Source: Planctomycetota bacterium (GTDB taxonomy: Bacteria; Planctomycetota; JACQVV01; JASMLP01). Taken from it: a stretch of DNA of 64,000 bases. Position numbers and translations under genes: made by a program. The stretch spans positions 1 through 64,000 of the forward strand of contig JASMLP010000069.1 of the NCBI GenBank assembly GCA_030748635.1, in the 5' to 3' direction. Below the pieces are notes generated by a model, which saw only the letters and a list, made by a program, of their open reading frames with translations, searched no databases and was not told the DNA's origin. This document shows, piece by piece, positions 1 to 64,000 of the stretch (the first letter of the stretch is position 1; the number at the start of each line of letters is the position of its first letter).

Positions 1-372
1 CCGGAGCCGAAGCCGGAGCCCAAGCCAGAGCCGAAGCCTGTGCCGAAACCGGAACCCAAGCCCGAACCGAAACCGGAACCTAAGCCAGAGCCCAAGCCGG
101 AGCCGAAACCGGAGCCGAAACCGGAGCCCAAGCCGGAACCCTCTCCGATGCCACCCCCGCCACCACCATGGCCGTTCCCAGAGCCGAAGCCGGAGCCGAA
201 GCCGGAGCCGAAGCCAGAGCCGAAGCCGGAGCCGAAGCCGGAGCCGAAGCCAGAGCCGAAGCCAGAGCCGAAGCCGGAGCCGAAGCCGGAGCCAGAGCCA
301 GAGCCGAAGCCAGAGCCGAAGCCAGAGCCGAAGCCAGAACCGAAGCCAGAACCGAAACCGGAGCCAGAACCT
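1..372 (+). repeat. Coding repeat tract encoding (P-E-P-K)n
   Basis: Imperfect tandem 6- and 12-base units of the type ccggagccgaag keep the reading frame and encode alternating Pro-Glu/Pro-Lys. Synonymous third-base changes (ccg/cca/ccc, gag/gaa) are frequent, so the protein pattern appears selected rather than being only recent slippage. Copy number is likely to vary between strains and is prone to assembly collapse. Confidence 0.85.
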
Positions 373-747
373 GAAACACCGCATACCGATCCGGTGGTTT
401 CACAATGCAAGGTCTGTAACGCTTGGCATCCTGCTGGAACGCCTCACGCCAACTCGGGTTCAGGGTCTGTGTGCAAGACATGCAACACGGCGCACGCGCC
501 GGGAACCCCTCACGCCAATTCCGGTTCGGGGTCTGTGTGCAAGACATGCAATACGGCTCATGCTCCGGGAACACCGCATGTGAAGCCGAAACCGGAACCC
601 AAACCGGTGCCGAAACCGGACAAGGGCTCAACTTCCGAGAAGCCTCCAGCGGGTCCCGATATGATCAAGTGGTTGATGGAAAAACATCCTGAATTCAACC
701 CGAAGAACCCGACTCCCAAGGAGGGATCCTCTTCAGATAAGGATTGA
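1..747 (+). CDS. Pro-Glu-Pro-Lys repeat protein with three Cys2His2 mini-repeats (5' truncated)
   Basis: The reading frame is already open at base 1, so the N-terminus, including any signal peptide or anchor, lies outside the window. About 120 residues of Pro-x-Pro-Lys/Glu repeats, interrupted near base 145-180 by a Pro-rich [13 protein letters not shown] segment, form a stiff extended stalk of the sort seen in TonB-like periplasmic spacers and wall-spanning proteins. Then follow three copies of a 22-residue unit with spacing C-x2-C-x3-H-x5-H (for example [14 protein letters not shown]), separated by an NSGSGS linker, then another short PKPEP stretch and a charged tail. The Cys/His spacing suggests metal binding, but I recognise no named family. 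A strong terminator follows directly. Function is unknown; a surface or periplasm-spanning protein with small metal-binding beads is inference. Confidence 0.75.
406..579 (+). repeat. Three 66-base tandem repeats encoding the C-x2-C-x3-H-x5-H unit
   Basis: Units start at 406, 472 and 538. The third is truncated after the last His codon. Units two and three are nearly identical at the DNA level, while unit one has diverged (AWHPAG instead of TAHAPG), which points to a recent duplication of the distal unit. All four Cys/His positions are kept in every copy. Confidence 0.85.
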
Positions 748-758
748 TGAGAATCTTG

Positions 759-796
759 ATGGGATCTGTCTCCGCATGGGGCAGATCCCATTTTTT
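759..796 (+). terminator. Rho-independent terminator after the PEPK-repeat gene
   Basis: A perfect 10-base inverted repeat (759-768 with 782-791) encloses a 13-base loop, and the downstream arm runs into a T tract ending at 796. It starts 11 bases after the stop codon. Confidence 0.85.
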
Positions 797-863
797 CCTC
801 CTCACGACCCAAACGATTTTGGCAGGAAATGTGTAGTCCGATGAGAAGTCGAGAGTCCCAGTT

Positions 864-3800
864 TTGAAAGGTGGATTCAGGCGTCTTGGGGGATTAGTTG
901 GGCTGTTGCTCCTGTTCGGTCTCGGCTGTGGTCAGGAAGAGTCGGGCTCGAAGGATGGGGGAATTCGTGGGGGCGGTTCGAAACGCAAATCGACTCGGTC
1001 GGCGGCTCCTGTCGCTGCTGAGGAGAGTCGGATTCAGCAGCTCTCGGTTCAACTGACCGAAAGTCCGGATCGGGTGGACCTCTGGTTAGAGCGAGGCATC
1101 GCTTACTATTCACGTGGAAGCTACGACCTGGCTGAGAGCGACTTTGGTCAGGCGATTGTTCGAGCTGCCTCGGATCCCACTGGGTATTATAATCGGGGGC
1201 TGGCGCGTCAAGCCGCCGGTAATACCGAGGGCGCACTCGAAGACTTTAGCCAGGCGATCACTCGAGATCCTGAGGATCCGTCCGCCTACCTTGCCCGCGC
1301 CTATTTGCATTTGTGGAGTGAAGATTTCGAATCCGCATCCAGGGATCTCGAGTGGGGACTGAAACTCGCCCCAAATCGTGCAGATATCTTGCTCGAAAGG
1401 GCCAAGTTGCGAGAGTTCCAGGAAGATTTCGAGGGGGCTCTCGACGATTTTAGCCGTCTGGCCCGGTTGGATCCGGAGGAGATGGAAGCTTGCTCGGGCA
1501 GGGCAAGAACTCTCTGTTCACTGGGACGTACAGAGGAAGCTCTTCCCGATCTGGGGCGCGCTCTTGAACGCGATCCCAAGAATCCTACTCTTCTGGTTTT
1601 GAGAGGAAATATTCATCTGGAGGCTGGGAACGGTCAACTTGCTCTGACTGATTTGCAAGGTGCGATATCTCTCGGAGAAGAGGATCCTGCCATCTACTTG
1701 GCGCGAGGGCGTGCTCATCAACTCCTCGGGAATACAGAGAAGGCGCTAACCGACCTGGATCACTGTATCGAGATCGATCCCACCGACTCGATGGCCTATT
1801 ATTATCGAGGAGTGATTCAGGAAGAGTTGGGAGACCTGGCCGGAGCGGTTTCCGATTATGGGGATGCCTTGCGGGTTGGAGGAGAGGATGCGGCCCTTTA
1901 CTTTCTACGTGCTCTGGCCCGGGCGGGTTCCGGTGATAATCGAGAAGCGATCGCCGATTTGGACCGATCGATTCAGATCGATCCCGATCATTCGAGTTCT
2001 TATTATGAGAAGGGGAAGATCCTTGAAGTGATGGAGGACTCTTCAGGCGCATTGCAGGCTTTTAGTCGGGCGCTTGAACTCGATGAGGATCACCTTGAAG
2101 CTCGTAGATGTCGGGCTAATCTGTCCTATCTGGCAGGGTACGGCACTCAATCGGTGGAGGATTGGTCTTGGATCCTGAAATCGGCTCCGGAAGACTTGGA
2201 AGCTCTTTACATGCGGGGAGTGGCCAGGTTTTCGGTTGGCGACTACGAGGGAGTCGATGAAGACCTGAGTCTCGTTCTGGTAGAGGATCCAGAAAACGCT
2301 TCGAGTTATTATTACCGGGGAATGGCTCGATACTTTTTGGGCGAACTGGACAAAGCTACGGACGATTTTGACGCTGCAATTCGGTGGGATCCCACGGATC
2401 CGGATTATCGACAGAGTCGTGGAGATTTGCGCTTGGCCCAGGATTCTCCTGAAGAAGCGCTCGAGGATTTTGAAGAAGCGATTCGGTTGGATCCTGAACG
2501 AGCTGAGTTCTATTTGAGTCGAGGGATGACTCGTCATTTTCTGGATGATGTGGATGGAGCGATCGAGGATTACACCTCGGCTATTCTCCACGATCCGGAA
2601 CATGCTGGAGCGTATGTGTATCGAGCACAGGCACGAGATGCACGTGGGGATGGAGAGGAAGTCCTCGAGGATTATACTCGCGCGCTGGAGTTGGACCCGA
2701 AGCGAGCAGAGGCCTTGGAAGGTCGCGCCGCGTTTTACCTGGGGGAGGACCAGATTTCCGAGGCTCTGGCCGATTACGATCGACTGATCGAGATCGATCC
2801 CGACCGCTCTTCAGCTTTTCAGGGGCGAGGGATGATTCATGAATCTCTGGGAAATGGTGATCAAGCTCTGGCGGATTACAGTCGAGCCATCGAGATAGAC
2901 CCTGAAGATGCTGTCTCCTATTTCCGACGCGGGGCGGTATTTTACGTCGAAGGCAAGATGAGTCGGGCTCTTGATGATTTTGATATTGCGATCAAACAGG
3001 ACCCACAAAACGCTTCGGTCTATTTTTATCGAGCATTGGCGCAGCAGTTTGTTGGTGATTTCCAATCTGCGGTTCATGATTTTGGGAAAGCGATCGAGTT
3101 GGATGACCGGGATGTCGAATATTTTCTCGGTCGTGGGAGATGTCGGTCTGATTTGGGCGAGCAAGATGGAGCTCTGGCTGATTTTACTCGGGCGATCGAA
3201 CTGGATCCTGAACGAGCTGAATCCTTTTCTTCGCGTGCGAATGTCTATTTTCTTCAGGAAAAAATCGACCAGGCTCTGGCGGACTACAATCGAGCGATAG
3301 ATCTCGATGCCGAGGATCCTACGGTTTACGCGTCGCGCGGGATGGCTTTTCATCAGAAGGATAATCTGAACGAAGCGATTGCCAGTTACAGTAAATCCAT
3401 CAATCTCGATCCAAAAGACGGCACGACATATTACTATCGAGGATTAGCTCGGCAGGCTTGTGAAGATCTTCAGGGAGCCATGGAAGATCTTTTGAAGGCG
3501 ATCGAAATTTCTCCCAATGAATGGGTGTATCGGAAAACCGTTGAGAATTCGATTGGAGATTTACTCGTGGTACAGAACTGGCCACGAGAGCTCGTAGACG
3601 CTTTGCAGTCAGCGTTGAGGTACTTTTATAAATCGGAATTTGGTCGGGCTCGCAAAGAAGCCGAAAAAATCACGAAGAAAAAACGTTCCGCTGACGCGTC
3701 TCGGCGTGATGCAGAATATCTCATTCAATTGGTCGACCAGCTGGGGCAAGGGCGACTGGCGCAGGCGGAGCGCTATGTTCAGGGGCGATATTTTAGGAGC

Positions 3801-4790
3801 GCAACATCCGTATTGGATCTGCTGAAAAAACAACATTCAGGAACCCCTGCGGGGCGGAAGGCGAGTAGTCGTCTAATCGAGTTGAAGAAGGATCCTGAAA
3901 TCCGAAAACAGATCGCAGCCGATAAGTTATACGAACGACTTTTGTCTCATGAGGCGAAGATCAGGACTCCGGGAGACAGGAAATCGTTGATGGAGCGTTA
4001 TCGGCAACTTGCCGAGGCGCATGGGGAACAGCGAGTAGGGCGGTTGGCTCGTGCGCGGATGCAAGAGATCGAATCGAAACAGTTTCGGTCTCAGGGCGGT
4101 TCGGTGGAAAAAGAGATCGCTGCGGCGAGGTCGGCTCTTGAACGCAACGATTTTCGAAAGGCCTATCTCGAAGCGGAAAAAGCGGTTCGATCCGGAGGTG
4201 GCGGAGTTCATGTCCGAGAAGCTCGTCGGATCGTCGAGGAGATCGAGGAAAATGCGCTCCGAAAGATGAAGCTGGCGGAAGAGGCTCTCGCGGCTGAAAA
4301 TCTATCTGGTGGGATTCGGGACCTGCAGAAAGTCATACGTGTTTTTGGTCCGACTCCTGCGGGTCGAGAGGCTCGGCGAAAAATGGATCAATTGCGATCC
4401 AACCCGGCATTTTCGAAGCGGTTGGATATTCTCCGTAAAGAGGAAGACGCGGAAAATCTCTGGAAAAAAATCGAGGAATTGCACGGATCCAATCGTTTTC
4501 GCGAGTCTCGTGACCATGTACGAGAATTTTTGCGTCGATTCCCCGAGTCGGCTAGGTCCGAATCGGTTCGACTCCGGATGGATCAATATCAAAAGGACCC
4601 GGAGATACGGGTTCGAATTCGGCAAGAAGAGGCTGAATCGGAGTGTCGGCGTATGCTCTCTTTTGCCGCGAATTTTGCGAGCAACGGAAATCGGTCCAAA
4701 GCTCGGGAGTTGTACCGGAAGGTGATCGAAACTTATCCGGACACTTCCTATGCGGAAAAGGCCCGTCGTGGTCTCAAGGGTTTGAGATGA
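864..4790 (+). CDS. Giant TPR-repeat lipoprotein (1308 aa)
   Basis: The protein opens with a basic, then hydrophobic leader ending in GLGC (Cys22), a plausible lipoprotein signal, so it is probably anchored in an envelope membrane. Residues about 55-890 are an almost uninterrupted solenoid of 34-residue TPR units; the recurring signature is A..D...AI.LDP......RG. The last 400 residues are charged, helical and richer in Lys/Arg, with shorter repeats ending in a segment (ELYRKVIETYPDTSYAEKA) that resembles the YbgF/BamD style of TPR. The start is TTG at 864; no in-frame ATG precedes the signal-like segment. Long TPR arrays are protein-docking scaffolds, and no enzymatic domain is visible. Partner and process are unknown. 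Confidence 0.85.
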   Translation: MKGGFRRLGGLVGLLLLFGLGCGQEESGSKDGGIRGGGSKRKSTRSAAPVAAEESRIQQLSVQLTESPDRVDLWLERGIAYYSRGSYDLAESDFGQAIVRAASDPTGYYNRGLARQAAGNTEGALEDFSQAITRDPEDPSAYLARAYLHLWSEDFESASRDLEWGLKLAPNRADILLERAKLREFQEDFEGALDDFSRLARLDPEEMEACSGRARTLCSLGRTEEALPDLGRALERDPKNPTLLVLRGNIHLEAGNGQLALTDLQGAISLGEEDPAIYLARGRAHQLLGNTEKALTDLDHCIEIDPTDSMAYYYRGVIQEELGDLAGAVSDYGDALRVGGEDAALYFLRALARAGSGDNREAIADLDRSIQIDPDHSSSYYEKGKILEVMEDSSGALQAFSRALELDEDHLEARRCRANLSYLAGYGTQSVEDWSWILKSAPEDLEALYMRGVARFSVGDYEGVDEDLSLVLVEDPENASSYYYRGMARYFLGELDKATDDFDAAIRWDPTDPDYRQSRGDLRLAQDSPEEALEDFEEAIRLDPERAEFYLSRGMTRHFLDDVDGAIEDYTSAILHDPEHAGAYVYRAQARDARGDGEEVLEDYTRALELDPKRAEALEGRAAFYLGEDQISEALADYDRLIEIDPDRSSAFQGRGMIHESLGNGDQALADYSRAIEIDPEDAVSYFRRGAVFYVEGKMSRALDDFDIAIKQDPQNASVYFYRALAQQFVGDFQSAVHDFGKAIELDDRDVEYFLGRGRCRSDLGEQDGALADFTRAIELDPERAESFSSRANVYFLQEKIDQALADYNRAIDLDAEDPTVYASRGMAFHQKDNLNEAIASYSKSINLDPKDGTTYYYRGLARQACEDLQGAMEDLLKAIEISPNEWVYRKTVENSIGDLLVVQNWPRELVDALQSALRYFYKSEFGRARKEAEKITKKKRSADASRRDAEYLIQLVDQLGQGRLAQAERYVQGRYFRSATSVLDLLKKQHSGTPAGRKASSRLIELKKDPEIRKQIAADKLYERLLSHEAKIRTPGDRKSLMERYRQLAEAHGEQRVGRLARARMQEIESKQFRSQGGSVEKEIAAARSALERNDFRKAYLEAEKAVRSGGGGVHVREARRIVEEIEENALRKMKLAEEALAAENLSGGIRDLQKVIRVFGPTPAGREARRKMDQLRSNPAFSKRLDILRKEEDAENLWKKIEELHGSNRFRESRDHVREFLRRFPESARSESVRLRMDQYQKDPEIRVRIRQEEAESECRRMLSFAANFASNGNRSKARELYRKVIETYPDTSYAEKARRGLKGLR

Positions 4791-4796
4791 GAATTT

Positions 4797-4818
4797 CCGG
4801 ATCAATTGACACATCCGG
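4797..4818 (+). promoter_or_regulatory. Dyad operator over the -35 box of the 4842 promoter
   Basis: CCGGAT (4797-4802) and ATCCGG (4813-4818) are perfect inverted arms spaced by 10 bases, and the -35 hexamer lies in the spacer. The geometry suits a dimeric repressor. The adjacent gene encodes a zinc-ribbon protein, so autoregulation is possible but unproven. Confidence 0.45.
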
Positions 4819-4834
4819 CTGCTGGGCGTAGATT
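4806..4834 (+). promoter_or_regulatory. Sigma-70 promoter TTGACA-N17-TAGATT
   Basis: The -35 hexamer matches the consensus exactly (4806-4811), the spacer is the optimal 17 bases, and the -10 is TAGATT (4829-4834). Only seven bases separate the -10 from the ATG at 4842, which places transcription start at or one base before the start codon. The predicted mRNA is therefore leaderless. Confidence 0.75.
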
Positions 4835-4841
4835 GCTTTCT

Positions 4842-5492
4842 ATGGAAGAAAGAATCACCTCGATTGTTCGGCGTTCTCGTTCATTGCTCCGGTTCTATTG
4901 TGATTGCGGGAGGATGGAGATCGTCGATTGCTCCAGCGCAGGGCAATCCTGGGTCTGTCCGACCTGTTCTCGTGAGCGTTCGATCCCCCCGATATCCGAG
5001 CCGGTTCCAGCTCTCGAAATGTCCGATGTTCGAGACCAAGGTTCGGAACTCGTCGACTCCGAAGTCCGGGGTTGGGGGGAACAAATATGTTCAAGATTTC
5101 GAGCGGACAATATCGGGATTGCAAGTGCGCAGATCAATGAGTTCTTTTGCATCAAGGCTATGTTGCCGGTCGAGTCTCAGGAAACGAAGGACGGAGCGGT
5201 CATTGAATACCTGAAGATGACGCATATCGAAGTGGAGGGGAAACGGTCGATACACCTTTCCTGCGATGCTGGCGTGATCACTTCTTCTTCTCAGGCGCTG
5301 AAGCTTCTGGAGTACACCACCGTGTACGCCAAGATCCATCTGGAAGGTAAGGATGTTCGATTGAAGTGGTTCCTGCCGCTGGAAAACCTCAGCGAAGATC
5401 TTCTTTACGAGGTTTGTCTTTCGCTCATCTTTCACGCGTCGATGATTCAGTCGTCTATCCTGCTGCCGATGGAGCAAGACGAGGCTGTTTGA
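4842..5492 (+). CDS. Zinc-ribbon protein with a YbjN/CesT-like C-terminal region, function unknown
   Basis: A start at ATG 4842 gives 216 residues. The N-terminus carries a compact zinc-ribbon pattern, C-D-C-G ... C-P-T-C, about 25 residues apart. Residues about 90-216 form an alternating alpha/beta region that looks like the YbjN/type-III-chaperone-like fold (long strand, SSSQALKLLEY helix, strand, closing helix); this is fold-level resemblance only. An in-frame upstream TTG (4806) is part of the -35 box of a strong promoter, so it is not the start. No Shine-Dalgarno precedes the ATG, consistent with a leaderless transcript. It could be a small regulatory or adaptor protein. Confidence 0.75.
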   Translation: MEERITSIVRRSRSLLRFYCDCGRMEIVDCSSAGQSWVCPTCSRERSIPPISEPVPALEMSDVRDQGSELVDSEVRGWGEQICSRFRADNIGIASAQINEFFCIKAMLPVESQETKDGAVIEYLKMTHIEVEGKRSIHLSCDAGVITSSSQALKLLEYTTVYAKIHLEGKDVRLKWFLPLENLSEDLLYEVCLSLIFHASMIQSSILLPMEQDEAV

Positions 5493-5558
5493 GATCTCTC
5501 GCTCCGGTTCCTGATCGTTTGACCTTGTCCGATCTGGCGAGCTTGGGATGAGAGTGAG

Positions 5559-6353
5559 TCACTCACCCCTGAAATCAGGACTTCGTTTGTCGAAAAAGGC
5601 GCGAACCGCTTCTTGATGATCTCGCGAGTTCCAGGTGATGGTAAAGAGGTCGGTTTCAGCGAAGATCGAATCCGAGAGGGTCATGGACTCTGACTGAACC
5701 ACAGCTCGCTTACAAGCTCTTATCGCCAAAGGAGCGTTGCTGGCAATCTGTTCGGAAAGAGCTTTTAGCCTTCCTTGAAGATCCTCGTTGGTTCCCGGGA
5801 CGATCTCCTGGACAAGGCCTAGTTCGAGGGCTTCATTCATCTCGAGAGTCGCGGCGGTGGTGAGGATTCGTATGGCCTGAGGACGGCCCACGCGACGTGT
5901 GAGTCGAGTGGCGGCTCCCCAGCCCGTGGAGAGCCCCATCGCGGTTTGGCGGAACGCCAGGCGCGTCCCTTCTCGGGCGATGACATAGTCGCAAGCGAGC
6001 AGGATTTCACAACCCCCTCCGTAGGCATCGCCGTTCATGGCCCCCACAACAGGGATGTCCAGAGCGTCTATGCGCGCGAGAACACGTTTCATGGCCAGAC
6101 TCATCTGACGAGGCTCTTCGGGATCCTGGAACTGATCGAATTCCTTCAGATCCCCGCCAGAAACAAAAAGCCTGTTTCCGCTGCCGGTGAGGGCGAGACA
6201 GTGGATGGTCCTGTCCCCGGTCACCTGGGTCAATGCGCGATCGAGTCCGCGAATGGAATCGGAATCGATCGCATTTCCAACTTCTGGACGGTTGAAAACA
6301 ATCTGGGCTAGCGGAGGGGTGATCCGGCAAAGGACCTTGTCATCCGTTTTCAT
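5559..6353 (-). CDS. Enoyl-CoA hydratase/isomerase family protein
   Basis: The 264-residue length and layout are typical of the crotonase superfamily. The first oxyanion-hole segment is FVSGGDLKEF and the second is NGDAYGGGCEILLACDYVIA. The family hydrates enoyl-CoA thioesters or catalyses related isomerase, dehalogenase or decarboxylase reactions, and substrate cannot be assigned from these motifs. The conserved Gly-Gly of the second oxyanion hole is present. The usual catalytic Glu after it is not obvious, so the exact reaction is open. It lies 8 bases downstream of the cyclophilin gene and probably shares its transcript. Confidence 0.88.
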   Translation of the reverse strand: MKTDDKVLCRITPPLAQIVFNRPEVGNAIDSDSIRGLDRALTQVTGDRTIHCLALTGSGNRLFVSGGDLKEFDQFQDPEEPRQMSLAMKRVLARIDALDIPVVGAMNGDAYGGGCEILLACDYVIAREGTRLAFRQTAMGLSTGWGAATRLTRRVGRPQAIRILTTAATLEMNEALELGLVQEIVPGTNEDLQGRLKALSEQIASNAPLAIRACKRAVVQSESMTLSDSIFAETDLFTITWNSRDHQEAVRAFFDKRSPDFRGE

Positions 6354-6361
6354 CAGAAAAA

Positions 6362-6874
6362 CTACTCGTGGATGGTAATTCGGACCATCTGGATCGGTGT
6401 TGTGGGGCGATCTCCCATCTGGGTGGGGGAATTTTCGATTTGTTGCAGGACGTCCATCCCTTCGGTGACCTTACCGAAAACGGGGTGCTGAGAGGGTCCT
6501 GAAGAAAACCAGTCGAGGTAATCGTTGTGACGATAGTTGATGAAAAACTGGGAACCGCCGCTGTTGGGGCCCGCATTGGCCATGGAGAGGGTGCCCGGCT
6601 CGTTGGAAAGTTTGTGTTCTTCGGGGTGTTCGTCCTTGATGGATCCGTGAGGAGGGCCTCCGGTGCCACAGAGATCGCTATGGGGATCCTTCGAGTGAGG
6701 GCAACCAAACTGGGCCATGAAGTTAGAAATGACTCGATGAAAATGGAGTCCGTCATAAAATCCGTCGCGGCATAATTGGAGGAAATTGCCGGCGGTGATG
6801 GGCATTTTGTCGAGGTAGATCTCGGCCTTGAAGGTTCCGAGGCTGGTTTCGAATTCGGCGATAGGATTGGACAC
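6362..6874 (-). CDS. Peptidyl-prolyl cis-trans isomerase, cyclophilin type
   Basis: A 170-residue single-domain cyclophilin with the core signatures [31 protein letters not shown] and [14 protein letters not shown]. The catalytic Arg of FHRV and the substrate-pocket Gln/Phe residues are present. No signal peptide is visible, so it is probably cytoplasmic and helps proline isomerisation during folding. It is the first gene of a two-gene operon with the enoyl-CoA hydratase, preceded by a sigma-70 promoter at 6909-6937. Confidence 0.95.
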
Positions 6875-6908
6875 GTCGGACTCCGATTTTTACAGGAATG
6901 AAGGGCAT

Positions 6909-6937
6909 ACCCTACGAGTCCGCCCGGTTTGTGGCAA
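6909..6937 (-). promoter_or_regulatory. Sigma-70 promoter TTGCCA-N17-TAGGGT
   Basis: On the minus strand the -35 is TTGCCA (6937-6932), the spacer 17 bases and the -10 TAGGGT (6914-6909). It drives the cyclophilin/enoyl-CoA hydratase pair with a leader of roughly 30 bases. Confidence 0.5.
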
Positions 6938-7007
6938 GGCTCAATCGAGAAGTTGCATTTCCGGATAAAAGGATGAAGATGATCTCCATACCGTACACAT
7001 TGAACCT

Positions 7008-8165
7008 ATGAAAATTCTATTTACCACGGCGATCTTTCCTCCCGATCTTGGCGGGCCGGCGACCTATGTAGACGGTCTGTCGAGATCGTTCGTGCAACGG
7101 GGCCATCAGGCGACGATTCTGGCTTTTTCGGACCGACCAGGAGAGGAGGAAGATTTAGGAGGAGCGTTGCGCTTACGGCGCATCCCGAGAGGATCTCGTC
7201 GTCGCTGGCGAATGATGCGGGCGATTCGGGAGGAGGTGAGGACTCACGAACTGGTTTATGCCAATGACCTCCATGAGGTCACCGCGGCCGCTCTCCGGGG
7301 TTGCGAATGTCCTCTCGCGATGAAGGTCGTGGGGGATAATATCTGGCAAATCGCTCGACTCCGTGGTCTGGATGATACGCTCGATCAGTTTCAGATCCGT
7401 CGATACGGTTTACGGACGGAGATTCGCCGACGGTTGCACCGATGGGGAGTTCGACGTGCCGATCGGGTGATTGTTCCCAGTGAATATCTGGGAGGTATTG
7501 TTCGAGGATGGGAGGTCGAACCAGAGCGTATCCAGGTTGTTCCGAATGCGGTGCCGGCTTCGTTTCGAGAGGAGCCGATTTCTCGAGAGGAGGCTCGGTT
7601 GGAGTTTGGAATCAAGGAGAAAACGGTTCTTTTTGTCGGGCGATTGACCAACTGGAAGGGTGTAGACCACCTGATCCGGGCCGTCGCGAGTCTATCGGCG
7701 GAGATTCGCCTGTCGATAGTCGGTGAAGGCCCGATGAGGGCGGAACTGGAAGCGTTGGTCGAATCGTTACAGGTGGGCGATCGGGTTCATTTTCTGGGGT
7801 CTATCGATCATGAGACTTTGCCGAGGCTCTATCGGGCAGCGGATGTTTTTGTCCTTCCCAGTAGTTACGAAGGCTTACCGCATGTCGTACTCGAAGCGAT
7901 GAGTCAGGAGACACCGGTGGTGGCGACTGCGGTGGGAGGGACGGTGGAACTGGTCCGAGACGGTGAAACGGGCCGTTTGGTCCCTTTCGCGGATGTGGAG
8001 CGACTGGCTTCGGCGATCGATCAAGTTCTTAGCGACTCGGTCTTTGCGAAGAGAGTGGCCTCAGGAGGGCGGGATCTTGTCATCGACAGAACCTGGGAGA
8101 ATCTGGTGAGTCGCACCGAGTCCAGTTTGAAAGAACTCGCTTCGACCCGGGATTTGCAAGGCTAA
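7008..8165 (+). CDS. Glycosyltransferase family 4 (GT-B)
   Basis: A 385-residue GT-B enzyme. The N-terminal acceptor domain starts with PPDLGGPATYV, the Gly-rich turn typical of GT4. The C-terminal domain has VPNAV, LFVGRLTNWKGVDHLIRA and the nucleotide-sugar signature SYEGLPHVVLEAMSQETPVV with its E-x7-E pattern. Such enzymes transfer a sugar from a nucleotide donor to polysaccharide, lipid or other acceptors; donor and acceptor cannot be told here. The ATG has no Shine-Dalgarno, and a TACACA hexamer lies 8 bases upstream, so this too may be a leaderless start. It is divergent from the cyclophilin operon. Confidence 0.92.
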   Translation: MKILFTTAIFPPDLGGPATYVDGLSRSFVQRGHQATILAFSDRPGEEEDLGGALRLRRIPRGSRRRWRMMRAIREEVRTHELVYANDLHEVTAAALRGCECPLAMKVVGDNIWQIARLRGLDDTLDQFQIRRYGLRTEIRRRLHRWGVRRADRVIVPSEYLGGIVRGWEVEPERIQVVPNAVPASFREEPISREEARLEFGIKEKTVLFVGRLTNWKGVDHLIRAVASLSAEIRLSIVGEGPMRAELEALVESLQVGDRVHFLGSIDHETLPRLYRAADVFVLPSSYEGLPHVVLEAMSQETPVVATAVGGTVELVRDGETGRLVPFADVERLASAIDQVLSDSVFAKRVASGGRDLVIDRTWENLVSRTESSLKELASTRDLQG

Positions 8166-8183
8166 GGGGGAACCCTCTACAAT
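8154..8183 (+). promoter_or_regulatory. Sigma-70 promoter TTGCAA-N18-TACAAT
   Basis: The -35 TTGCAA (8154-8159) lies in the last codons of the glycosyltransferase gene and the -10 TACAAT is at 8178-8183, about 45 bases before the NPCBM gene. Confidence 0.55.
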
Positions 8184-8228
8184 CTGTCTGCTGGGCAAGA
8201 GATCCAATCTTCGAAGGATGTAGTTCCT

Positions 8229-9452
8229 ATGTTTCGATTTGTGGCCATTCTGGTTGTTTTCGTGTCTCTGGTCCCCGGTTCAGGGGCCCAGGAGTCGATC
8301 GTGGTGGAAACCCTGGAAGGAAAGATTCAGGGGCGTCTCCTCGGTATCGATGAGGCGGGTGACCTCTCGGTTCAGGATGAACGGTCCGGTGAGAGGGTTC
8401 AGTATGCTTTGGCTCAAGTCGTCTCGTTTCGAGGACTGGCATCCAAGGCGGTCGCCGAGGAGAAAAAAACGCGGGTAGAACTGTTCAACGGGGACCAATT
8501 CGTGGGCATTTTCAAGGGGGCAGATGAAGAGTTTGTGCACATTGATAGCATCGAGCTCGGGCGCATCGATCTTCCGCTATTATCGGTTCGTCTGATCCAG
8601 TTTCCGATTCGTGAGGGACAGGACGAGATCCACAACTACGAACCTCCCGAATCGAAGGAGCAAGATGTTTTGTATCTACGACCCGATGGAGATCGTCTTG
8701 CGGGGACTCTGGAGGGTCTCGATGAAACTTCGGTGACTTTGACCTGGGATGTCAGTGGGGAAGCCATTCAGAAAACCTGGGACCAGATAGCGAGAATGCA
8801 ATTTGGTGATCAGGGGTTTCCGGTGCCGACTTCTTCGGATCTCCTCGCGATTATCGAGACCGCGGATGGAGCTCGGTTTCAGGCAAAAATCCTTTCGTTC
8901 CGAGACCGTGTTTTGCGAGTGCAAAGTGTATACGAAGATCTTCCGGTGCTGGAGGTTTCTCTCTCTTCGCTGGTCCGGGCAACGATTCGCAACGGACAGT
9001 TCGTTTACGCTTCGGATCTTGAAGAAACCTATCGGTTTGTCCCTTACTTTGATGGCCAACTCGGTTTTCGTAAGGATCGGAACTGGGGGGGAGGACCCAT
9101 GCTGCTCAATGGGGTTCAGCACGCCAAGGGGTTGGGAGTGCATTCCAGATCTCTTCTCACCTATTCGTTGGGCGGAAAGTATCAACGCTTCAGGACCGTG
9201 ATCGGTATTGATGAGTCGGTGAAGCTACGAGAGAAAAGTTTGCCCACATCTGCTCATGCCAGTGTGATTTTTCGGGTCCATGTGGATGGTAAGGTTGTAT
9301 TTGACAGCGGACTGATGTCTTCTCGAACCGGGACTCTTCGTGTGGATGTTTCGCTGGAAGGAGCTCAGGAAATGGTTCTCGAGGTCGACTTCGGTGAGAA
9401 CGCGCATGTCAACGACTGGGCAAACTGGGCCTCGGCCATGTTGCTGCGCTGA
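8229..9452 (+). CDS. Secreted NPCBM-domain protein
   Basis: A signal peptide (hydrophobic core, cleavage near GSGAQ) is followed by about 240 residues of beta-rich sequence with three related modules of the type 'VELFNGDQFVG...LPLLSVRLIQF', which read like small beta-barrels. A C-terminal NPCBM/NEW2 domain (residues about 265-407) shows the typical NGVQHAKGLGVHSRSLLTY start and a VDVSLEGAQEMVLEVDFG core. NPCBM modules bind carbohydrate and are abundant in planctomycete secreted proteins. No hydrolase domain is present, so it is more likely a binding or structural protein. It has its own promoter (8154-8183). Confidence 0.85.
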   Translation: MFRFVAILVVFVSLVPGSGAQESIVVETLEGKIQGRLLGIDEAGDLSVQDERSGERVQYALAQVVSFRGLASKAVAEEKKTRVELFNGDQFVGIFKGADEEFVHIDSIELGRIDLPLLSVRLIQFPIREGQDEIHNYEPPESKEQDVLYLRPDGDRLAGTLEGLDETSVTLTWDVSGEAIQKTWDQIARMQFGDQGFPVPTSSDLLAIIETADGARFQAKILSFRDRVLRVQSVYEDLPVLEVSLSSLVRATIRNGQFVYASDLEETYRFVPYFDGQLGFRKDRNWGGGPMLLNGVQHAKGLGVHSRSLLTYSLGGKYQRFRTVIGIDESVKLREKSLPTSAHASVIFRVHVDGKVVFDSGLMSSRTGTLRVDVSLEGAQEMVLEVDFGENAHVNDWANWASAMLLR

Positions 9453-9476
9453 GAGTGCATTCGGCCAGAACCGCGG

Positions 9477-10124
9477 TCAGCGAATTTGTACCGGTGTTCC
9501 CACTCGCACGAAACGTGAAAGCTGCTCTACGTGTTCGTCGCTCAGCGAAATCGATCCTTGAGTCCAGTCCGAATTCGTTCCGCCTCCATGAATCTGGATG
9601 CCACCTCCGAGGGAGGTCTCCTGGGGAGGAACTTCTCGATTTCGGGTCGCCTGGACGATGAGTTGAGCCATGTCCTTGTCGATCGATCCGTTTTGGAGGC
9701 CACGACGGGCATCCTCCGCATTGGGGTAGGAGAGTAGAAAAGACCATCGAAAAGTGCTGCGAGGATTGATACGACAGATATAGAAGGTGCCCTGAGGCGT
9801 CCTGCCATCCCTCACCCGCTTTTTATCTCCGTAGGGTTGAGAACCCAGCGCGATCGGATACAGCGCCATGAGGGAGTTGCCTTTGAAAAGCATGAGAGTA
9901 CGGGAGGTCTTGTCGATAAGTATCCTGAAGGTGCTTGCCTGGTGAAATCCCTCTTCCGGTTCGAGAGTTGAGGGATCCTGCTTCGATGGAGAGGATTCTG
10001 TCGCGGGAGGCGTAATCCCCCGACTGCCGGGAGGAAAGAGAAGGAGAGCTAGGAAAAACGGAACCAGAAAAGGGAGGTTCCTGTCTATGGTTGAGATTAT
10101 TCGTTGAAACATGAGTTGAATCAT
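9477..10124 (-). CDS. L,D-transpeptidase-like (YkuD fold) protein with Cys-to-Ser at the nucleophile
   Basis: The 215-residue protein has an N-terminal membrane/signal segment and a C-terminal YkuD domain (residues about 70-215) of the YafK-like type, with TPQGTFYI and SYPNAEDARRGL landmarks. In active enzymes the motif is IHGGG...DWTxGCI, where His and Cys form the active site. Here it reads IHGGGTNSDWTQGSISL: His179 and Gly180 are kept, but the nucleophile position is Ser191 (codon TCG, bases 9554-9552), two base changes from any Cys codon. It may be inactive, a Ser-dependent variant, or a peptidoglycan-binding remnant. It is divergent from the rRNA methyltransferase gene. ATG at 10124 is the longest start; ATG at 10112 is possible. 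Confidence 0.85.
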   Translation of the reverse strand: MIQLMFQRIISTIDRNLPFLVPFFLALLLFPPGSRGITPPATESSPSKQDPSTLEPEEGFHQASTFRILIDKTSRTLMLFKGNSLMALYPIALGSQPYGDKKRVRDGRTPQGTFYICRINPRSTFRWSFLLSYPNAEDARRGLQNGSIDKDMAQLIVQATRNREVPPQETSLGGGIQIHGGGTNSDWTQGSISLSDEHVEQLSRFVRVGTPVQIR

Positions 10125-10190
10125 AAAGGGCTGGAAGCATACCTCAGAATCGGTGAGAAGGATGTCAAGAGGTGGGAGATTCCGTCTCGA

Positions 10191-10976
10191 ATGGGTAACC
10201 TAAGGCGTATGTTGAGTCGATCCAGAATGCAGCACCTTCGGTCTCTGGGGCGGAAAAAGGGCCGGAGAGAGGCGGATAGAACCCTCGTAGAAGGCTCCAG
10301 GTCCGTTTCTCTGGCTCTGGATCAAGAGCGGGTTGAGGTGGTTGAGGTTTTGCGGGTCGAGGGGAAGGGGGAGTCCCTTCTAGAGCGTTGTAAATTTCGT
10401 TCGGTACCGGTCACAACGATTCGTGAATCCGACCTGGAGCGTCTTTCGGATGTTCAGAATTCTCAAGGGGTTTTGGCAGTGATACGACCTCCCAGAGCTT
10501 CTCGTGAGGATCTGACCCGAAATCGAGGTCTTCTGGTGGCTCTGGATCGGGTTCAGGATCCTGGGAACGCGGGGGCGATTTTGAGGAATGCCTGGGCGTT
10601 TGGGGCGGAAGGAATCCTTTTCGGGAGAGGGTCTGTGGAAGCGTTTGCGCCCAAAGTGATTCGCGCTTCTGCGGGTGGGGTTCTGGCGGTTCCGGTGATG
10701 GAAGATCAGGATTTACCTGAAGAGTTGGGCCGACTGTCGCATGAGGGAAGAGCCGTTCTGGGAACCGCAGGAAAAGGGGGTATTTCCGCGGACGGTTTCG
10801 ATTTTCGGTCCGGTTCGGTTCTCGTCTTCGGAAGTGAAGGGAGCGGTCTGTCCGAGGCCGTTCGTGATTTGTGCGATCACCAGATCACCGTGATGCATCG
10901 ACCCGAAGTGGAGTCGCTCAATGTGGCGGTTTCCGCGGGGATATTGATGGCTTTTTACTGGGCACGGACTCGGTGA
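10191..10976 (+). CDS. SpoU/TrmH-family RNA 2'-O-methyltransferase
   Basis: From ATG 10191 the protein is 261 residues. The N-terminal RNA-binding substrate domain begins with LRSLGRKKGRREADRTLVEG. The SPOUT catalytic domain has motif 1 DRVQDPGNAGAILRNAWAFG, motif 2 VFGSEGSGLS and motif 3 MHRPEVESLNVAVSAGI, the trefoil-knot AdoMet site. It methylates ribose 2'-OH in rRNA or tRNA (RlmB/TsnR-like); the exact nucleotide is unknown. An in-frame TTG at 10104 would overlap the divergent transpeptidase start, so I prefer 10191 (10209 also possible). Confidence 0.9.
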   Translation: MGNLRRMLSRSRMQHLRSLGRKKGRREADRTLVEGSRSVSLALDQERVEVVEVLRVEGKGESLLERCKFRSVPVTTIRESDLERLSDVQNSQGVLAVIRPPRASREDLTRNRGLLVALDRVQDPGNAGAILRNAWAFGAEGILFGRGSVEAFAPKVIRASAGGVLAVPVMEDQDLPEELGRLSHEGRAVLGTAGKGGISADGFDFRSGSVLVFGSEGSGLSEAVRDLCDHQITVMHRPEVESLNVAVSAGILMAFYWARTR

Positions 10977-11019
10977 GTTTGCAAGTGAGGATTCCCGGGT
11001 CGTAGGGCGTATACGTGGT

Positions 11020-11033
11020 CCGGAGTGTTCCGG
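11020..11033 (+). promoter_or_regulatory. Dyad upstream of the sigma-54 promoter (possible enhancer site)
   Basis: CCGGA-GTGT-TCCGG is a perfect short dyad about 100 bases upstream of the -24 element, a usual position for a bacterial enhancer-binding protein. The site is short and chance is not excluded. Confidence 0.3.
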
Positions 11034-11118
11034 TTAGAAAATTGGGACCGACTCACGGAATAGGCTAACCCCAGGCATATCAAGAAGGCTCATGAGGTCG
11101 GGAAATCGCCGTTAAGGC

Positions 11119-11134
11119 TTGGCACGGCCTTTGC
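11119..11134 (+). promoter_or_regulatory. Sigma-54 (RpoN) promoter, TTGGCACG-N4-TTGC
   Basis: TTGGCACG (11119-11126), a four-base spacer and TTGC (11131-11134) match the -24/-12 consensus YTGGCACG-N4-TTGC at every conserved position. It lies in a 255-base intergenic region, about 98 bases before the start of the TPR lipoprotein gene and in the right orientation. Transcription should need RpoN and an AAA+ activator. It is the only such site I found in an intergenic region of the window. Confidence 0.85.
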
Positions 11135-11231
11135 GTTCTTGAGAACCGGCGCGAAACGCTGATCTCTTTTGGGGATCACAGTTCGTCCTTATTCCCTGAG
11201 AGGATGACCCTAGTTCTGGAGGTTTGAAGAA

Positions 11232-12068
11232 ATGTTCGTAATGAGAAAGTTACGGTACGCGGGACCGTTTTTAGGTGTGCTGGTTTTGTTGGGTTGCGCT
11301 TCCACTTCAACTACGACTTCCAGCTATTCCCCGGGGGAAATGGGAGATCACTCGTATCAGCAAGGTGATCTGGATGGGGCCATTCATCACTACACCAACC
11401 ATCTGAAAGGTGATCCCGGAGATGCTGCGAGGCGGTATTGTCTGGGGATCGCGCTGGAAAGAAATGCGCAATTGGAAGAGGCTCGGATGCAGTTCGAGCA
11501 AGTTCTCCAGGCCCGACCGGCATCCCCGGAGGTGCAATTGGCGTTGAGTCATGTCCTGTATCGGATGGACAACGATGTGGAGGCGGAAGAAATGCTGGGG
11601 AGAGTGATGGTCACCCCCGAGTTTTCGACGATCAGTCCGCTCGACCGAGTGCTGGCCTATGGATTACTGGCTCAGATCGCAATTCGTACCGAGGACCCAG
11701 AAGCTGCGACCTTAGCGTTGGATCGAGCCCTGGCGCTTTCGAGAGAATATCCCGCCCATGTTACCGATGGGCATCTGAGGCGATTGCTCAACAATCGGGC
11801 GATGGTTCTTTTTGGGCTGGGAGAATTTACGGAGGCCCGAGATTCGTATGAAAAAGCGATCCAGGTGAAGGTGGAGGCCGGCGCAGCACGGAGTGATAGT
11901 GAAAACTATATGGCCTGTTATCTCAATTATCTGGCCCGTGACTTTCCTCGCTGTCGAGAGTATTTCGATCAGTTAGCGGATCAGCAGTTGGCTTCGCTCG
12001 GTACGACCACAGAAGATCCCGAATTTTTCAGTAGAAACTCCGACACTTCCGGGGTTTCCAGCCGATGA
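11232..12068 (+). CDS. TPR lipoprotein, first gene of the sigma-54 Tol-like operon
   Basis: A classic lipoprotein signal ends in VLLGC (Cys22), followed by a Ser/Thr-rich linker and about five TPR-like helical pairs (residues about 40-225). TPR lipoproteins of this size act as docking modules in outer-membrane assembly or Tol/Ton-type complexes. A clear GGAGG (11218-11222) lies 9 bases before the ATG. It is the first gene after the sigma-54 promoter, and its stop overlaps the next start by four bases (ATGA), indicating translational coupling. The specific role is inferred from context. Confidence 0.85.
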   Translation: MFVMRKLRYAGPFLGVLVLLGCASTSTTTSSYSPGEMGDHSYQQGDLDGAIHHYTNHLKGDPGDAARRYCLGIALERNAQLEEARMQFEQVLQARPASPEVQLALSHVLYRMDNDVEAEEMLGRVMVTPEFSTISPLDRVLAYGLLAQIAIRTEDPEAATLALDRALALSREYPAHVTDGHLRRLLNNRAMVLFGLGEFTEARDSYEKAIQVKVEAGAARSDSENYMACYLNYLARDFPRCREYFDQLADQQLASLGTTTEDPEFFSRNSDTSGVSSR

Positions 12069-13102
12069 GATTCGATCTCCCATTCTGGATGCTGATCGGC
12101 ATCTGGGGGCTGGGTTCGGTTTCCGTGTCTGGGCAGTGGGCTCCAAAGGGACCCATTCAGGGGCAAGGGAAACTGGAAGAGCTCGATGAGTGGTCGATTC
12201 GACAGGAAGTTCAGACTCTGGAGAGAAGTCTGGCCCAATACGATCCGTTGATTCAGACCTTGGGAGAAGCTCGGGTGGATCTGGACCGGGATCTCGAAGC
12301 TCTTCGGGCTCATCCTGAGGACAGTCGATTGGCGAGTCAAATGGCCCTGAAATTAAGTGCGTACGCACGGGAGATTATCGGGGATTTTGATCGAGTGATA
12401 GATCACCAAGATGCAATTTTGAACACATTCGAAGGGTTGAAGAACAAATTGATTCGTTTCCGTAAATCTTTGCGAAGCAAGGAAGCTCGGTACGGCAGAG
12501 AGATCGAGCGGGTTCGAGAAAAGGATGAAAGTATAGAAGCTCAGTTGAGGGATCTGGCGACTCGCTACAAGGAAACAGTCGATGAAGCGGAACGGAGTAC
12601 GTGTCGGTCGGAATTCACACGTGTCTGGCGACAGTTTCGTATGAATAAACGATTTCTCCAGGGGTACGGGCGCAGTCGTCGAGGATATGAGTCTCTTTCA
12701 GGAAGCCTCGACGCACTTCTCTCTGTTTTCGAAAATCTCGAAAAGGCCTTTGTCGAATTGATCGACAATCTCGGAAGTGAAAAACGGTTTCTCCTGGTCA
12801 GCATCCAATTCCAACAGGACAACCTGAAAGTGACTCGGTTGGTTCATGAGGGGCTTGAGGTTGGCGCAGGGCTTGCCGTGGAGTTAGGGAGTAAAAGGGC
12901 TCGCCTGCTTCATCAGGTGGAGTTGTTCGGGCAGATCCAGGAGCGAGTTCAACAGGGATTGATCCGTTTCACGAACAATCAGATCGATCTGGTAGGTGTT
13001 GCACGAAAGATCGATCGGGTGGGAGCTTTGCAGTCGGAGCCGGATGTAGAACAGGTGATTGACGATTTCTATCAGCGGCCGGTAAGCGGTCAAGAGGAGT
13101 GA
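12065..13102 (+). CDS. Secreted coiled-coil protein of the Tol-like operon
   Basis: A signal peptide (cleavage near SVSGQ) precedes about 310 residues that are nearly all helical and highly charged, with heptad-like segments at about residues 40-75, 95-215 and 240-320. I recognise no enzymatic motif and no family. The predicted location is the periplasm. It is coupled to the TPR lipoprotein gene by a 4-base overlap and is followed after a few bases by a second coiled-coil gene. A structural link between membrane and peptidoglycan is a reasonable guess. Confidence 0.8.
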   Translation: MRFDLPFWMLIGIWGLGSVSVSGQWAPKGPIQGQGKLEELDEWSIRQEVQTLERSLAQYDPLIQTLGEARVDLDRDLEALRAHPEDSRLASQMALKLSAYAREIIGDFDRVIDHQDAILNTFEGLKNKLIRFRKSLRSKEARYGREIERVREKDESIEAQLRDLATRYKETVDEAERSTCRSEFTRVWRQFRMNKRFLQGYGRSRRGYESLSGSLDALLSVFENLEKAFVELIDNLGSEKRFLLVSIQFQQDNLKVTRLVHEGLEVGAGLAVELGSKRARLLHQVELFGQIQERVQQGLIRFTNNQIDLVGVARKIDRVGALQSEPDVEQVIDDFYQRPVSGQEE

Positions 13103-13108
13103 TTTGTG

Positions 13109-13852
13109 ATGGGCGTAAACAAGAAAACAGGAATCGTGGTTCTCGTCATGATGATCGGATTGAATCCGATGGTCACAGGCCAGGAACAAAAGGAGTTCGA
13201 GAAAACTCCTGAAGTGGAAAATCCTTTTCGTCAAATAGAGAAAGGGGAAATTCAGCCCAAAAGTGCTCCTGAAGCGACGCCGGAGCGATCAGATGAAGAC
13301 AAGAAAAAAGAAGGGGAGGAGGTGCGTCGTAATATCGAACACGCGCTTCAGAACTATCGACAGATTCAGGAAAGTCAGAGCGAATCGCGGGTGCGCAATC
13401 TGGATCGTAGGATTCAGGAAAATGAGAGACTTCTCAAAAGAAACCAAACCGCACTGACGAACTACCAGGAACGGGTACGAAAGGCCAAGCTGAATTACAT
13501 TCGTGAATTGTTAGCGCTCAAGGGGGCGCGCAAAGCCAAGAGTATCACGCAGGAGGTGTACGAGGAGAGGCTTCGGAGCCTGGCGAATGAGTATGAGTTC
13601 CGAATCGGTCAACTCGACCGGGATATCGACTATTACCGAAAAGAAGCCGATTCTTCCGGAGATCGACTGGAGAATCTTCAGGAACAAAATCGTATCTATC
13701 AGATGGCTTCACGAAGAACTCGGGCTATCGAAAAGAAAAAGCTTCCTCTGAGTCGTCTCGAGCTACTGCAACAGCAACTCGAAAATGCCCATCAATTTGA
13801 ATTGCAGGATGTATGGGACGGTTCTGACTGGCGATTCTTTCAGATCCGTTGA
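13109..13852 (+). CDS. Second secreted coiled-coil protein of the Tol-like operon
   Basis: The N-terminal hydrophobic segment ends near VTGQE, consistent with a signal peptide. A Pro/Glu/Lys linker follows, then about 170 residues of continuous coiled coil rich in Arg, Gln and Glu (residues about 70-235). No family recognised. The start could be GTG 13106 or ATG 13109; AAGAGGAG at 13092-13099 serves either. It sits between the first coiled-coil gene and tolQ, so it is likely a periplasmic partner of the same machine. Confidence 0.78.
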   Translation: MGVNKKTGIVVLVMMIGLNPMVTGQEQKEFEKTPEVENPFRQIEKGEIQPKSAPEATPERSDEDKKKEGEEVRRNIEHALQNYRQIQESQSESRVRNLDRRIQENERLLKRNQTALTNYQERVRKAKLNYIRELLALKGARKAKSITQEVYEERLRSLANEYEFRIGQLDRDIDYYRKEADSSGDRLENLQEQNRIYQMASRRTRAIEKKKLPLSRLELLQQQLENAHQFELQDVWDGSDWRFFQIR

Positions 13853-13920
13853 TCGACAACGTCAGTTAGACAGGGTTTGGTGGCGGTCTATTTGAGTGTT
13901 CGCGGCTAGGGTTACTGAAG

Positions 13921-14619
13921 ATGTTCTACTCCTACATAGAAAAAGCAGGCATCTGGTGGATGCTTCCGATCCTCGCTCTTTCTGTTGTTGCCGTGGCGTT
14001 CGTTTTGGAGCGGTCTAGCTACTGGTGGTACCATCGGGTGGGGCGAAAAGGTCGAAGAATTTCCCTGGGGCGCTGGGCGTCAGATGCTGAGGATATAGCC
14101 GGCCTACGAGATCAGATCCAAGCGATGAACGACCAGACGGTTGTGCCGTTAGCTACGGTCTTCGATCACCTCGAGAGCGTGGGGGTCAAGGTCGCAGTGG
14201 CTCGGGGAAGAGCCGCGCTGCGCTTGTTGGTCGAAACGTCCGACCGGGGCAGCGATGTGTTGGCACTCATCGCTCGAATGAGCGGGTCTCTCGGATTGCT
14301 GGGAACGGTGGCGGGGGTCAGTCTCTCCTTCGAAACGATGGCTTTAGCGGATCCCAAGGGGCTCGCGTTGGCCCTGTCGACGGCTATGTACACCACCTTA
14401 GGGGGGGTCTTCCTCTTCCTTTTGAGTTCTTTCGCTTTGTTTGTCTTTGAGGGGTTTGGGGATCGAATGGAGGCTCGAATCGAAGAGGAACTGGTCTGGC
14501 TCGAAGATCGCCTGGATCAGTCTGTAGACTCCAGGCCGAAGGATCTGAAAGAGGCGATCCCGCGGCAGAAAGGGAAAACGCTCTCTCTTCCATCCAGGGC
14601 TGTGAAGGTGGACTCGTGA
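13921..14619 (+). CDS. MotA/TolQ/ExbB proton-channel family protein
   Basis: A 232-residue protein with three transmembrane segments at about residues 10-30, 115-140 and 150-178. The second and third carry the family's Gly/Thr-rich core (SLGLLGTVAGVSLSFETMA, LSTAMYTTLGGVFLFL). ExbB/TolQ pentamers with ExbD/TolR use the proton motive force to move a TonB/TolA-like partner. Such a partner is encoded two genes downstream, which supports the role. The end overlaps the tolR-like gene by four bases (GTGA). TolQ and ExbB cannot be told apart here. Confidence 0.92.
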   Translation: MFYSYIEKAGIWWMLPILALSVVAVAFVLERSSYWWYHRVGRKGRRISLGRWASDAEDIAGLRDQIQAMNDQTVVPLATVFDHLESVGVKVAVARGRAALRLLVETSDRGSDVLALIARMSGSLGLLGTVAGVSLSFETMALADPKGLALALSTAMYTTLGGVFLFLLSSFALFVFEGFGDRMEARIEEELVWLEDRLDQSVDSRPKDLKEAIPRQKGKTLSLPSRAVKVDS

Positions 14620-15050
14620 GTCGGGGCACGAGGCGTTCGGTGGGACTGGAAACTACGGTTATGGTGGATGTTCTGTTCATTCTGCTGATATTTTTTATCG
14701 TGGTTTCCCAGATTCGAACCTCTCAGGTCGCGGTGGAACTTCCCAAAGTCGAGGCCGGGAGTGAATCTTCTGGTCCGAAGTCCAAGGAGCGAAAATCGAT
14801 CTTATTGTCGATCGATCGAGAGGGTGCAGTGCGGGTGGATGGACACTTGATGAAGAACTCCGCCGGTTTGAAGAAAGTGCTCAAATACCATGGAAAATCG
14901 TCGGAGAAAGATGTTGGAAGGCCTCGGGTGGTGTTGCATACCGACGCGGCAACGCGAGGCGAAAAACTCGTGGAAATTCTTGCCTATCTGTCCGAAGCCG
15001 GATTGTCGTCGGTCCAATTCGATGTGGACCGAAAAAGGAGTTCGCCGTGA
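14616..15050 (+). CDS. ExbD/TolR family protein
   Basis: A 144-residue biopolymer-transport protein with one transmembrane helix (about residues 15-33) containing the conserved proton-path Asp (Asp18 in VMVDVLFILLIFF), then a periplasmic domain of the usual size. GTG start, 4-base overlaps with both neighbours. It is predicted to form the proton-gated motor with the TolQ/ExbB homologue just upstream. Confidence 0.92.
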   Translation: MSRGTRRSVGLETTVMVDVLFILLIFFIVVSQIRTSQVAVELPKVEAGSESSGPKSKERKSILLSIDREGAVRVDGHLMKNSAGLKKVLKYHGKSSEKDVGRPRVVLHTDAATRGEKLVEILAYLSEAGLSSVQFDVDRKRSSP

Positions 15051-16348
15051 CCCGTCGATCTCGGGATATCGCCTTTCTGCTGATTTCGTTCGCAATACAT
15101 TGGGTGCTTTTTGGGCCATTGTGGGATCTTGAAGAGAAGCCCGAGGACAAAGCAGTCAAACCGCCAACGGTGAAGATCAATATTCCAGTGGTCAAAGCGC
15201 CCGAGGAAAAATCCGAGTCGACGTCAGAGCCCAAAACCAAAGTGAAATCGGCACCGAACGAGAAGATGGATTCCTCGAAAATGAAGTCGGCTGTCAAGCG
15301 GCAGATGGATGATGTGCTGGCTCAAATGCGTGTTCTGAAAACCCGTCAGGCCGATCAAGTTCGGAGGATGCGGGAAGAGTTGGATCGACAAAAAAATCTA
15401 CTGAAGAACCAAGAGAATCAGTTGGAATCCCAGCACCGTGTACTTCGGGATCAGGAGAAAACTCTGGCCGACCAGAAGCAAAAAATGCTCGAAGAGAAAT
15501 CCAAGTCCAACAAGCGTGAACCGGAACTTTCTAAGAAAACTCACTCTCCATCAGCGTCCTCTGAAAGATTTGAAGGGAAAAAGGTTTCGTCCGAATTGCC
15601 AGAAAATCTGCATTCGAAGAGCCCAAAAGTCACGGATCCTAAACTGCTCCCAAGAGCGGAGGAGAAAGTTCTTCCCGAGAGGAGAAGGGTTGAAAAGACT
15701 TCAGATTTCCCGGAAAGACAAAAGGCGTCCGTGGCGACCGATCGACACGCGAGTTCTGGAGAGATCCGGACGATGGAGCAGTACGCTCGATATTTGCAAC
15801 CTCACCTGAGGGCGACCAGTCCCGAGAAGGGAATACCGTTGCTCATGCCTCGGCTCGATCTCGCGGGTCGGGAGGATCTCGTACATCTCATGCGGTATTT
15901 CGATTTCGCTCTGGTCGCCTATCCGGCGGATATTCGAAAACGAAGATTTTTTGTGGAGGTGGATCTCTCCTCCCCCTCGGCCAAATTCGAGCGTAGAGAC
16001 GATTTCAAAAGCTTAGGAAGTCGTAGCGTGATCTCCCTGAGTGGAGAATACTTCCGAGCCTTGAAGTCGTACCTGAGGACTCGGGCTGACCTGTGTCGTT
16101 TCCAAGACGGCGAACTGGTTGTGTCTTTTGTGCCCAGAGGGGCTTTCCAGACCCGATATTTGCAATGGAAAATGCTCAAGGTCTGTCGTGAAAATGGCTA
16201 CGAGCCAGTGGACGTCAGTCATTGCGCGGGAACGTTTCGTCGCACCTCATTCGGTGCGTGGGTCTTTCTGGTGGAGGATCTGGTGACTCGTAAAGGGCGT
16301 TCGGTGCGAGTCCAGGATTTCGAGTATTCCAAGGTTTTTGGATCCTGA
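15047..16348 (+). CDS. TonB/TolA-like periplasm-spanning protein with a novel C-terminal domain
   Basis: One N-terminal transmembrane helix (about residues 8-25) leads into a Pro/Lys/Glu segment, a long Gln/Lys/Arg coiled coil (about residues 80-155), a low-complexity Ser/Lys linker and a globular C-terminal region of about 180 residues starting at MEQYARYLQPHL. The layout (anchor, spacer, globular end) and the position after tolQ-tolR match TonB/TolA. The C-terminal domain, with FDFALVAYP and RFFVEVDLSSPSAKF strands and a few Cys residues, does not look like TonB_C or TolA_C. It is probably the energised effector of the complex; its target is unknown. Confidence 0.75.
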   Translation: MTRRSRDIAFLLISFAIHWVLFGPLWDLEEKPEDKAVKPPTVKINIPVVKAPEEKSESTSEPKTKVKSAPNEKMDSSKMKSAVKRQMDDVLAQMRVLKTRQADQVRRMREELDRQKNLLKNQENQLESQHRVLRDQEKTLADQKQKMLEEKSKSNKREPELSKKTHSPSASSERFEGKKVSSELPENLHSKSPKVTDPKLLPRAEEKVLPERRRVEKTSDFPERQKASVATDRHASSGEIRTMEQYARYLQPHLRATSPEKGIPLLMPRLDLAGREDLVHLMRYFDFALVAYPADIRKRRFFVEVDLSSPSAKFERRDDFKSLGSRSVISLSGEYFRALKSYLRTRADLCRFQDGELVVSFVPRGAFQTRYLQWKMLKVCRENGYEPVDVSHCAGTFRRTSFGAWVFLVEDLVTRKGRSVRVQDFEYSKVFGS

Positions 16349-16396
16349 AGACTCCTTGGGTCCAAAATACGAACTTCCCCGGGGAGGTCGGGTCGT

Positions 16397-16402
16397 TACA
16401 AT
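16397..16402 (+). promoter_or_regulatory. -10 box TACAAT before pspA
   Basis: TACAAT at 16397-16402 has no good -35 at normal distance. Together with the strong GGAGG just before the ATG it suggests that pspA may be transcribed separately as well as from the sigma-54 operon upstream. Confidence 0.3.
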
Positions 16403-16435
16403 GACGCCCACGCCAATCGATGGCGAGGAGGTGTC

Positions 16436-17137
16436 ATGGGTATTCTCGGTCGGGTGTCGGATATTCTGGTGATCGATGTTGATGAGTGGCTCGATCGGTG
16501 TGAAAGCCCCGAAGCCATGTTAGCTCAGGTATTGCGGGAGATGGACGAGAAGATCGCGGAAACGCGGAGAGCCGTTGCTCGGTCCATTGCCTGGTCCCGC
16601 CGCCTGGACGAAGAACTCGGCCAGCACCGGAGAAGTGGTGAAGAGTGGGTTCGAAAGGCGTTTTTGGCCATCGACAAAGGCAAGGACGAGATGGCCCGAG
16701 AGGCTCTGGAGCGCAAAAGAGAGCATGAAGATCTCGCGATCGGTCTCGAGATCGAGTGCCAGGCCGCACGAGGTGATTGCGTGACCTACGAACGTACTTT
16801 GCGAGCCCTTCAGGCCAAGCGAGCGGTGACTCAGCGCAAGGAGGAGACTTTGGCTGCACGGCGAAAAAATGCGGACACTCGATCGGATATCGCCAGTTTG
16901 TCGGAAATTTTCTCAGAATCCTCTGGGGCTCGTACACGCATTCAGCGAATGGAAGATCGGGTGGAGGATCTCGAAGCGCGAGTCGCTGAAGCTGCGGACC
17001 GACCGGTTGAGGATCCTCATTTGAAGGCCGCCTACATGCAACTGGATGGACGTCCAACCATCGACGAAGAACTCGAGGGTCTCAAACGGCGGGTCCATCG
17101 AGAGGGTGAGCCGGTCGTTGAGAACGATTTGAAGTAG
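16436..17137 (+). CDS. pspA: PspA/IM30 family membrane-stress protein
   Basis: The 233-residue protein starts MGILGRVSDIL, the amphipathic membrane-binding helix of the family, and continues as the long PspA hairpin coiled coil (PEAMLAQVLREMDEKIAETR, then KREHEDLA and RKNADTR landmarks). PspA/Vipp1 proteins are ESCRT-III relatives that polymerise on damaged inner membrane. A strong Shine-Dalgarno (GAGGAGG) precedes the ATG. In enterobacteria psp genes are sigma-54-dependent; here pspA lies 87 bases downstream of the last gene of a sigma-54-driven envelope operon, a suggestive parallel. Confidence 0.9.
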   Translation: MGILGRVSDILVIDVDEWLDRCESPEAMLAQVLREMDEKIAETRRAVARSIAWSRRLDEELGQHRRSGEEWVRKAFLAIDKGKDEMAREALERKREHEDLAIGLEIECQAARGDCVTYERTLRALQAKRAVTQRKEETLAARRKNADTRSDIASLSEIFSESSGARTRIQRMEDRVEDLEARVAEAADRPVEDPHLKAAYMQLDGRPTIDEELEGLKRRVHREGEPVVENDLK

Positions 17138-17157
17138 TTTCAGAAAGGTTGAAGCGG

Positions 17158-18855
17158 GTGGCGAATCAGTTGATCGTTCTGGCTGGTCCGGATCCTGGAA
17201 CGACCTATCCTCTGGAGGAAGCTTTTTCTATCGGAAGTGCTCCTGAGTGTAATCTCATCGTGCGGGACGACGCTTCCATCGGCCCGGTTCAGGCCGAACT
17301 GGTCGAATATCGCGGGCACCATGTACTGACCAATCTGGATCGCTCCAACCGGGTGCTTCTCAACGACCGCAACGTGGTGCGTAATCCCCTCTCCCCGGGT
17401 GATGTCGTGACCATCTCGAGCCTGGTGTTCTTGTATGAAGAGGCGAAGTCACCTTCCGAAAAGGTTGATAAAAATTCGACCGGGAGTTCGAGCACTCACT
17501 CCTCTTTGGAAACGATTCCCGACGATCCGCTGTCATCCAAAATTCTCGATCGTCAGGCCGCGTTTGAAGATTTTGGGTCGGTGGTCCAGATGTTGGGGCC
17601 GACAAAGGACAACGAGGGACGATTTTCTCTGTTACTGGAGGTGATTTCATCCATCGGCACCTTCTACGAGATGGTTCCCATGTTGGATCGACTTCTGGAG
17701 GTTCTGTGTAGGGAGTTTCAGGCCGATCAGGGGTCGATATGGTTATTGGAGGGAAAGCGGTGGCGAGCTCGTTCGGCTCGGATGAAAGGCCAGGGAAAAC
17801 TGTCTGGTGAGGTTCGGATTTCCCGAACCCTGCTCAAGGAGGTGTTGAAAACGCGTTCCGGTGTTTTGACTGTGGATGCCATGGATGATGATCGCTTTCT
17901 CTCCGGACAGAGCATCATCGATCAGAAGATTCGTAGCGCCCTCTATGTGCCCATGGTAAATCAGGGGGTGATCTTGGGGTTGATTCAGCTCAACCTGTAT
18001 TCGCCGTTGAGAGGGTACAATCGACGGGATCTGGAGCTGCTTTCTGCCATCGCCATGCAGACAGCTCTTGCCGTTTCGAACATGCGGATGCATGAAGCGG
18101 CAAGGGAAACGGAACGGATCGAGCATGAATTGGAGTTGGCAGCCAATATCCAGGCGGATCTACTTCCCGCCCGGGTCCCCTCTATGGGGGGCTTGAGCGT
18201 TGCGGGTCGAACGATTCCGGCTCGTGAGGTGGGAGGAGATTATTACGACTTCTTGCTCAGTCCGGATGGAAATATCTGCGATATCGTGATCGGAGATGTG
18301 ACCGGGAAAGGGGTTCCCGCCGGGATTGTGATGGTCATGGCTCGAAGTTTTCTACTCCCTCTGCTTCGAGCGGAGTCTCGTACCGACCAGATTTTGGTTC
18401 GACTCAACGAATATCTTTACGCGAATACCAAGCCGTCTATATTCATGTCATTGCTACTCATGCGGTGGGATTGTCAGCGCCAGGAGTTGCGGTACTGCGC
18501 GGCGGGCCATGAACATCTGCTTCTGTTTCGGGCTTCCAAAGGAACCGGAAAAGCGATTCTCTCGGGTGGAGTGGTCTTGGGGGTTTCTGGCCGCGGCGCC
18601 GGGCATTTCGAGGAGAAATGTCTGGAGATGGAACCGGGCGATACCTTGCTGCTCTACACCGACGGAGTGACCGAGGCTTGCAATGAGAAGGGCAAAGAAT
18701 TCGGCCTGCGGAGGCTGTTACGGCTATTTGTGCGTTTGGCACGACGCCGTCCAAAAGAAATCGAGGAGGGATTAGTCGAGGCGGTTCGGCGATTTCGGGG
18801 GAAGATGGATCCGGTTGACGATCTCACGATTGTGGTGTTACGACGCGAGGCGTGA
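17158..18855 (+). CDS. FHA-GAF-PP2C (SpoIIE/RsbU-type) serine phosphatase
   Basis: An N-terminal FHA-like domain (about residues 5-95) lacks the usual Ser-x-x-His phosphothreonine motif (IGPVQAEL is in its place). A GAF domain (about residues 155-315) and a SpoIIE-type PP2C domain (about residues 325-565) follow, the last with AREVGGDYYDF, VIGDVTGKGVPA and PGDTLLLYTDGVTEA, which supply the metal-binding aspartates. Such phosphatases act on anti-sigma-factor antagonists in partner-switching pathways. GTG 17158 has AGAAAGG at suitable distance; the in-frame TTG 17149 is too close to it. Adjacent to pspA, it may couple envelope stress to signalling (inference). Confidence 0.88.
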   Translation: MANQLIVLAGPDPGTTYPLEEAFSIGSAPECNLIVRDDASIGPVQAELVEYRGHHVLTNLDRSNRVLLNDRNVVRNPLSPGDVVTISSLVFLYEEAKSPSEKVDKNSTGSSSTHSSLETIPDDPLSSKILDRQAAFEDFGSVVQMLGPTKDNEGRFSLLLEVISSIGTFYEMVPMLDRLLEVLCREFQADQGSIWLLEGKRWRARSARMKGQGKLSGEVRISRTLLKEVLKTRSGVLTVDAMDDDRFLSGQSIIDQKIRSALYVPMVNQGVILGLIQLNLYSPLRGYNRRDLELLSAIAMQTALAVSNMRMHEAARETERIEHELELAANIQADLLPARVPSMGGLSVAGRTIPAREVGGDYYDFLLSPDGNICDIVIGDVTGKGVPAGIVMVMARSFLLPLLRAESRTDQILVRLNEYLYANTKPSIFMSLLLMRWDCQRQELRYCAAGHEHLLLFRASKGTGKAILSGGVVLGVSGRGAGHFEEKCLEMEPGDTLLLYTDGVTEACNEKGKEFGLRRLLRLFVRLARRRPKEIEEGLVEAVRRFRGKMDPVDDLTIVVLRREA

Positions 18856-18879
18856 TCCTGTCGATCGGCCCGGGGACGG

Positions 18880-19542
18880 TCATGCATTTGCCTCTTTTTG
18901 CCCGTGCGGACAGAGTTCGAGCAAGGGGCAACGAGAACAACGGGGTTTTCGAGCTGGGCAAAGATCCCGGCCGTGCCAGATAATCAGATGAGAAAAATGG
19001 ATCCAGGTGTCCTGGGGGAGTAGATCCATCAGGTCGCGTTCGATTTTGACTGGAGTGTTTTCTTTGGTGAGCTTGAGTCGTTGGCTGATTCTTTGGACAT
19101 GAGTATCTACGACGACGCCTTCGGCTTTTCCGAACGCAACTCCCATGACCACGCTGGCGGTTTTTCGAGCGACTCCTGGGAGAGTCAAAAGCTCTTTCAT
19201 CGACTGAGGAACTTCTCCGTGAAATTTTTCGACAATATTTCGACAAGCTCCCCGGATGTTTTTGGCCTTGTTGTTGTAAAAGCCGGTGGAGTGGATGAAG
19301 GACTCCAGTTCGCCGGGTGGCGAATTGGCAAAGTCTTTGGCTGATCGGAAGTGATCGAAAAGCGCTGGTGTCACCTTGTTGACCCGTTTGTCAGTGCATT
19401 GGGCGCTCAGGATCGTGGCGATCAGTAGCTGGAGGGGGCTGGTATGGATCAGTTCACATTCGGCGTCCGGGTAGGTCGCCTCGAGTATCTGCTGGATCTT
19501 GAGGGATCGATCTCTTCGGGATCTTTTCGATTCGCGCGGCAT
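18880..19542 (-). CDS. nth: Endonuclease III (DNA glycosylase/AP lyase)
   Basis: A 220-residue HhH-GPD enzyme with SAQCTDKRVN, the helix-hairpin-helix LPGVARKTASVVMG containing the catalytic Lys, the catalytic Asp in VVDTHVQR and a 4Fe-4S loop with Cys spacing C-x6-C-x2-C-x5-C near the C-terminus. It removes oxidised pyrimidines and cleaves the abasic site in base excision repair. It converges on the phosphatase gene with a 24-base gap. A TAAGAT hexamer ends 6 bases before its ATG, so its mRNA may be leaderless. Confidence 0.96.
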   Translation of the reverse strand: MPRESKRSRRDRSLKIQQILEATYPDAECELIHTSPLQLLIATILSAQCTDKRVNKVTPALFDHFRSAKDFANSPPGELESFIHSTGFYNNKAKNIRGACRNIVEKFHGEVPQSMKELLTLPGVARKTASVVMGVAFGKAEGVVVDTHVQRISQRLKLTKENTPVKIERDLMDLLPQDTWIHFSHLIIWHGRDLCPARKPRCSRCPLLELCPHGQKEANA

Positions 19543-19548
19543 ACGACC

Positions 19549-19554
19549 ATCTTA
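19549..19554 (-). promoter_or_regulatory. -10 box TAAGAT six bases before the nth start codon
   Basis: On the minus strand TAAGAT is followed by GGTCGT and then ATG. There is no Shine-Dalgarno. The -35 region is poor, so support rests on the -10 and its spacing. Confidence 0.35.
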
Positions 19555-19588
19555 CACCGGAGTGATACTGGATTCCCGTAGGGGTTCG

Positions 19589-19618
19589 TTGACGTCTCGG
19601 TTTTCTGTGACCTACAAT
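19589..19618 (+). promoter_or_regulatory. Sigma-70 promoter TTGACG-N18-TACAAT
   Basis: The -35 TTGACG (19589-19594) and -10 TACAAT (19613-19618) are 18 bases apart. The start at 19688 gives a leader of about 60 bases with a GGGAG ribosome site. Confidence 0.6.
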
Positions 19619-19687
19619 TCAGTTCCTGTCTGGCGAAGGTTTAGCAAATCAATAAACACTTGGGGTGATCTCAAAGGGAGTAAATGA

Positions 19688-21358
19688 ATGAGCCGTTGGG
19701 TAAGCCCTGGATTCATCACGATTTCCGTGCCGATCATCTTGGCTGTCTTTTCTCCGTTAGGTTTCGCGCAAGCGGACGCAAACGAGACGGACCAGCGGGT
19801 AATCGTGGCGGTGGGATACGGTATCGAGCCCGCACGGTACTTTCGAACCGGTCGTGGGCGTTTGATGGCCCGTCGTGCGGCCCAACTCGACGCTTTGAGG
19901 AATCTTTCCGAACGAATGCTAGGGTTGCGAATCGATTCGACTTCTACGGTTCGGGATTTTGTGATGAGCCGCGATCTCGTCAGAACTCATTTTCAGACGT
20001 TTTTGAAAGGAGCTTCCGTTCAGGGGTACGAACGGACCGAGGACGGGATGATCCTCGCCCGAGTTCAGATCGGAGTGGATGGGTTGCGAGAATCGCTGGC
20101 TGAAACCGCTCGTCAGTTTGGTGGAGAACAGTTTACCCCCGAAATGATGCGAAGAATCTCTTACGAACTCGATCATTTCCAGGGGTATGAGACTCGACGC
20201 AGTTACTACGACTTGACTCTGAAGGATTATGTTCCTTTTCCCAAAGGACATCAGTACGGGACTTTGCTTCCCCCTTCACGGAGGCCCAAAAAAGAGAGCG
20301 ACTCTTCGGGAAAACAAGATGGGAAGGGAGACCATTCAGGCTCTGAAGACAACTCGACGATCCAGCCGGAAAAATCCAGCTCTGGAGAGTCCCCTCCGAA
20401 GAAGAAGAATCCTGGGGGACAGGAAAAGGATAGTCTAAGGCTCCGCTTGGAGCATCCAGGGGAGATCGCGGTCAGGAGTGAAGTTCCTGTTGAAGAGCGT
20501 TTCGATGCCGATGGGGTCGTCGATTCGCCTCGCAAAGATTTTTTACAGGAGGCGCCGCCGGAATCCTCGGGCACGGAATCGGAAAAGGAACCCTTGGCGG
20601 GCTCGAAGGGAGAGTTGACGTCGGCTTCTGTGTTCGAACCGGAAACCCGTGGAATTCCAAAGGTTTCATACGTCGAGAGGAAAGTTTACATACCTTCTCG
20701 ATACCTGACTCAAATCGATTCGCAGTGGATTGTGGTGATCTTGTTTCCTCGCCCTCTGGGTCTTCAGCAAGTTCTCATGGAACATGTGCCCGATGATATC
20801 AAGCTGGTCGAAGGGACCTGGAAGACGAACGCCCCGTGGGGGTTTCCGTCCTTGCCCAAAAAAATGGGGAAATCCTGGGCGATTCGGGCTCCAGGGGCCA
20901 CTTTGATTAGCTACGGGATAGGGGGAAACGGTGCCGAACTGATCCGTTTTCGTGGGGAGATTGTCGAGAGAGGGCGTAGCGGATCGATCGATCTGGTACG
21001 GTCCTTCCCCGGCTTGCCGGTTCCAGAGCCTCCTCGGCTGGACCAGAAGCAGCCGGAACTTTTCCTCGCCACTCCGGGAAAGGACCAGGTGGTTGAACAA
21101 GAGGTGGATTCGATCGTGGTGGCCGGAACGGTCGCGGATGGGAGTGGGATTCGATCGATTCTGATGCGTCGTAGTCAAGAGGAGGCTCCGGTCGATCTGG
21201 GGACGGGAGATGTGCTGTCCAGAACCCAGAGGCATCAGGTCGTTCCATTCAAGGGGCGCATACCTCTCAAGGTCGGTTCCAATGAGTTCGAGATCATTGC
21301 GGTGGATATCGTTGGAAATCGAAGTGTTCTCGAGTTCGTGGTTCGAAGAGGTTATTGA
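19688..21358 (+). CDS. Secreted LPP20-like protein with C-terminal Ig-like domain
   Basis: A signal peptide (cleavage near GFAQA) is followed by a domain (about residues 35-145) with the ARRAAQLDALRNLSERMLG helix typical of LPP20/FlgT-like envelope proteins. A disordered Ser/Glu/Lys/Pro region (about residues 195-315) follows, then a beta domain and a C-terminal Ig-like segment (about residues 455-556) ending in GSNEFEIIAVDIVGNRS. It is probably periplasmic or surface-exposed; no catalytic motif seen. It lies directly upstream of the kinase-SUMF1 gene, possibly in one transcript. GGGAG lies 7 bases before the ATG. Confidence 0.78.
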   Translation: MSRWVSPGFITISVPIILAVFSPLGFAQADANETDQRVIVAVGYGIEPARYFRTGRGRLMARRAAQLDALRNLSERMLGLRIDSTSTVRDFVMSRDLVRTHFQTFLKGASVQGYERTEDGMILARVQIGVDGLRESLAETARQFGGEQFTPEMMRRISYELDHFQGYETRRSYYDLTLKDYVPFPKGHQYGTLLPPSRRPKKESDSSGKQDGKGDHSGSEDNSTIQPEKSSSGESPPKKKNPGGQEKDSLRLRLEHPGEIAVRSEVPVEERFDADGVVDSPRKDFLQEAPPESSGTESEKEPLAGSKGELTSASVFEPETRGIPKVSYVERKVYIPSRYLTQIDSQWIVVILFPRPLGLQQVLMEHVPDDIKLVEGTWKTNAPWGFPSLPKKMGKSWAIRAPGATLISYGIGGNGAELIRFRGEIVERGRSGSIDLVRSFPGLPVPEPPRLDQKQPELFLATPGKDQVVEQEVDSIVVAGTVADGSGIRSILMRRSQEEAPVDLGTGDVLSRTQRHQVVPFKGRIPLKVGSNEFEIIAVDIVGNRSVLEFVVRRGY

Positions 21359-21366
21359 GTGGGGTG

Positions 21367-23265
21367 ATGGTAGACGATCCCCTGATCGGTAAAGTTTTCG
21401 CTGGGTGCCGAATTACTCGCAAGATTGGCGAGGGAGGTATGGGTGCGGTTTATCTCGCGGAACAGGGATCCCTGGAGCGTCATGTCGTCCTGAAAATTCT
21501 GCATGCGGATCTGGTTCGCCGAGAGGAGTTCGTCCGGCGTTTTTTACGGGAAGCTCGATCCGCGGCCCAATTGCAGCACCCTGCGATTGTTCAGGTTTAT
21601 GATCGTGGGGAAGTGGAGGGTACGTACTACATTCTCATGGAATACGTCGAAGGGGTGAGTCTCTCCGCTCTGATCAAGAGTCAGGGAAAGCTCTCCGTGG
21701 TCGAATCGGTAGATATCGTGTTGCAGGCTGCCAAAGGACTTGCGGCAGCTCATCGATCCGGGATCGTGCATCGTGATATCAAGCCAGCCAACATCATGTT
21801 GACCGACGATCTGGTGGTCAAGGTGGCCGACTTTGGGATCGCCAAGGATTTGCATTCAGAGGAGACGCAGATCACTGCCAACGATTACCTTGTGGGGACC
21901 TTGCCGTACATGTCTCCCGAGCAGTGCGAGGGGAAGGATCTGGACGGTCGGGCCGATATCTATTCCCTTGGAGTCTCTTTTTATCAGATGGTGACCGGTC
22001 AGCGACCGTTTCAGGGGAAAAGTACGGTCGATTTGATGCGACAACATCTCTACGAGTTGCCGGTTTCAGCTCGTGACCGTTTGCCGGGAGTTCCGGCCGA
22101 AATTTCGACTGTGATCGATCGGATGCTCGTCAAGAATCGGGAGGAGCGGTACGCGAATTGTGAAGAACTCGTGAAAGATCTCGAGCGATTCAAGACATAC
22201 GCTCTTTCCAAAATGGAGGAATCCACATCCGTCGATTTAACCGGTGAGGGGGTGGGGAAGTCTTCGGCCGGGGCGAATCATGGCTTGGGCTGGTTGGTGC
22301 TGGGGCTGATCGGTATGGCTGGACTGGGATTGATCGCCACGAATTTTGGTTGGTTGCATTTTGGGCCCGCATCCAAGGCAAAGGATTCTGTAGAGTCCCA
22401 AGTTCAAATGGATCGGCTCTGGAAACGTTTTCACGCCCAGAAAGACCAGGGAGGATTCGGGCGGGCGTTAGAGACTCTGGAGCAACTGGAGAAGATCGAA
22501 CCGGATCGTCGCATCCTGGAGGAAAGGAATGGGATTGTCGACGGATTGACCCGTTCAGGAATGGTACTCATTCCGGAAGGACCGTTTACTTGTGGGACTC
22601 ACGATGGGCCCGCAGAGGAACCGGCGCATCTCCTCTCGCTGCCCAATTTTTGGATCGATGCGATGGAGGTGACTTGCGAAGCTTATCAGCGCTTTGTCGA
22701 AGCGAGCGGGCATCCTGCGCCCGTTGGTTGGCAGGACGGGAAGATGCCCGCAGGGAAGGGAGATCATCCGGTGACGGGAGTTCGCCTTTCGGATGCGAGA
22801 GCCTATGCTCACTGGATAGGAAAGGCTCTCCCGACCGAACAGGAGTGGGAAAAGGCTGCTCGCGGTCGGGATGGGCGCCAGTGGCCCTGGGGCGATCAGT
22901 ACGAAGCGGGGCGAGCGCATCTTGCACCCTCCGTACCCGTCGGTTCTCGCCCTGAACCTTCCACTGTTCCGGTAGGGTCCATGGAGGGAGACCGAACCCC
23001 ACTGGGAGTTCGGGATCTGATGGGTAATGTGCGCGAGTGGACCGATTCTCGTTATGCTCCCTACCCGGGAGCGACTCCGGGGCGTTGGTGGTTTGGAACG
23101 GAAGAATTCGTTCAAAAAGGGGGCAGCTTTCGGTTACTGGCTGACAGTCGAGGGAAATATATCCCTCGGGCATCGACTCGTTATGGGGCCCTTCCAGGTC
23201 AATCTCTGGAGGATGTGGGCTTTCGATGTGTGTACCGGGGAGTGGCTGGGCAGGACAAAGATTGA
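21367..23265 (+). CDS. Transmembrane Ser/Thr protein kinase fused to a SUMF1/FGE-like domain
   Basis: The N-terminal Hanks-type kinase (about residues 12-275) has the Gly loop GEGGMGAV, VVLKIL Lys, catalytic HRDIKPANIM, DFG and SPEQ, and so looks active. One transmembrane helix (about residues 300-325) separates it from a coiled linker and a C-terminal FGE-sulfatase domain (about residues 395-630) with LPTEQEWEKAARG, WPWG, DLMGNVREWT and GFRC. In true FGEs this fold oxidises a sulfatase Cys; in kinase fusions it is usually a ligand-binding C-type-lectin-like module. ATG 21367 is preferred to TTG 21355. The 3' end overlaps the convergent pabA-like gene by 67 bases. Confidence 0.92.
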   Translation: MVDDPLIGKVFAGCRITRKIGEGGMGAVYLAEQGSLERHVVLKILHADLVRREEFVRRFLREARSAAQLQHPAIVQVYDRGEVEGTYYILMEYVEGVSLSALIKSQGKLSVVESVDIVLQAAKGLAAAHRSGIVHRDIKPANIMLTDDLVVKVADFGIAKDLHSEETQITANDYLVGTLPYMSPEQCEGKDLDGRADIYSLGVSFYQMVTGQRPFQGKSTVDLMRQHLYELPVSARDRLPGVPAEISTVIDRMLVKNREERYANCEELVKDLERFKTYALSKMEESTSVDLTGEGVGKSSAGANHGLGWLVLGLIGMAGLGLIATNFGWLHFGPASKAKDSVESQVQMDRLWKRFHAQKDQGGFGRALETLEQLEKIEPDRRILEERNGIVDGLTRSGMVLIPEGPFTCGTHDGPAEEPAHLLSLPNFWIDAMEVTCEAYQRFVEASGHPAPVGWQDGKMPAGKGDHPVTGVRLSDARAYAHWIGKALPTEQEWEKAARGRDGRQWPWGDQYEAGRAHLAPSVPVGSRPEPSTVPVGSMEGDRTPLGVRDLMGNVREWTDSRYAPYPGATPGRWWFGTEEFVQKGGSFRLLADSRGKYIPRASTRYGALPGQSLEDVGFRCVYRGVAGQDKD

Positions 23266-23825
23266 ATAAAGTTTTCGAGGCATCGAGGGCCGTGTGGGGT
23301 CAAAAAGCTTTCCGGGTGAAACTGAATGCCCCAGGCCGGCAAAGTCTGGTGGGCGAGCGCCATACATTCTCCCCGGTCATTCCAGGCGATCGAAGTCAGT
23401 TCTTCGGGGATCGAGGCCGTTTCGACCATGAGAGAGTGGTAGCGAGCGGCTGGAAAAGGAGTCGGAATCCCACGAAAAAGATTGTGGCCAAGGTGGTGGA
23501 TAGGACGGGCTTTACCGTGAACCAGTTCCTGGGCTTGAATAATTCGGGCGCCAAAGGCTCTGGCCAGGCACTGGTGACCCAGGCACACTCCCAGCAGTGG
23601 AATACCTGCCTCGGGAACGCCTCGGGCCAGATCGAGGCTGATTCCTGCTTCCTCTGGGCCACCCGGTCCCGGGCTGATGATCACCCCGTCTGGGGCCATA
23701 TCGATCACTCGAGACAACTCGATTTCATCATTGCGGAATACGGAGATGTCCGCTTTCAGTACCGAGAAAGCTTGAGCTAAATTGTGAGTAAATGAATCGT
23801 AGTTGTCGACGATGATGAGATGCAC
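23199..23825 (-). CDS. pabA: Glutamine amidotransferase subunit of anthranilate/aminodeoxychorismate synthase (TrpG/PabA)
   Basis: A class I amidotransferase starting LIIVDNYDSFTHNLAQAF, with ISPGPGGPEEAG, the nucleophile Cys in LLGVCLGHQCLA and the catalytic His-x-Glu in FHPESFLT. It releases ammonia from glutamine for chorismate amination in tryptophan or folate synthesis. TrpG and PabA often cannot be told apart, and no synthase large subunit is in the window. I chose GTG 23825 because TACAAT ends 7 bases upstream and the alternative ATG (23834) overlaps that -10 box. It is divergent from lptF and overlaps the kinase gene tail to tail. Confidence 0.9.
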   Translation of the reverse strand: MHLIIVDNYDSFTHNLAQAFSVLKADISVFRNDEIELSRVIDMAPDGVIISPGPGGPEEAGISLDLARGVPEAGIPLLGVCLGHQCLARAFGARIIQAQELVHGKARPIHHLGHNLFRGIPTPFPAARYHSLMVETASIPEELTSIAWNDRGECMALAHQTLPAWGIQFHPESFLTPHGPRCLENFIQSLSCPATPRYTHRKPTSSRD

Positions 23826-23832
23826 GAGTAGC

Positions 23833-23860
23833 ATTGTAAAAACCGTATGATGATTCTGAA
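23833..23860 (-). promoter_or_regulatory. Promoter TTCAGA-N16-TACAAT giving a leaderless pabA mRNA
   Basis: The -10 TACAAT (23838-23833) is exact except one base, and the -35 TTCAGA (23860-23855) is 4/6. The -35 lies inside the coding start of divergent lptF. Seven bases separate the -10 from the GTG start. Confidence 0.45.
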
Positions 23861-25079
23861 GCGCTATGTCTTTTTTGAGGTCATGAGAACCTTCCTGCTC
23901 ACGCTTCTGGCGATGACTGTGATCGTGGTTTTTGTGACAAGTTTTCAGGCTGTTCGCAAGTGGGGGCCTGTGGATCCACTCCTTTTGTTGGAACTGGTTC
24001 CTTTTCTCGTGGCGGGGGCGTTTTCCCTGACCGTGCCGATCTCTTTTCTGGTGGCGGTGACCCTGACTTTGGGGCGCCTTTCTCAGGAACGTGAGATTAC
24101 CGCGATGCGGTCGAGCGGAGTCCATTTACATACGGTTTTGTCGCCCTTGTTGGTCTCTGCTTTCGTCCTGGGGGCAGTGACATTTGTCCTCTTCGATCAG
24201 GTGGTGCCAACGGTTTACAAGAAGAAACGCGAATTGGCGAATCGTGCCATTCAGGCCATTCTTAGCTCCAAGCTCGGGGCGGGAGCTTCGACAATCGACG
24301 ATTTTCCGGGTTACCGAATAGCTTATCGTCGGATCGAAGGGGGGGTTATCAAGGACCTGGTCGTCCATCAGCTCGATTCTTCGGGGATGAACATTACCAT
24401 GGAGTATCTCGCTTCCCAGGCTCGGGTGGAGTTTGATCGAGAATCTGAATCCATTCGGTTCGTGCTGGATCGTGGATCGATTACTCGGATTCACCCTGAT
24501 CATCGGGAGGCCGACGAGTGGAAGCCCACGTTTCAGAAGCAAAGGATGGGAATACGGGTTCCCATTGAGCAGAGGAAGCGAAGTTATCCGCGTCATCGAC
24601 AATTGAGTGTCGTGGAACTGGCTTCGATGTGTCAGGACGTTGCGGCGATGAAAGATCGTCTCAATCAATCCCTGAGAACACTCGGCCGGAAGGATCAGGA
24701 ATCAGCGGCTCTTCCCGAAGATTTAGGAGCGTCGGTTCGGAGCCATGAGAGGCGAGTTCTCGAAGCCGCCCTGGAAAGGGAGAAGAAGATGTGGCGGTAT
24801 TATGCCACGGCATTCCACTCCCGATTTGCCATGCCTTTGGCCACGATGTTGGTGGTTATGATCGGTGCACCCCTGGGTATTCTGATCCGCCATGCCAACA
24901 AGTTACTCGCTTTTGCTGCAAGCGCGATTCCCGTCTTGCTCGTGTATTATCCGGCTCTTTTGATTGGTGAAGAGATGGGTAGAAAAGGGGTTCTCGAACC
25001 CTGGATTGGGGCCTGGTCTTCCACCTTGGTGGTGGGAGGATTGGGGGTCGGTCTGCTTCTGAATCTCTACAGGCGTTGA
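23847..25079 (+). CDS. lptF: LptF/LptG family permease
   Basis: A 410-residue YjgP/YjgQ permease: opening MMILKRYVFFEVMRTFLLTLL, three N-terminal transmembrane helices, a periplasmic beta-jellyroll (about residues 120-300) and three C-terminal helices with FHSRFAMPLATMLVVMIGAPLG. The LptB2FG complex extracts lipopolysaccharide from the inner membrane. Next to lptG, this supports an LPS-like outer membrane. Its start codon is only 21 bases from the divergent pabA start, so its promoter lies inside pabA. Confidence 0.88.
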   Translation: MMILKRYVFFEVMRTFLLTLLAMTVIVVFVTSFQAVRKWGPVDPLLLLELVPFLVAGAFSLTVPISFLVAVTLTLGRLSQEREITAMRSSGVHLHTVLSPLLVSAFVLGAVTFVLFDQVVPTVYKKKRELANRAIQAILSSKLGAGASTIDDFPGYRIAYRRIEGGVIKDLVVHQLDSSGMNITMEYLASQARVEFDRESESIRFVLDRGSITRIHPDHREADEWKPTFQKQRMGIRVPIEQRKRSYPRHRQLSVVELASMCQDVAAMKDRLNQSLRTLGRKDQESAALPEDLGASVRSHERRVLEAALEREKKMWRYYATAFHSRFAMPLATMLVVMIGAPLGILIRHANKLLAFAASAIPVLLVYYPALLIGEEMGRKGVLEPWIGAWSSTLVVGGLGVGLLLNLYRR

Positions 25080-25089
25080 ATCGAGTGCA

Positions 25090-26223
25090 ATGAAGATTCT
25101 GGATCGATACATACTCAAAAACTTCCTTCTGGATTTTCTGATCTGCCTGGTCACGTTGATGGCTCTTTGTGTCATCGTTGAAACTTTCGAAAAGGCCTCG
25201 GAATTCGCCGAATATTTTGGAGATCAAAAGAAAGCGGGAGAACCCATGCAGCGTTCCCCTTTTCAGGCGATTGGACGTTACTATTTGCTTCACCTGCCGA
25301 TACTTTACGGTCAGGTATCTCCGATCATCCTGTTGATGGCAGCGATGTTCACGGTCACGAGAATGGGACGTTTCGGGGAGTTTATTCCTCTCAAGGCTAG
25401 CGGAATCAGTCTTTATCGGGTCTTACTACCGATCTTGGTCGTCGCGGTGATCCTTTCGGGGATCTCAGTGGTGATCCAGGAGATTCTGGTACCTCGCTTA
25501 TCCGATTCCATTCGAGACTCCGAACTGATAAGCGAAGGAGGGGGAGAACTCATCTCCTCTTTTCAGAGGATCGATTCGGACGGAAATGTGTATTTCTTTT
25601 CGCGCTACAGTACGATCCGTCAGACCGGGTTAGGGATTCGGGTGGTTCAGCGTTACCCCCCGGAGTTGGGGGGCAGGAAGAAAGCCACGATCAAGGCTCA
25701 ATTTGGCCGATTTCAGCGGACGGAGAAGGGATACGCTCTGTTGCTTTCCGACGGCGTGATCGAACATTTCGATCCCGAAAGCGGATTCCGCATGGAAGGA
25801 TCTCCTCAACGTTTCGGGCTCGAAGGGGTGTCTATTGTCGGCGGATTGGAACCGATCGATATTCTTCGGAGTCGATCTCCGGAAACATTAACCCTTCGAC
25901 CTATGGCGGATCTGGTCCGAGAGGTGGAAGAAAATCCATCGCTGGCCGAAGCTCGGGTTGCCCTTCACAGTCGCTATGCGCAGCCGCTTTCGGGAATCAT
26001 TTTGCTTTTTCTGGGATTGCCGTTTGTTCTGGGAAGTGAGAACCGTAATGTTTTTCTTGGGGCCATGATCGCGGTGATGATCGCGGTGGCATTTTTCGGC
26101 ATCAATCTTCTCGGAGTCAATCTGGGACGAAAAGGGATTTTGCCTCCGGTGGCCGCTGTCTGGCTGCCGCTATTGCTTTTTGTGTCGCTGGGTGCGGCTT
26201 TTATCGACCGGGTTCGTACATGA
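25090..26223 (+). CDS. lptG: LptG-type permease
   Basis: A 377-residue second YjgP/YjgQ permease beginning MKILDRYILKNFLLDFLICL, with the same 3+3 helix layout around a periplasmic domain and the C-terminal signature LHSRYAQPLSGIILLFLGLPFVLG. It follows lptF by 10 bases and together they should form the heterodimeric transmembrane part of the LPS exporter; no lptB ATPase is in the window. The F/G labels are by order only. Confidence 0.88.
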   Translation: MKILDRYILKNFLLDFLICLVTLMALCVIVETFEKASEFAEYFGDQKKAGEPMQRSPFQAIGRYYLLHLPILYGQVSPIILLMAAMFTVTRMGRFGEFIPLKASGISLYRVLLPILVVAVILSGISVVIQEILVPRLSDSIRDSELISEGGGELISSFQRIDSDGNVYFFSRYSTIRQTGLGIRVVQRYPPELGGRKKATIKAQFGRFQRTEKGYALLLSDGVIEHFDPESGFRMEGSPQRFGLEGVSIVGGLEPIDILRSRSPETLTLRPMADLVREVEENPSLAEARVALHSRYAQPLSGIILLFLGLPFVLGSENRNVFLGAMIAVMIAVAFFGINLLGVNLGRKGILPPVAAVWLPLLLFVSLGAAFIDRVRT

Positions 26224-26293
26224 GATTTCGGGGCTGTTTCACGGATACATGGTTGGGAATTTGTCTGTGCTCGATTCGTCAGGTATTTTTCTG

Positions 26294-26836
26294 ATGATGA
26301 GACACGATCCATCTGAGACTTTTCGGTTTGCCTGGTGGGAGATTCTTCTGGCCATCCTACTCGCTACAATCCCGTTGATCGGCTGGATCGTCGCCTTTGC
26401 CCTGATTATGGACGCTTTGGGTTCTGGTAAGGAAATCGTTCGGAGTCTTCACGACAACAGATCGGCATGCGCGGGTGCGAAGAGTCGACTGGGGGCCGGT
26501 CTGGTCGATTTCGGGGGGGTCCTGGCTCTTTCCGGGTTACCTTATCTCGGTTGGTTTTTCGCCGTTTTTTACGCTTTCTTTCGGGATACTCCCCTTTTTG
26601 GAGGTCGATCGTTCGGGAAGCGATGTTTCGGCCTGGTGCAGATCGAATCGGGGAGGGGAAGTCGGTCGGGTGGGGTCTATCTCTCGGCTATACGACGAAA
26701 CCTTTTGATCGCATCTCCGGTGCTCCAGATTCTTGGAGGGGTGTTCGAGACCTGGTTCTTCCTGAAAAAGTCGACCGGAGAGCGGATCGGAGATCGTTGG
26801 GCAGGGACGAAAGTCGTTCCTTATCGGCTCACCTAA
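26294..26836 (+). CDS. RDD-family membrane protein
   Basis: About 180 residues with four hydrophobic segments. The RDD-type landmarks are RLGAGLVDFGG near the first core helix, GGRSFGKRCFGL in the loop and ERIGDRWAGTKVV at the end. RDD proteins are small membrane proteins of mostly unknown function, some linked to Na+/H+ transport. The frame is open from 26180, inside lptG. The double ATG at 26294/26297 with AGG upstream is the better start; 26249 is also possible. Confidence 0.7.
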   Translation: MMRHDPSETFRFAWWEILLAILLATIPLIGWIVAFALIMDALGSGKEIVRSLHDNRSACAGAKSRLGAGLVDFGGVLALSGLPYLGWFFAVFYAFFRDTPLFGGRSFGKRCFGLVQIESGRGSRSGGVYLSAIRRNLLIASPVLQILGGVFETWFFLKKSTGERIGDRWAGTKVVPYRLT

Positions 26837-26922
26837 GGCGGATCGTTATTTCCACTTGAAGAGAGTCCGGTTTTATTCGCATGAGACTCTTCGGTTGGAG
26901 TGTTTTGCGCTCATTTCTCTGC

Positions 26923-26928
26923 TACAAT
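26923..26928 (+). promoter_or_regulatory. -10 box TACAAT before the WxxGxW lipoprotein gene
   Basis: TACAAT lies 69 bases before the start at 26998 in a 161-base intergenic gap. No convincing -35 at standard spacing. The remainder of the gap shows nothing else I can name. Confidence 0.35.
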
Positions 26929-26997
26929 CCCGCCGCGATTGGAATTTTGTCGGCAGGCATAGATTCGCGTTGAATGTCTTTTGGATGGAGATTTGTG

Positions 26998-27390
26998 ATG
27001 AATAGGCAAGGTGTGAGGTTTTGGGGTTCACTGATATCGGTTCTGGTACTCCTTTGCGGGTGTACAGCCACGATCCGAGCGACTCCTGCTCCGGTTGCGG
27101 TCGGAGTTCATGGGGGGCCCAAAGGTAAAAGGGTCGGAGTTGGGGTTCGAGTCGTTCCTCCAGGATCTGCGCCTCCTCGCGCTCTCGTCGAGGTCAAGCC
27201 TACGGCTCCCGGACCCAGGGCCAAGTTTTATTGGGTAGCGGGGCGATGGAAATGGAACGGCCACAAATATGTTTGGGTCAAGGGGTCCTGGAAAGCGCGC
27301 CCCAAAGGCCATGGCAGAAAACTCTGGGTTTCCGGTCACTGGAAGAAGACCCGGCGGGGGCATGTTTGGGTTGAGGGCCACTGGCGTTGA
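26998..27390 (+). CDS. Small lipoprotein with WxxGxW repeats
   Basis: A 130-residue protein with a clear lipobox (VLLCGC, Cys22). The C-terminal 60 residues hold three YxWVxGxW-type repeats (FYWVAGRW, YVWVKGSW, LWVSGHW, then HVWVEGHW), the pattern of the YXWGXW repeat family. The middle is Gly/Pro/Val/Arg-rich. Such proteins are basic outer-membrane or surface lipoproteins of unknown role. A GGAG lies 8 bases before ATG 26998; the in-frame upstream start at 26974 would give a poorer signal. Its stop overlaps the next gene's TTG start. Confidence 0.85.
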   Translation: MNRQGVRFWGSLISVLVLLCGCTATIRATPAPVAVGVHGGPKGKRVGVGVRVVPPGSAPPRALVEVKPTAPGPRAKFYWVAGRWKWNGHKYVWVKGSWKARPKGHGRKLWVSGHWKKTRRGHVWVEGHWR

Positions 27391-28166
27391 ACGATGAGGA
27401 TCGGCTCATTCTGCTGATCGAGGAAGGGCGGAGTGAGGAAGCGGTTGAGGAGGCCGACCGCATTCTTGCTCAATATCCCGAGGCGTTAGATATTCATATC
27501 GTGCGGATTCGAGGTTTTCTCGAGCTGTGTCGTGAAGACCTCGCGCTGGAAGCGCTGAAGGCTCTTCCTCCCAGTCAGCCCATTTCTTCCTATTATCGTG
27601 CCGATCTTCTGTACGATCTGGGCCGGTTCGAGGAATCCGAGCGTTTTTGTGACGAATACCTCGAACGATTGCCCGATCAAGCCGAAGGCCTCTTCTTGAA
27701 GGGTTTGCTGCTCGAGCGACACGGAGAGATTCGGGCGGCAGATCTGATGTTTCAAAAGGCTCATCGTGCAAACCCCCAAGTTTTTGGTTTACCGTTTCGA
27801 GTCGGTCCGGAGCGTTTTGAGGAAATTGTAGATGAAGCTCTCGCTGTTTTACCGAGAGAGTTTCGTCGGTTGATGGATGGGCTTTCGGTTCAGATCTCAT
27901 CGGTTGTTCCGGAGGCTATGATCGGCGTTCAGGGGGAAGGGTTGGACCCGGGGTGTCTGGCTACCATCGATCCAGACCTTGGGGCCGGAGGGACGCTGCA
28001 TCTTTTTCGGGTGAATATCGAGCATGCATTCGATTCGGTCGAGTCGAGTGTGGAGATCGTACGGTCTCTCGTTATGGAGGAATGGGCTGATTACCTGAAT
28101 CTGGAGCCGGTTGAGGAGAGGTCTTCGGATGAAAAAGAATTTTTCGAAGAGGAGGAAATCGTTTGA
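27387..28166 (+). CDS. TPR protein with a zincin-like (PF06262-type) domain lacking HExxH
   Basis: Residues about 1-125 are TPR-like helical pairs. Residues about 140-245 follow the layout of the minimal-zincin metallopeptidase family (FEEIVDEALAVLPREFRRL, then a strand with HLFRVNIEHAF). Where the family has a HExxH helix, this protein reads VMEEWADYLNL, so both zinc-ligand His residues are missing. It is probably not a protease. It is cytoplasmic by prediction. The TTG start overlaps the previous stop (TTGA), implying coupling, and the cysQ-like gene overlaps its end in the same way. Confidence 0.65.
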   Translation: MNDEDRLILLIEEGRSEEAVEEADRILAQYPEALDIHIVRIRGFLELCREDLALEALKALPPSQPISSYYRADLLYDLGRFEESERFCDEYLERLPDQAEGLFLKGLLLERHGEIRAADLMFQKAHRANPQVFGLPFRVGPERFEEIVDEALAVLPREFRRLMDGLSVQISSVVPEAMIGVQGEGLDPGCLATIDPDLGAGGTLHLFRVNIEHAFDSVESSVEIVRSLVMEEWADYLNLEPVEERSSDEKEFFEEEEIV

Positions 28167-28990
28167 ATACGCCCTATGAACACGAAATCGAGGTGGCGAT
28201 GCGATTGGTTCAAGATGTCGGTAAACGGGTTGCCGATATGCAGGGGCGGGTAGGTGTCGATCGCAAGCGTGGAGGGGAGGTGGTTACCGATGCGGATCGG
28301 ATGGCCAACGAGAGAATCTGTCGAGGATTGAGTGAAGCTTTTCCGGGTGATTCGATTTGCGCCGAAGAGACGGTGGATTACGAATTCAGGCCAACTGGAG
28401 ATCGCCTCTGGTGGGTTGACCCGGTGGATGGAACTCGTGAGTTTGTCGATGGGCGGGATGATTATGCGGTCATGGTCGGTTTGGCAGTGAAAGGGGAGGC
28501 GGTTCTGGGCGTGGTGTATCAGCCGCGGAAGAAGCGTATGTGGACGGGGGTTACGGGAGGAGAAGCCTACGAGTGGATCGAGGGAGAAGACAAGCCTCGG
28601 TTGCTGAAAACCAGTGCCGTGTGTGTCTCCTCGGAAATGCGAATGGCGGTCAGTCGTAGTCATCGAAGTGCTCAGGTGGGAGATGTCGTCGAAATATTGG
28701 GCATCGAATCGGAAGTGCCCTGCGGGAGTGTTGGAGTCAAGGTCGGTCTTTTATTGCGATGTGAAGCTGATCTGTACCCGCATCCGGGGGGCGGAACCAA
28801 GCGTTGGGATACCTGTGCGCCCGAAGCGATTCTCAGGGCGGGGGGAGGACAACTCACCGATGTTTTGGGTCAACCGATCGACTACAGTGGACGAGAGATC
28901 GCCAATCAGGGAGGATTTCTGGCCAGTAATGGGTCGATTCACGAAGAAATTCTCGAGCGACTGAATCCCCTATTGAAGCCCGGTCGTTAA
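28163..28990 (+). CDS. 3'(2'),5'-bisphosphate nucleotidase / inositol monophosphatase family (CysQ-like)
   Basis: A 275-residue Li+-sensitive Mg2+ phosphatase with the first metal motif AEETVD, the second WWVDPVDGTREFVDG and the C-terminal motif WDTCAPEAILRAGGG. CysQ removes 3'-phosphoadenosine 5'-phosphate formed during sulfate assimilation; related enzymes act on inositol phosphates. EFVDG next to the DPVDGT motif fits the CysQ/Hal2 side better than inositol phosphatases. TTG start in a TTGA overlap, with GGAGG 7 bases upstream. Confidence 0.9.
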   Translation: MNTPYEHEIEVAMRLVQDVGKRVADMQGRVGVDRKRGGEVVTDADRMANERICRGLSEAFPGDSICAEETVDYEFRPTGDRLWWVDPVDGTREFVDGRDDYAVMVGLAVKGEAVLGVVYQPRKKRMWTGVTGGEAYEWIEGEDKPRLLKTSAVCVSSEMRMAVSRSHRSAQVGDVVEILGIESEVPCGSVGVKVGLLLRCEADLYPHPGGGTKRWDTCAPEAILRAGGGQLTDVLGQPIDYSGREIANQGGFLASNGSIHEEILERLNPLLKPGR

Positions 28991-28995
28991 GAGCT

Positions 28996-29013
28996 ATTCT
29001 GACCGATCAGAAT
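28996..29013 (+). promoter_or_regulatory. Inverted repeat ATTCTGA-CCGA-TCAGAAT
   Basis: A perfect 7-base dyad with a 4-base loop, 5 bases after the cysQ-like stop and 30 bases before the next gene. It is AT-rich and lacks a T run, so an operator or a weak processing hairpin is as likely as a terminator. Confidence 0.4.
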
Positions 29014-29042
29014 TACGAATTTTCGATTGAGGGTTACGGACC

Positions 29043-29756
29043 ATGACACAAGTGGATGATCAGGAAAAACGCTACGAGGAGGTTTTTCGCTCCCTGAAGA
29101 CCGATCCGGATGTGGTCAAGATCGGATATGTCTACGTCGACATTCCAGCCACGATCGATCGATTGGTCGCCTGTTCTGATGGGCTTTGCATGAGTTCGCG
29201 TAAATTCAAAAAGCTAAAGGGGAAAACCTGTTGTACGACGTTTAACGTCCCGCTGGAAACCGAGGATGTGGAGCGACTTGCCTGTATCGTGGATGAGGTC
29301 AAGGAGATTCGTGATGTAGGGAAGGCGATCGAAAAAGCCGAGGGGTGGTGGCGACACGACGAGGATGGACTGTGGCTGGAGGATCGTCCGAGTGGGGCGT
29401 GTGTTTTCCTCTCGGTCCCTCCAGAAGGTCCACCTCTGTGTACGATTCATGAGTGGGCTCTAACCAATGGGCTGGAGTTTCGTGACTATAAACCCGAAAC
29501 CTGTTGTCTTTTTCCCCTCTATCTCGCAGAGCAAGAGAACGAATATCTGGTCACCGGTTATGGAAGTCGATTGATGCTCGCTCTGGATGAAGAGGAGAGT
29601 GAAGATGAAATCGAAAACTTCGCGTGTCTGTGTCCTGCTCCGGGGGTTGGTAAGCCTCTTCTGGTGGAGCAGCAGCAGGAGTTGGAGTATCGGCTGGGTA
29701 AGGATCGGTGGGGGCGGGTGCTTGGTCGGTTGCGAGAAATGGGGCATCCGGTCTGA
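29043..29756 (+). CDS. Cys-rich DUF3109-like zinc/iron-cluster protein
   Basis: A 237-residue cytoplasmic protein with a conserved pattern of cysteines: C-x5-C near residue 45, a CC pair in GKTCCTTFNVPL, a single Cys in the middle, a CC pair in KPETCCLFPLYL and C-x-C near residue 197. This resembles the DUF3109/YkgJ-type metal-binding family, in which Cys clusters bind Zn or Fe. The function of the family is not established. GAGGG lies 9 bases before the ATG. Confidence 0.75.
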   Translation: MTQVDDQEKRYEEVFRSLKTDPDVVKIGYVYVDIPATIDRLVACSDGLCMSSRKFKKLKGKTCCTTFNVPLETEDVERLACIVDEVKEIRDVGKAIEKAEGWWRHDEDGLWLEDRPSGACVFLSVPPEGPPLCTIHEWALTNGLEFRDYKPETCCLFPLYLAEQENEYLVTGYGSRLMLALDEEESEDEIENFACLCPAPGVGKPLLVEQQQELEYRLGKDRWGRVLGRLREMGHPV

Positions 29757-30250
29757 TTCGGTTATCCGCACGACAGATCAAGCGGGTGGTTTTTCTCGGA
29801 TCCACTCTGTTCAGCCTGGGGGCACTGTTGCTCCTTTTCCAACGGTTCGACTGGTTAGTGGTTCCGGGTGGATTCGATGCGCTGGAACCGTCCATTCCGG
29901 CTCAGACCCGTTTGGTGATCGATAGGAAGTGGCAGAGTGCGCGTCCACTGAAGTCGGGCGATATCGTGGTTTTGGAGGTTCCCGGCGAGGGGGATGCGAG
30001 GCAGGTGCTAGGCCGAGTGGTGGCCGTCGCGGGCGATTTGCTGGGGAAAGATGGAAGTTTGCTTTTGATCAACGAAAAGGTGAGTGGTGATTCATATCCT
30101 GAATCGGTGACTGGGGTGGGTACGGTTCCGGAGGGGCGGATTCTTGTACTCAATACCAATCTGGACTCTCCTTATCCCGATTCGCGAACCTGGGGATTGG
30201 TCGGAATCGATTGGGTTCAATCCCGGGTGATCTTCTTCTGGAGGCCGTAA
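29708..30250 (+). CDS. Signal peptidase I-like (S26) protein missing the catalytic Lys
   Basis: An N-terminal hydrophobic helix is followed by an S26-type beta domain. Landmarks align with signal peptidase I: EPSIPAQTRLVIDR with the candidate Ser at 29891-29893 (box B), SGDIVVLEVPG, RVVAVAGD (box D) and VPEGRILVL...DSRTWGLVGID (box E). In active enzymes box D reads KRVIxxPGD; here Lys is replaced by Gly (LGRVVAVAGD, codon 30011-30013), and the box E GDN is NTN. It is probably inactive as a leader peptidase. The long form overlaps the previous gene by 49 bases; GTG 29786 is an alternative start just before the hydrophobic helix. Confidence 0.72.
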   Translation: MGAGAWSVARNGASGLIRLSARQIKRVVFLGSTLFSLGALLLLFQRFDWLVVPGGFDALEPSIPAQTRLVIDRKWQSARPLKSGDIVVLEVPGEGDARQVLGRVVAVAGDLLGKDGSLLLINEKVSGDSYPESVTGVGTVPEGRILVLNTNLDSPYPDSRTWGLVGIDWVQSRVIFFWRP

Positions 30251-30269
30251 TCTGCTCGACGTCTGTTTT

Positions 30270-31001
30270 CTAGTGGTGGTGAGAATGCAGATGATGGCGT
30301 AGGAGTTTTTGCCTCCCCTTGTCCGTTCGAGCAAAAAGTACCGGAAGCACCAGGTCGGATAAGCAGCAGGGTATCAAGACCGCAAAAACGAGAAGGACCA
30401 GTACCCAGCCCAGGTTGTCAAAGAGGTTGCCAACTCCGTACGAGGTCAGGTAGAGGAGGCTGGAAGCCGCGCTGACCAGAACATGTCCAGAGTGGGAAAA
30501 AAAGCTTGCCCGGTCGAGCAGATGACTGGAGAAGATCCCGACAAAAATCCCTAAAACCAGAAAGGGGAGAACCAGTTCGGGTTCCTCCAGGAAGCAGATA
30601 TGCAAATGCATATCCTGCATGAAAATGCGAGCTCCAAACATCGGCAAAAGGATGTCAGAGATACTGCAGATGATGGTTGAACCGAAAAATCCGACCAGAA
30701 CGCTCTTGATGACTTTTTTCTCGTATGTCCAGAAAACAGATGTCGTTGCGGCGGCCGAGAGGAGCAAGTGTATGGGGTGGAAAACATGGAATATTCGACC
30801 ACTCTTGTGGGCGTCGAGAGCCTGAATCGAGTGGACTATTCCGAAAAGGGTCAAGGCGAGGAGAACCGCAAGAATGGAGAAAGGGAGGTGTTCTCGCAAC
30901 TCTTTCAGCCAGTGGACATAGTGGTCATCTTCTCGGACCGGATCGTCTTCCCGAAGCTCCGGTGTGGGATCAGTCTCCTCGGTCACGTTTTCTGGCCACA
31001 T
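30270..31001 (-). CDS. Polytopic membrane protein with His-rich tail, unknown family
   Basis: An acidic N-terminus of about 30 residues is followed by six predicted transmembrane helices. Two halves share the feature 'CSISD(I)LLP' / 'CCLSDLVLP', suggesting an internal duplication, and a MHLHICFLEEPEL loop plus a C-terminal HHLHSHHH tail are rich in potential metal ligands. A transporter or metal-related membrane protein is a guess; I recognise no family. It is the last gene of a three-gene operon and overlaps the preceding one by 32 bases. Confidence 0.75.
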   Translation of the reverse strand: MWPENVTEETDPTPELREDDPVREDDHYVHWLKELREHLPFSILAVLLALTLFGIVHSIQALDAHKSGRIFHVFHPIHLLLSAAATTSVFWTYEKKVIKSVLVGFFGSTIICSISDILLPMFGARIFMQDMHLHICFLEEPELVLPFLVLGIFVGIFSSHLLDRASFFSHSGHVLVSAASSLLYLTSYGVGNLFDNLGWVLVLLVFAVLIPCCLSDLVLPVLFARTDKGRQKLLRHHLHSHHH

Positions 31002-31428
31002 CTTTGAGGTTGTTGAGGGCGACGTTTCGAAGGTCTTTCAAGTACTCTTCGTTGAACTCCTCATCGTCGGGGTCGATCTTTTCGGCGAGTTTTTGGACAT
31101 CCTTGAAGTCTTGCTGGATATCGAGAGCGCCCTGCATGGTGTAACGTTCCACCGCTTTGGTCAGGTCAACCAGGAGGCGGGCTTCCAGGTCTCTCAGGGA
31201 ACGATTTGAGCGCATCTTCAGCACTTCGATTTCCCGATCGGCCTTGATGTCGATCAATCGAAGCACGAAATCTTGTGCTCGCTTGCTGACTTCTAATTTG
31301 TATTTCTTCTTGCCTTTCCACGCGATGTTTTTTTCACCTTGCTGGATTTCTTTCGCGATGGAATCGAAGAAGTCTTTTTCGGTAAGGCTAAAGTCTTTGC
31401 CAAAGTATTGCAGGCTGAATTCGGACAT
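30970..31428 (-). CDS. Small charged helical protein, unknown function
   Basis: 152 residues, no signal peptide or membrane segment. It is nearly all helical and Lys/Asp/Glu-rich, with a heptad-like segment at about residues 55-110. Middle gene of the three-gene operon: it starts 4 bases after the upstream gene ends and runs into the downstream gene. It may be a cytoplasmic adaptor of the two membrane proteins. Confidence 0.7.
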   Translation of the reverse strand: MSEFSLQYFGKDFSLTEKDFFDSIAKEIQQGEKNIAWKGKKKYKLEVSKRAQDFVLRLIDIKADREIEVLKMRSNRSLRDLEARLLVDLTKAVERYTMQGALDIQQDFKDVQKLAEKIDPDDEEFNEEYLKDLRNVALNNLKDVARKRDRGD

Positions 31429-31432
31429 GGGA

Positions 31433-31933
31433 TTACAACTCGTATCGGGAGCGAAGTTTGGTGATGAGTCCGCCGAGAGTGTCCTCTCGGAATCGGAGCC
31501 TTTCTAACTGGACAAGTCCTTCGGTCAGGAGAGCTTCGTGTCGAGTGCACAACTCGTTGAGGCGAACATCTTGATGTGAGCGGGAGCGGATGTTGGATTC
31601 CTGGCGTAGATATTCGGTCTGTTGCTGTCGAATGAAGTTCTCTTCCAGAACACCCTGGAGGGTACGTGGACGAATCCCTTCCCGGATGAGGTGGGCAAAG
31701 TAGGTGTGCCCCTGGGTGCCTTGTTGGATTACCGATTCGTACCGGGCCAGAAGCTCTGTACAGGCGAATTTTCTCTTCTCTTCTCGTCGGGCAAGCCACC
31801 AGGAGACCCCGGCGCTTACTTGGAAAAGCACTCTCGGCACATAGCCTAGCATCCGGAGAAATATTTGACCTCCGGGGCCCAGGAGAAAAAGGCTTCCCAG
31901 GACGGCTGCGAGAAAGAGATAGACTTCGTCCAT
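31433..31933 (-). CDS. Membrane-anchored helical protein, unknown function
   Basis: From ATG 31933 it has 166 residues: two N-terminal hydrophobic segments (about residues 3-20 and 24-48) and a cytoplasmic, Arg/Gln/Glu-rich helical domain of about 110 residues. AGGA lies 8 bases before this ATG; the upstream in-frame start at 31975 would place extra residues through a conserved-looking hairpin, so 31933 is preferred. First gene of an operon whose promoter is an exact sigma-70 consensus, so it is likely well expressed. Confidence 0.75.
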   Translation of the reverse strand: MDEVYLFLAAVLGSLFLLGPGGQIFLRMLGYVPRVLFQVSAGVSWWLARREEKRKFACTELLARYESVIQQGTQGHTYFAHLIREGIRPRTLQGVLEENFIRQQQTEYLRQESNIRSRSHQDVRLNELCTRHEALLTEGLVQLERLRFREDTLGGLITKLRSRYEL

Positions 31934-31946
31934 GGTTTGTGTCCTA

Positions 31947-31968
31947 AGTCCCTGTTTAGCAAGGGACT
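31947..31968 (-). promoter_or_regulatory. 5'-leader hairpin next to the ribosome-binding site
   Basis: Perfect 7-base arms AGTCCCT/AGGGACT with an 8-base loop lie immediately upstream of the AGGA ribosome site of the 31933 gene. It may tune translation initiation or stabilise the mRNA end. Confidence 0.45.
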
Positions 31969-32001
31969 CTGGCAATCGGCCCCATCTTTAGGAACTAATC
32001 A

Positions 32002-32030
32002 ATTATACGGCTCTGACGAGGGTGTGTCAA
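32002..32030 (-). promoter_or_regulatory. Exact-consensus sigma-70 promoter TTGACA-N17-TATAAT
   Basis: On the minus strand -35 TTGACA (32030-32025), a 17-base spacer and -10 TATAAT (32007-32002) match the consensus at 12 of 12 positions. Predicted leader is about 60 bases and contains the 31947-31968 hairpin. It drives the unknown three-gene membrane operon. Confidence 0.85.
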
Positions 32031-32045
32031 CGCAACTCGTGTAGC

Positions 32046-32073
32046 TTGCGCCCTTTGGAGTCGTGTGGATAAT
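32046..32073 (+). promoter_or_regulatory. Possible sigma-70 promoter TTGCGC-N16-GATAAT
   Basis: -35 TTGCGC (32046-32051) and -10 GATAAT (32068-32073), 16 bases apart, point towards the ADP-ribosylglycohydrolase-like gene. It is divergent from the exact-consensus promoter next to it. Confidence 0.4.
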
Positions 32074-32146
32074 CGACATGCACACTCGATTTAAAGTGCC
32101 TGAGCCGTTCTGAAGATGTCGTTGAAGAAGTTGTGGAGCTTCTGGG

Positions 32147-33091
32147 TTGTCTTTTACCGATTCCGATTCCGATTCGTTTCGTGAGTGCTGTCGAGCAACT
32201 TTGCTCGGGTTGGCGGTAGGCGATGCCCTAGGGAGTCCGCTCGAATACATGAGCGAGGCTCAGATCCAGATCAAGCACGGGACTGTGAATCGCATGATAG
32301 GCGGGGGCTGGCTCGATTTGCGTCCGGGACAGTGGACCGATGAAACTCAACTCGCTCTTGTTTTGGGTTCGAGTGTGTTCGAAAAAGGGGAGGTGGATCT
32401 CGATGATGTCGTGGAGCGGTATCTGGATTGGTATCGCACGGGACCGGTAGATCTTGAAACGATGACCCGAGCAAGTCTTGCGCTTCTGGAGGATGGGGTT
32501 TCGCGTGAGGAGGCGAGTCGTCAGGCTCGGTTGGAGCATCCGGAGAAGTCCGCGAGTCACGGTACTCTTGCCCGTAGTGTTCCGTTGGCTCTATGGTATG
32601 GCTACGATCGGTCAGCCATGATTCGAGAAACCTTGGCTGAAGCTCGCATTACTCATGATGATCGGATTCCCGGCTCGGCATCGGTGGTTTTGAACCTGCT
32701 GATTGCTGAAATGATAAAGGGAGAGAACGATCTTTCGGCATTGTTGGAGCGGGTTTCGGAGGATCTTTTCGAAACCAACGATGTGGAGCACGTTCTTCCC
32801 GATCCGAAGGGGTGTAGTCGAGAGCAACTTCGACCTGGAGATGCGGCGGTGGATACCCTGGAAGTGGCCCTCTGGTTTCTATATCACACAGATTCTTTTC
32901 AAGACTGCCTGGTTGGAGCGGTCAATATGGGGGGGGAATCCGGAGCGATCGGTTCGGTCGCGGGGGCCTTAGCGGGGGGGTGGTACGGATTGGACTCGAT
33001 TCCCAAGGGCTGGTTGTCATCACTTCAGGGGCGGAACAGGGTCGATCATCTCGCGCGTTGTCTTTCTCGCGGTTATCCCGGAACGGACTGA
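32147..33091 (+). CDS. ADP-ribosylglycohydrolase (DraG/ARH)-like protein with altered metal site
   Basis: A 314-residue all-helical protein of the DraG/ARH family: LAVGDALGSPLEY at the N-terminus, GQWTDETQLAL, ARITHDD in the middle and VNMGGESGAIGSVAGALAG at the C-terminus. Active enzymes bind two Mg2+ through WTDD and GGDTDT; here these are WTDE and GGESGA, so at least one Asp ligand is lost. The family removes ADP-ribose from proteins or cleaves related bonds; this member may be weak, altered or inactive. The TTG start has a GGAG 8 bases upstream. Confidence 0.85.
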   Translation: MSFTDSDSDSFRECCRATLLGLAVGDALGSPLEYMSEAQIQIKHGTVNRMIGGGWLDLRPGQWTDETQLALVLGSSVFEKGEVDLDDVVERYLDWYRTGPVDLETMTRASLALLEDGVSREEASRQARLEHPEKSASHGTLARSVPLALWYGYDRSAMIRETLAEARITHDDRIPGSASVVLNLLIAEMIKGENDLSALLERVSEDLFETNDVEHVLPDPKGCSREQLRPGDAAVDTLEVALWFLYHTDSFQDCLVGAVNMGGESGAIGSVAGALAGGWYGLDSIPKGWLSSLQGRNRVDHLARCLSRGYPGTD

Positions 33092-33094
33092 TTT

Positions 33095-34198
33095 TTGGGC
33101 TTATCTACCGAGACTTTTCTTTTTCTTGGAGGGCTCGCTTTTGTGGCCTCGGGGGGGATCTCCGCATTCCTGACCCACAAGATGAAGGGTTGGGCTCGGC
33201 GTTGGGGATTGGTCGATCGTCCTCGAGAAGCTGGGGACGAAAGATCCTCACTCCCTCTAGGAGGTGGGGTTGCGATTTTCTTCACAACCACGTTTCTTTT
33301 GCTCGCGGCGTTGGGTGGTTTGGAGTGGGTGTCCCGTTTTTTCCCCGAACGAATGCCCGAGGAACTCCTTCTGTATCTACCAGGGGTTCGATCTCGAATC
33401 CCCATGCTCCTTTGTGTTCTTCTGGGAGGCGCGTGTGTCTTTGGACTGGGCCTGGTCGATGATCGCTGGGGACTCGGTCCGGTTCCCAAGATTTTGGTCG
33501 TGACAGGGGTCGCGGTATTTTTGTCTTTCAATGATATTCGGCTGAGTTTCTTCGTTTCATCCTTCGGGGTGGGAATGGTGATTACCGTCGGCTGGGTATT
33601 GTTGGTGACCAATGCCTTTAACTTGTTAGATAACATGGATGGTCTTTCTGCGGGTGTGGCCATGATTGCGGGTTTTCTGATGCTGGGAGCAAGCTTGCAG
33701 ACCGGACACCTGTTTGTGGCCGCCTATCTGGTGGTGTTTATAGGCGCGGTGTTTGGATTTCTGATTCACAATCTCGCTCCCGCTTCGATTTTCATGGGCG
33801 ATGCCGGAAGCCTCTATGTTGGGTATACGATATCCGTGTTGGTGATTCTTTCGACCTTTTATGAGCCGGCTTATCCGGTGTACCCGATCGTACTGCCGCT
33901 TATCATTCTTGCGGTCCCTCTTTACGACACTCTGAGTGTGATTGTGATCCGATTCAGAGAGGGGCGAGCCATTTTTCGTGGAGACAAATGCCACCTTTCC
34001 CATCGTCTGGTCGCGATGGGGATGGGGGTTCGAGAGGCGGTCCTCACGATTTATCTGCTTACCCTGTCGTGTGGTTTGGTGGGATTGATGCTTTATCGAA
34101 CGGATGATGTGGGGGCGGTCATTGTTGCGGCGCAGGTGATTCTGATCCTTTCTGTTCTCGCACTTCTTGAACAAACGGGTCGTCGGAGTCGGCGTTGA
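33095..34198 (+). CDS. WecA/TagO-like undecaprenyl-phosphate sugar-1-phosphate transferase
   Basis: A 367-residue protein with ten or eleven transmembrane helices and the MraY/WecA signatures: GGGVAIF, GLVDDRWGLGP (catalytic aspartates), NAFNLLDNMDGLSAG, SIFMGDAGSLYVGY and a HLSHR-type cytoplasmic loop. It moves a GlcNAc- or related sugar-1-phosphate onto undecaprenyl phosphate and starts polysaccharide or O-antigen synthesis. The next gene, an O-antigen ligase overlapping it at the stop codon, supports this. The TTG start is weakly supported. Confidence 0.92.
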   Translation: MGLSTETFLFLGGLAFVASGGISAFLTHKMKGWARRWGLVDRPREAGDERSSLPLGGGVAIFFTTTFLLLAALGGLEWVSRFFPERMPEELLLYLPGVRSRIPMLLCVLLGGACVFGLGLVDDRWGLGPVPKILVVTGVAVFLSFNDIRLSFFVSSFGVGMVITVGWVLLVTNAFNLLDNMDGLSAGVAMIAGFLMLGASLQTGHLFVAAYLVVFIGAVFGFLIHNLAPASIFMGDAGSLYVGYTISVLVILSTFYEPAYPVYPIVLPLIILAVPLYDTLSVIVIRFREGRAIFRGDKCHLSHRLVAMGMGVREAVLTIYLLTLSCGLVGLMLYRTDDVGAVIVAAQVILILSVLALLEQTGRRSRR

Positions 34199-36408
34199 TG
34201 TTCCAGTATCTGCTGGAGCGCCTGGTCTGGATCCTGGTGGGGACTCTTCTCGTCTGCCGGCCGATGGTGGGAGAGGCCGCCGGATTTGGTGTGAATTTGT
34301 CGCTTCAAGTGTTGGTAGGAGTCGCGTGTGTCCTCCACGGTTTCGTGGTGAGTCGCTCCCAGGGGAGAGGATGGGGGCGATCCGGTTTCGGTTGGATTCT
34401 GGGCATCTGGTTTTTCTGGTTAGGAGTAGGTTTCTGGGTTGCCGATTACCGTATGGCTGCGGGGGTCCGGGTGTTGTCATGGATATCCGATGGCCTTTTG
34501 TTCCTCCTGATGGTTTCCCTGGGGCGTGATCTCCGGATCGCACGGGTCGGACTTCGGGTGGTACTGGGAACAGGGGCGGCTCTGGGCCTCTACGGTCTCT
34601 ATCAGTGGGGCATCGGTTTGCCTCTTGTCCGGCATGAATATCTCCTGTCGGGAAGTGGGTTGACCCAGTTCATGGGAGAAGGGACTCGGGATCTGTTTCA
34701 CGCCCGACTGGATACCGATCGAGCGTTTGCCTCTTTTCTGACCCCCAATCTCTTTGGTGGTTATCTGGCCCTACTCTTTCCGGTGGCGCTCGGTTATCTC
34801 CTGGATCGCTTGCGGGAGCCTCGCGGGTTGAGTGGATGGGGGGTGAAAGTACACGCTTTCCTGATTCTGTTGTGTATTGGGGTGGGTTTGCTTTTCACGG
34901 TGAGTCGTGGAGCGTTACTCGCGTTAGGAATCGCTTTGCCTCTTCTGGGGGTGAACTGGAGGGGAGTGGATCGGCCGCGTGGGAAGCGATCCATAGTCAT
35001 CTGGGTTTTGATTCTCGGGTGCGCGGGACCGGTGATTTATGGATTGGCCAGTCGATTGAAGCCGGAATCGTTGTCTGACTTGCGGTCGGTTCAATTCCGG
35101 CTCGGTTACTGGGAAGGGGCTTTGCGAGTTGCATCCAGGAATCCCATTTTCGGAGTCGGTATTTCCAACCTGGAAGAACATTACTATGCGTTGAAATCTC
35201 CCGATGCGCCTGAGGTTCAGAACGCCCATAACAACTATTTTCAGTTAGCGGCCGAAGCGGGTTTTCCGGGCTTGATGATTTTCTTCTTTTTCTGGGGGAT
35301 CTGGCTGCGCCGCGTGCGAGAGATCGGAGGGTCGTCGGAGGTCGGGGGTCACGCAAAGGGTGCTTGGGGTGACGGATTTTGGATGGTCGGGGTGGCCACC
35401 TGTTTCCTCTCGATCTTGTTTTTGCGCGGATTTGGAAGGAGTTTCACCGATCACGCCTATGCAACGACATTCGGAGGTTGGGGGTTTCTGATCCTGTGGA
35501 TCGGTTTGCTGGCCTATGGAGTGGTCGCCTTGTCACGGTCCGATGAAACCGTTCCGGGTGGGGACCGGATGGTGCAGCGTGGACTCTGTGCTGGAGTGGT
35601 TGTCTTCTGGATCCATTCTCTGGTGGAATTTGGTCTCTATAGCATGGGGTTATCGCAAATTCTGATGGCGGTAGCGGCGCTGGCTGTTGTTCTGTCGGAT
35701 GGGCCGACTCGGTCGATGTCGGTACCCGAGGAGGGAAGAGGGAACCGTGGGTTGGTTGGAGTCTGTTTCGCATTGATTCCTCTTATCGCTCTCACTCAGT
35801 GGGTGATTCCCAGGGGACTCGCTTCCGATCGTGAACACGATGTCGCGCTGGAAACCCCAGACGTTCAAGAGGCGATTCGTCATGCGACCGAATCGTGTCG
35901 GCTGAATCCATGGAATGCGAATACCGCGTGGACACTGGTTCGGTTGCGTTCAAAGCTGTGGAGGTTGTCAGTCGGGGATTCCATAGACTCGAGAGAGTCT
36001 ATCTGGAAGGCTCTCGAAAAAGATTTCGAACGAACGGCTCATTTGCGTCCGAGGAATGCGGGACTGTGGGCTTTCTGGGGCCAGTTGAGTCAGGAGAGGA
36101 TCTTGCAACTTATTTCCCAGAGCTCTTCGCCAAAAGATCGTCAAGTTTTGATCAACTCTCTGGATTCGGAGGTGCTCCCTCGATTCCTTCGAGCAGTCGA
36201 CCTCTATCCAAGCAAGCCGAGATATCGGCTTCTTTTGGCTCGTACGTACCGAATGCTTGAGAAGCCGACTCTCGCGAGTTATCAGTACCAACAGGCGATG
36301 GAGTTGTCGAATCAGGTGGTTCATCCTCGACTCCGCTTGAGTCCAGCTGAGGTTCAGGAGATCGAACTCTTCGGACAACGTCTTGAAGAGAGGGGGGGTG
36401 ATCGATGA
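34198..36408 (+). CDS. O-antigen ligase/polymerase family membrane protein with C-terminal TPR-like region
   Basis: 736 residues: about eleven transmembrane helices in residues 1-520, with the Wzy_C/WaaL segment containing LLFTVSRGALLALG and NPIFGVGISNLEEHYY...HNNYFQLAAEAGFPG (the long periplasmic loop with the functional His). A soluble tail (about residues 540-736) has TPR-like repeats. Such proteins join lipid-linked O-antigen to lipid A core or polymerise glycans. ATG 34198 overlaps the stop of the WecA-like gene (TGATG), so both are co-translated. Confidence 0.88.
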   Translation: MFQYLLERLVWILVGTLLVCRPMVGEAAGFGVNLSLQVLVGVACVLHGFVVSRSQGRGWGRSGFGWILGIWFFWLGVGFWVADYRMAAGVRVLSWISDGLLFLLMVSLGRDLRIARVGLRVVLGTGAALGLYGLYQWGIGLPLVRHEYLLSGSGLTQFMGEGTRDLFHARLDTDRAFASFLTPNLFGGYLALLFPVALGYLLDRLREPRGLSGWGVKVHAFLILLCIGVGLLFTVSRGALLALGIALPLLGVNWRGVDRPRGKRSIVIWVLILGCAGPVIYGLASRLKPESLSDLRSVQFRLGYWEGALRVASRNPIFGVGISNLEEHYYALKSPDAPEVQNAHNNYFQLAAEAGFPGLMIFFFFWGIWLRRVREIGGSSEVGGHAKGAWGDGFWMVGVATCFLSILFLRGFGRSFTDHAYATTFGGWGFLILWIGLLAYGVVALSRSDETVPGGDRMVQRGLCAGVVVFWIHSLVEFGLYSMGLSQILMAVAALAVVLSDGPTRSMSVPEEGRGNRGLVGVCFALIPLIALTQWVIPRGLASDREHDVALETPDVQEAIRHATESCRLNPWNANTAWTLVRLRSKLWRLSVGDSIDSRESIWKALEKDFERTAHLRPRNAGLWAFWGQLSQERILQLISQSSSPKDRQVLINSLDSEVLPRFLRAVDLYPSKPRYRLLLARTYRMLEKPTLASYQYQQAMELSNQVVHPRLRLSPAEVQEIELFGQRLEERGGDR

Positions 36409-36442
36409 TCATCGGGTCTTTGATCCGAATGAGAAAGAATCG

Positions 36443-37753
36443 ATGACCGAAATACTCCCCTTTGAAGCTGTGACCTACGATCCTTCCAGGGTCTCTCTCA
36501 ACGATGTCGTAGTCCTTCCCTACGACAAGATCGATGAGGAGGCACGAGCTCGTTATCTGGAAAGAGATCCTTACAATCTCGTGCGTATCTCTTTGCCGGA
36601 TATCGAAGAGGGTGAAGAGCGTTATCACAAAGCGGCCGAGATGTATCGTGCCTGGCGAGACGAGGGTATTTTTCGACGAGATGAACGTCCGGGGTTACAC
36701 CTCTACCACCAACTGTTCGAGTACAAAGGCAGAGGGTATACACGCAAAGGGTTTGTGGCTCGGGTCCGGGTGGAGGATCCGGTTTCCGGAGATATCCTGG
36801 GGCACGAAAAAACTTTTCGGGGTCCGGTTGCTGATCGACTGGCATTGCTTTCAGCGATGCGTGTACATCTCGGACAGATCTTTCTCCTCTATGACGATCC
36901 GGAGGGAGAGCTCGACTCGATATTGAATTCATGCCTGGATCCGGGGGTCCCTCCTCGTTTGCAGGCGATCGAATCCAGTGGCGAGGTCCATCGGCTTTGG
37001 ACGGTCGGCGATCGAGATGTTCACGCCCAGGTGAGCCGTTTCTTCCAGTCGACGCCGCTCACGATAGCCGATGGACATCATCGTTATCAGACCGCCTGGG
37101 AATTCATGAATCGAGGCGGAGGTCCAGCTCATGTGATGGCAACCCTCGTGTCGTTTCAGGATGCGGGTCTTATGGTGTTGCCAGCTCATCGACTGGTCCT
37201 GGAAAAAGGACTTCCACCGATCGATCGAATCCGAGAGATTCTCGAGCCAATTGTTGAATTTCGGCCTTATCCTTTTGGCGATCCGATATCTCGGGATCGT
37301 GCTCGACAAGAACTCGAGGAGGATGTTCGGATCGAAAGCTACCGCACTCCAACTTTTGGTTTGGCATTGGGTGGAGAAAATTCTTTTTGGTTACTGAAGG
37401 TGCGGGACCCAAAACAGGTTGTGAGCCACATCGCGGGGAAAGAATCGAGCGAATGGAAGAGTCTTGGAGTGGTTTTACTTCATCGTCTGGTCCTGGAGGA
37501 AGGGTTGGGATTGGATTCTTCGGAGATCGATGCTGGAGGCGTGGTGGACTATGTTCGGGAAGCGAGCCGAGCAGTCGACGAGGTTATCGAGGGAAATGCG
37601 GGAGCTTGTGTTTTGACCAGTTCCACTCGGGTAGAGCAGGTTCGCGACCTGAGTCAACGTCGCGAACGGATGCCTCACAAGTCGACCGATTTTTTCCCAA
37701 AACTGCTGGCCGGGATGGTGCTGGATGAATTTGACGGAGTTCGCTCTACGTGA
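36443..37753 (+). CDS. DUF1015 family protein
   Basis: From ATG 36443 the protein has 436 residues and starts LPFEAVTYDPSRV...VVVLPYDKI, the DUF1015 opening. Further landmarks are LYHQLFEYKGRGYTRKGFVA, IADGHHRYQTAWEF and MPHKSTDFFPKLLAGMVL. The family is widespread and often adjacent to a class V aminotransferase and serine-pathway genes, as here, but its biochemical activity is not firmly known. The frame is open from 36383, inside the ligase gene; the family-typical N-terminus fits 36443. Its end overlaps the aminotransferase start by 4 bases (GTGA). Confidence 0.9.
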   Translation: MTEILPFEAVTYDPSRVSLNDVVVLPYDKIDEEARARYLERDPYNLVRISLPDIEEGEERYHKAAEMYRAWRDEGIFRRDERPGLHLYHQLFEYKGRGYTRKGFVARVRVEDPVSGDILGHEKTFRGPVADRLALLSAMRVHLGQIFLLYDDPEGELDSILNSCLDPGVPPRLQAIESSGEVHRLWTVGDRDVHAQVSRFFQSTPLTIADGHHRYQTAWEFMNRGGGPAHVMATLVSFQDAGLMVLPAHRLVLEKGLPPIDRIREILEPIVEFRPYPFGDPISRDRARQELEEDVRIESYRTPTFGLALGGENSFWLLKVRDPKQVVSHIAGKESSEWKSLGVVLLHRLVLEEGLGLDSSEIDAGGVVDYVREASRAVDEVIEGNAGACVLTSSTRVEQVRDLSQRRERMPHKSTDFFPKLLAGMVLDEFDGVRST

Positions 37754-38820
37754 CGCACCGGAAATTGTTTCTCCCCGGACCCACTGAAGTCGACGATCGG
37801 ACTCTCGCGGCCATGGCAACGCCGATGATTGGACACCGATCATCCGAATTCCGAGAGCTTTATCGGAGTACCTCGGAAAAACTACAGGAATTGCTCGAGA
37901 CCTCCTCCTCGGTGTTCGTGCTCACCGGGAGTGCGACCATGGCGATGGAGATGGCCGTTCGTAATGCCTGTCAGGTCCGTTGTCTGAATCTCGTATGCGG
38001 CGCGTTCAGCCAGCGCTGGCACGAGATCACGCGCGCATGTGGTATCGAGGCCGACCGTCTCGATGTGGATTGGGGGCGAGCGCATACGCCCGAAGAGGTT
38101 CGGCGGGCACTTGGAGAGTCGACTTACGATTGCGTGACCGTGGTGTACAGTGAAACTTCCACCGGAATTCTCAATCCTCTCGAGGCGATTGCGGAGACCG
38201 TTCGGGAGTTTCCAGATACGTTTCTGTTGGTCGATGCTGTCAGCGCGATGGGAGGAACGAAAATTTCAGGTGACTTTCTGGGCGTGGACGTCCTTTTCGC
38301 GGGAGTTCAAAAAGCCTTCGGAGTACCGCCAGGGATTGTCCCGTGTCTGGTGACTCCTCGGCTTCTGGAACGTTCGTCCGCTATTGCGGACAAGGGGTAC
38401 TTTCTCGACTTCGAGGTTCATGCCAAAGCTCACTCCAAGTGGCAAACGCTCTCGACTCCGGCCATCAGTCAACTGTATGCGTTGAATGTTCGACTGGACC
38501 AGATTTTCGAAGAAGGACTGGAGGCTGTTTATCAGCGGCATCAGGATATGGCGAATATCACCAGGACGTGGGCTCGGGAACGATTCGAACTGTTTACCGA
38601 TCCAGATTATTTGTCGCCTACTTTGACTGTGATTCGTAACACCCGGGGAATTTCTGTGGCCGGGCTCAATGAGTATCTGGCGGGGAAGGGTGTGGTCCTG
38701 GCCAACGGTTACGGTTCTCTCAAAGAGAAGACGTTTCGTATTTCTCACATGGGTTCCGTGCAGCCCGAAGAGGTGGAGGAACTGTTGGGATGGATCGACG
38801 AATTTTTGGAAAAGAATTGA
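37750..38820 (+). CDS. Class V aminotransferase (alanine-glyoxylate / serine-pyruvate / phosphoserine type)
   Basis: A 356-residue PLP enzyme of fold type I: FLPGPTEVDDRTLAAM, MIGHRSSEF, VFVLTGSATMAMEMA, SETSTGILNP, VDAVSAMGG (PLP-binding Asp) and the Schiff-base Lys in FAGVQKAFGVPPGI. The PGPTEV and GHR signatures fit the SPT/AGT branch, including the alternative phosphoserine aminotransferases that occur next to DUF1015 genes. Glyoxylate/serine metabolism or serine synthesis is therefore likely. GTG start, coupled to the DUF1015 gene. Confidence 0.92.
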   Translation: MTHRKLFLPGPTEVDDRTLAAMATPMIGHRSSEFRELYRSTSEKLQELLETSSSVFVLTGSATMAMEMAVRNACQVRCLNLVCGAFSQRWHEITRACGIEADRLDVDWGRAHTPEEVRRALGESTYDCVTVVYSETSTGILNPLEAIAETVREFPDTFLLVDAVSAMGGTKISGDFLGVDVLFAGVQKAFGVPPGIVPCLVTPRLLERSSAIADKGYFLDFEVHAKAHSKWQTLSTPAISQLYALNVRLDQIFEEGLEAVYQRHQDMANITRTWARERFELFTDPDYLSPTLTVIRNTRGISVAGLNEYLAGKGVVLANGYGSLKEKTFRISHMGSVQPEEVEELLGWIDEFLEKN

Positions 38821-38952
38821 TTGGTTGAGTGGCGGGCGATGTGGGCTCGGCGGTTGTTCCCTGCCGATTTCAGTTGTTTCTGTTTGGGTTCTCTCTTTCA
38901 TCACGGGAAAACTTCATTCTTAGGAGTTCCCCGTGCATGGGTAGCTTATGGC

Positions 38953-38982
38953 TTTACAGGGGGAGCCCTACTCCCGTACTCT
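38953..38982 (+). promoter_or_regulatory. Possible promoter TTTACA-N18-TACTCT
   Basis: In the 218-base gap before the gene at 39039, TTTACA (38953-38958) and TACTCT (38977-38982) are 18 bases apart. The -10 is only 3/6. A GGGAG/CTCCC inverted repeat lies in the spacer. Confidence 0.3.
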
Positions 38983-39038
38983 GAGATCATTCTGGATGGT
39001 TCGGTTTCTGTAATCGTGGCTTGTGAGGAGTGGCTCCT

Positions 39039-39512
39039 ATGATTCGTCTTTTCAGATTTTTCCTGGTGATTTCCCTTGTCTGGACGGTATCCGCGGTTTC
39101 TACATGGGCCCAGGAGGATGATCGATGGCGTTCCGATCGAAGAGGCTCTCGGGATTCACGGGATTCTAGAGATTCTCGGGATTCTCGGAATTCTAGAGAT
39201 GAACTTGGACCTCGGCAGGGGGGACCCAAGATGGGTGGCGGTGGCGGTGGCGGTGGCGTTGCCTTGGCCGTTGAAGGGAAGTTTGTGTTTGTGGTGAGTG
39301 GGGGCACTCTTTACAAGATTGATAGCGAAAGCCTCAAAATCCTGGGCAGTGTTCAGTTGGGCTCCCGGAGTATGGGAGAACGCCGTGGCGGGCGACCGGA
39401 CTCCCGTCGAGACGAACGGGACGAAGGAGACCGTCGTCGGGAATCGTGGGGACGGGACGAGGAGGAGGAAGAACGTCCTCGTCGTCGATGGGATCGAGAC
39501 AAGGACGAATAG
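39039..39512 (+). CDS. Secreted low-complexity (Asp-Ser-Arg and Gly-rich) protein
   Basis: A signal peptide (cleavage near STWAQ) is followed by six Ser-Arg-Asp/Asn triplets, a run of eight Gly, one short beta-hairpin unit (GKFVFVVSGGTLYKIDSESLKILG, like a single blade of a beta-propeller) and a strongly charged Arg/Asp/Glu tail. GAGGAG lies 9 bases before ATG 39039. The polyampholytic tail suggests a disordered surface or periplasmic protein. Function unknown; upstream of the SUMF1 lipoprotein gene. Confidence 0.65.
   Translation: MIRLFRFFLVISLVWTVSAVSTWAQEDDRWRSDRRGSRDSRDSRDSRDSRNSRDELGPRQGGPKMGGGGGGGGVALAVEGKFVFVVSGGTLYKIDSESLKILGSVQLGSRSMGERRGGRPDSRRDERDEGDRRRESWGRDEEEEERPRRRWDRDKDE
39147..39200 (+). 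repeat. Six 9-base coding repeats (Ser-Arg-Asp)n
   Basis: Units of the type TCTCGGGAT, alternating with TCTAGAGAT and TCACGGGAT forms, keep the frame. One unit encodes Asn instead of Asp. A run of Gly codons follows shortly after. Confidence 0.8.
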
Positions 39513-39533
39513 ATCGAATAGGAGGAGGATCCT

Positions 39534-40799
39534 TTGAGTCCTCTTCTTCCCTATATTTCGATGACATCATTTTTTGTTCTGGAGATTCGTTGGTATCTCT
39601 TGCTCTCCTTCCTCCTGCTGGGGGGGTGTTCCACTCGTGGAGTGATTCCCGGCATGGATTCTCAGGAGGGTTGGGATCTGACGATTTCCGCTTTACGACT
39701 CGAAGGAGATGTGAAGCGGATCGATAGACGGGTTGGGGAAGTGGAGGTCTTGCGTCGGATGCCGATCGAAGATCGGGAATTTCTGGAAGTGATTGTGCAT
39801 CCCTTTGAGTCGCTGATGAGTCAGACCGTGTCTGATCAGGTTGTGGTTCATCTAGGGGACGCGACTCCAGAAGGCATGCCTGTGCAAGTTTCTGCGGTTC
39901 GAATCTACCGGACTCCCTTCAAGGAATTTCGCCGGATTCGAATGCCGGAGGTGGAGCGGGAAGTTCTGGAGATGATTTTGCGTCATGCTCGGATTCATCG
40001 GGAAGCTCGCGGTTTCGATCAGTTTTTGAAGCGTCGACGCGAGGAAATCGGTCGAAAGGTAGAGGGGATGGTGTATGTAGAGATGCCCCGGGGCCGATTT
40101 CGGATGGGACGGGATGGGGCTTATAAAAACGAGCAGCCGCAACATACGGTTTCCATCACCCCTTTTTTCATCGATCAGTATGAGGTGACGAACGAGCAAT
40201 ATGATCGGTTCATGAAGGCTGGTGGATATGGGGCGAGCAAGTACTGGTCGGCATCTGGATGGGCATGGTTGAAACTGACGGGTATCAAGGCTCCGGCGGT
40301 TTGGGAGCCGTTGACGGATTCCAATCGGAATGTACCGGTACGTGGGGTCAGTTGGTATGAAGCTGACGCCTATGCTCGCTGGGCCGGAAAAAAACTTCCG
40401 ACCGAAGTTCAGTGGGAATGCGCGGCTCGGGGCCCTTTCGATTTACGATGGCCCTGGGGGAACTCTTTTCAGGACTACTGTAATCATTACGGTTTGGAGT
40501 ATCGAAAGCCCTGGTCGGTGGGGACGAATCCGCGCGGACGATCCCCGGTCGGTGCCGAAGATATGTCGGGTAATGTCAGTGAATGGGTTTCGGATTGGTA
40601 TAGCAGTCGTACGTACACCAAGGCGAATCGGAGCGATTCGAAAGGCCCCAAAACAGGTCGAAAGCGAGTTTTGCGTGGCGGAGCGTACGATTCTCATCTA
40701 TTTGAACTCTCCACGAGCTATCGCGACTGGTCGCCTCCGAATCATCGGCATCCGACCTTTGGGTTCCGGTGTGTGATCTCTTTGCCACCGGCGGATTAA
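39534..40799 (+). CDS. SUMF1/FGE-like domain lipoprotein
   Basis: A lipoprotein signal ends in FLLLGGC (Cys32) and a 140-residue N-terminal region without a recognised domain follows. The FGE-sulfatase domain (about residues 180-417) has GRFRMGRDG, VTNEQYDRFM, LPTEVQWECAARG, LRWPWG, DMSGNVSEWVSDW and TFGFRCV. The canonical FGE catalytic Cys pair is not clearly present, so it is more likely a C-type-lectin-like binding fold than a sulfatase activator. TTG 39534 is chosen because GGAGGAGG (39521-39528) lies at ideal spacing. It may function with the kinase-SUMF1 system type found at 21367. Confidence 0.88.
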   Translation: MSPLLPYISMTSFFVLEIRWYLLLSFLLLGGCSTRGVIPGMDSQEGWDLTISALRLEGDVKRIDRRVGEVEVLRRMPIEDREFLEVIVHPFESLMSQTVSDQVVVHLGDATPEGMPVQVSAVRIYRTPFKEFRRIRMPEVEREVLEMILRHARIHREARGFDQFLKRRREEIGRKVEGMVYVEMPRGRFRMGRDGAYKNEQPQHTVSITPFFIDQYEVTNEQYDRFMKAGGYGASKYWSASGWAWLKLTGIKAPAVWEPLTDSNRNVPVRGVSWYEADAYARWAGKKLPTEVQWECAARGPFDLRWPWGNSFQDYCNHYGLEYRKPWSVGTNPRGRSPVGAEDMSGNVSEWVSDWYSSRTYTKANRSDSKGPKTGRKRVLRGGAYDSHLFELSTSYRDWSPPNHRHPTFGFRCVISLPPAD

Positions 40800-40847
40800 C
40801 AAGGCGGCAAGTAGCGTTCTCATCAGGGGTTGAGACTTGTGCCCCGC

Positions 40848-40876
40848 TTGACGCTCGGAGGGGGACTCCCTATCCT
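40848..40876 (+). promoter_or_regulatory. Sigma-70 promoter TTGACG-N17-TATCCT
   Basis: -35 TTGACG (40848-40853), spacer 17, -10 TATCCT (40871-40876). It precedes the lolC/E-lolD operon with a leader of about 40 bases. Confidence 0.6.
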
Positions 40877-40923
40877 ATCCGGCTTGCTCCTCGATCGTTG
40901 AGGAAGCTGGAGTTTTCTCTTCG

Positions 40924-42624
40924 ATGTATAAATATTTTCTCAGTCTTCGCTACTTTCATGCGCGCGTGATCACGTTCATGGCCATCCTTCTCGTGGCGGT
41001 CGGGGTCATGGTGTTGGTGGTTGTCCTCTCTGTGATGGGAGGGTTTCAGAAGCAATTCAAGGAACGCTTGAGAGGAACACTCTCTCATGTGATTCTGGAG
41101 CAGAAGTCGCGTTACGGTACGGTACCGAAAATTCCGATCGAACAGGTCGAGCAAACGGTACGAGAGGCCAGTCCGTTGATTCAGGGGGTGGCTCCCAAGT
41201 TGACCGGTCTGGTCCTTGTCGGTCGCTCCGGTGACTGGTCGGGGTGCCAGGTTTATGGGATTCAGTACGAGAAGGAGGTCGAGGTCGGCAAGCTCAAAGA
41301 GTATTTGTTGACGAATACTCGACTCAAGAAGAATCGTCTGATTCGCCTTTTCGAGCAGCGTCGTCACCAGGTCCGTTTCGAGATCGATCAATATCATGTG
41401 GATGATAGTCATGGTGCGGTCGATCTCTTTGCGCGAGAAATTCATACCGGTTTTCCTGGGGAAGCTTTTGGATCTGCGCGAGGCCTTCAAAAGTTCCGAA
41501 AGAAACGGGAAATCTGGGAGTATGGAGTGGTCCTGCGGTTTTCCGGGGAAGGCAAATTGCTGGGAGAAGTCCTGTACCCCGATAAAATCCAAAGTTTGCG
41601 TCGGCGTTTTGGTGAGAGAATTCAGGATTTTCCTTCTCAATCGATCGATCGGAATGAGATCGAAAAGGATATTTCAAGATATATTCAGGACTGGAATGCG
41701 TTGTACGCGGAGCAAGATGTGGATGGATTGGTCGAGCGAATCGATCCAAATCATTTCGATCAAGGGGGGTTGCAACTAGAAGATCCCCTGGCTTCGATGG
41801 ACGAAGAGGTTCCTCCGATTCTGGTCGGGATCGATCTGTTTCGTCGGTACCGGATGGTTCGAGGACGGAAGATCGAATTGCTTACGGGAGTCGAAGATTC
41901 GGAAACTCAGGAACTCAAGGCCAAGCGGCGCCAGTTCCGGGTGGTCGGGGCATTCAAGTCGGGGATGGTCGAATACGACAAGCAACTGATTTACGGTCGC
42001 CTGGAAGACATGAAGAAGTTTTTCGAGGTAGAGCATGCCGACACGATCAGTGTTTCATTGAACGACATCGAACGCGGGGCCGAGGTGCAGCAGGATTTGC
42101 GCCGGGCTCCGGATTTGGCTGGGTGGTGGGTCTCGACCTGGGAGGACAAGCGATCCAATTTGCTCGCCGCGGTTCGGATGGAAAAGTTTGTGATGAAGAT
42201 CATCCTCGGTCTGATCGTTCTTCTGGCTCTGGTCACGATTGTGGTGATTTTGATTCTCTTGATCATAGAAAAGACTCGCGATATAGGGATTCTGAAGTCT
42301 CTGGGAGCTTCTTCTCTGGGGGTGATGCAGATCTTCGTACTCAATGGTTTTTTGATCGCTCTATTCGGAAGTCTTCTGGGAGTTTCGGGTGGCGTCTTCT
42401 TTGTCGAGAACGTGAATGCTATCGAAAACAAGATCTACGACCTGACCGGACATCGTTTGTATCCCCGTGATATTTACTACCTGGATCAAATCCCATCCGA
42501 TCTGGATTTCCACGATATTTTTACCGTGGTTCTGGTGACCTTGGTCTCCAGTCTCTTGTTGTGCGCGATTCCGGCCATCAAGGCCGCTCGCCTCGATCCG
42601 GTGGAGGCGTTTCAGTACGAATGA
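40924..42624 (+). CDS. LolC/LolE-family lipoprotein-release ABC permease
   Basis: 566 residues: one N-terminal transmembrane helix (about residues 15-40), a very large periplasmic region and three C-terminal helices with FtsX/MacB-type motifs ([51 protein letters not shown]). The family works with LolD to extract lipoproteins from the inner membrane. The periplasmic part is longer than in E. coli LolC (about 400 aa in total), with an inserted charged region at about residues 120-290. The end overlaps lolD by 4 bases. Confidence 0.88.
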   Translation: MYKYFLSLRYFHARVITFMAILLVAVGVMVLVVVLSVMGGFQKQFKERLRGTLSHVILEQKSRYGTVPKIPIEQVEQTVREASPLIQGVAPKLTGLVLVGRSGDWSGCQVYGIQYEKEVEVGKLKEYLLTNTRLKKNRLIRLFEQRRHQVRFEIDQYHVDDSHGAVDLFAREIHTGFPGEAFGSARGLQKFRKKREIWEYGVVLRFSGEGKLLGEVLYPDKIQSLRRRFGERIQDFPSQSIDRNEIEKDISRYIQDWNALYAEQDVDGLVERIDPNHFDQGGLQLEDPLASMDEEVPPILVGIDLFRRYRMVRGRKIELLTGVEDSETQELKAKRRQFRVVGAFKSGMVEYDKQLIYGRLEDMKKFFEVEHADTISVSLNDIERGAEVQQDLRRAPDLAGWWVSTWEDKRSNLLAAVRMEKFVMKIILGLIVLLALVTIVVILILLIIEKTRDIGILKSLGASSLGVMQIFVLNGFLIALFGSLLGVSGGVFFVENVNAIENKIYDLTGHRLYPRDIYYLDQIPSDLDFHDIFTVVLVTLVSSLLLCAIPAIKAARLDPVEAFQYE

Positions 42625-43364
42625 GTACGACGATTCTCGAAGCCAGGCATCTTTCCAAGCGCTTTTCCATGGGAGAGCGGACGATACGTGTCCTGAACGA
42701 TGTCTCCCTGCAAATTCGTGCGGGTGAAATTCTAGTGATCTCGGGCCCTTCCGGGGCCGGGAAGAGCACTTTGTTACATCTTCTTGGGCTGCTGGACCGA
42801 CCGACGGTTGGAGATGTCTTCTTGAATGGAGAGGATGTGTCTCAGCTTTCGGGCCGTCGTCAAGCTCGATTGAGAAATGAGCATATCGGATTCATTTTTC
42901 AGTTTTATCACCTTCTTCCGGAGTTGAACGCGCTGGAAAATGTTTTCTTGCCGCGAATGATCCAGTCCGGACCTTTGAGGTGGTGGAGGAAGAAGAAGCA
43001 AATACGAGAACAAGCCCAAGAGATGCTTGTACGGGTTGGACTCGGTGATCGGATGACGCATCGGCCGAGCCAGCTTTCGGGAGGTGAGAGGCAGCGAGTG
43101 GCTGTAGCCAGAGCGTTGATCAATGAACCCAGAATCGCTCTTTGCGATGAACCTACCGGGAATCTGGATCGTGAAAATAGTCAGGCGATTCAAGAATTGC
43201 TCTGGGATTTGAATACCTCTTTTGGACAAACATTTGTCATCGTGACTCATGATGAAGCTTTGACCCGGAGTGGACACCGGAACCTCCACATGGTGGATGG
43301 ACAGATCGTGGAGGAGAGTGTCCAAACTGGGGCTTCAGAAGGGACCGGGGGCGATGAGGAGTGA
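42621..43364 (+). CDS. lolD: LolD-type ABC transporter ATPase
   Basis: A 247-residue nucleotide-binding domain with Walker [14 protein letters not shown]-loop [18 protein letters not shown] (the MacB/LolD signature), ABC signature [15 protein letters not shown] and Walker [13 protein letters not shown]. It powers the LolC/E-like permease just upstream, to which it is coupled by an ATGA overlap. The frame is open from 42561, but ATG 42621 gives the family N-terminus. FtsE-like or MacB-like roles are less likely given the partner. Confidence 0.92.
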
Positions 43365-43494
43365 ATCAGGGACGACATCCGAACAGCGTTGGATACTTCC
43401 GGTCCTCGGTGTCTATGCGTTTTTGCTCCTTTTAGGAGCCGTGAGCGAACTGTTGGGCCTCGGTTGGTTTGACTGGATGGTCTTGTCGCGTTGA
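43354..43494 (+). CDS. 46-residue single-pass membrane peptide downstream of lolD
   Basis: ATG 43354 overlaps the end of lolD by 11 bases. The peptide has a polar N-terminus ([12 protein letters not shown]), one strongly hydrophobic helix (VLGVYAFLLLLGAVSELLGL) and a short WFDWMVLSR tail. A purine-rich GGGG lies just upstream. Position and one clean helix suggest a real small subunit of the Lol-like transporter, but there is no homology evidence. Confidence 0.5.
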   Translation: MRSESGTTSEQRWILPVLGVYAFLLLLGAVSELLGLGWFDWMVLSR

Positions 43495-43514
43495 GATTTC
43501 GACCAGGAGTGTGA

Positions 43515-44519
43515 ATGATGATTACCGATCCGGAGCGGGGCCATGGCCCCTTCTCGACTGTTTCGTTAGGCCAGAGCGGACTGCACGGCAGCCGACTCTG
43601 CCTGGGTACCATGACTTTCGGTACTCAGATGGACGAAGGAGAATCTCATCGGGTGCTCGACGAGGCCTTTGATCGGGGTATTCGGTTCTTCGATACCGCG
43701 AATGTATACGGGGCGGGAGCCTCCGAGCGGATCCTTGGAAGTTGGCTTCGAGGTCATCGCGATCAGGTGGTAGTAGCCAGCAAAGTACGTTACGAGGTCG
43801 CAGGCTCGGCATTCAGTGTGGGGTTGTCTCGAAGGGCGATCAAAGAACAGGTGGAGGCGTCCCTGAATCGTCTGGAGGTGGATTGTCTGGACATCCTCTA
43901 TTTCCACCAGCCCGACGATGAAACCGCGATCGAAGAATCCCTTCATGCCGTGGACGATCTGGTCCGAGAAGGGAAGGTTCATCTTCTGGGGTTGTCCAAC
44001 TATGCTTCCTGGCAGGTGACCGAATCCATCTGGAGCGCGCAGCAGCACGGGTGGGTCGTGCCTCGAGTGGTTCAGCCCATGTACAATCTACTCGCCCGTG
44101 GCATCGAGCAGGAGTTACTTCCTTGCACTCGCCACTACCAACTGGGTGTGGTGGTGTACAATCCTTTGGCGGCCGGACTTCTGTGCGGGAAACATCGGTT
44201 CGACCTGGATCCGGACTCTTCCGGTCGATTCGAGGTGTTTCCTTACTATCGTGACCGTTACTGGCATCGCGAACTGTTCAACGCGGTTGAGAGGCTTTCT
44301 GACATAGCCGGGGAGGCTGGCCGTTCCTTGCTGTCGCTGTCTTTGCAGTGGGTTTTGGATCGACCGGGGGTCAGTGGAGTTCTTCTCGGAGTCAGTTCAT
44401 TGGACCAGTTACGACAAAATCTAGACGCATTCGGAGATCCCCTTTCCGAAGACGTTTTGCTCGCGTGTGACGAGGTCTGGAAGGGGTTACGTGGACCACT
44501 TCCGGTTTACAACCGCTGA
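43515..44519 (+). CDS. Aldo/keto reductase
   Basis: A 334-residue TIM-barrel AKR: LCLGTMTFGTQMDE, IRFFDTANVYGAGASERILG (catalytic Asp and Tyr), VVASKVRY (Lys), DILYFHQPD (His) and LSNYASWQV. The C-terminal NADPH-binding part is present (GVLLGVSSLDQLRQNL). It reduces an aldehyde or ketone with NAD(P)H; the VKETFGMTM-like grouping with YhdN/Kv-beta-type AKRs is likely, substrate unknown. AGGAG precedes the ATG. Confidence 0.93.
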   Translation: MMITDPERGHGPFSTVSLGQSGLHGSRLCLGTMTFGTQMDEGESHRVLDEAFDRGIRFFDTANVYGAGASERILGSWLRGHRDQVVVASKVRYEVAGSAFSVGLSRRAIKEQVEASLNRLEVDCLDILYFHQPDDETAIEESLHAVDDLVREGKVHLLGLSNYASWQVTESIWSAQQHGWVVPRVVQPMYNLLARGIEQELLPCTRHYQLGVVVYNPLAAGLLCGKHRFDLDPDSSGRFEVFPYYRDRYWHRELFNAVERLSDIAGEAGRSLLSLSLQWVLDRPGVSGVLLGVSSLDQLRQNLDAFGDPLSEDVLLACDEVWKGLRGPLPVYNR

Positions 44520-44567
44520 TCGAGGTGGGGTTGTGAAGAGCAGGATGTCAGACGCCCTGTCGGAACG

Positions 44568-44573
44568 TACAAT
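44568..44573 (+). promoter_or_regulatory. -10 box TACAAT seven bases before the ATG at 44581
   Basis: TACAAT-N7-ATG without a Shine-Dalgarno. A 4/6 -35 (ATGTCA, 44545-44550) lies at 17 bases. It implies a leaderless transcript and decides the start against ATG 44545. Confidence 0.45.
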
Positions 44574-44580
44574 CAGTCGC

Positions 44581-46686
44581 ATGTCGGAAGAAGAAAAGAA
44601 TCGGTCGGTTTGCGAAGACTGTGGAAGTGAGCCGGCGTCCCAGGTCCGGTATGAACGCGTGGTGAGCTATCTGGTCCTGACCGACTCTCGGGATCTGGAG
44701 CGGGTGCTCTGTCGGCGATGTTCCTCTCGGGCCGGGGTCCGTGAGCAGATCGTCAGTTCTCTGGTCGGATGGTGGGGGCTTCCGTTTGGGTTACTCACAA
44801 TGCGAGCGATGTGGACCAATCTCCGTTCCCTTCGGGCGCACGCGCAATGGTCCTTCGGAGGACTCTTCCTGCTGGGAGTGTTTGCGCTTGGGGTGCCGAT
44901 AGGAGCGGTAGGGCTGGGATATGTCGCTGTGAAGGGGTATGTCGGTGAGGACTCGAAGGTCGACCTGCATCAGGCCGAGTCTCGTTATCGGTCAAACATG
45001 CGACTCGCGCGATTGGCTCTGCGGGGGGGGAATCCGGCTGAGGCCTGTCACCATTTTTCTCAAGGATTGCCGGATTTGCGGTTACTGACGGCTGATCAGG
45101 AGCCGGTCTGGTGGCCCGAGGTGGCCGATTATTGTTTCGGGTACGCTCGGGCTCAGGAGCAGATCGGGTATTACGCCGCGGCTCAGAAGAATCTCGAGTC
45201 GGCTCTTCGTCAGATTCATCGGGTTCCCAAGGAGTGGAGAACCAGGGAAAAGTGGAAACGCTTTCTCGGGAATGCCTGGAGAATGCAACTGGCATGGTCA
45301 CGAATCTGGAGGCGGCAGGGAAATCTCAAAGGGGCGCTACGCTCACTAGAAACCTTGGTGTCAGGGAATATTCGACAGACTCCAGAGATCCTTTTGGATG
45401 CATGGACCGGTTGCCTGGAAGACGCGGGGCGAGACGAAGAGGCCTTACGATTTCTGGACAGATGTCGCGAGGAGTTGGATGCGGACTGTCCGGTCGTTCT
45501 GGAGGTTCGTCGATTTCGAATACGAAGAAAGCGGGGACTGGCGGCGAAAGACCTTCCAGAGGTTCGAAACCTTTTGAAAGCCCATCCTGAAAATCGGGAG
45601 ATCCTTCGTTGTTTTCAGAATCATTTGCTGGCTCTAGGTGAGTGGGAAAGTGCCTATCGACTGTTCGAGGAGCGGGCGAAAGATCCGGGTCAGAAGAACG
45701 ATATTTTGTTGTGGGCCCGACTTCAGGGGAAAGTTCATTCGCGGGCAGATTGTCTGGAGCGACTGATCACGTCTGAGGCTGTCAAAGAAGATGGACTGCG
45801 ATTCGCGTTGGTGTCACTTTACTGGTGGTTGGGCCGGGATGCCGAGGTGGAACGATCGATGCCTGGATTGATGTCTCGAATTCCAGGTCCTATCCGTGTG
45901 CTCCAGGCTCGAATCGAGATCGATCGAGGGCGACCAGGTCAGGCTCGAAAAATTCTGGAAAGTTCTCTCGTAGATCTTCCTGCCGATCAGGAATCGATCT
46001 CTCTTCTTGTTCGGATGGACCTTCAGGAAGGGCATCTTCGGGCGGCGGCAGAACGAGTGGAACGAGCGGTCCGGTTCGCCGAGGGGAATCCAGAATTGCA
46101 ATTCAAATTGAGACGATCACTTGCCGCGAGGTTGCGTGAGATGGGACACTGGGATATGTCCCAGAAGATTGTGGAAGAATTGAAACCCCAATCCCGGAAA
46201 GAATTTTTGAGAGAAGTGGAGTTTGAATCGACACGTGGAGCGCTCGAGGAGGGGCGTCCGGCTCGTTGGGAGATCTTCGATGAAATCGTGGATTGTGAAA
46301 ACGACAAATCTATTGAAACGCTTCAATGGAAAATACGTTTAGGATTTTGGCAAGGGGTGGAATCGGCTCTGACCGGGGAGCCTCCCGAGAAGTTCTGGAG
46401 AGAGGTGGCCTCGGCTCCGCTCGAGCCGATGCGAGGAGGAGCTCGGTTTTCGGTTCTTGCGGCTCGTTTGTTGATAGAACCGAACGACGTTCGGAGGCGG
46501 GATTTGATAGACGGTGCGGTGGGGCTTTTCGAAGGATGGCGGTCCGCGCTTGAATTCGTACTCGGATTGGTAGCAGAACGATCCGGTAAGAACTCGGCGG
46601 CTCAGGACTTTTACCGACGTTCTCTGGAGGCAAATCCTCAGCAGAGCTTTCCTTTTCACCTGGTCGCGCGGAGATTAGGGTCGTGA
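44581..46686 (+). CDS. Zinc-ribbon, membrane-anchored TPR protein
   Basis: From ATG 44581 the protein has 701 residues. An N-terminal zinc ribbon (CEDCG...CRRC, about 40 residues between the Cys pairs) is followed by two hydrophobic helices (about residues 60-80 and 90-120) and a large region of degenerate TPR/alpha-solenoid repeats to the C-terminus. The ribbon is probably cytoplasmic and the solenoid periplasmic or cytoplasmic depending on helix count. I recognise no family; a scaffold role is likely. An upstream in-frame start (44467/44545) overlaps the aldo/keto reductase end. The stop overlaps the pgi start (GTGA). Confidence 0.75.
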   Translation: MSEEEKNRSVCEDCGSEPASQVRYERVVSYLVLTDSRDLERVLCRRCSSRAGVREQIVSSLVGWWGLPFGLLTMRAMWTNLRSLRAHAQWSFGGLFLLGVFALGVPIGAVGLGYVAVKGYVGEDSKVDLHQAESRYRSNMRLARLALRGGNPAEACHHFSQGLPDLRLLTADQEPVWWPEVADYCFGYARAQEQIGYYAAAQKNLESALRQIHRVPKEWRTREKWKRFLGNAWRMQLAWSRIWRRQGNLKGALRSLETLVSGNIRQTPEILLDAWTGCLEDAGRDEEALRFLDRCREELDADCPVVLEVRRFRIRRKRGLAAKDLPEVRNLLKAHPENREILRCFQNHLLALGEWESAYRLFEERAKDPGQKNDILLWARLQGKVHSRADCLERLITSEAVKEDGLRFALVSLYWWLGRDAEVERSMPGLMSRIPGPIRVLQARIEIDRGRPGQARKILESSLVDLPADQESISLLVRMDLQEGHLRAAAERVERAVRFAEGNPELQFKLRRSLAARLREMGHWDMSQKIVEELKPQSRKEFLREVEFESTRGALEEGRPARWEIFDEIVDCENDKSIETLQWKIRLGFWQGVESALTGEPPEKFWREVASAPLEPMRGGARFSVLAARLLIEPNDVRRRDLIDGAVGLFEGWRSALEFVLGLVAERSGKNSAAQDFYRRSLEANPQQSFPFHLVARRLGS

Positions 46687-47987
46687 CTGCGGATCGATCA
46701 CTCCTTTTTCGGGCAGGTTTATCCGCGACCTGGAGCGGACCGGTTGTGTCCGGTCGCGAGCGGGACCGGGTGCTGGCCGAACTGGGGCGTTTGCGAAGTG
46801 GGCAGGTTTGGGCGGACGCCTCTGCGAGTGAGACGGTCCGGTTCTTGGATCTGGCCTATCCGGCTCGGGATCTGCAGCCGCAGGCACTGCTCGATGAAAT
46901 CGATGCCTGGGGACGGTCTTTGCGGGATCGTGGGGATGTACAGACTCTGCTCTATATCGGATTTGGCGGATCCGCCCTCGGTCCTCGGTTGCTGTCCGAG
47001 GTTTTTGCTGAAGAGGGGGGGCGAGAACGGATTCGCGTCGAGGTCCTGGACTCTATCGATCCGGATACGGTGACGGGCTTGCTCCAGCGTCTCGACCTGT
47101 CGACCACGCATTTTCTCGTCTGTTCGAAAAGCTCAGTGACCTACGAGGCTGTCGCACTCTACCGGATCTTTCTGGATGCTCTCTACCGGCAGAAATTGGA
47201 TCCTGTGGATCGTTTGACATTCGTCGTGGGGCCTACCGGTTATCTTCGTGACGAAGCTGCTCGTTTAGGAGCTCAGGTGTTTCCTGTTCCGTTGGGGATC
47301 GGAGGACGTTGGTCAGTACTTTCCCCGGTAGGGCTCACGGTGGCTGCTGCACTGGGCAGAGATCTAGGTGCTCTGCTCGAGGGCGCGCGGGTCGCAGATC
47401 AGGCGGGAGAAGAAGCCGCTCAGTTGGCGGTTCATCTGGCTCATTCGGGAGTTTTCGTTCCGTTCATCTATGAAGATCGTCTGGTGGGGTTGGGGTCCTG
47501 GTTGACTCAGTTGATCATGGAAAGCCTGGGAAAGGGGCGTGCTCAGGGTCGAAAGGCGGTGATTCAATCTCCTGCGGTGGTTTGTGCCCGGGGAACTGCG
47601 GACCAGCATTCGATTCTTCAGGATCTGACCGAAGGTTCGGGGGATCGGTTGCCTTTTTTCATCGAAGTGGGTGGTGACGAGTTCTCGTCTCTGAAGATTC
47701 CGGTACTCAGAGGCGACTCCGCCGGATCGCCGCCGATACCCGAGGGAACAACTCTTGGAGGTCTTCGGAATACCTTTGCCGCTTCGACTCGCCAGTGTCT
47801 CGAAGATTTGGGAGGATCCGTTGGGCATCTTGTCTATGAACGAGTGGATGAGTGTTCGTTGGGGGCCTCGCTTTTCTTTTTTCAGATGGCGGTGGCGATG
47901 GCGGCCGGATTGCTGGAGGTCAACGCATTTGACCAGCCGGGGGTCGAGGCGCCCAAGAAACGGGTTCGTCAGCAATTCTCCTCCTGA
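46683..47987 (+). CDS. pgi: Glucose-6-phosphate isomerase (compact type)
   Basis: A 434-residue two-SIS-domain enzyme: YIGFGGSALGPRLL, VCSKSSVTYEA, GGRWSVLSPVG (the GGRxS phosphosugar signature), and GTADQHSILQDLTEG holding the catalytic His. It interconverts glucose-6-phosphate and fructose-6-phosphate. It is shorter than the about 550-residue enterobacterial enzyme, like other bacterial compact forms. GTG start in a GTGA overlap with the TPR gene. Confidence 0.94.
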   Translation: MTADRSLLFRAGLSATWSGPVVSGRERDRVLAELGRLRSGQVWADASASETVRFLDLAYPARDLQPQALLDEIDAWGRSLRDRGDVQTLLYIGFGGSALGPRLLSEVFAEEGGRERIRVEVLDSIDPDTVTGLLQRLDLSTTHFLVCSKSSVTYEAVALYRIFLDALYRQKLDPVDRLTFVVGPTGYLRDEAARLGAQVFPVPLGIGGRWSVLSPVGLTVAAALGRDLGALLEGARVADQAGEEAAQLAVHLAHSGVFVPFIYEDRLVGLGSWLTQLIMESLGKGRAQGRKAVIQSPAVVCARGTADQHSILQDLTEGSGDRLPFFIEVGGDEFSSLKIPVLRGDSAGSPPIPEGTTLGGLRNTFAASTRQCLEDLGGSVGHLVYERVDECSLGASLFFFQMAVAMAAGLLEVNAFDQPGVEAPKKRVRQQFSS

Positions 47988-48012
47988 AAAGCCCGAAAAC
48001 TCTTTGAGGCGA

Positions 48013-49830
48013 CTAATTTCCGGAGATCACCACCGGAGTGGTGGCCCGTTTCAGGAAAAGCAGGGCGAAGCAGGTGGCGCGGGTGTTTTCCCAGCGACCA
48101 GATCGTTCTTGGGTTGTGACAAGGAAGCGGGCTCCATCGTCGTACCAGGAACGATCTCCAATTCGAGGTAAGGCGGCTAGCATGCCGACTCGTTCGAGTC
48201 CATAGAGATAGTAGTGGTGACTCTTATCGAGTTTTCCTGGGTTGGTTTTCACGTCGTAGTGGTGCTGATGCCAGGCGAGACCATCCAGGATCGATTTCTC
48301 ACATTTTCGAGCCAGGGAGCCGCGATAGCTTTTGCGCTTGACCAACTCTGAGCGTGCAATGATGAGGCTCGTGAGCCCGGCTGTTGTCATACTCGCATAG
48401 GCGGTATCTTGTCCGGAGCGGTAGGGCCACCCGCGGGCTTCGGCCGGGGTCAGACTGGTCGGGGTCGACTTGTAATTTCCTTTTGGGTTGGATCGGAAAC
48501 GGGCCAGGTATACCGGTGGGCCGACGGACTCTTGAGCTTTCAGAAAGTACTGGATGATCTCTTTCCAGATTTTGCTAGGGATCGAGAATCCGCATCGGGA
48601 AGCGGCTTTGAGTCCCAGAATGGCGTACTGCGTGTTGGAATGGTCGTGGTGGCTTGGGGAGTCGCCGGGATAGGACCAGTTCGATCCCTCCCGTCGTCCA
48701 TCGAGAAGCCACTGGACGGCCTTGGCCATCCTTTTTCGGTCTTTCGTTGGGATTTTGCGGGGAGCTGGCGGGCCCTTGGGGGCCTGTCCTGGGCGAAGAG
48801 ATTCTTTCTTCTTGAGCGAGAGAGGTATATGGAGAGCCTCGATGGCCATGAGGTAGACGCCGACCGAGTAGGTTTTCTTGAGTGGAAGGGTATGCAAGTG
48901 GGCAAAGCCTTTCACAATGACGGGGTCGTCCGAGGGGACCCCGCTTTTGAGGAGAGTCAGGAGGCAGAGGGCGTTGACTCCCATCGGATAGTCACGGGTA
49001 TACGTTGTGGTGTCTTTGAATGACCCATCATCTTGCTGCTGGTTACGTAACCAGCGAACGCCTTGCTTGACGGCGTGTTCCACGAAGCCATCCAGATCAC
49101 CTTGGCTGATATTCTTCTGGGATTTGTACTGGTAGGTGACCTGATTGAAGAACTTACGCGGCAATCTGGCGCCGAGGTTTTTGTGCTGAAACATCACCTT
49201 GAACTTCGCTTTGGCTTCGACGACTCGGCCGGAGGAGGGGTCGATCCACTGGTTGGTTTGAATGGTGCCCGGTTCGCTCAAAACCCAGGTGATGGTTTTA
49301 CGGTCCTTGTTTTTTGAATTTGAACGCGCGCTTTTCTTCGGCTTCTCGACCTGAAAGGTTCCTTGAACACGCAAGAGGCTTTTTCCTTTGTGTTTCACCC
49401 AGCCAACGAGTGTGTATCTCCCACGGACAGTGATGGCTTCATAGGTGCTGATGCGGTCGAAGGTGTTGCTATGACTCCAAGATTCGCCTGTGGATGTGCC
49501 GCGAGGCGGCATTTTGGTGATCAAATCGTCGGCCAGTCCCCATCCTCCCTCGGGAAAGGGAGGGGCCGGGGCCGGGTTTTTGTCAGATGGAAGTAGTTGA
49601 TAGCCGAAACGTCGAAAGTCGATTTTTTCGACCATCCATTTGTTGTTCTTGTTCCAGTGTGGGTGATGGACTTTGGGGCTGATGGTTTGGGTAAAAGACA
49701 CCAGTTCGTCCGGTTGAACTTTCCAGACGATCGATTCTGGGATCTTCTTGGGGGGATTTTGGGCTGATGCCGGGGATTGGAGAGAGAGCAGGAGGGAAAG
49801 ACCAAGGAGTGAAATCGGAAATTCTTTCAA
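48013..49830 (-). CDS. Secreted alpha/alpha-toroid (squalene-cyclase/prenyltransferase-like) protein
   Basis: A signal peptide (cleavage near PASAQ) leads into an N-terminal beta region (about residues 35-225). A C-terminal alpha/alpha-barrel (about residues 245-605) follows, with the repeated toroid motifs GVRWLRNQQQDDGSF, GVNALCLLTLLKSG, AVQWLLDGRR and TAGLTSLIIAR. The domain is shared by terpene cyclases, complement C3 and many secreted planctomycete proteins of unknown function. No DxDD cyclase motif is visible, so terpene cyclisation is unlikely. TTG start with GGAG 9 bases upstream. Converges on pgi. Confidence 0.85.
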   Translation of the reverse strand: MKEFPISLLGLSLLLSLQSPASAQNPPKKIPESIVWKVQPDELVSFTQTISPKVHHPHWNKNNKWMVEKIDFRRFGYQLLPSDKNPAPAPPFPEGGWGLADDLITKMPPRGTSTGESWSHSNTFDRISTYEAITVRGRYTLVGWVKHKGKSLLRVQGTFQVEKPKKSARSNSKNKDRKTITWVLSEPGTIQTNQWIDPSSGRVVEAKAKFKVMFQHKNLGARLPRKFFNQVTYQYKSQKNISQGDLDGFVEHAVKQGVRWLRNQQQDDGSFKDTTTYTRDYPMGVNALCLLTLLKSGVPSDDPVIVKGFAHLHTLPLKKTYSVGVYLMAIEALHIPLSLKKKESLRPGQAPKGPPAPRKIPTKDRKRMAKAVQWLLDGRREGSNWSYPGDSPSHHDHSNTQYAILGLKAASRCGFSIPSKIWKEIIQYFLKAQESVGPPVYLARFRSNPKGNYKSTPTSLTPAEARGWPYRSGQDTAYASMTTAGLTSLIIARSELVKRKSYRGSLARKCEKSILDGLAWHQHHYDVKTNPGKLDKSHHYYLYGLERVGMLAALPRIGDRSWYDDGARFLVTTQERSGRWENTRATCFALLFLKRATTPVVISGN

Positions 49831-50032
49831 GACAGTACACTCCAGTATGAAGGTGTCGGGTAGAGGGTCCTTGAATGATATGTGGTCATGATAATCGGAG
49901 GGAGAGGCGGAACCAACGGGAGATCGCTGTATTTACCTCCTGGATTTCAACAGGAAAGGAAGGGGTGTGACGTTGACGCCTTTGATGGGAGGGGATAGGT
50001 TGAGCGCCACGATCGTTGGAGGGAGGTGTTTC

Positions 50033-52231
50033 GTGAGTGATCTTGAGGCGATTGAACGGGCCGCGGCCGAGTGGGGCGCGCGTTACGGAGAGCTCGGTCA
50101 ACAGGCGGCGAGTAATTTGAAGCGGTGGATGAGCGGTCAGGTTCCACTCGCGGAAAAAGATATTTTGAAAAGATTGCTTCGCGAAGAGCGCCAGGAATTG
50201 CTCTTCGATTCCTTCTGGCAAGTTTTACCGTTTGGGACCGGAGGGCGTCGGGGTCGAGTCGGGTATGGATCCAATCGGCTGAATCCGGCAACCGTGGCCA
50301 TGACGGTTCAGGGGCATTGCAACTATCTGCTCCGCTCGGCGAACTTCGTCGACAAACCTTCTGTGGTGGTGGCTTGCGATGTCCGGGTCTTTCAAGATGC
50401 GACTGGCGATCTGGCATTTCTGGGAGAAGATCACCCGTTACTGGGTGTCTCTTCGAGATCGCTGGGTCGATTGGCGTGTGAAATCTACGCTGGGAACGGC
50501 TTTCGGGTCTACTTTCCTGCTCCGGCTGAAGAGATGGCTGTACTGGCGACACCCGAACTCTCGTTTCTGATCGTCTGTCTCGGAGCTCTGGGCGGTATTA
50601 ATTTATCTGCCAGTCACAACCCTCCCGATGACAACGGAACCAAGATTTACGATTCATTCGGGAGTCAGCCGGTGTCTCCCGATGATCAGGCATTGATCGA
50701 TGTCATGAACGACGTGACTGAAATCCGACGAATCCCGTTTGACGAGGCCTTGGGCGAGGGGCTGATCCTTGAAGTGCCGAGGTCGACCCATGAGCAATAC
50801 CTGAAGACCTATGCCGACCTCTTCGAGGGTATACACGAACCGGATTCCGATATACCGATCGTCTACACACCTCTTTGTGGCTGCGGAATGACGACCGTGG
50901 GGGAACTTCTGGAAAGATTCGGATTTCCTCTTCAGGTTCCACCCCAAGAGAGGGAACCGGACGGTTCCTTCGCTGTGATCCCCTTTCGAGCCCCCAATCC
51001 GGAGGTTCCTCAGGCCACGGCGCCGGCGCGCTCGTTTGCGGATGGAGTGGGGTCGGGGATCGTGCTTTCCAGCGATCCCGACGCGGATCGGATCGGAGTC
51101 GAGGTGAAGGTCGGGGACGGTTCCTGGGTACACCTCGATGGAAATCAGATCGCCACGATTCTCGCCTATTTCCTGATGATCGACTCCGAGGGCCCTCAAA
51201 GGCGTGGATTGATTATCGAAACGTTGGTGACCACCAAAGCGCTCGGGGCGATCGTGAATCGGGCTGGGAGTTCGTGGATCGTCGACGATCTCCTGGTCGG
51301 TTTCAAATACGTGGCCCATGTGCTTCGGAACCTGGAGGAGAAGGGGCATTACGGAGAGATCCGATGTCGTCCGGACGACTTGGTACTGGCGGCTGAAGAG
51401 AGCCACGGTTTGTCCATGGTGAGCGGTATTCGTGACAAGGATGCGGCTGGAGGAGCTATTTTCCTGGCGGCGCTCTATCAAAAACTTTCAAGCAAGGGCC
51501 AGACCCTGCTCGATTATTACGCCTCGATTCTAGAGGAGGTGGGTGGGTACGATTGCCTCAATCGGTCGATCATGCTCCGCGGGTCTCAGGGAGTCATGCA
51601 GCGAGATTCAATCATGGAGCAACTCCGGAAAGACCCCCCGACACGCCTTGCCGGAAGAGAAGTGGAGAAGATCGTCGACTACTGGGATGAGGAGCGTTTT
51701 GGCTCTTTTACGAGTGAATCGGATCGATTGCCTCGTAATGTGTTGCAGGTTTTCACCGCCGGTCTGGTGGTGACCATACGCCCTTCGGGAACCGAGCCCA
51801 AGCTCAAGATCTATTGTCAGCTTCTTCCCGAAGCGGCGCCGAAAGATCTGCGCGGTATGGATTTGCTGGACGCCCTTCGAGTCGAAACCGTCCGGGCCGC
51901 CTCTTCGGTGTACGGAGATCTGCTGTCAAGATTGGATACCCGGCTTTCGGAGGCGGCGTTGGAGTTGCCCGACATCATCGACATCGAACAGAAGGTCTCT
52001 TTCGACCAGAAAACGGTTCCTCAACTTCTGGATCGATACGCAGCCGAAGAAACTCCTGAGATCGATAGCGTTCTCGACTGGCTGCGCGAGGAGACCGCCG
52101 CCATGACACCGGGCGCCGACCCTTTGCCCGCTCTTTGTGGCTCGATACGCAGGCTCTGTGCTCAGTGGATCGAAAACGGTCAGGTGAATGAGTCGAGAGT
52201 TCAATCTCTTCTCCAGTGGGCTCGTAATTAG
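50033..52231 (+). CDS. Phosphoglucomutase/phosphomannomutase family protein
   Basis: GTG 50033 follows a strong GGAGGGAGG (50018-50026), giving 732 residues; the open frame from 49967 is probably leader. Domain 1 has the phosphoserine loop NLSASHNPPDDNGTKIY, domain 2 the Mg site LSSDPDADRIGVEV, domain 3 AAEESHGLSM and domain 4 RPSGTEPKLKIYC, so all catalytic elements are present. It interconverts hexose 1- and 6-phosphates, feeding glycan synthesis. A C-terminal extension of about 130 residues without a named domain makes it longer than standard PGMs (about 550-600). Confidence 0.93.
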   Translation: MSDLEAIERAAAEWGARYGELGQQAASNLKRWMSGQVPLAEKDILKRLLREERQELLFDSFWQVLPFGTGGRRGRVGYGSNRLNPATVAMTVQGHCNYLLRSANFVDKPSVVVACDVRVFQDATGDLAFLGEDHPLLGVSSRSLGRLACEIYAGNGFRVYFPAPAEEMAVLATPELSFLIVCLGALGGINLSASHNPPDDNGTKIYDSFGSQPVSPDDQALIDVMNDVTEIRRIPFDEALGEGLILEVPRSTHEQYLKTYADLFEGIHEPDSDIPIVYTPLCGCGMTTVGELLERFGFPLQVPPQEREPDGSFAVIPFRAPNPEVPQATAPARSFADGVGSGIVLSSDPDADRIGVEVKVGDGSWVHLDGNQIATILAYFLMIDSEGPQRRGLIIETLVTTKALGAIVNRAGSSWIVDDLLVGFKYVAHVLRNLEEKGHYGEIRCRPDDLVLAAEESHGLSMVSGIRDKDAAGGAIFLAALYQKLSSKGQTLLDYYASILEEVGGYDCLNRSIMLRGSQGVMQRDSIMEQLRKDPPTRLAGREVEKIVDYWDEERFGSFTSESDRLPRNVLQVFTAGLVVTIRPSGTEPKLKIYCQLLPEAAPKDLRGMDLLDALRVETVRAASSVYGDLLSRLDTRLSEAALELPDIIDIEQKVSFDQKTVPQLLDRYAAEETPEIDSVLDWLREETAAMTPGADPLPALCGSIRRLCAQWIENGQVNESRVQSLLQWARN

Positions 52232-52245
52232 GAGAAGATGGAATC

Positions 52246-52998
52246 GTGCAATTTGACGCCTTTGACCGTCGTATGCGTGGATTCGAGCAAGTGTCCGAAA
52301 TTCCACTTTTGCCGGAGGTCTGGGTGGTGGTACGACTCGAGGTGCGACGGTTCGAAGCGGTCCGACGCGAACTAGGTTTTCGGGAACCGTTTGACGACTC
52401 CTGGATGGAAGCTTTGATCGAGACTCTTCAGGAATTGACCGGACTGGGAATCTATCTGCGTTACGGTCATATTCAGGGCCCGGAACTTTCGGTTTTGCTC
52501 GATTCGAATGAGCGTTCATTCGGTCGCCGGGGATTGAAACTGGCGACAACTCTTGCCGGAGTGGCGAGTTCGAAACTCAGCGTTTTGTTGGGTCGGGCTA
52601 TCGGCTTTCAGGCCACACTGTCTCAGCTGCCCGATCGACTCGCTGTCGTGGATTATTTCCGGTGGCGTATGGGACTTTCCGAAAGAAACGCACTCAACAG
52701 TCTTGCGTATTGGGCGCTCCGCCGGTCGGGGCAAGATGCGGCCGGAGCGACCCTTCATCTTGACGGGATGAGCGGTCCGGAAAAACTGGAGCTTCTGACC
52801 GCTTCGGGGACTTCGTTCGAAGAGGTCTCCACCTGGAAACGCCGGGGAGTGGGCATGCATCGTTCGGTTCGGAGCCACGAAGGGACCGACCCCCGTTCCG
52901 GGTTGCCGACCGTTTCAAAGCGGATCGGATGGCGGATCGAGCGGGATCTACCCGGAGAAGCGTCTTACTCTCGGTTTTTGAGCGATCAGCTGGTCTGA
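52246..52998 (+). CDS. Thg1-like (tRNA-His guanylyltransferase family) protein with lost catalytic Asp
   Basis: The 250-residue protein follows the Thg1/TLP layout: VWVVVRLEVRRFEAV (family RxDGRxF), GFREPFDDSWMEAL, YGHIQGPELSVLL (family TQSDExS), the strand/helix with AVVDYFRWRMGLSERNALN (family NYFxWRQxDxxRNS) and WKRRGVGMHR (family KRG). The metal-binding Asp residues of this palm-fold 3'-5' polymerase are replaced: the first by Glu32, the second by Pro79. It is therefore likely an inactive or repurposed TLP. It lies 14 bases downstream of the phosphohexomutase gene and is probably co-transcribed. GTG start with AGGAG upstream. Confidence 0.8.
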   Translation: MQFDAFDRRMRGFEQVSEIPLLPEVWVVVRLEVRRFEAVRRELGFREPFDDSWMEALIETLQELTGLGIYLRYGHIQGPELSVLLDSNERSFGRRGLKLATTLAGVASSKLSVLLGRAIGFQATLSQLPDRLAVVDYFRWRMGLSERNALNSLAYWALRRSGQDAAGATLHLDGMSGPEKLELLTASGTSFEEVSTWKRRGVGMHRSVRSHEGTDPRSGLPTVSKRIGWRIERDLPGEASYSRFLSDQLV

Positions 52999-53093
52999 GC
53001 GGAATTTTCGAATGGTTTCTAGACCTTGTCGATCGGTCTGCATATTCCTGAGGCAGAAGGATTTCCCCTTTCCGCTTTTCAGGAGAATTTGCC

Positions 53094-55595
53094 ATGTATC
53101 GATTCAATCGCTTTATAGGTAGGGCTTTATGTTGTTTTTTGGGCGCCCTTGTCTTTACTTCTTATCCCTCCTTTATTCAGGCTCAACAGTCGAGATTCGC
53201 GGTTCCAGGCGGAAGCAATCCGAGTACGAAGACGGTTCAACTCGCAGGAACTTCGGTTCAGATCGACTGGGACATCTACGGAGTTCCCCATATCCAATCG
53301 GCCACAGACAAAGGGGCCTATTTTGGGGCCGGTTATGCGCATGCCGAACAGCGGTTCTTTCAGATGAATGTCTGGAAGCTCATGTATCAAGGACGCTACG
53401 CTGAATACTTCGGTCCAGGGAAGCAGAAGCAAGATGGTACCTTGGGCACCGAATATATCGATCACGACAGGAAAGCGCGTCTTCGAGGTTGGCGTCGACA
53501 CGCAGAGCGTGAGGTTCGCAATCTGGATCAGGAGACACACAGCCTTTTGAAGGCCTATGTCGATGGAGTCAACGCATATCTCCAGTCGCCACAGAGAAGT
53601 CTTCATCCCCATTTCTCGCGCTACCAGATTCCTGTTCGACCCTGGACGCTGGCGGATTCGATCGGCATCTGGAGTCGACTTGGGCGAACGTTTTCTCCTA
53701 GCGGTCTGAACGAGGCCTCCAATCTTCACCAGGTACGCTATTACCGGCAGCAAGGTCTCAGTAATGCGCAGATTCGCCGTAAAATCAAAGGGGATGTGAA
53801 GTGTGATGACTACGCGGCTATCGTCAAGCAAAGTGACGTGCCTCGTGATCTTCAGGATCGGATGTTCGATTTCGCCCGGAGGCATAACGTCAATCTGGAT
53901 GGGAGTCTCCCCAACGGGGTGGCGCCACACTTCAGTCATGCGTGGGCGGTCAGTGGACAGAAGACGACGACTGGGCGGGCCGTTCTGGTTGGCGATCCTC
54001 GCACCAAGGTCTCCGTACCTTCGCTCTGGTTCGAGTGGCACATGAAGGGAAAAACTTTCGACGTACGCGGTGTCGGTGTGCCTGGCAATCCCAACATTCT
54101 CGTGGGCTCGACGCCCTTTAATGCGTGGAGTGTCACGGCACTCGGACTCGATCAATCCGATCTGTTTCTGTTGAAGGTCGACCGGGATGGGCACCCGAAC
54201 CAGTATTGCCTGGACGGGAACTGGAGGCCTTGGAGCAAGGACGAGACCGAGTTGATCAAGGTTCGAGGACTTCCAGACCAGACGGTTCGCTATCGAGAGT
54301 GTCTCTGGGGGTCGGTTGTGACCGGGACGATTGCCCCTCCTCGCTCCTCTCTGACCACCGGAGGGTTCGAGGACGAGGAGTATGCGATGAAGGCTTTGCC
54401 GACGGCATTTCCAGAGCTGTCGACTCTTCGAGGTTTTGTGAAGATGTATCGATCCCAGAACATCCAGACTTTCGGTGCCGCCCTGGGAGACTGGGTTTAC
54501 CCCAGCGCCAACGTGGTGGTTGCGAGTACCGGGGGAGACATCGGCTACTGGGCGAATGGGGCCCTTCCCATTCGTCAGCCTCGAGCCTTTCTTGCTGGTG
54601 CGGTCGCTCAGGACGGCAGCCTCTCGTCGAACGACTGGATCGGACTTCTTCCTCACGAACTCAGGCCCTGGGTGGTGAATCCGGCGTGTGGCTACGTCAT
54701 GAGTGCCAACCATCTTCCGATCGGTTCCTGGTATCCGATTCCCACGAGTAGTCGGGATGGGGATGGAAGTCGATCTCGACGCTTACGGGAGATGTTGGAG
54801 GCGAAACCGGTTTTCACTCCGTCCGAAGTTCAGAATATGCACTTCGATACTGTGAACCCCGTGGCTCGCGATGTGATTCGACTGGGACTTTATCTTCGGG
54901 ATGTCCAGGGGTTTCGTCTTTCGCTTGAAGCTCAGAGAGCCCTGGTCTATCTGAAACCGTGGCTCCGGGCCGGCGCCAGGATGGAGGACAATACTCCCTA
55001 CACGGCTCTGGCTCGTTTTCTCCTCCAATCCCTTCGTCGGACTCACGGTCCCGATGCGCCCGCTCTGGTCGATCGACACGGTGGCGGACAGGGTGGAATG
55101 CACAATTTTCTACGGATGAAGATTGCGGACATCGAGGCCAGCCCAGCGAGAAATCTGGACGGTCTCACTGCTCGCCACATCGACTGGCGACTTCAAAAAG
55201 CCTGGATTCTCGTCCAGACTCGCGTCGGCTCGGGGCCGGCGGCGTGGAGGAACTGGATGCATGCGGAACTACTCCAGCCGCTCGATTTGTGGGGGGGTCT
55301 GGAAAATTTCGATCCGCTGGAAAGTGGTGTGATTTTTCACGACGCGCTGACGGCAACTTTTTCCGAAACGGTTCTCTCTCAGATGGGACAGTCCTATACC
55401 CAGGTGGTCGAGGTCGGACTTCGGGATGGAGCGGTCAGTGTCCTTCCCGTGGGGCAGTCCGAGGATTCGAACTCCAAACACTTCTTGTCACAGCGAGGTT
55501 TGTGGACGAATGGGGGTTTCAAATCCTCACCCACTTCGCGCCGGGGAATTCAACGTTTAGGAATTGAAAGAAGGATATATCTCCGGATGCCTTGA
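53094..55595 (+). CDS. Penicillin acylase family (Ntn-hydrolase), secreted
   Basis: An 833-residue precursor with a signal peptide (cleavage near FIQAQ). The alpha chain begins WDIYGVPHIQSATDKGAYFGAGYAHAEQRFFQ as an assembly of short motifs typical of the family (positions about 52-85). The predicted autocatalytic cleavage site precedes Ser281 in HFSHAWAVSG, the beta-chain nucleophile. The second half has GDPRTKVSVPSLW and a conserved Asn region. The family hydrolyses amides such as penicillins, acyl-homoserine lactones or glutaryl compounds; the substrate is not predictable here. AGGAG before the ATG; a strong terminator follows. Confidence 0.92.
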   Translation: MYRFNRFIGRALCCFLGALVFTSYPSFIQAQQSRFAVPGGSNPSTKTVQLAGTSVQIDWDIYGVPHIQSATDKGAYFGAGYAHAEQRFFQMNVWKLMYQGRYAEYFGPGKQKQDGTLGTEYIDHDRKARLRGWRRHAEREVRNLDQETHSLLKAYVDGVNAYLQSPQRSLHPHFSRYQIPVRPWTLADSIGIWSRLGRTFSPSGLNEASNLHQVRYYRQQGLSNAQIRRKIKGDVKCDDYAAIVKQSDVPRDLQDRMFDFARRHNVNLDGSLPNGVAPHFSHAWAVSGQKTTTGRAVLVGDPRTKVSVPSLWFEWHMKGKTFDVRGVGVPGNPNILVGSTPFNAWSVTALGLDQSDLFLLKVDRDGHPNQYCLDGNWRPWSKDETELIKVRGLPDQTVRYRECLWGSVVTGTIAPPRSSLTTGGFEDEEYAMKALPTAFPELSTLRGFVKMYRSQNIQTFGAALGDWVYPSANVVVASTGGDIGYWANGALPIRQPRAFLAGAVAQDGSLSSNDWIGLLPHELRPWVVNPACGYVMSANHLPIGSWYPIPTSSRDGDGSRSRRLREMLEAKPVFTPSEVQNMHFDTVNPVARDVIRLGLYLRDVQGFRLSLEAQRALVYLKPWLRAGARMEDNTPYTALARFLLQSLRRTHGPDAPALVDRHGGGQGGMHNFLRMKIADIEASPARNLDGLTARHIDWRLQKAWILVQTRVGSGPAAWRNWMHAELLQPLDLWGGLENFDPLESGVIFHDALTATFSETVLSQMGQSYTQVVEVGLRDGAVSVLPVGQSEDSNSKHFLSQRGLWTNGGFKSSPTSRRGIQRLGIERRIYLRMP

Positions 55596-55622
55596 ATGGA
55601 CGGCATTCCGTGTTCCTGTCGG

Positions 55623-55662
55623 GTGTCTCTCGAGGGATCCTTTCCTCGGGAGACACTTTTTT
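55623..55662 (+). terminator. Rho-independent terminator after the acylase gene
   Basis: 13-base arms (55623-55635 and 55644-55656) pair with one G.T wobble around an 8-base loop and are followed by six T's. It starts 27 bases after the stop. Confidence 0.9.
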
Positions 55663-55685
55663 GGGGCTAACTTGGTTCTGGTCGC

Positions 55686-56417
55686 TTACAGGTGAGCGAA
55701 CAGTTCGGCCATTTCCAGGGAGGCTTCTTCGTCGTTGGAAACCGATCCTCGTACCCGTTGGTGGACCAGAGATTTGAATTTTTTTCGGGTTTGGTAGAGC
55801 GCGTTTCGAACGTCATTCTTGCTGATGCCGAAGCGGGCGGCTAGCGCTTCGTAACTGTTGTCTTCATCGATGGGAGGTTCGATTTCACGCAGACGGAATA
55901 GTTCGAAATGAATTTTCTTGTCGGTGTTGGTGAGGTCGAGTTCGAGAGCGGCGAGCGCGTCGTCGAGGGTGGTGGCGGCCCAATCTTTCAGGAATAGTTC
56001 CTCGGGAGTGGGGGAAGAGGACGGAGGAACGTTTTCCGGATCGATCGAGATATGCGCGATCTGTCCACCTCGCTTTTGGGCCTGTTTTTTCCGAAATCGC
56101 ATCCGGATGAAGTTGTCCAGTGAAACCCGGACATAGGATCGAAAGCGTCCTTCGTTTGGAGACACCTTTTGAAGGAAATCTTGCTCGGTGATCTTTACAA
56201 AAAATTCTTGGGTCAGATCCTTGGCCTCTTCGTTCGTGGTACTCCACTTGCGACGGAAGTAGGCGTAGACCGGTCGCCAATACAGATTGGCCAGACGATC
56301 GATCGATTCCTGATAGCCGGTCGCATGGGGATCGCTCGCATCCCGTATGACCGTCCAACAGGTCGAGGGGAATGCGTTGCCAGAGCCCCCGATGTCGGTG
56401 TATTCGTCGCGCATCAT
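55686..56417 (-). CDS. ECF-like RNA polymerase sigma factor
   Basis: 243 residues with region 2 NLYWRPVYAYFRRKW...EEAKDLTQEFF and NEGRFRSYVRVSLDNFIRMRF, and region 4 YEALAARFGISKNDVRNALYQTRKKF. FPSTCWTVI at the N-terminus is characteristic of the kinase-associated sigma factors of Planctomycetes and Acidobacteria. No anti-sigma factor gene is adjacent. It is divergent from a large Ser/Thr kinase gene with 149 bases between starts, and such pairs are thought to be functionally linked (family knowledge). Confidence 0.93.
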   Translation of the reverse strand: MMRDEYTDIGGSGNAFPSTCWTVIRDASDPHATGYQESIDRLANLYWRPVYAYFRRKWSTTNEEAKDLTQEFFVKITEQDFLQKVSPNEGRFRSYVRVSLDNFIRMRFRKKQAQKRGGQIAHISIDPENVPPSSSPTPEELFLKDWAATTLDDALAALELDLTNTDKKIHFELFRLREIEPPIDEDNSYEALAARFGISKNDVRNALYQTRKKFKSLVHQRVRGSVSNDEEASLEMAELFAHL

Positions 56418-56431
56418 GATTCCAGGGAAAT

Positions 56432-56460
56432 AGTCTAGCGTTTTGGGTGTTGGCCCTCAA
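56432..56460 (-). promoter_or_regulatory. Sigma-70 promoter TTGAGG-N17-TAGACT for the sigma-factor gene
   Basis: -35 TTGAGG (56460-56455), spacer 17, -10 TAGACT (56437-56432), 14 bases before the ATG. The leader would be only about 8 bases. Confidence 0.5.
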
Positions 56461-56467
56461 GAATTGG

Positions 56468-56473
56468 TATGCT
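56468..56473 (+). promoter_or_regulatory. -10 box TATGCT for the kinase transcript
   Basis: TATGCT lies 8 bases downstream of the -35 of the divergent sigma-factor promoter, so the two promoters are back to back. The best -35 (TTGGGT) is at 19 bases. Confidence 0.35.
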
Positions 56474-56503
56474 GGCTTTACTCGAATCGAGAGAAGGAAA
56501 AGG

Positions 56504-56569
56504 ATGATCGAGATTCGAATGTGCCCGCTACATTCTCCTCTGATGTTCGTATCAGGACCGGGACAATGA
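56504..56569 (+). CDS. 21-codon upstream reading frame coupled to the kinase gene
   Basis: ATG 56504 has AAGGA at good distance and encodes a 21-residue peptide (MIEIRMCPLHSP...). Its TGA overlaps the kinase ATG as ATGA at 56566. It may act as a leader peptide for translational coupling. It is too short for the peptide itself to be assigned. Confidence 0.4.
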   Translation: MIEIRMCPLHSPLMFVSGPGQ

Positions 56570-59451
56570 AGGACCCTAACGACGATTTAACTCGAGTGGA
56601 TGTCGATCATCGATATCGGCGCCTTGGACGGCTCGTGGGGGATCGAGGGGAAGAAGAGATCGGTCTGATCGTGGACGATCGGTATCGGATCGAGGAACGT
56701 ATCGGTCGGGGTGGAATGGGGGAGGTCTTTTGTGCGAGGGATCTGAAACTGAACCGTCAGGTGGCGGTCAAGGTCGTCACGGCGCGTGGACAGGGAAGTG
56801 ATGGGTGGCGCGCTCTGGCTGATCGGTTTCAGGGAGAGATCGAAGCTCTTTCTCAGCTCGAACATCCGGGAATTGTGCCGATACACGATTGCGGACGTTT
56901 TCCAGATGACCGCTACTATTTGACGATGCAATATGTATCGGGCGACACCTTCAGTCGCTTGATCGCACAGGGTGCGGCCTTGAGGACCTTGCTCGGTTAT
57001 GTCATCGAAATGTGCGAGATTGTTCATGTCGCACACGAGAAGAAAATTGTTCATCGCGACTTGAAGCCCGATAACGTCATGATTCGGGAGGACGGTCGGG
57101 TTGTCGTTCTGGACTGGGGAGTTGCCAAGGTCCTCGGGCGGGCCATCCCCGTCACCCCCGATTCGGAATTCGATGGGACTGAACGTACCCAGGTTGGAGA
57201 TGTGATCGGAACTCTGGCGTACATGGCTCCGGAGCAGGCCGTTGGGGATCATGGTCGTGTGGGAGTTCGCAGCGATGTGTATTCGGTCGGAGCGATTCTC
57301 TACCAGATTCTCACGGGAGTCTCTCCCTATCGATCGGCTTCCATTGAAGGGTTGCTTCAAATGGTGCAGAGAGGGGAATTGGTGCCTCCTTCCGTGAGGA
57401 CCGAAGATCGGAGGGTCGATTCCGAACTCGAGGCTCTGGTGTTGCGGGCCATGGCCTTCGATCCGTTGGATCGGTATGCCAGTGCGTTGGAATTGCGAGC
57501 CGATCTGCTGGCCTATCTGGAGGGACGCCCCCTCCGGGCGGTGGCTTATTCACCTTGGCAACTCGGTCGGAAGTGGGCGCGGAGGAATCGAGCTCTTTGC
57601 GGCGTGGCTCTGGGTCTGTGTTTCCTGGGACTTCTCCTCTGGGGCGGGAGTCGCTGGAAGGATTCTCGGGAGCGAAATCAGCGATTTGTGACCTACCTGG
57701 AAAAAGCACGTTCGCAGTACGCTTTGCTGCCGTCTTTGGTGGATCTCTTACCCCGGGAGCAGGAGGAAAATCGTCTGCGGGTGCGGTCGGAGTCGCCAGA
57801 AGTTGTGTTCCGTCGACAGGAATCGATACGTCACCTACTCCGGGTGATCGCCACGCTCGACCAGGCTTACGCGTTGCGACCGGGAGATCCGCGTGTCCGT
57901 GGGATACGTATCCGGATGGGGCTTGAACTGGGCCAATTGGCGTTGGCAGCCGGAAACGACTTGCTGGCAGAGCGGAGCTTTTCCGAGTTGAGTTTCTACG
58001 GGATGGCACCGAGCGATATCTCCCGCTGGCTGGATCGGGTTGATCGCGCCCGGACGGCGACTTTGCGATCCCGAAAGATTCGTTTGACCGAGATGTTGAA
58101 AAGTTTGCGAGAGGTGGAGGGGAATCTACACGGAGGAGTCGAAGATCTGGTTTTCGAGGCGGCGCGGTTTCAGGATGTCCAAACCGTGGAGGTTCTGGAG
58201 GCGGAAATGAATCTTCTGATTGACCGTATTCGGTCGGAAGGTTCGCAGGCACTCTGGAGTCAGTCGGAGCGAGATCGTGCCGTGTTTTGCTGTCGGGTGC
58301 TGGGGAGGATCGGGATGGTGGAGAGCGTTCCGGTGCTGGCTCGTTGGCTGGAGGCGGTTGAGGATGAGGATCTACTCTTCGAGGCGGCTCGAGCTCTGTG
58401 CTACACCCGACTTCAGGAAGCCTATCAGCCTTTGCTGAGTTTCATCTTCGGGATGGCGGTGGAGTCTGGGGACTCGAAATCGAGGGTTTTCACAAAACTT
58501 CAGCCTTGGTTGGGCTTGGTCCCCGAATCCGAGGAGAATTCCTCCCGCTCTCCCTCTCAGAGGGCGTTCGAGCGCGGAGTGTGGGCTTTGGTTCGAGGAA
58601 AATTTTCTGTGGCTATCCGCTATCTCTCCGAGCTGTCTGAGAGGGAATCTGAAGAGGCGAAAACATATTTGTGGAGAGGCATTGCCTATATGAAGTCCGG
58701 GCGGTTGGAGGAGGCAAAGGCTGATTTCAAAACCTGCCAACGTCTCGGTCCTCCTCGCGCGAGTGTGTCGAACTGGCTGGGTGTCTTATCCAATCAAAAA
58801 GGGAAATTCCGAGAGGCTCTGGCGCATTTCGAAGAGGCCTTGCGGATCGACCCCGGTCTGGCCACGGCTCATCTGAACTCCTTCATAAGTTACTCTCGGG
58901 TGGGCGACCTGAATCGGGCCCAAGAGGCGATCGATCGGGCGCTGGAAGTGCGATCCGATTTTGCGGAAGCTTGGTTCAATCGTGCCGCGTTTCGTCTAGA
59001 GCAAGGTCGGATTGAGCAGGCCCTCTTCGATCTCGGGCGAGCTCTGCTCTATCGCCCTGAAATGGAGTTGGCGCATCTCCTTCGGGCACAGATCTTTCTT
59101 CAAAGACATGAGTTGGAGGAAGCTCGTCGCTCTTGTGAAGGGGTGCTGCGCAAAAGAAAAGGCGACATCAATCATACCCGGGCTCTGGTTCTTCGGGCTC
59201 AGATCTGGTTGGCTTCCTGGCAAAAAGAACCGGCGGATGAAAAAACAGCGAAAGCTCGGACTTTGCTTGACCAGGCGATTCGGCAGCATCCCCAGTTTTC
59301 TGATTGCTATCTGTTTCGGGGACATATCCATCGTATCGAAGGCCGGTCGAAGGAGGCGACAGAAGATTATGAGAGGTGCCTCCGCCTCAATCCGAATCTT
59401 CCCGGACGCCTCGATCTCCAGCGATATATTCGGGAGCATCGGGCGAAATAA
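56566..59451 (+). CDS. Large transmembrane Ser/Thr protein kinase with TPR repeats
   Basis: From ATG 56566: 961 residues. The N-terminal kinase domain (about residues 40-325) has GRGGMGEV, VAVKVV, HRDLKPDNVM, DWG in place of DFG and APEQ; DWG occurs in active bacterial Hanks kinases. One transmembrane helix (about residues 340-362) follows, then a long helical region and six or more TPR units to the C-terminus (ALAHFEEALRIDPGLATAHL and similar). It is presumably membrane-bound with the TPRs outside the cytoplasm. Divergent from the ECF-like sigma factor, it is a likely partner in one signalling unit. Confidence 0.93.
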   Translation: MKDPNDDLTRVDVDHRYRRLGRLVGDRGEEEIGLIVDDRYRIEERIGRGGMGEVFCARDLKLNRQVAVKVVTARGQGSDGWRALADRFQGEIEALSQLEHPGIVPIHDCGRFPDDRYYLTMQYVSGDTFSRLIAQGAALRTLLGYVIEMCEIVHVAHEKKIVHRDLKPDNVMIREDGRVVVLDWGVAKVLGRAIPVTPDSEFDGTERTQVGDVIGTLAYMAPEQAVGDHGRVGVRSDVYSVGAILYQILTGVSPYRSASIEGLLQMVQRGELVPPSVRTEDRRVDSELEALVLRAMAFDPLDRYASALELRADLLAYLEGRPLRAVAYSPWQLGRKWARRNRALCGVALGLCFLGLLLWGGSRWKDSRERNQRFVTYLEKARSQYALLPSLVDLLPREQEENRLRVRSESPEVVFRRQESIRHLLRVIATLDQAYALRPGDPRVRGIRIRMGLELGQLALAAGNDLLAERSFSELSFYGMAPSDISRWLDRVDRARTATLRSRKIRLTEMLKSLREVEGNLHGGVEDLVFEAARFQDVQTVEVLEAEMNLLIDRIRSEGSQALWSQSERDRAVFCCRVLGRIGMVESVPVLARWLEAVEDEDLLFEAARALCYTRLQEAYQPLLSFIFGMAVESGDSKSRVFTKLQPWLGLVPESEENSSRSPSQRAFERGVWALVRGKFSVAIRYLSELSERESEEAKTYLWRGIAYMKSGRLEEAKADFKTCQRLGPPRASVSNWLGVLSNQKGKFREALAHFEEALRIDPGLATAHLNSFISYSRVGDLNRAQEAIDRALEVRSDFAEAWFNRAAFRLEQGRIEQALFDLGRALLYRPEMELAHLLRAQIFLQRHELEEARRSCEGVLRKRKGDINHTRALVLRAQIWLASWQKEPADEKTAKARTLLDQAIRQHPQFSDCYLFRGHIHRIEGRSKEATEDYERCLRLNPNLPGRLDLQRYIREHRAK

Positions 59452-59462
59452 GTCGACCGTGC

Positions 59463-60014
59463 TCAGTCGGTCGGGACCAGGGATCGGCTGGCTTCGGACA
59501 AGCTCGTGGCCAGTTCGACGACGCGTGCCTCGATCTCTTCGCTTACCAGGGCTCCTTCCTCGAAGGCGCTATAGGTCGCGTAGACAAATCGGGGCGCGAT
59601 CCAGGTCCGGAAATCGAGCATCAGGCTGTTGGCGATTCCGAGGATACTCATATAGCTGCGCTCGCCGCCTGCCGCGCAGAGGAATCCGACCACCTTGCCG
59701 GTGAACGCTTTTCCCGCGAGTTCGATTGCCGCTTTGGCCTGACCGCAGAGGGTGTAGTTGTAGATCGGGGTCGCGAGGACGATGCCGGACGCCCACTCGA
59801 CCGCCTCTCGGACCTCCACAGCGTGTGGGTGACCGTAGCATCCCCCCGCATCGCAAAACGGAAGTTCCCGTTCGGCCAGGTCGATCCAGCGGACCTCACA
59901 TCCGAGGCTTTCCAACTCTTTTCGGCAACGTTGGGCGAGAATCCGGCTGTGGCTCTGGGCTCGAAGGCTGGTTGAAAGGATGAGAATGGGGAGAGGGGAG
60001 GTAGATGAAGGCAC
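59463..60014 (-). CDS. NADPH-dependent FMN reductase / flavodoxin-like quinone reductase
   Basis: 183 residues of flavodoxin-like fold: ILILSTSLRAQSHSRILA (phosphate loop), ATPIYNYTLCGQAKAAIELAG (FMN isoalloxazine loop) and GKVVGFLCAAGGERSYMSIL. It reduces FMN, quinone or azo compounds with NADPH. The GTG start has GGAG followed by seven T's upstream. It lies 106 bases after the bchH-like gene in the same direction and may share its transcript. Confidence 0.9.
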   Translation of the reverse strand: MPSSTSPLPILILSTSLRAQSHSRILAQRCRKELESLGCEVRWIDLAERELPFCDAGGCYGHPHAVEVREAVEWASGIVLATPIYNYTLCGQAKAAIELAGKAFTGKVVGFLCAAGGERSYMSILGIANSLMLDFRTWIAPRFVYATYSAFEEGALVSEEIEARVVELATSLSEASRSLVPTD

Positions 60015-60049
60015 AAAAAAACTCCGCGATCCAGTGGGGGATTTTGAAG

Positions 60050-60072
60050 TTCGAGATCGTATCGTTCTCGAA
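60050..60072 (-). promoter_or_regulatory. Inverted repeat between the bchH-like and FMN-reductase genes
   Basis: TTCGAGA and TCTCGAA arms with a 9-base loop form a perfect dyad. There is no T run directly after it, so it is more likely an mRNA processing or stability hairpin, or an operator, than a terminator. Confidence 0.35.
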
Positions 60073-60120
60073 GAGAGGAGCCCAGAAAAAATCGAAGAAA
60101 ACCTTTCGGGCCGGGAGACA

Positions 60121-63100
60121 TTAAGTGGTGGAGAACTCGAGAGCGTCTTCGGTGCGCGTGGAGGTGGCCTCCAGAGTTTCGGAGATTCCTTCCGCGGGGT
60201 TCCATAGGGAACGGTCTCGAGCTTCGAGCAGCGTGTCGACCATGGCGCGGAAAGCTTCGGGATTGAGCTCGGCTAGCTGTTCGGCCATGGCTCGATCTTC
60301 GACGAAGGTTCGGGTGGTTTCGTCGAACACCCAGTCTTCGAGGCTTCGGGTGGTGGCCTGGAGACCGTAGAGGTTCTCCAGACGGGTTCGCAGTTCGGTG
60401 ACGCCTTCATACCCGTGGTCGATCATGGCGGAATACCATTTGGGGTTGAGCAGTTTCACCCGGGCCTCCCGCTGGCCCAACTCCTCGAGTCGGTCGATTC
60501 GGCCCAGAGCCGTGGTGGTGTCAGCGAGATAGACTTCGGCTCGACGACCGGTCTTCTCCTGAATCTGAAGGGAAAGCCCGCCAAGATAGTCGAAGTAGTG
60601 GTCCACATCGCTGAGGCCGATCTCCACCGAGTCCAGCGACTGGAGGACGCAGTCGGCGGTTCCGGTGAGTTCTCCGTAGAGATCCTGTTTGCGAACCAGC
60701 CCTTCACCGGAGACGAAGGCGAACGATTTGCGACTCCGGAAGATCTTGGCCAGTTCGGCATCGTTTTCCCAGGCTCCGGTATCGAGCGCGTAGTTGAGGT
60801 TGCCTCCGTAGGCTCCCGGCCCGTTGCCAAAAATGCGAAGACGGGCTTCCTGGGGAGAGAGTCCGGACGTTTCGAGAGATCGGGTCCGTTTTCGTATCCG
60901 ATTGGACGCTTCCGGTTCGTCCAGGTCGGCTACGGCTTGAACCGCCGAATCGAGCAGCGCCATCGATCCCGGAAAAACATCTCGGAAGATCCCGCTTACG
61001 GTCACCACGACATCGATTCGGGGGCGTTCAAGCTCCGCGAGAGGGATGGGGGTCACGACGCGGAGTCGACCGAGAGAATCTTCGGATATCCGGACCCCAA
61101 GGAGTTCGAAGGCGATGGCGAGGCTCTCTCCCCCGGTTTTGATGTTGTCCATGGCCCAGAGGACGAGCGAGACCGATTCGGGGAGTTCACCCCGATCTTC
61201 GACGCATCGGTCGAGAAAGCGTTTTACGGTGATCCGGGCCACGCTGCGAGCCGATGGAGAGGGGATATGGTCCGGGGAAAGTCCGTGGATATTGCGACCG
61301 GTGGGGAGCACCGAGGGGTTGCGCAGAGGATCGCCGCCGGGAGACGGGAACAGGTATCGACCACGAAGAGCGGCCCGAAGAGCTTCGAGTTCTTGACCGG
61401 CTGCGAGGTCCGAACGAAACCGTTCCAGAAAGTTGGCCAGGGATCGAAGGGATGCGACCGGTTGGCCAGGAAGGTCCTGAGCCAGGGTGTCGGGAGACTC
61501 GCCGGCTAACAGTTTCTGGACAATCGCGCGCGACTGATCTCCGAGCGATCGGATGCGTAGGGCAGCGGACGCGTCTCCTTTTCGGGCTCGATCCTGTAAG
61601 GTTTCGACCGGATCTTCTCCGGCTTTTTGCAACAGTCGAGTGATCGATGTGAGGCCCTGCTCGGGGCGATCGAAAGCCGCCGCATGGGTCATCTGTTCGA
61701 GTCGTTCTTCCCCTTTGGGATGTCGACCGAAAACGTGGAGCCCGCTGGCGATCAGTGTCCCTTCCAGTTCATACAGCGCGGTGAGCCAGCGATCGATCGC
61801 TCGATCTCGATCTTCTCCCTCCCGAGGCGTGGGGAGGTGGGCTCGATCCGCCGTGGCCAGGGCGGTCTCGAAGAGGGCGGTGCGTCGGGCCGGCTCGGAT
61901 TCACGACGGTAACTCAATGCGAGGTCTTTGAGGTTTGCGAGTTCCTTGTAGAGTCCGGCTTCGACTAGCGGTGGGGTCAGGTGACTGATCAGCGCCGCGG
62001 AGGAGCGACGACGGGCAATGGCTCCTTCGGCGGGATTGTTCACATTATAAACGTACAGGTTGGGTACATCTCCGATCAGTCGGGTCGGCCAGCAGTCGCC
62101 GGAAAGCCCGGCTTCCTTGCCCGGCATGAACTCCAGGGCTCCGTGGGTTCCCAGGTGGATGACTGCGTCCGCGGCAAAGACATCTCGGACGTAGGTCTGG
62201 TAGGCGGCGAATCCGTGCGTGGGTGAGGCGTCTCGTACGAAAAGGAGTTTCATCGGGTCGCCGTCGTAGCCAAATCCTGGTTGCGCTCCAACGAAGATGT
62301 TTCCGTACCGAACGGCGAAAAGGATCAGATCGGATCCATCCACGAAGAGAGCGCCCGGTGCGGCGCCCCAGTGCCGTTCGATTTCGGAGAGTCCCGCGGT
62401 GTGTTGGCGGTAAGTCGGTAGGTCGATGCGTAGGGGGTGGGTCTCGGTCAACTCCCCCTCGGCAGCACGTTCCATGTCTCGGAACTGCTCCAGAATCTTT
62501 TCCGGCGTTTCGGGAATGTCGCCCACATCGTACCCATCGGCTCGTAAAGTGAGCAGAATCTGATGAAGGCTCTGAAAGACGTCTAGATACGATGCGGTTC
62601 CGAGGGAGCCGGTTCCCGGAGGATATCGGAAGAGGCTGATAGCGATCTTCAGGTTTTCTCGGGGTTGGGTACGCAGACGGGTCCATCGCCGGACGCGTTC
62701 GGCAAATCGCTCCAGGTTGTCGGGATCGACGGAACGTCCGATCGGTTCGGTTTCGCTCCGACCCGGTCCGGCCAGGACCGTCGGTTCGATTCCTCCGTCG
62801 AGTTCGGGAAGAGCCACGTTGAGAGCGACCTGGACCGGATGAAGACCCTGGTGGCTACGGTGCCATCGGTCGAGCGTTTGGAAAGAGAGATGGATCGGTA
62901 CCAGATAGGGAACATCGAGCGGTCGTAGCGCTGCGATTGCTTCCTGAGGGCGGCTTTCGACGTGACCACCGACGAGCGGAAAACCGGCAAGGTTGACCAG
63001 GATATCGATGGCCAGCGGTTCCAGTCGGGCGAGTACGGGTCGATAGTCGAAGATCGAACCAAAAACGACCAAGGCGTTGAGTCGACGGCTCTCCAGGGCC

Positions 63101-63912
63101 TCGACAAGCGCTTCGATCGGAAGGGTGTCGTTGGCCAGGATCTGGCCTCTCAGGACCAGGATGGCGATTCGGGGGCGATGAATGCGCTCCGGCTCCAGCG
63201 ATTCGAGAGCCTGGATCAGTTTTTCAGGAGTCGAGTGGATCGTTCCTGTTTTGGGATGCCAGGCTCCGGTATCCGGATATCGGCGAGAAGCTCCGTAGGT
63301 CCCGGAAAGTTCTTGATATCCGTGGTGACGGTGGGCGACTCGAAGAATGAGATTGCGAATGTTCTCCGGGCTTCCTTCCATCCAGGCGGTGTAGCTCTCG
63401 ATGAAGGTTCGCATGTCCCCGAGTCGGCCGGGAATTAGGGCGAGGAGGCGAGGAAGGATGGTCAGGAAACGTTTCAGAAGTTTCTGGACCCGAGGATTCT
63501 GGAAAAAATGTCGGAGCGTAGAGGGAGCGGGGCCCCGTGATTGGGAAGGGCTCTTTTTCTTCGAGGTCTTTCTCATCGAGAAACGACCGACTCGTATCAG
63601 TTGCATGACTGCGCCGGACGAATGAAACGCCAGAGATGTGGTTTCGGGTCGCAGATGATCTCGGGCCAGTTCCACTAATCGTTGCGCGTGAGCTTCTTCG
63701 TGCAGGTGGGAGATCAGGACGAGGTCCGATTCGCTCAGAACCTGCGCGCAATGTTCACGATCCCGATTGCGCTGGACTTCAGATATGTCGATGACTTCGA
63801 AATGGATCGGAAAATGTGGCTGAGAGGAGGGATCGTTCAGTTGGTGGCAGGCTTGTTGAAGGGCGGCTGCACCCATCCCGTCCAGGGAGATGAGAGTCAC
63901 TCGAAAACTCAT
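60121..63912 (-). CDS. bchH: Magnesium chelatase large subunit (BchH/ChlH type)
   Basis: The 1263-residue length and motif order match BchH/ChlH rather than CobN. These include the N-terminal DUF3479-like region with WMEGSPENIRNLIL, YPDTGAWHP, VFGSIFDY in place of the family's FAGGLDF, LHPVQVALNVALPELDGGIEP, then GNIFVGAQPGFGYDGDP, HLGTHGALEFMPGKEAGLSGD and NNPAEGAIARRR. The subunit binds protoporphyrin IX and, with BchI/BchD, inserts Mg2+, the committed step of (bacterio)chlorophyll synthesis. BchI and BchD are not in the window. A CobN-like cobaltochelatase role cannot be fully excluded. It overlaps an upstream reading frame by ATGA, so it is probably inside an operon that continues beyond base 64000. 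Confidence 0.92.
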   Translation of the reverse strand: MSFRVTLISLDGMGAAALQQACHQLNDPSSQPHFPIHFEVIDISEVQRNRDREHCAQVLSESDLVLISHLHEEAHAQRLVELARDHLRPETTSLAFHSSGAVMQLIRVGRFSMRKTSKKKSPSQSRGPAPSTLRHFFQNPRVQKLLKRFLTILPRLLALIPGRLGDMRTFIESYTAWMEGSPENIRNLILRVAHRHHGYQELSGTYGASRRYPDTGAWHPKTGTIHSTPEKLIQALESLEPERIHRPRIAILVLRGQILANDTLPIEALVEALESRRLNALVVFGSIFDYRPVLARLEPLAIDILVNLAGFPLVGGHVESRPQEAIAALRPLDVPYLVPIHLSFQTLDRWHRSHQGLHPVQVALNVALPELDGGIEPTVLAGPGRSETEPIGRSVDPDNLERFAERVRRWTRLRTQPRENLKIAISLFRYPPGTGSLGTASYLDVFQSLHQILLTLRADGYDVGDIPETPEKILEQFRDMERAAEGELTETHPLRIDLPTYRQHTAGLSEIERHWGAAPGALFVDGSDLILFAVRYGNIFVGAQPGFGYDGDPMKLLFVRDASPTHGFAAYQTYVRDVFAADAVIHLGTHGALEFMPGKEAGLSGDCWPTRLIGDVPNLYVYNVNNPAEGAIARRRSSAALISHLTPPLVEAGLYKELANLKDLALSYRRESEPARRTALFETALATADRAHLPTPREGEDRDRAIDRWLTALYELEGTLIASGLHVFGRHPKGEERLEQMTHAAAFDRPEQGLTSITRLLQKAGEDPVETLQDRARKGDASAALRIRSLGDQSRAIVQKLLAGESPDTLAQDLPGQPVASLRSLANFLERFRSDLAAGQELEALRAALRGRYLFPSPGGDPLRNPSVLPTGRNIHGLSPDHIPSPSARSVARITVKRFLDRCVEDRGELPESVSLVLWAMDNIKTGGESLAIAFELLGVRISEDSLGRLRVVTPIPLAELERPRIDVVVTVSGIFRDVFPGSMALLDSAVQAVADLDEPEASNRIRKRTRSLETSGLSPQEARLRIFGNGPGAYGGNLNYALDTGAWENDAELAKIFRSRKSFAFVSGEGLVRKQDLYGELTGTADCVLQSLDSVEIGLSDVDHYFDYLGGLSLQIQEKTGRRAEVYLADTTTALGRIDRLEELGQREARVKLLNPKWYSAMIDHGYEGVTELRTRLENLYGLQATTRSLEDWVFDETTRTFVEDRAMAEQLAELNPEAFRAMVDTLLEARDRSLWNPAEGISETLEATSTRTEDALEFSTT

Positions 63913-64000
63913 GGGTCGAGTCTCGTCATCGATTCTATTCGGGTCGCGGCTTGAGAAGGATCCAGCGGATGAACAGGAACGAAGGGGAGATGATGGTGGG
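63909..64000 (-). CDS. C-terminal end of a gene upstream of bchH (partial)
   Basis: On the minus strand one frame is open from the window edge to a TGA that overlaps the bchH ATG as ATGA, the same 4-base coupling used elsewhere in this genome. About 30 residues are visible, ending IESMTRLDP. No family can be recognised from so little sequence. Confidence 0.4.
   Translation of the reverse strand, partial: HHHLPFVPVHPLDPSQAATRIESMTRLDP

Follow-up and report, generated by a model that had tools for sequence, protein, structure and literature searches.

A predicted sigma-54-controlled operon encoding a putative Ton/Tol-class trans-envelope machine in Planctomycetota

Force transducers that link the proton gradient of the inner membrane to the outer membrane come in few known types. 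In the TonB2 system of Vibrio, which works in iron uptake, the genes lie in the order TtpB2-TtpC2-ExbB2-ExbD2-TonB2-TtpD2, and both the TPR protein and the DUF3450 protein are essential (PMC6957404). In a 2025 survey, transducers with vWA domains are described from PVC bacteria beside TPR-tolQ-tolR-tolR genes, and SHLS is given as the motor-binding motif of TolA/TonB (PMC12204202). Another 2025 survey, on sigma-54, predicts that this factor controls envelope genes in Planctomycetia and TonB in Flavobacteriia (PMC12316311). The operon analysed here is not described in the passages of the two surveys that were consulted, and searches of open-access papers gave no description of it.

The operon lies in a 64,000-nt stretch of DNA (referred to as the window) from a metagenome-assembled genome of a deep-branching member of the Planctomycetota (4.2 Mb, 217 contigs). 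The seven open reading frames are located where a preliminary description had placed them, and the succession it gave is correct: a -24/-12 site is followed, all on the forward strand, by genes for a TPR lipoprotein (11232..12068), an exported, predicted all-helical protein (CC1; 12065..13102), an exported coiled-coil protein (CC2; 13106..13852), an ExbB/TolQ-type motor subunit (13921..14619), an ExbD/TolR-type subunit (14616..15050) and a TonB/TolA-like force transducer (15047..16348), with pspA (PspA/IM30 family, PF04012, 8.5e-33; 16436..17137) as the neighbouring gene. Most junctions had been described as 4-base overlaps, which holds for three of the six (TPR/CC1, ExbB/ExbD and ExbD/transducer), whereas CC1-CC2, CC2-ExbB and transducer-pspA are separated by 3, 68 and 87 nt, respectively. 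A SpoU-type rRNA methylase gene (Pfam) is found upstream of the operon, as in several relatives, and the gene 3' of pspA is an FHA-GAF-PP2C gene. Elsewhere, the window encodes a formylglycine-generating-enzyme (sulfatase-modifying) domain fused to a protein kinase (21355-23265), many TPR repeats fused to a Ser/Thr protein kinase (56443-59451) and a large CobN/magnesium chelatase-like protein with a DUF3479 domain at its N-terminus (60121-63912).

Conservation of the gene order, on which the preliminary description had staked its proposal, was found, the complete order TPR-CC1-CC2-ExbB-ExbD-transducer being present at 14 loci from 14 different genera; the closest relative with the locus belongs to the same taxonomic order as the window genome. 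Outside the complete loci, some copies are cut by contig ends, and CC2 was not recognised in one genome (G194). At two loci (L063 in genome G050 and L081 in genome G308) the order is TPR-CC1-CC2-transducer, the ExbB and ExbD genes being missing from their usual place, and the motor may be borrowed from elsewhere. Of the 392 Planctomycetota genomes sampled, 26 encode CC1, and a wider profile raised this to 27 by adding one marginal case. The C-terminal domain of the transducer was found in 24 of the 392, 23 of which also carry CC1. Because of this co-occurrence in 23 genomes (hypergeometric P 7e-33), CC1 and the C-terminal domain are assigned, from sequence, to one system. Three genomes have CC1 without the C-terminal domain, and in two of these a contig end cuts the operon. 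A contig scan with the CC1 sequence alone gave no match, a scan with the CC1 alignment returned three Planctomycetota contigs, and a search of plasmids for CC1 returned none. The window genome contains a second CC1 gene (contig C37:8138-9184, L011), which is solitary, with no motor genes beside it, adjoins a DsbD-like gene and has its own sigma-54-like site, TGGAACGTGCCTTGC, 62 nt before its start.

No pspA gene was found beside any of approximately 20 other copies of the operon, so the operon is taken to comprise the six genes from 11232 to 16348, and its end should fall at 16348. PspA had previously been regarded as part of the system, and an inducible envelope-repair machine acting with it had been proposed. 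In the window, pspA is indeed the next gene on the same strand, no terminator-like site lies between it and the transducer gene, and NtrC-type control would suit a stress response; the presence of a PspA protein next door and the use of sigma-54 also recall the enterobacterial Psp response. The arrangement with pspA 87 nt downstream is, however, confined to the window genome, other genomes showing no linkage of pspA to the operon. In addition, pspBC and pspF were not seen nearby, and pspA itself is not preceded by a sigma-54 site in the window scan. PspA was therefore rejected as a component, and as it is not part of the conserved system the repair proposal is left unsupported and very improbable.

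The motor subunits carry the domains of ExbB/ExbD proton motors (MotA_ExbB, PF01618, 5.5e-11; ExbD, PF02472, 1.6e-21). In alignments of nine orthologues, the pore threonines T129 and T158/T159 in the transmembrane (TM) helices of ExbB are kept, and the proton-carrying TM aspartate of ExbD, D18, is invariant. Four MotA/ExbB-type motors are encoded in the genome. One is a flagellar MotAB and another is the motor of the operon; the remaining two are an ExbB accompanied by two ExbD genes and a small ExbB-like protein whose partner is a coiled-coil protein. At L170:4632-6595 (contig C188 of the window genome, G000), the partner of an ExbB-like protein is a protein of 424 aa in which an N-terminal helix resembling that of ExbD (TPLLDVVF) precedes a long coiled coil, but which has no ExbD domain match; this pair is possibly a different motor-arm fusion.

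The transducer has the layout of TonB/TolA proteins, with an N-terminal TM helix containing SFAIH (S14-H18), a charged coiled-coil linker (approximately residues 60-240) and a globular C-terminal domain (residues 241-433, 15767-16345). An SxxxH motif is present in 13 of 17 transducers, that of the window included, against 1.1 expected from shuffling, and is absent from the other four, among them the transducer of the nearest relative. SxxxH corresponds to the SHLS motif by which TolA and TonB bind their motor (PMC12204202). Its exact spacing is that of E. coli TonB. Together with the motor residues, this motif supports the view, put forward in the preliminary description, of a proton-powered Ton/Tol-like transducer. 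In two transducers (L013:5037-6947 and L063:4176-5963) extra sequence directly follows the TM helix, and their N-termini are alike in this part; one transducer homologue matches the bacterial Ig-like family Big_2.

The window transducer gave no match above cut-off in Pfam or NCBIfam, to TonB_C and TolA or to any other family, and no TonB/TolA Pfam match was obtained with 16 transducer homologues. An AlphaFold2 model of the domain (four sequences; pLDDT 78, pTM 0.73) had no match at E <0.001 in the PDB or BFVD, and sequence comparison with the PDB gave no convincing relative, weak matches to adenylosuccinate synthetase (E ~0.03) being judged to be due to chance. As neither a family nor a PDB fold match was found, a TonB or TolA C-terminal domain was rejected, in agreement with the earlier suggestion of a novel effector domain. 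The same results bear on whether the operon encodes an ordinary TonB system, the arm of which would open TonB-dependent receptors for nutrient uptake, with the extra proteins being accessory as in Vibrio TonB2. Such a system would be consistent with the ExbB-ExbD-TonB order and the SxxxH helix, with the one TonB-dependent receptor plug encoded in the genome, and with the need of Vibrio TonB2 for a TPR and a DUF3450 protein (PMC6957404), but it is made unlikely by the C-terminus and by the receptor being the only one in the genome, with none beside the operon. The vWA transducers (PMC12204202) resemble the present one in occurring in Planctomycetota with a TPR gene, motor genes, an SHLS-bearing arm and a non-TonB C-terminal domain, but differ in that here there are one ExbD rather than two, two coiled-coil proteins, and a C-terminal model unlike vWA or any other solved fold.

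The TPR protein (Pfam TPR; lipobox LLGC-A) has orthologues as the first operon gene in other genera, most of which have a lipobox, and Asp at position +2 was seen in none of the readable ones. In E. coli, a lipoprotein without Asp at +2 is directed to the outer membrane, and on this rule the TPR lipoprotein is predicted to be anchored there. The preliminary description had regarded the two coiled-coil proteins as novel, and each is indeed treated here as a new family. No Pfam family above cut-off was found for CC1, CC2 or the C-terminal domain of the transducer; CC1 in addition had no NCBIfam family, and its model, all-helical and of low confidence (four sequences; pLDDT 67, pTM 0.47), matched no solved fold, while the position of CC2 between CC1 and ExbB is conserved. 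Identity of CC1 or CC2 with DUF3450 (TtpB) was considered and rejected, as a genome search with PF11932 gave no match in the operon at E values up to 10. The operon resembles Vibrio TonB2 in that a motor and a TonB-like arm are encoded alongside a TPR protein and another protein whose function is unassigned, and in that several Planctomycetota copies have a second TPR gene directly after the transducer. It differs in that CC1 and CC2 are not DUF3450 proteins, no TtpC was seen, the arm is without a TonB C-terminal domain, and control is predicted to be by RpoN. The layout is thus similar to that of TonB2/Ttp, with accessory proteins that are unrelated by the tests made.

A divergent Tol-Pal-like system, serving outer-membrane stability and division, could explain why the operon ExbD scores best with TolR. 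Likenesses to Tol-Pal (TolQRA-TolB-Pal-CpoB) include the ExbB/TolQ and ExbD/TolR motor, the SxxxH TM helix, a long periplasmic helical linker recalling TolA and a TPR partner recalling CpoB. On the other hand, gene maps of the window and of relatives showed no TolB or Pal within or next to the copies inspected, the C-terminal domain is unrelated, and the patchy distribution (approximately 7% of the sampled phylum genomes) and sigma-54 promoter are unlike a housekeeping division system, so that this possibility appears quite improbable.

The -24/-12 (sigma-54) promoter-like site TTGGCACGGCCTTTGCG (11119..11135, forward strand) is intergenic, has GG-N10-GC spacing and lies approximately 97 nt before the first start codon. 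Sites were scored with a matrix that is our own weighting of the consensus in the literature; on this scale the site, with 23 of 24, had the top score in the window (runner-up 21; Markov-shuffle p 0.0005), and it is one of six exact TGGCACG-N4-TTGC sequences in the genome. For 20 operons in different genomes, two of which (L069 and L070) share one genus and are not independent, a 250-nt region was taken whose 3' end lies 45 nt before the codon for the lipobox Cys in the TPR gene, and its best score was compared with Markov shuffles. Sites scoring at least 20 of 24 were found upstream of 12 of the 20 operons, where 0.59 were expected and the reverse strand gave one (P combined by Fisher's method ~1e-17 forward, 0.84 reverse), the fixed, Cys-anchored regions leaving out a site within the signal-peptide coding part of L013. 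A good site was absent from approximately 8 of the 20, and control may therefore differ between lineages. The match in the window could be a coincidence, with the housekeeping polymerase transcribing the operon, and genome-wide the 80 matches with at most one mismatch are just a moderate excess over the 59 of a reversed control. The strand-specific occurrence of sites before the TPR gene in 12 of the 20 operons, the activator genes that adjoin the operon (see below) and the lack of a sigma-70-like site between 10900 and 11300 nevertheless make a chance match highly improbable. Further sigma-54-like sites in the window genome (L114, L116, L128, L129, L132, L138 and L139) precede a flagellar rod-like gene, a lipoprotein gene and genes for secreted proteins, which suggests that the RpoN regulon is chiefly concerned with the cell exterior.

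The window genome encodes RpoN and more than 20 sigma-54 activator domains, both of which the control proposed in the preliminary description presupposes. RpoN was found in 23 of 25 operon genomes and also in 17 of 17 sampled genomes without the operon, and its presence was therefore dropped as a discriminator of operon carriers. An NtrC-type sigma-54 activator gene adjoins the operon in four lineages (G016, G083, G043 and G308), which lends independent support to sigma-54 control. In the first three of these, genes for a TPR protein, a histidine kinase and an NtrC-type response regulator lie within several kilobases after the operon, the regulators of G083 and G043 being 56% and 53% identical, respectively, to that of G016. 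In G308, the promoter site of which is a full match, the transducer ORF overlaps at its end with the gene of a response regulator that contains a sigma-54 activator domain. In G177, TPR and kinase genes lie beside the operon, and the closest regulator is encoded elsewhere. The best candidate for a cognate activator in the window genome (contig C28) scored no higher than general paralogues, and nothing convincing was found in a search for activator-binding repeats upstream of the promoter. From the conserved promoter sites and the neighbouring activator genes, the operon appears to be under sigma-54 (RpoN) control, as had been proposed.

We propose, with a probability of roughly 0.7 and on sequence evidence, that the six genes encode one RpoN-switched trans-envelope machine of the Ton/Tol class, activated by an NtrC-type regulator; of this proposal, the assembly of a complex, the transmission of force, the target and the signal for induction are the inferred parts. 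An ExbB5-ExbD2 motor in the inner membrane would draw on the proton gradient and move the TonB/TolA-like arm (the 15047 product), docked through its SxxxH TM helix. The arm would span the periplasm by its coiled-coil linker, and the new globular C-terminal domain would grip a putative outer-membrane or periplasmic partner. The TPR lipoprotein, CC1 and CC2 may form a periplasmic scaffold or adaptor, by analogy with TtpD (TPR) and TtpB (DUF3450), which are thought to act alike in Vibrio TonB2. RpoN polymerase would read the operon once an NtrC-type two-component activator switches it on, so that the machine would be made only upon a signal. Instead of serving transport or stability, the machine might power gliding, secretion or a structure on the cell surface. 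Such a role would accord with the sigma-54 sites that also precede a flagellar rod-like gene and several genes for secreted proteins or lipoproteins in this genome, and with the gliding and secretion driven elsewhere by motors of the same class (PMC12204202); in the flanks examined, however, genes for secretion, pili or adhesins are not consistently found with the operon, and this role is considered rather unlikely. Most probably, the operon encodes an inducible machine of the Ton/Tol class that acts on a new target.

The chances are about even that the operon represents a proton-powered trans-envelope machine of a further type, to be set alongside Ton, Tol and the vWA transducers. Such a machine would be inducible through RpoN, its effector would have a new fold and its scaffold would draw on two new families; so far it has been seen only in Planctomycetota, the phylum whose genomes were sampled. 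The envelopes of Planctomycetota are poorly understood, and the operon offers a defined, mostly single-copy and probably inducible machine. As its effector domain belongs to no known family and a regulator gene lies beside the operon in some genomes, both its target and its signal can be searched for directly.

Follow-up and report, generated by a model that had tools for sequence, protein, structure and literature searches.

A complete magnesium-chelatase-type operon in a planctomycete genome with no detected chlorophyll pathway or reaction centre

Magnesium chelatase is the three-part enzyme of plants and photosynthetic bacteria that inserts Mg into the chlorophyll precursor, and the locus described here raises the question of what such an enzyme does in a planctomycete. 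The window analysed (the 64,000 nucleotides at bases 1–64000 of the 65,863-base contig C69, JASMLP010000069.1) belongs to a 4.25-Mb draft genome of 217 contigs and 93.7% completeness, here called G000. Near the right end of the window lies bchH (60121..63912, minus strand), which encodes the large, porphyrin-binding subunit (H) of a magnesium-chelatase-type enzyme. The original prediction left three options for it: phototrophic potential, acquisition of bchH by transfer, or use of a BchH paralogue on another metal or tetrapyrrole.

The bchH reading frame is unbroken from its ATG to its stop codon and encodes 1263 amino acids. The BchH model TIGR02025 matches residues 4–1259 with 1164 bits, above its curated equivalog cut-off of 829; a second BchH model, PRK12493, gives 1199 bits, under its cut-off of 1300, and the best of the CobN models reaches 616 bits, under that model's cut-off of 822. 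The ChlH/BchH head domain DUF3479 (PF11965; 60.6 bits, cut-off 27.4) occupies residues 4–171 (63400..63903, minus strand), and the CobN/Mg-chelatase body, PF02514, spans residues 177–1241. Among solved structures in the PDB, Synechocystis ChlH is the top match with 852 bits, followed by CobN with 450 and HmuS with 341. By these matches the ORF codes for a magnesium chelatase H subunit that is full-length and intact, in agreement with the earlier claim of an undamaged gene with BchH/ChlH signatures over its whole length. No relatives of the locus were found among viral contigs.

The operon had also been proposed to extend out of the window, and bchD and bchI are indeed found directly beyond base 64000. 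The 3' end of bchD lies in the window (63909..64000, minus strand) and the gene extends to contig position 65615 (L002:5910-7616); together with the 3' end of bchI it fills the last 1.86 kb of C69. Its 568-amino acid product, the D subunit, has a VWA domain with the MIDAS motif DASGSM. The bchI gene runs off C69, and its 5' part closes contig C121, whose final 141 bases are identical to the first 141 of reverse-complemented C69, the pattern expected of an assembly-graph break, so the two parts of bchI were rejoined. The resulting BchI has 353 amino acids, with Walker A (GRRGTSKST) and Walker B (ILYVDE) motifs. The I/D and D/H junctions are both 4 bp ATGA overlaps, and G000 thus has a complete, translationally coupled bchI-bchD-bchH operon. 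The I and D proteins score under the curated cut-offs of TIGR02030 and TIGR02031, respectively (I was scored as a 317-amino acid fragment), and both genes also match cobaltochelatase-subunit models, under cut-off in the case of D.

The ATPase partners bear on whether the H protein might strip metal from heme (or chlorophyll) in the manner of HmuS, its homologue in the same superfamily, which removes iron from heme and has membrane-anchored homologues in other planctomycetes. The two would share a protoporphyrin or heme ligand, as predicted for the window protein. HmuS, however, works without ATP and has a Met-rich insertion as well as membrane anchors at its termini (PMC12583661), whereas no Met-rich stretch or membrane-like segment is present in the window protein, whose gene shares an operon with those of ATPase subunits. 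We therefore reject a de-chelatase of this type on architecture and regard it as very improbable; a chelatase that inserts metal remains the favoured reading.

The genes around the operon are of little help. A gene for an NADPH-dependent FMN reductase family protein (59463..60014, minus strand; PF03358) lies 106 bp downstream of bchH and is a possible operon member; it is not beside bchH in G005, a groundwater Planctomycetota MAG (NC_groundwater_1472; 95% complete, 8% contaminated) that with G000 makes up our two-genome sample of the class. Upstream of bchI are a small Cys-rich ORF and a divergent homocysteine S-methyltransferase gene. We note that a 120-amino acid ORF 57 bp upstream of bchI (L038:18567-18929) has a signal-like start and CxxC pairs and no Pfam match. 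The operon neighbours differ between G000 and G005, and this lack of conservation means that genomic context gives no functional hint. A neighbourhood made up of cobalamin-synthesis genes had been named as grounds against BchH, and the neighbours examined include no cobalamin genes; searching Rfam with the window sequence and five loci yielded no match at the gathering threshold, and so no cobalamin riboswitch near the operon.

In G005 the genes follow the identical I-D-H order, and its H and I proteins share 58% and 66% identity, respectively, with those of G000. Among 392 genomes sampled from the phylum, 47 have a chelatase large subunit of some kind and six pass the BchH cut-off, and four of these six matches (in G000, G005, G057 and G157) cover nearly the whole model. 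In G057 and G157 bchI and bchD are adjacent, on a contig other than that of bchH. The two-genome conservation weighs on the idea that the operon is a non-functional relic of lost phototrophy, to which one might be drawn because the sole remaining step of bacteriochlorophyll synthesis is the first committed one. The three genes are intact and coupled and the catalytic motifs are kept in two genomes as divergent as these, which implies selection, and a relic appears exceedingly unlikely; a working enzyme is the preferred interpretation.

A tree was built from purple bacterial BchH, cyanobacterial ChlH, eight CobN and the planctomycete homologues, with green-bacterial BchH/S/T left out. The window H pairs with that of G005 (100/100), this pair joins the H proteins of G057 and G157 (94/91), and all four lie inside the BchH/ChlH clade (100/100). 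Forcing the G000/G005 pair together with CobN makes the tree 207 log-likelihood units worse (p = 2e-6), so the CobN placement that was to be checked for is rejected. Joining the planctomycete proteins to purple BchH gives p = 0.056 and to cyanobacterial ChlH p = 0.27, in a sample whose phototrophs are purple bacteria and cyanobacteria. The planctomycete H proteins form a deep branch of their own, which may lie inside or outside the sampled phototroph branches. With the operon in both genomes of the class and this deep branch, the suggestion that bchH arrived by transfer finds no support as far as a recent event is concerned.

The predicted active site is that of the clade. A review lists H621, E625, Y651, Y653, E660 and H1174 of Synechocystis ChlH as essential or proposed-channel residues, with E660 catalytically essential (PMC13297055). 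Mapped via a cyanobacterial ChlH, their equivalents in the window protein are H590, E594, Y620, Y622, E629 and H1105; all are conserved, and all six positions are invariant in a six-sequence alignment. H590 and E594 lie in the motif HLGTHGALEFMPGK (residues 586–599; 62116..62157, minus strand), which is of the BchH/ChlH type, the counterpart in seven bacterial CobN sequences being H.GKHG.LEWLPGK; the E629 codon is at 62026..62028 (minus strand). The predicted catalytic residues are thus conserved in the window H, a statement about conservation rather than activity. The retention of every listed ChlH residue and of this type of motif, rather than the CobN type, speaks against the same machine serving another metal (Zn, Ni, Co or other) or another porphyrin such as coproporphyrin. 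Sequence leaves the metal unfixed, the superfamily members CobN and HmuS differ in the metals and rings that they handle, and the H proteins of planctomycetes are on a separate branch; we consider such a change of metal or ring unlikely but worth keeping in mind beside the favoured insertion of Mg into protoporphyrin.

No Photo_RC match is present in the 93.7% complete G000 draft, and the BchL model finds only a weak match there, under its cut-off. A joined query of BchM, BchL, BchN, AcsF, BchE, BchG and PufM, run against the four planctomycete genomes G000, G005, G057 and G157, gave just partial SAM-methyltransferase, radical-SAM and other generic-looking matches, with no BchL, BchN, PufM or convincing BchM; on a control plasmid it gave the expected BchM, BchL, BchN, BchE, BchG and PufM matches. 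AcsF, whose query contained an error towards its C-terminus and which had no match on the control plasmid, is the weakest of these negatives. Those radical-SAM ORFs that were inspected look by eye like ordinary B12-binding radical-SAM proteins. Flanking the operon, no photosynthesis gene was recognised along some 64 kb to one side or in the 19 kb examined to the other. Within the window the earlier observation that bchH stands alone in this respect holds for a sample of ten of the larger ORFs, which belong to ordinary families or have no match.

It is accordingly highly unlikely that G000 comes from a phototroph and that the draft assembly simply lacks its photosynthesis genes, even though the genome is incomplete and chlorophyll synthesis is what magnesium chelatase is otherwise known for. 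Searches of the four genomes found neither a reaction centre nor BchL or BchN, and the sister MAG comes from groundwater. We reject phototrophy, and with it the phototrophic potential raised by the original prediction, on the genes missing from both class members, G000 and G005. The bchIDH operon of G000 is not a photosynthesis operon.

A cobaltochelatase large subunit for cobalamin synthesis deserves the same scrutiny, since magnesium chelatase I and D subunits serve CobN in some bacteria (PMC9227772) and the I and D genes here match cobaltochelatase-subunit models. The aerobic cobaltochelatase CobN, which works with CobST or ChlID, resembles the planctomycete enzyme in its PF02514 superfamily and three-part design, but tree, scores and motif put the window H outside the CobN clade. 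The ring-building methyltransferases are scarce as well: a search with TP_methylase (PF00590), which covers cobalamin and siroheme methyltransferases, gave one weak match under the cut-off in G000 (G000:C1:121022-121567, L046) and one match in G005; in G057, G157, G038 and G006 it found nothing, and in G194 and G240 five matches apiece. This near-absence points to the lack of a cobalamin route and makes a CobN-type role unlikely; with the tree and the CobN model scores it leads us to reject that role, to which we give very little probability. We note that G000, with its single weak TP_methylase match, may lack even the usual RsmI or have a diverged form of it; G057 and G157 have no such match.

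G000 does have genes for HemA, B, C, E and N and for ferrochelatase (HemH), with a HemY-like flavin amine oxidase gene after hemE-hemN, and we infer from them that protoporphyrin IX should be available. With phototrophy and recent transfer set aside, what stands of the three original options is a non-photosynthetic use of a tetrapyrrole. The best explanation, which we hold to be probable, is that the operon encodes a protoporphyrin chelatase that is driven by ATP, inserts Mg (or another metal) and serves a non-photosynthetic purpose, its complete I-D-H enzyme probably functional. By analogy with the characterised enzyme, the I motor ring would hydrolyse ATP, and the D bridge would couple that energy to H via its MIDAS domain. 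H would bind protoporphyrin IX, a heme-pathway intermediate for which it would compete with ferrochelatase, and a divalent metal would be inserted near E629, most likely Mg2+ because of the conserved site. The product, Mg-protoporphyrin or another metalloporphyrin, may be used as such or by further enzymes, non-photosynthetically; cofactor, signal and porphyrin sink are guesses. Activity, metal, substrate and product use of the planctomycete BchIDH are all putative assignments made from sequence.

The BchIDH/ChlIDH of phototrophs (TIGR02025 for H, TIGR02030 for I, TIGR02031 for D) is thus the closest known system, being alike in its three subunits, H domain layout and clade, active-site residues, Walker motifs in I and MIDAS in D. 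It differs in that neither later chlorophyll genes nor a reaction centre were detected in G000, whose H is on the separate planctomycete branch and whose I (as a fragment) and D fall below the curated cut-offs. In a chelatase genotype survey (PMC9227772), species such as Spirochaeta thermophila and Thermodesulfovibrio yellowstonii have orphan ChlI and ChlD and neither a chlorophyll nor a B12 pathway; they resemble G000 in this but lack the large subunit that it has, and the survey's table has no entry with H that lacks both pathways. Likewise, titles, abstracts and selected passages of the open-access literature report no planctomycete Mg-chelatase operon like that of G000.

A complete, conserved Mg-chelatase in organisms where neither chlorophyll nor B12 genes are detected would imply that a metalloporphyrin has some other role, and this planctomycete class is a lineage in which Mg-chelatase function outside photosynthesis could be tested directly. 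The locus also urges caution in inferring phototrophy from bchH alone. More tentatively, and with somewhat less than even confidence, we suggest that some planctomycetes make Mg (or other metal) protoporphyrin for non-photosynthetic ends with a BchIDH lineage apart from those of the sampled purple bacteria and cyanobacteria. If that were true, the presence of Mg-chelatase would not signal phototrophy, and the enzyme might be older than chlorophyll.

Several observations concern related loci. The bchH and bchI-bchD loci of the two planctomycetes whose BchH falls in the clade of the window protein are at L039:15331-19215 and L215:10851-13696 in G057, and at L040:7682-11452 and L216:9037-11862 in G157, where an Hsp33 gene overlaps the bchI start. 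A second planctomycete large-subunit pair, in G038 (L043) and G194 (L042), is sister to CobN and lies beside an I/D-like gene; given five TP_methylases in G194 and none in G038, the latter may have a chelatase without a cobalamin pathway. Eight planctomycete CobN-superfamily proteins (L016–L021, L023 and L026) form a separate clade and have a C-terminal, and some also an N-terminal, membrane-like segment; a simple count finds no Met-rich insertion in them, and they might be HmuS-like heme de-chelatases. Finally, a Novosphingobium gene between bchB and bchL (L207:574-4125, NZ_CP140001.1) is annotated as cobaltochelatase CobN, yet its product falls in the BchH clade of our tree, and the plasmid matches H6, H8 and H9, which share its CobN label, may be misnamed in the same way.
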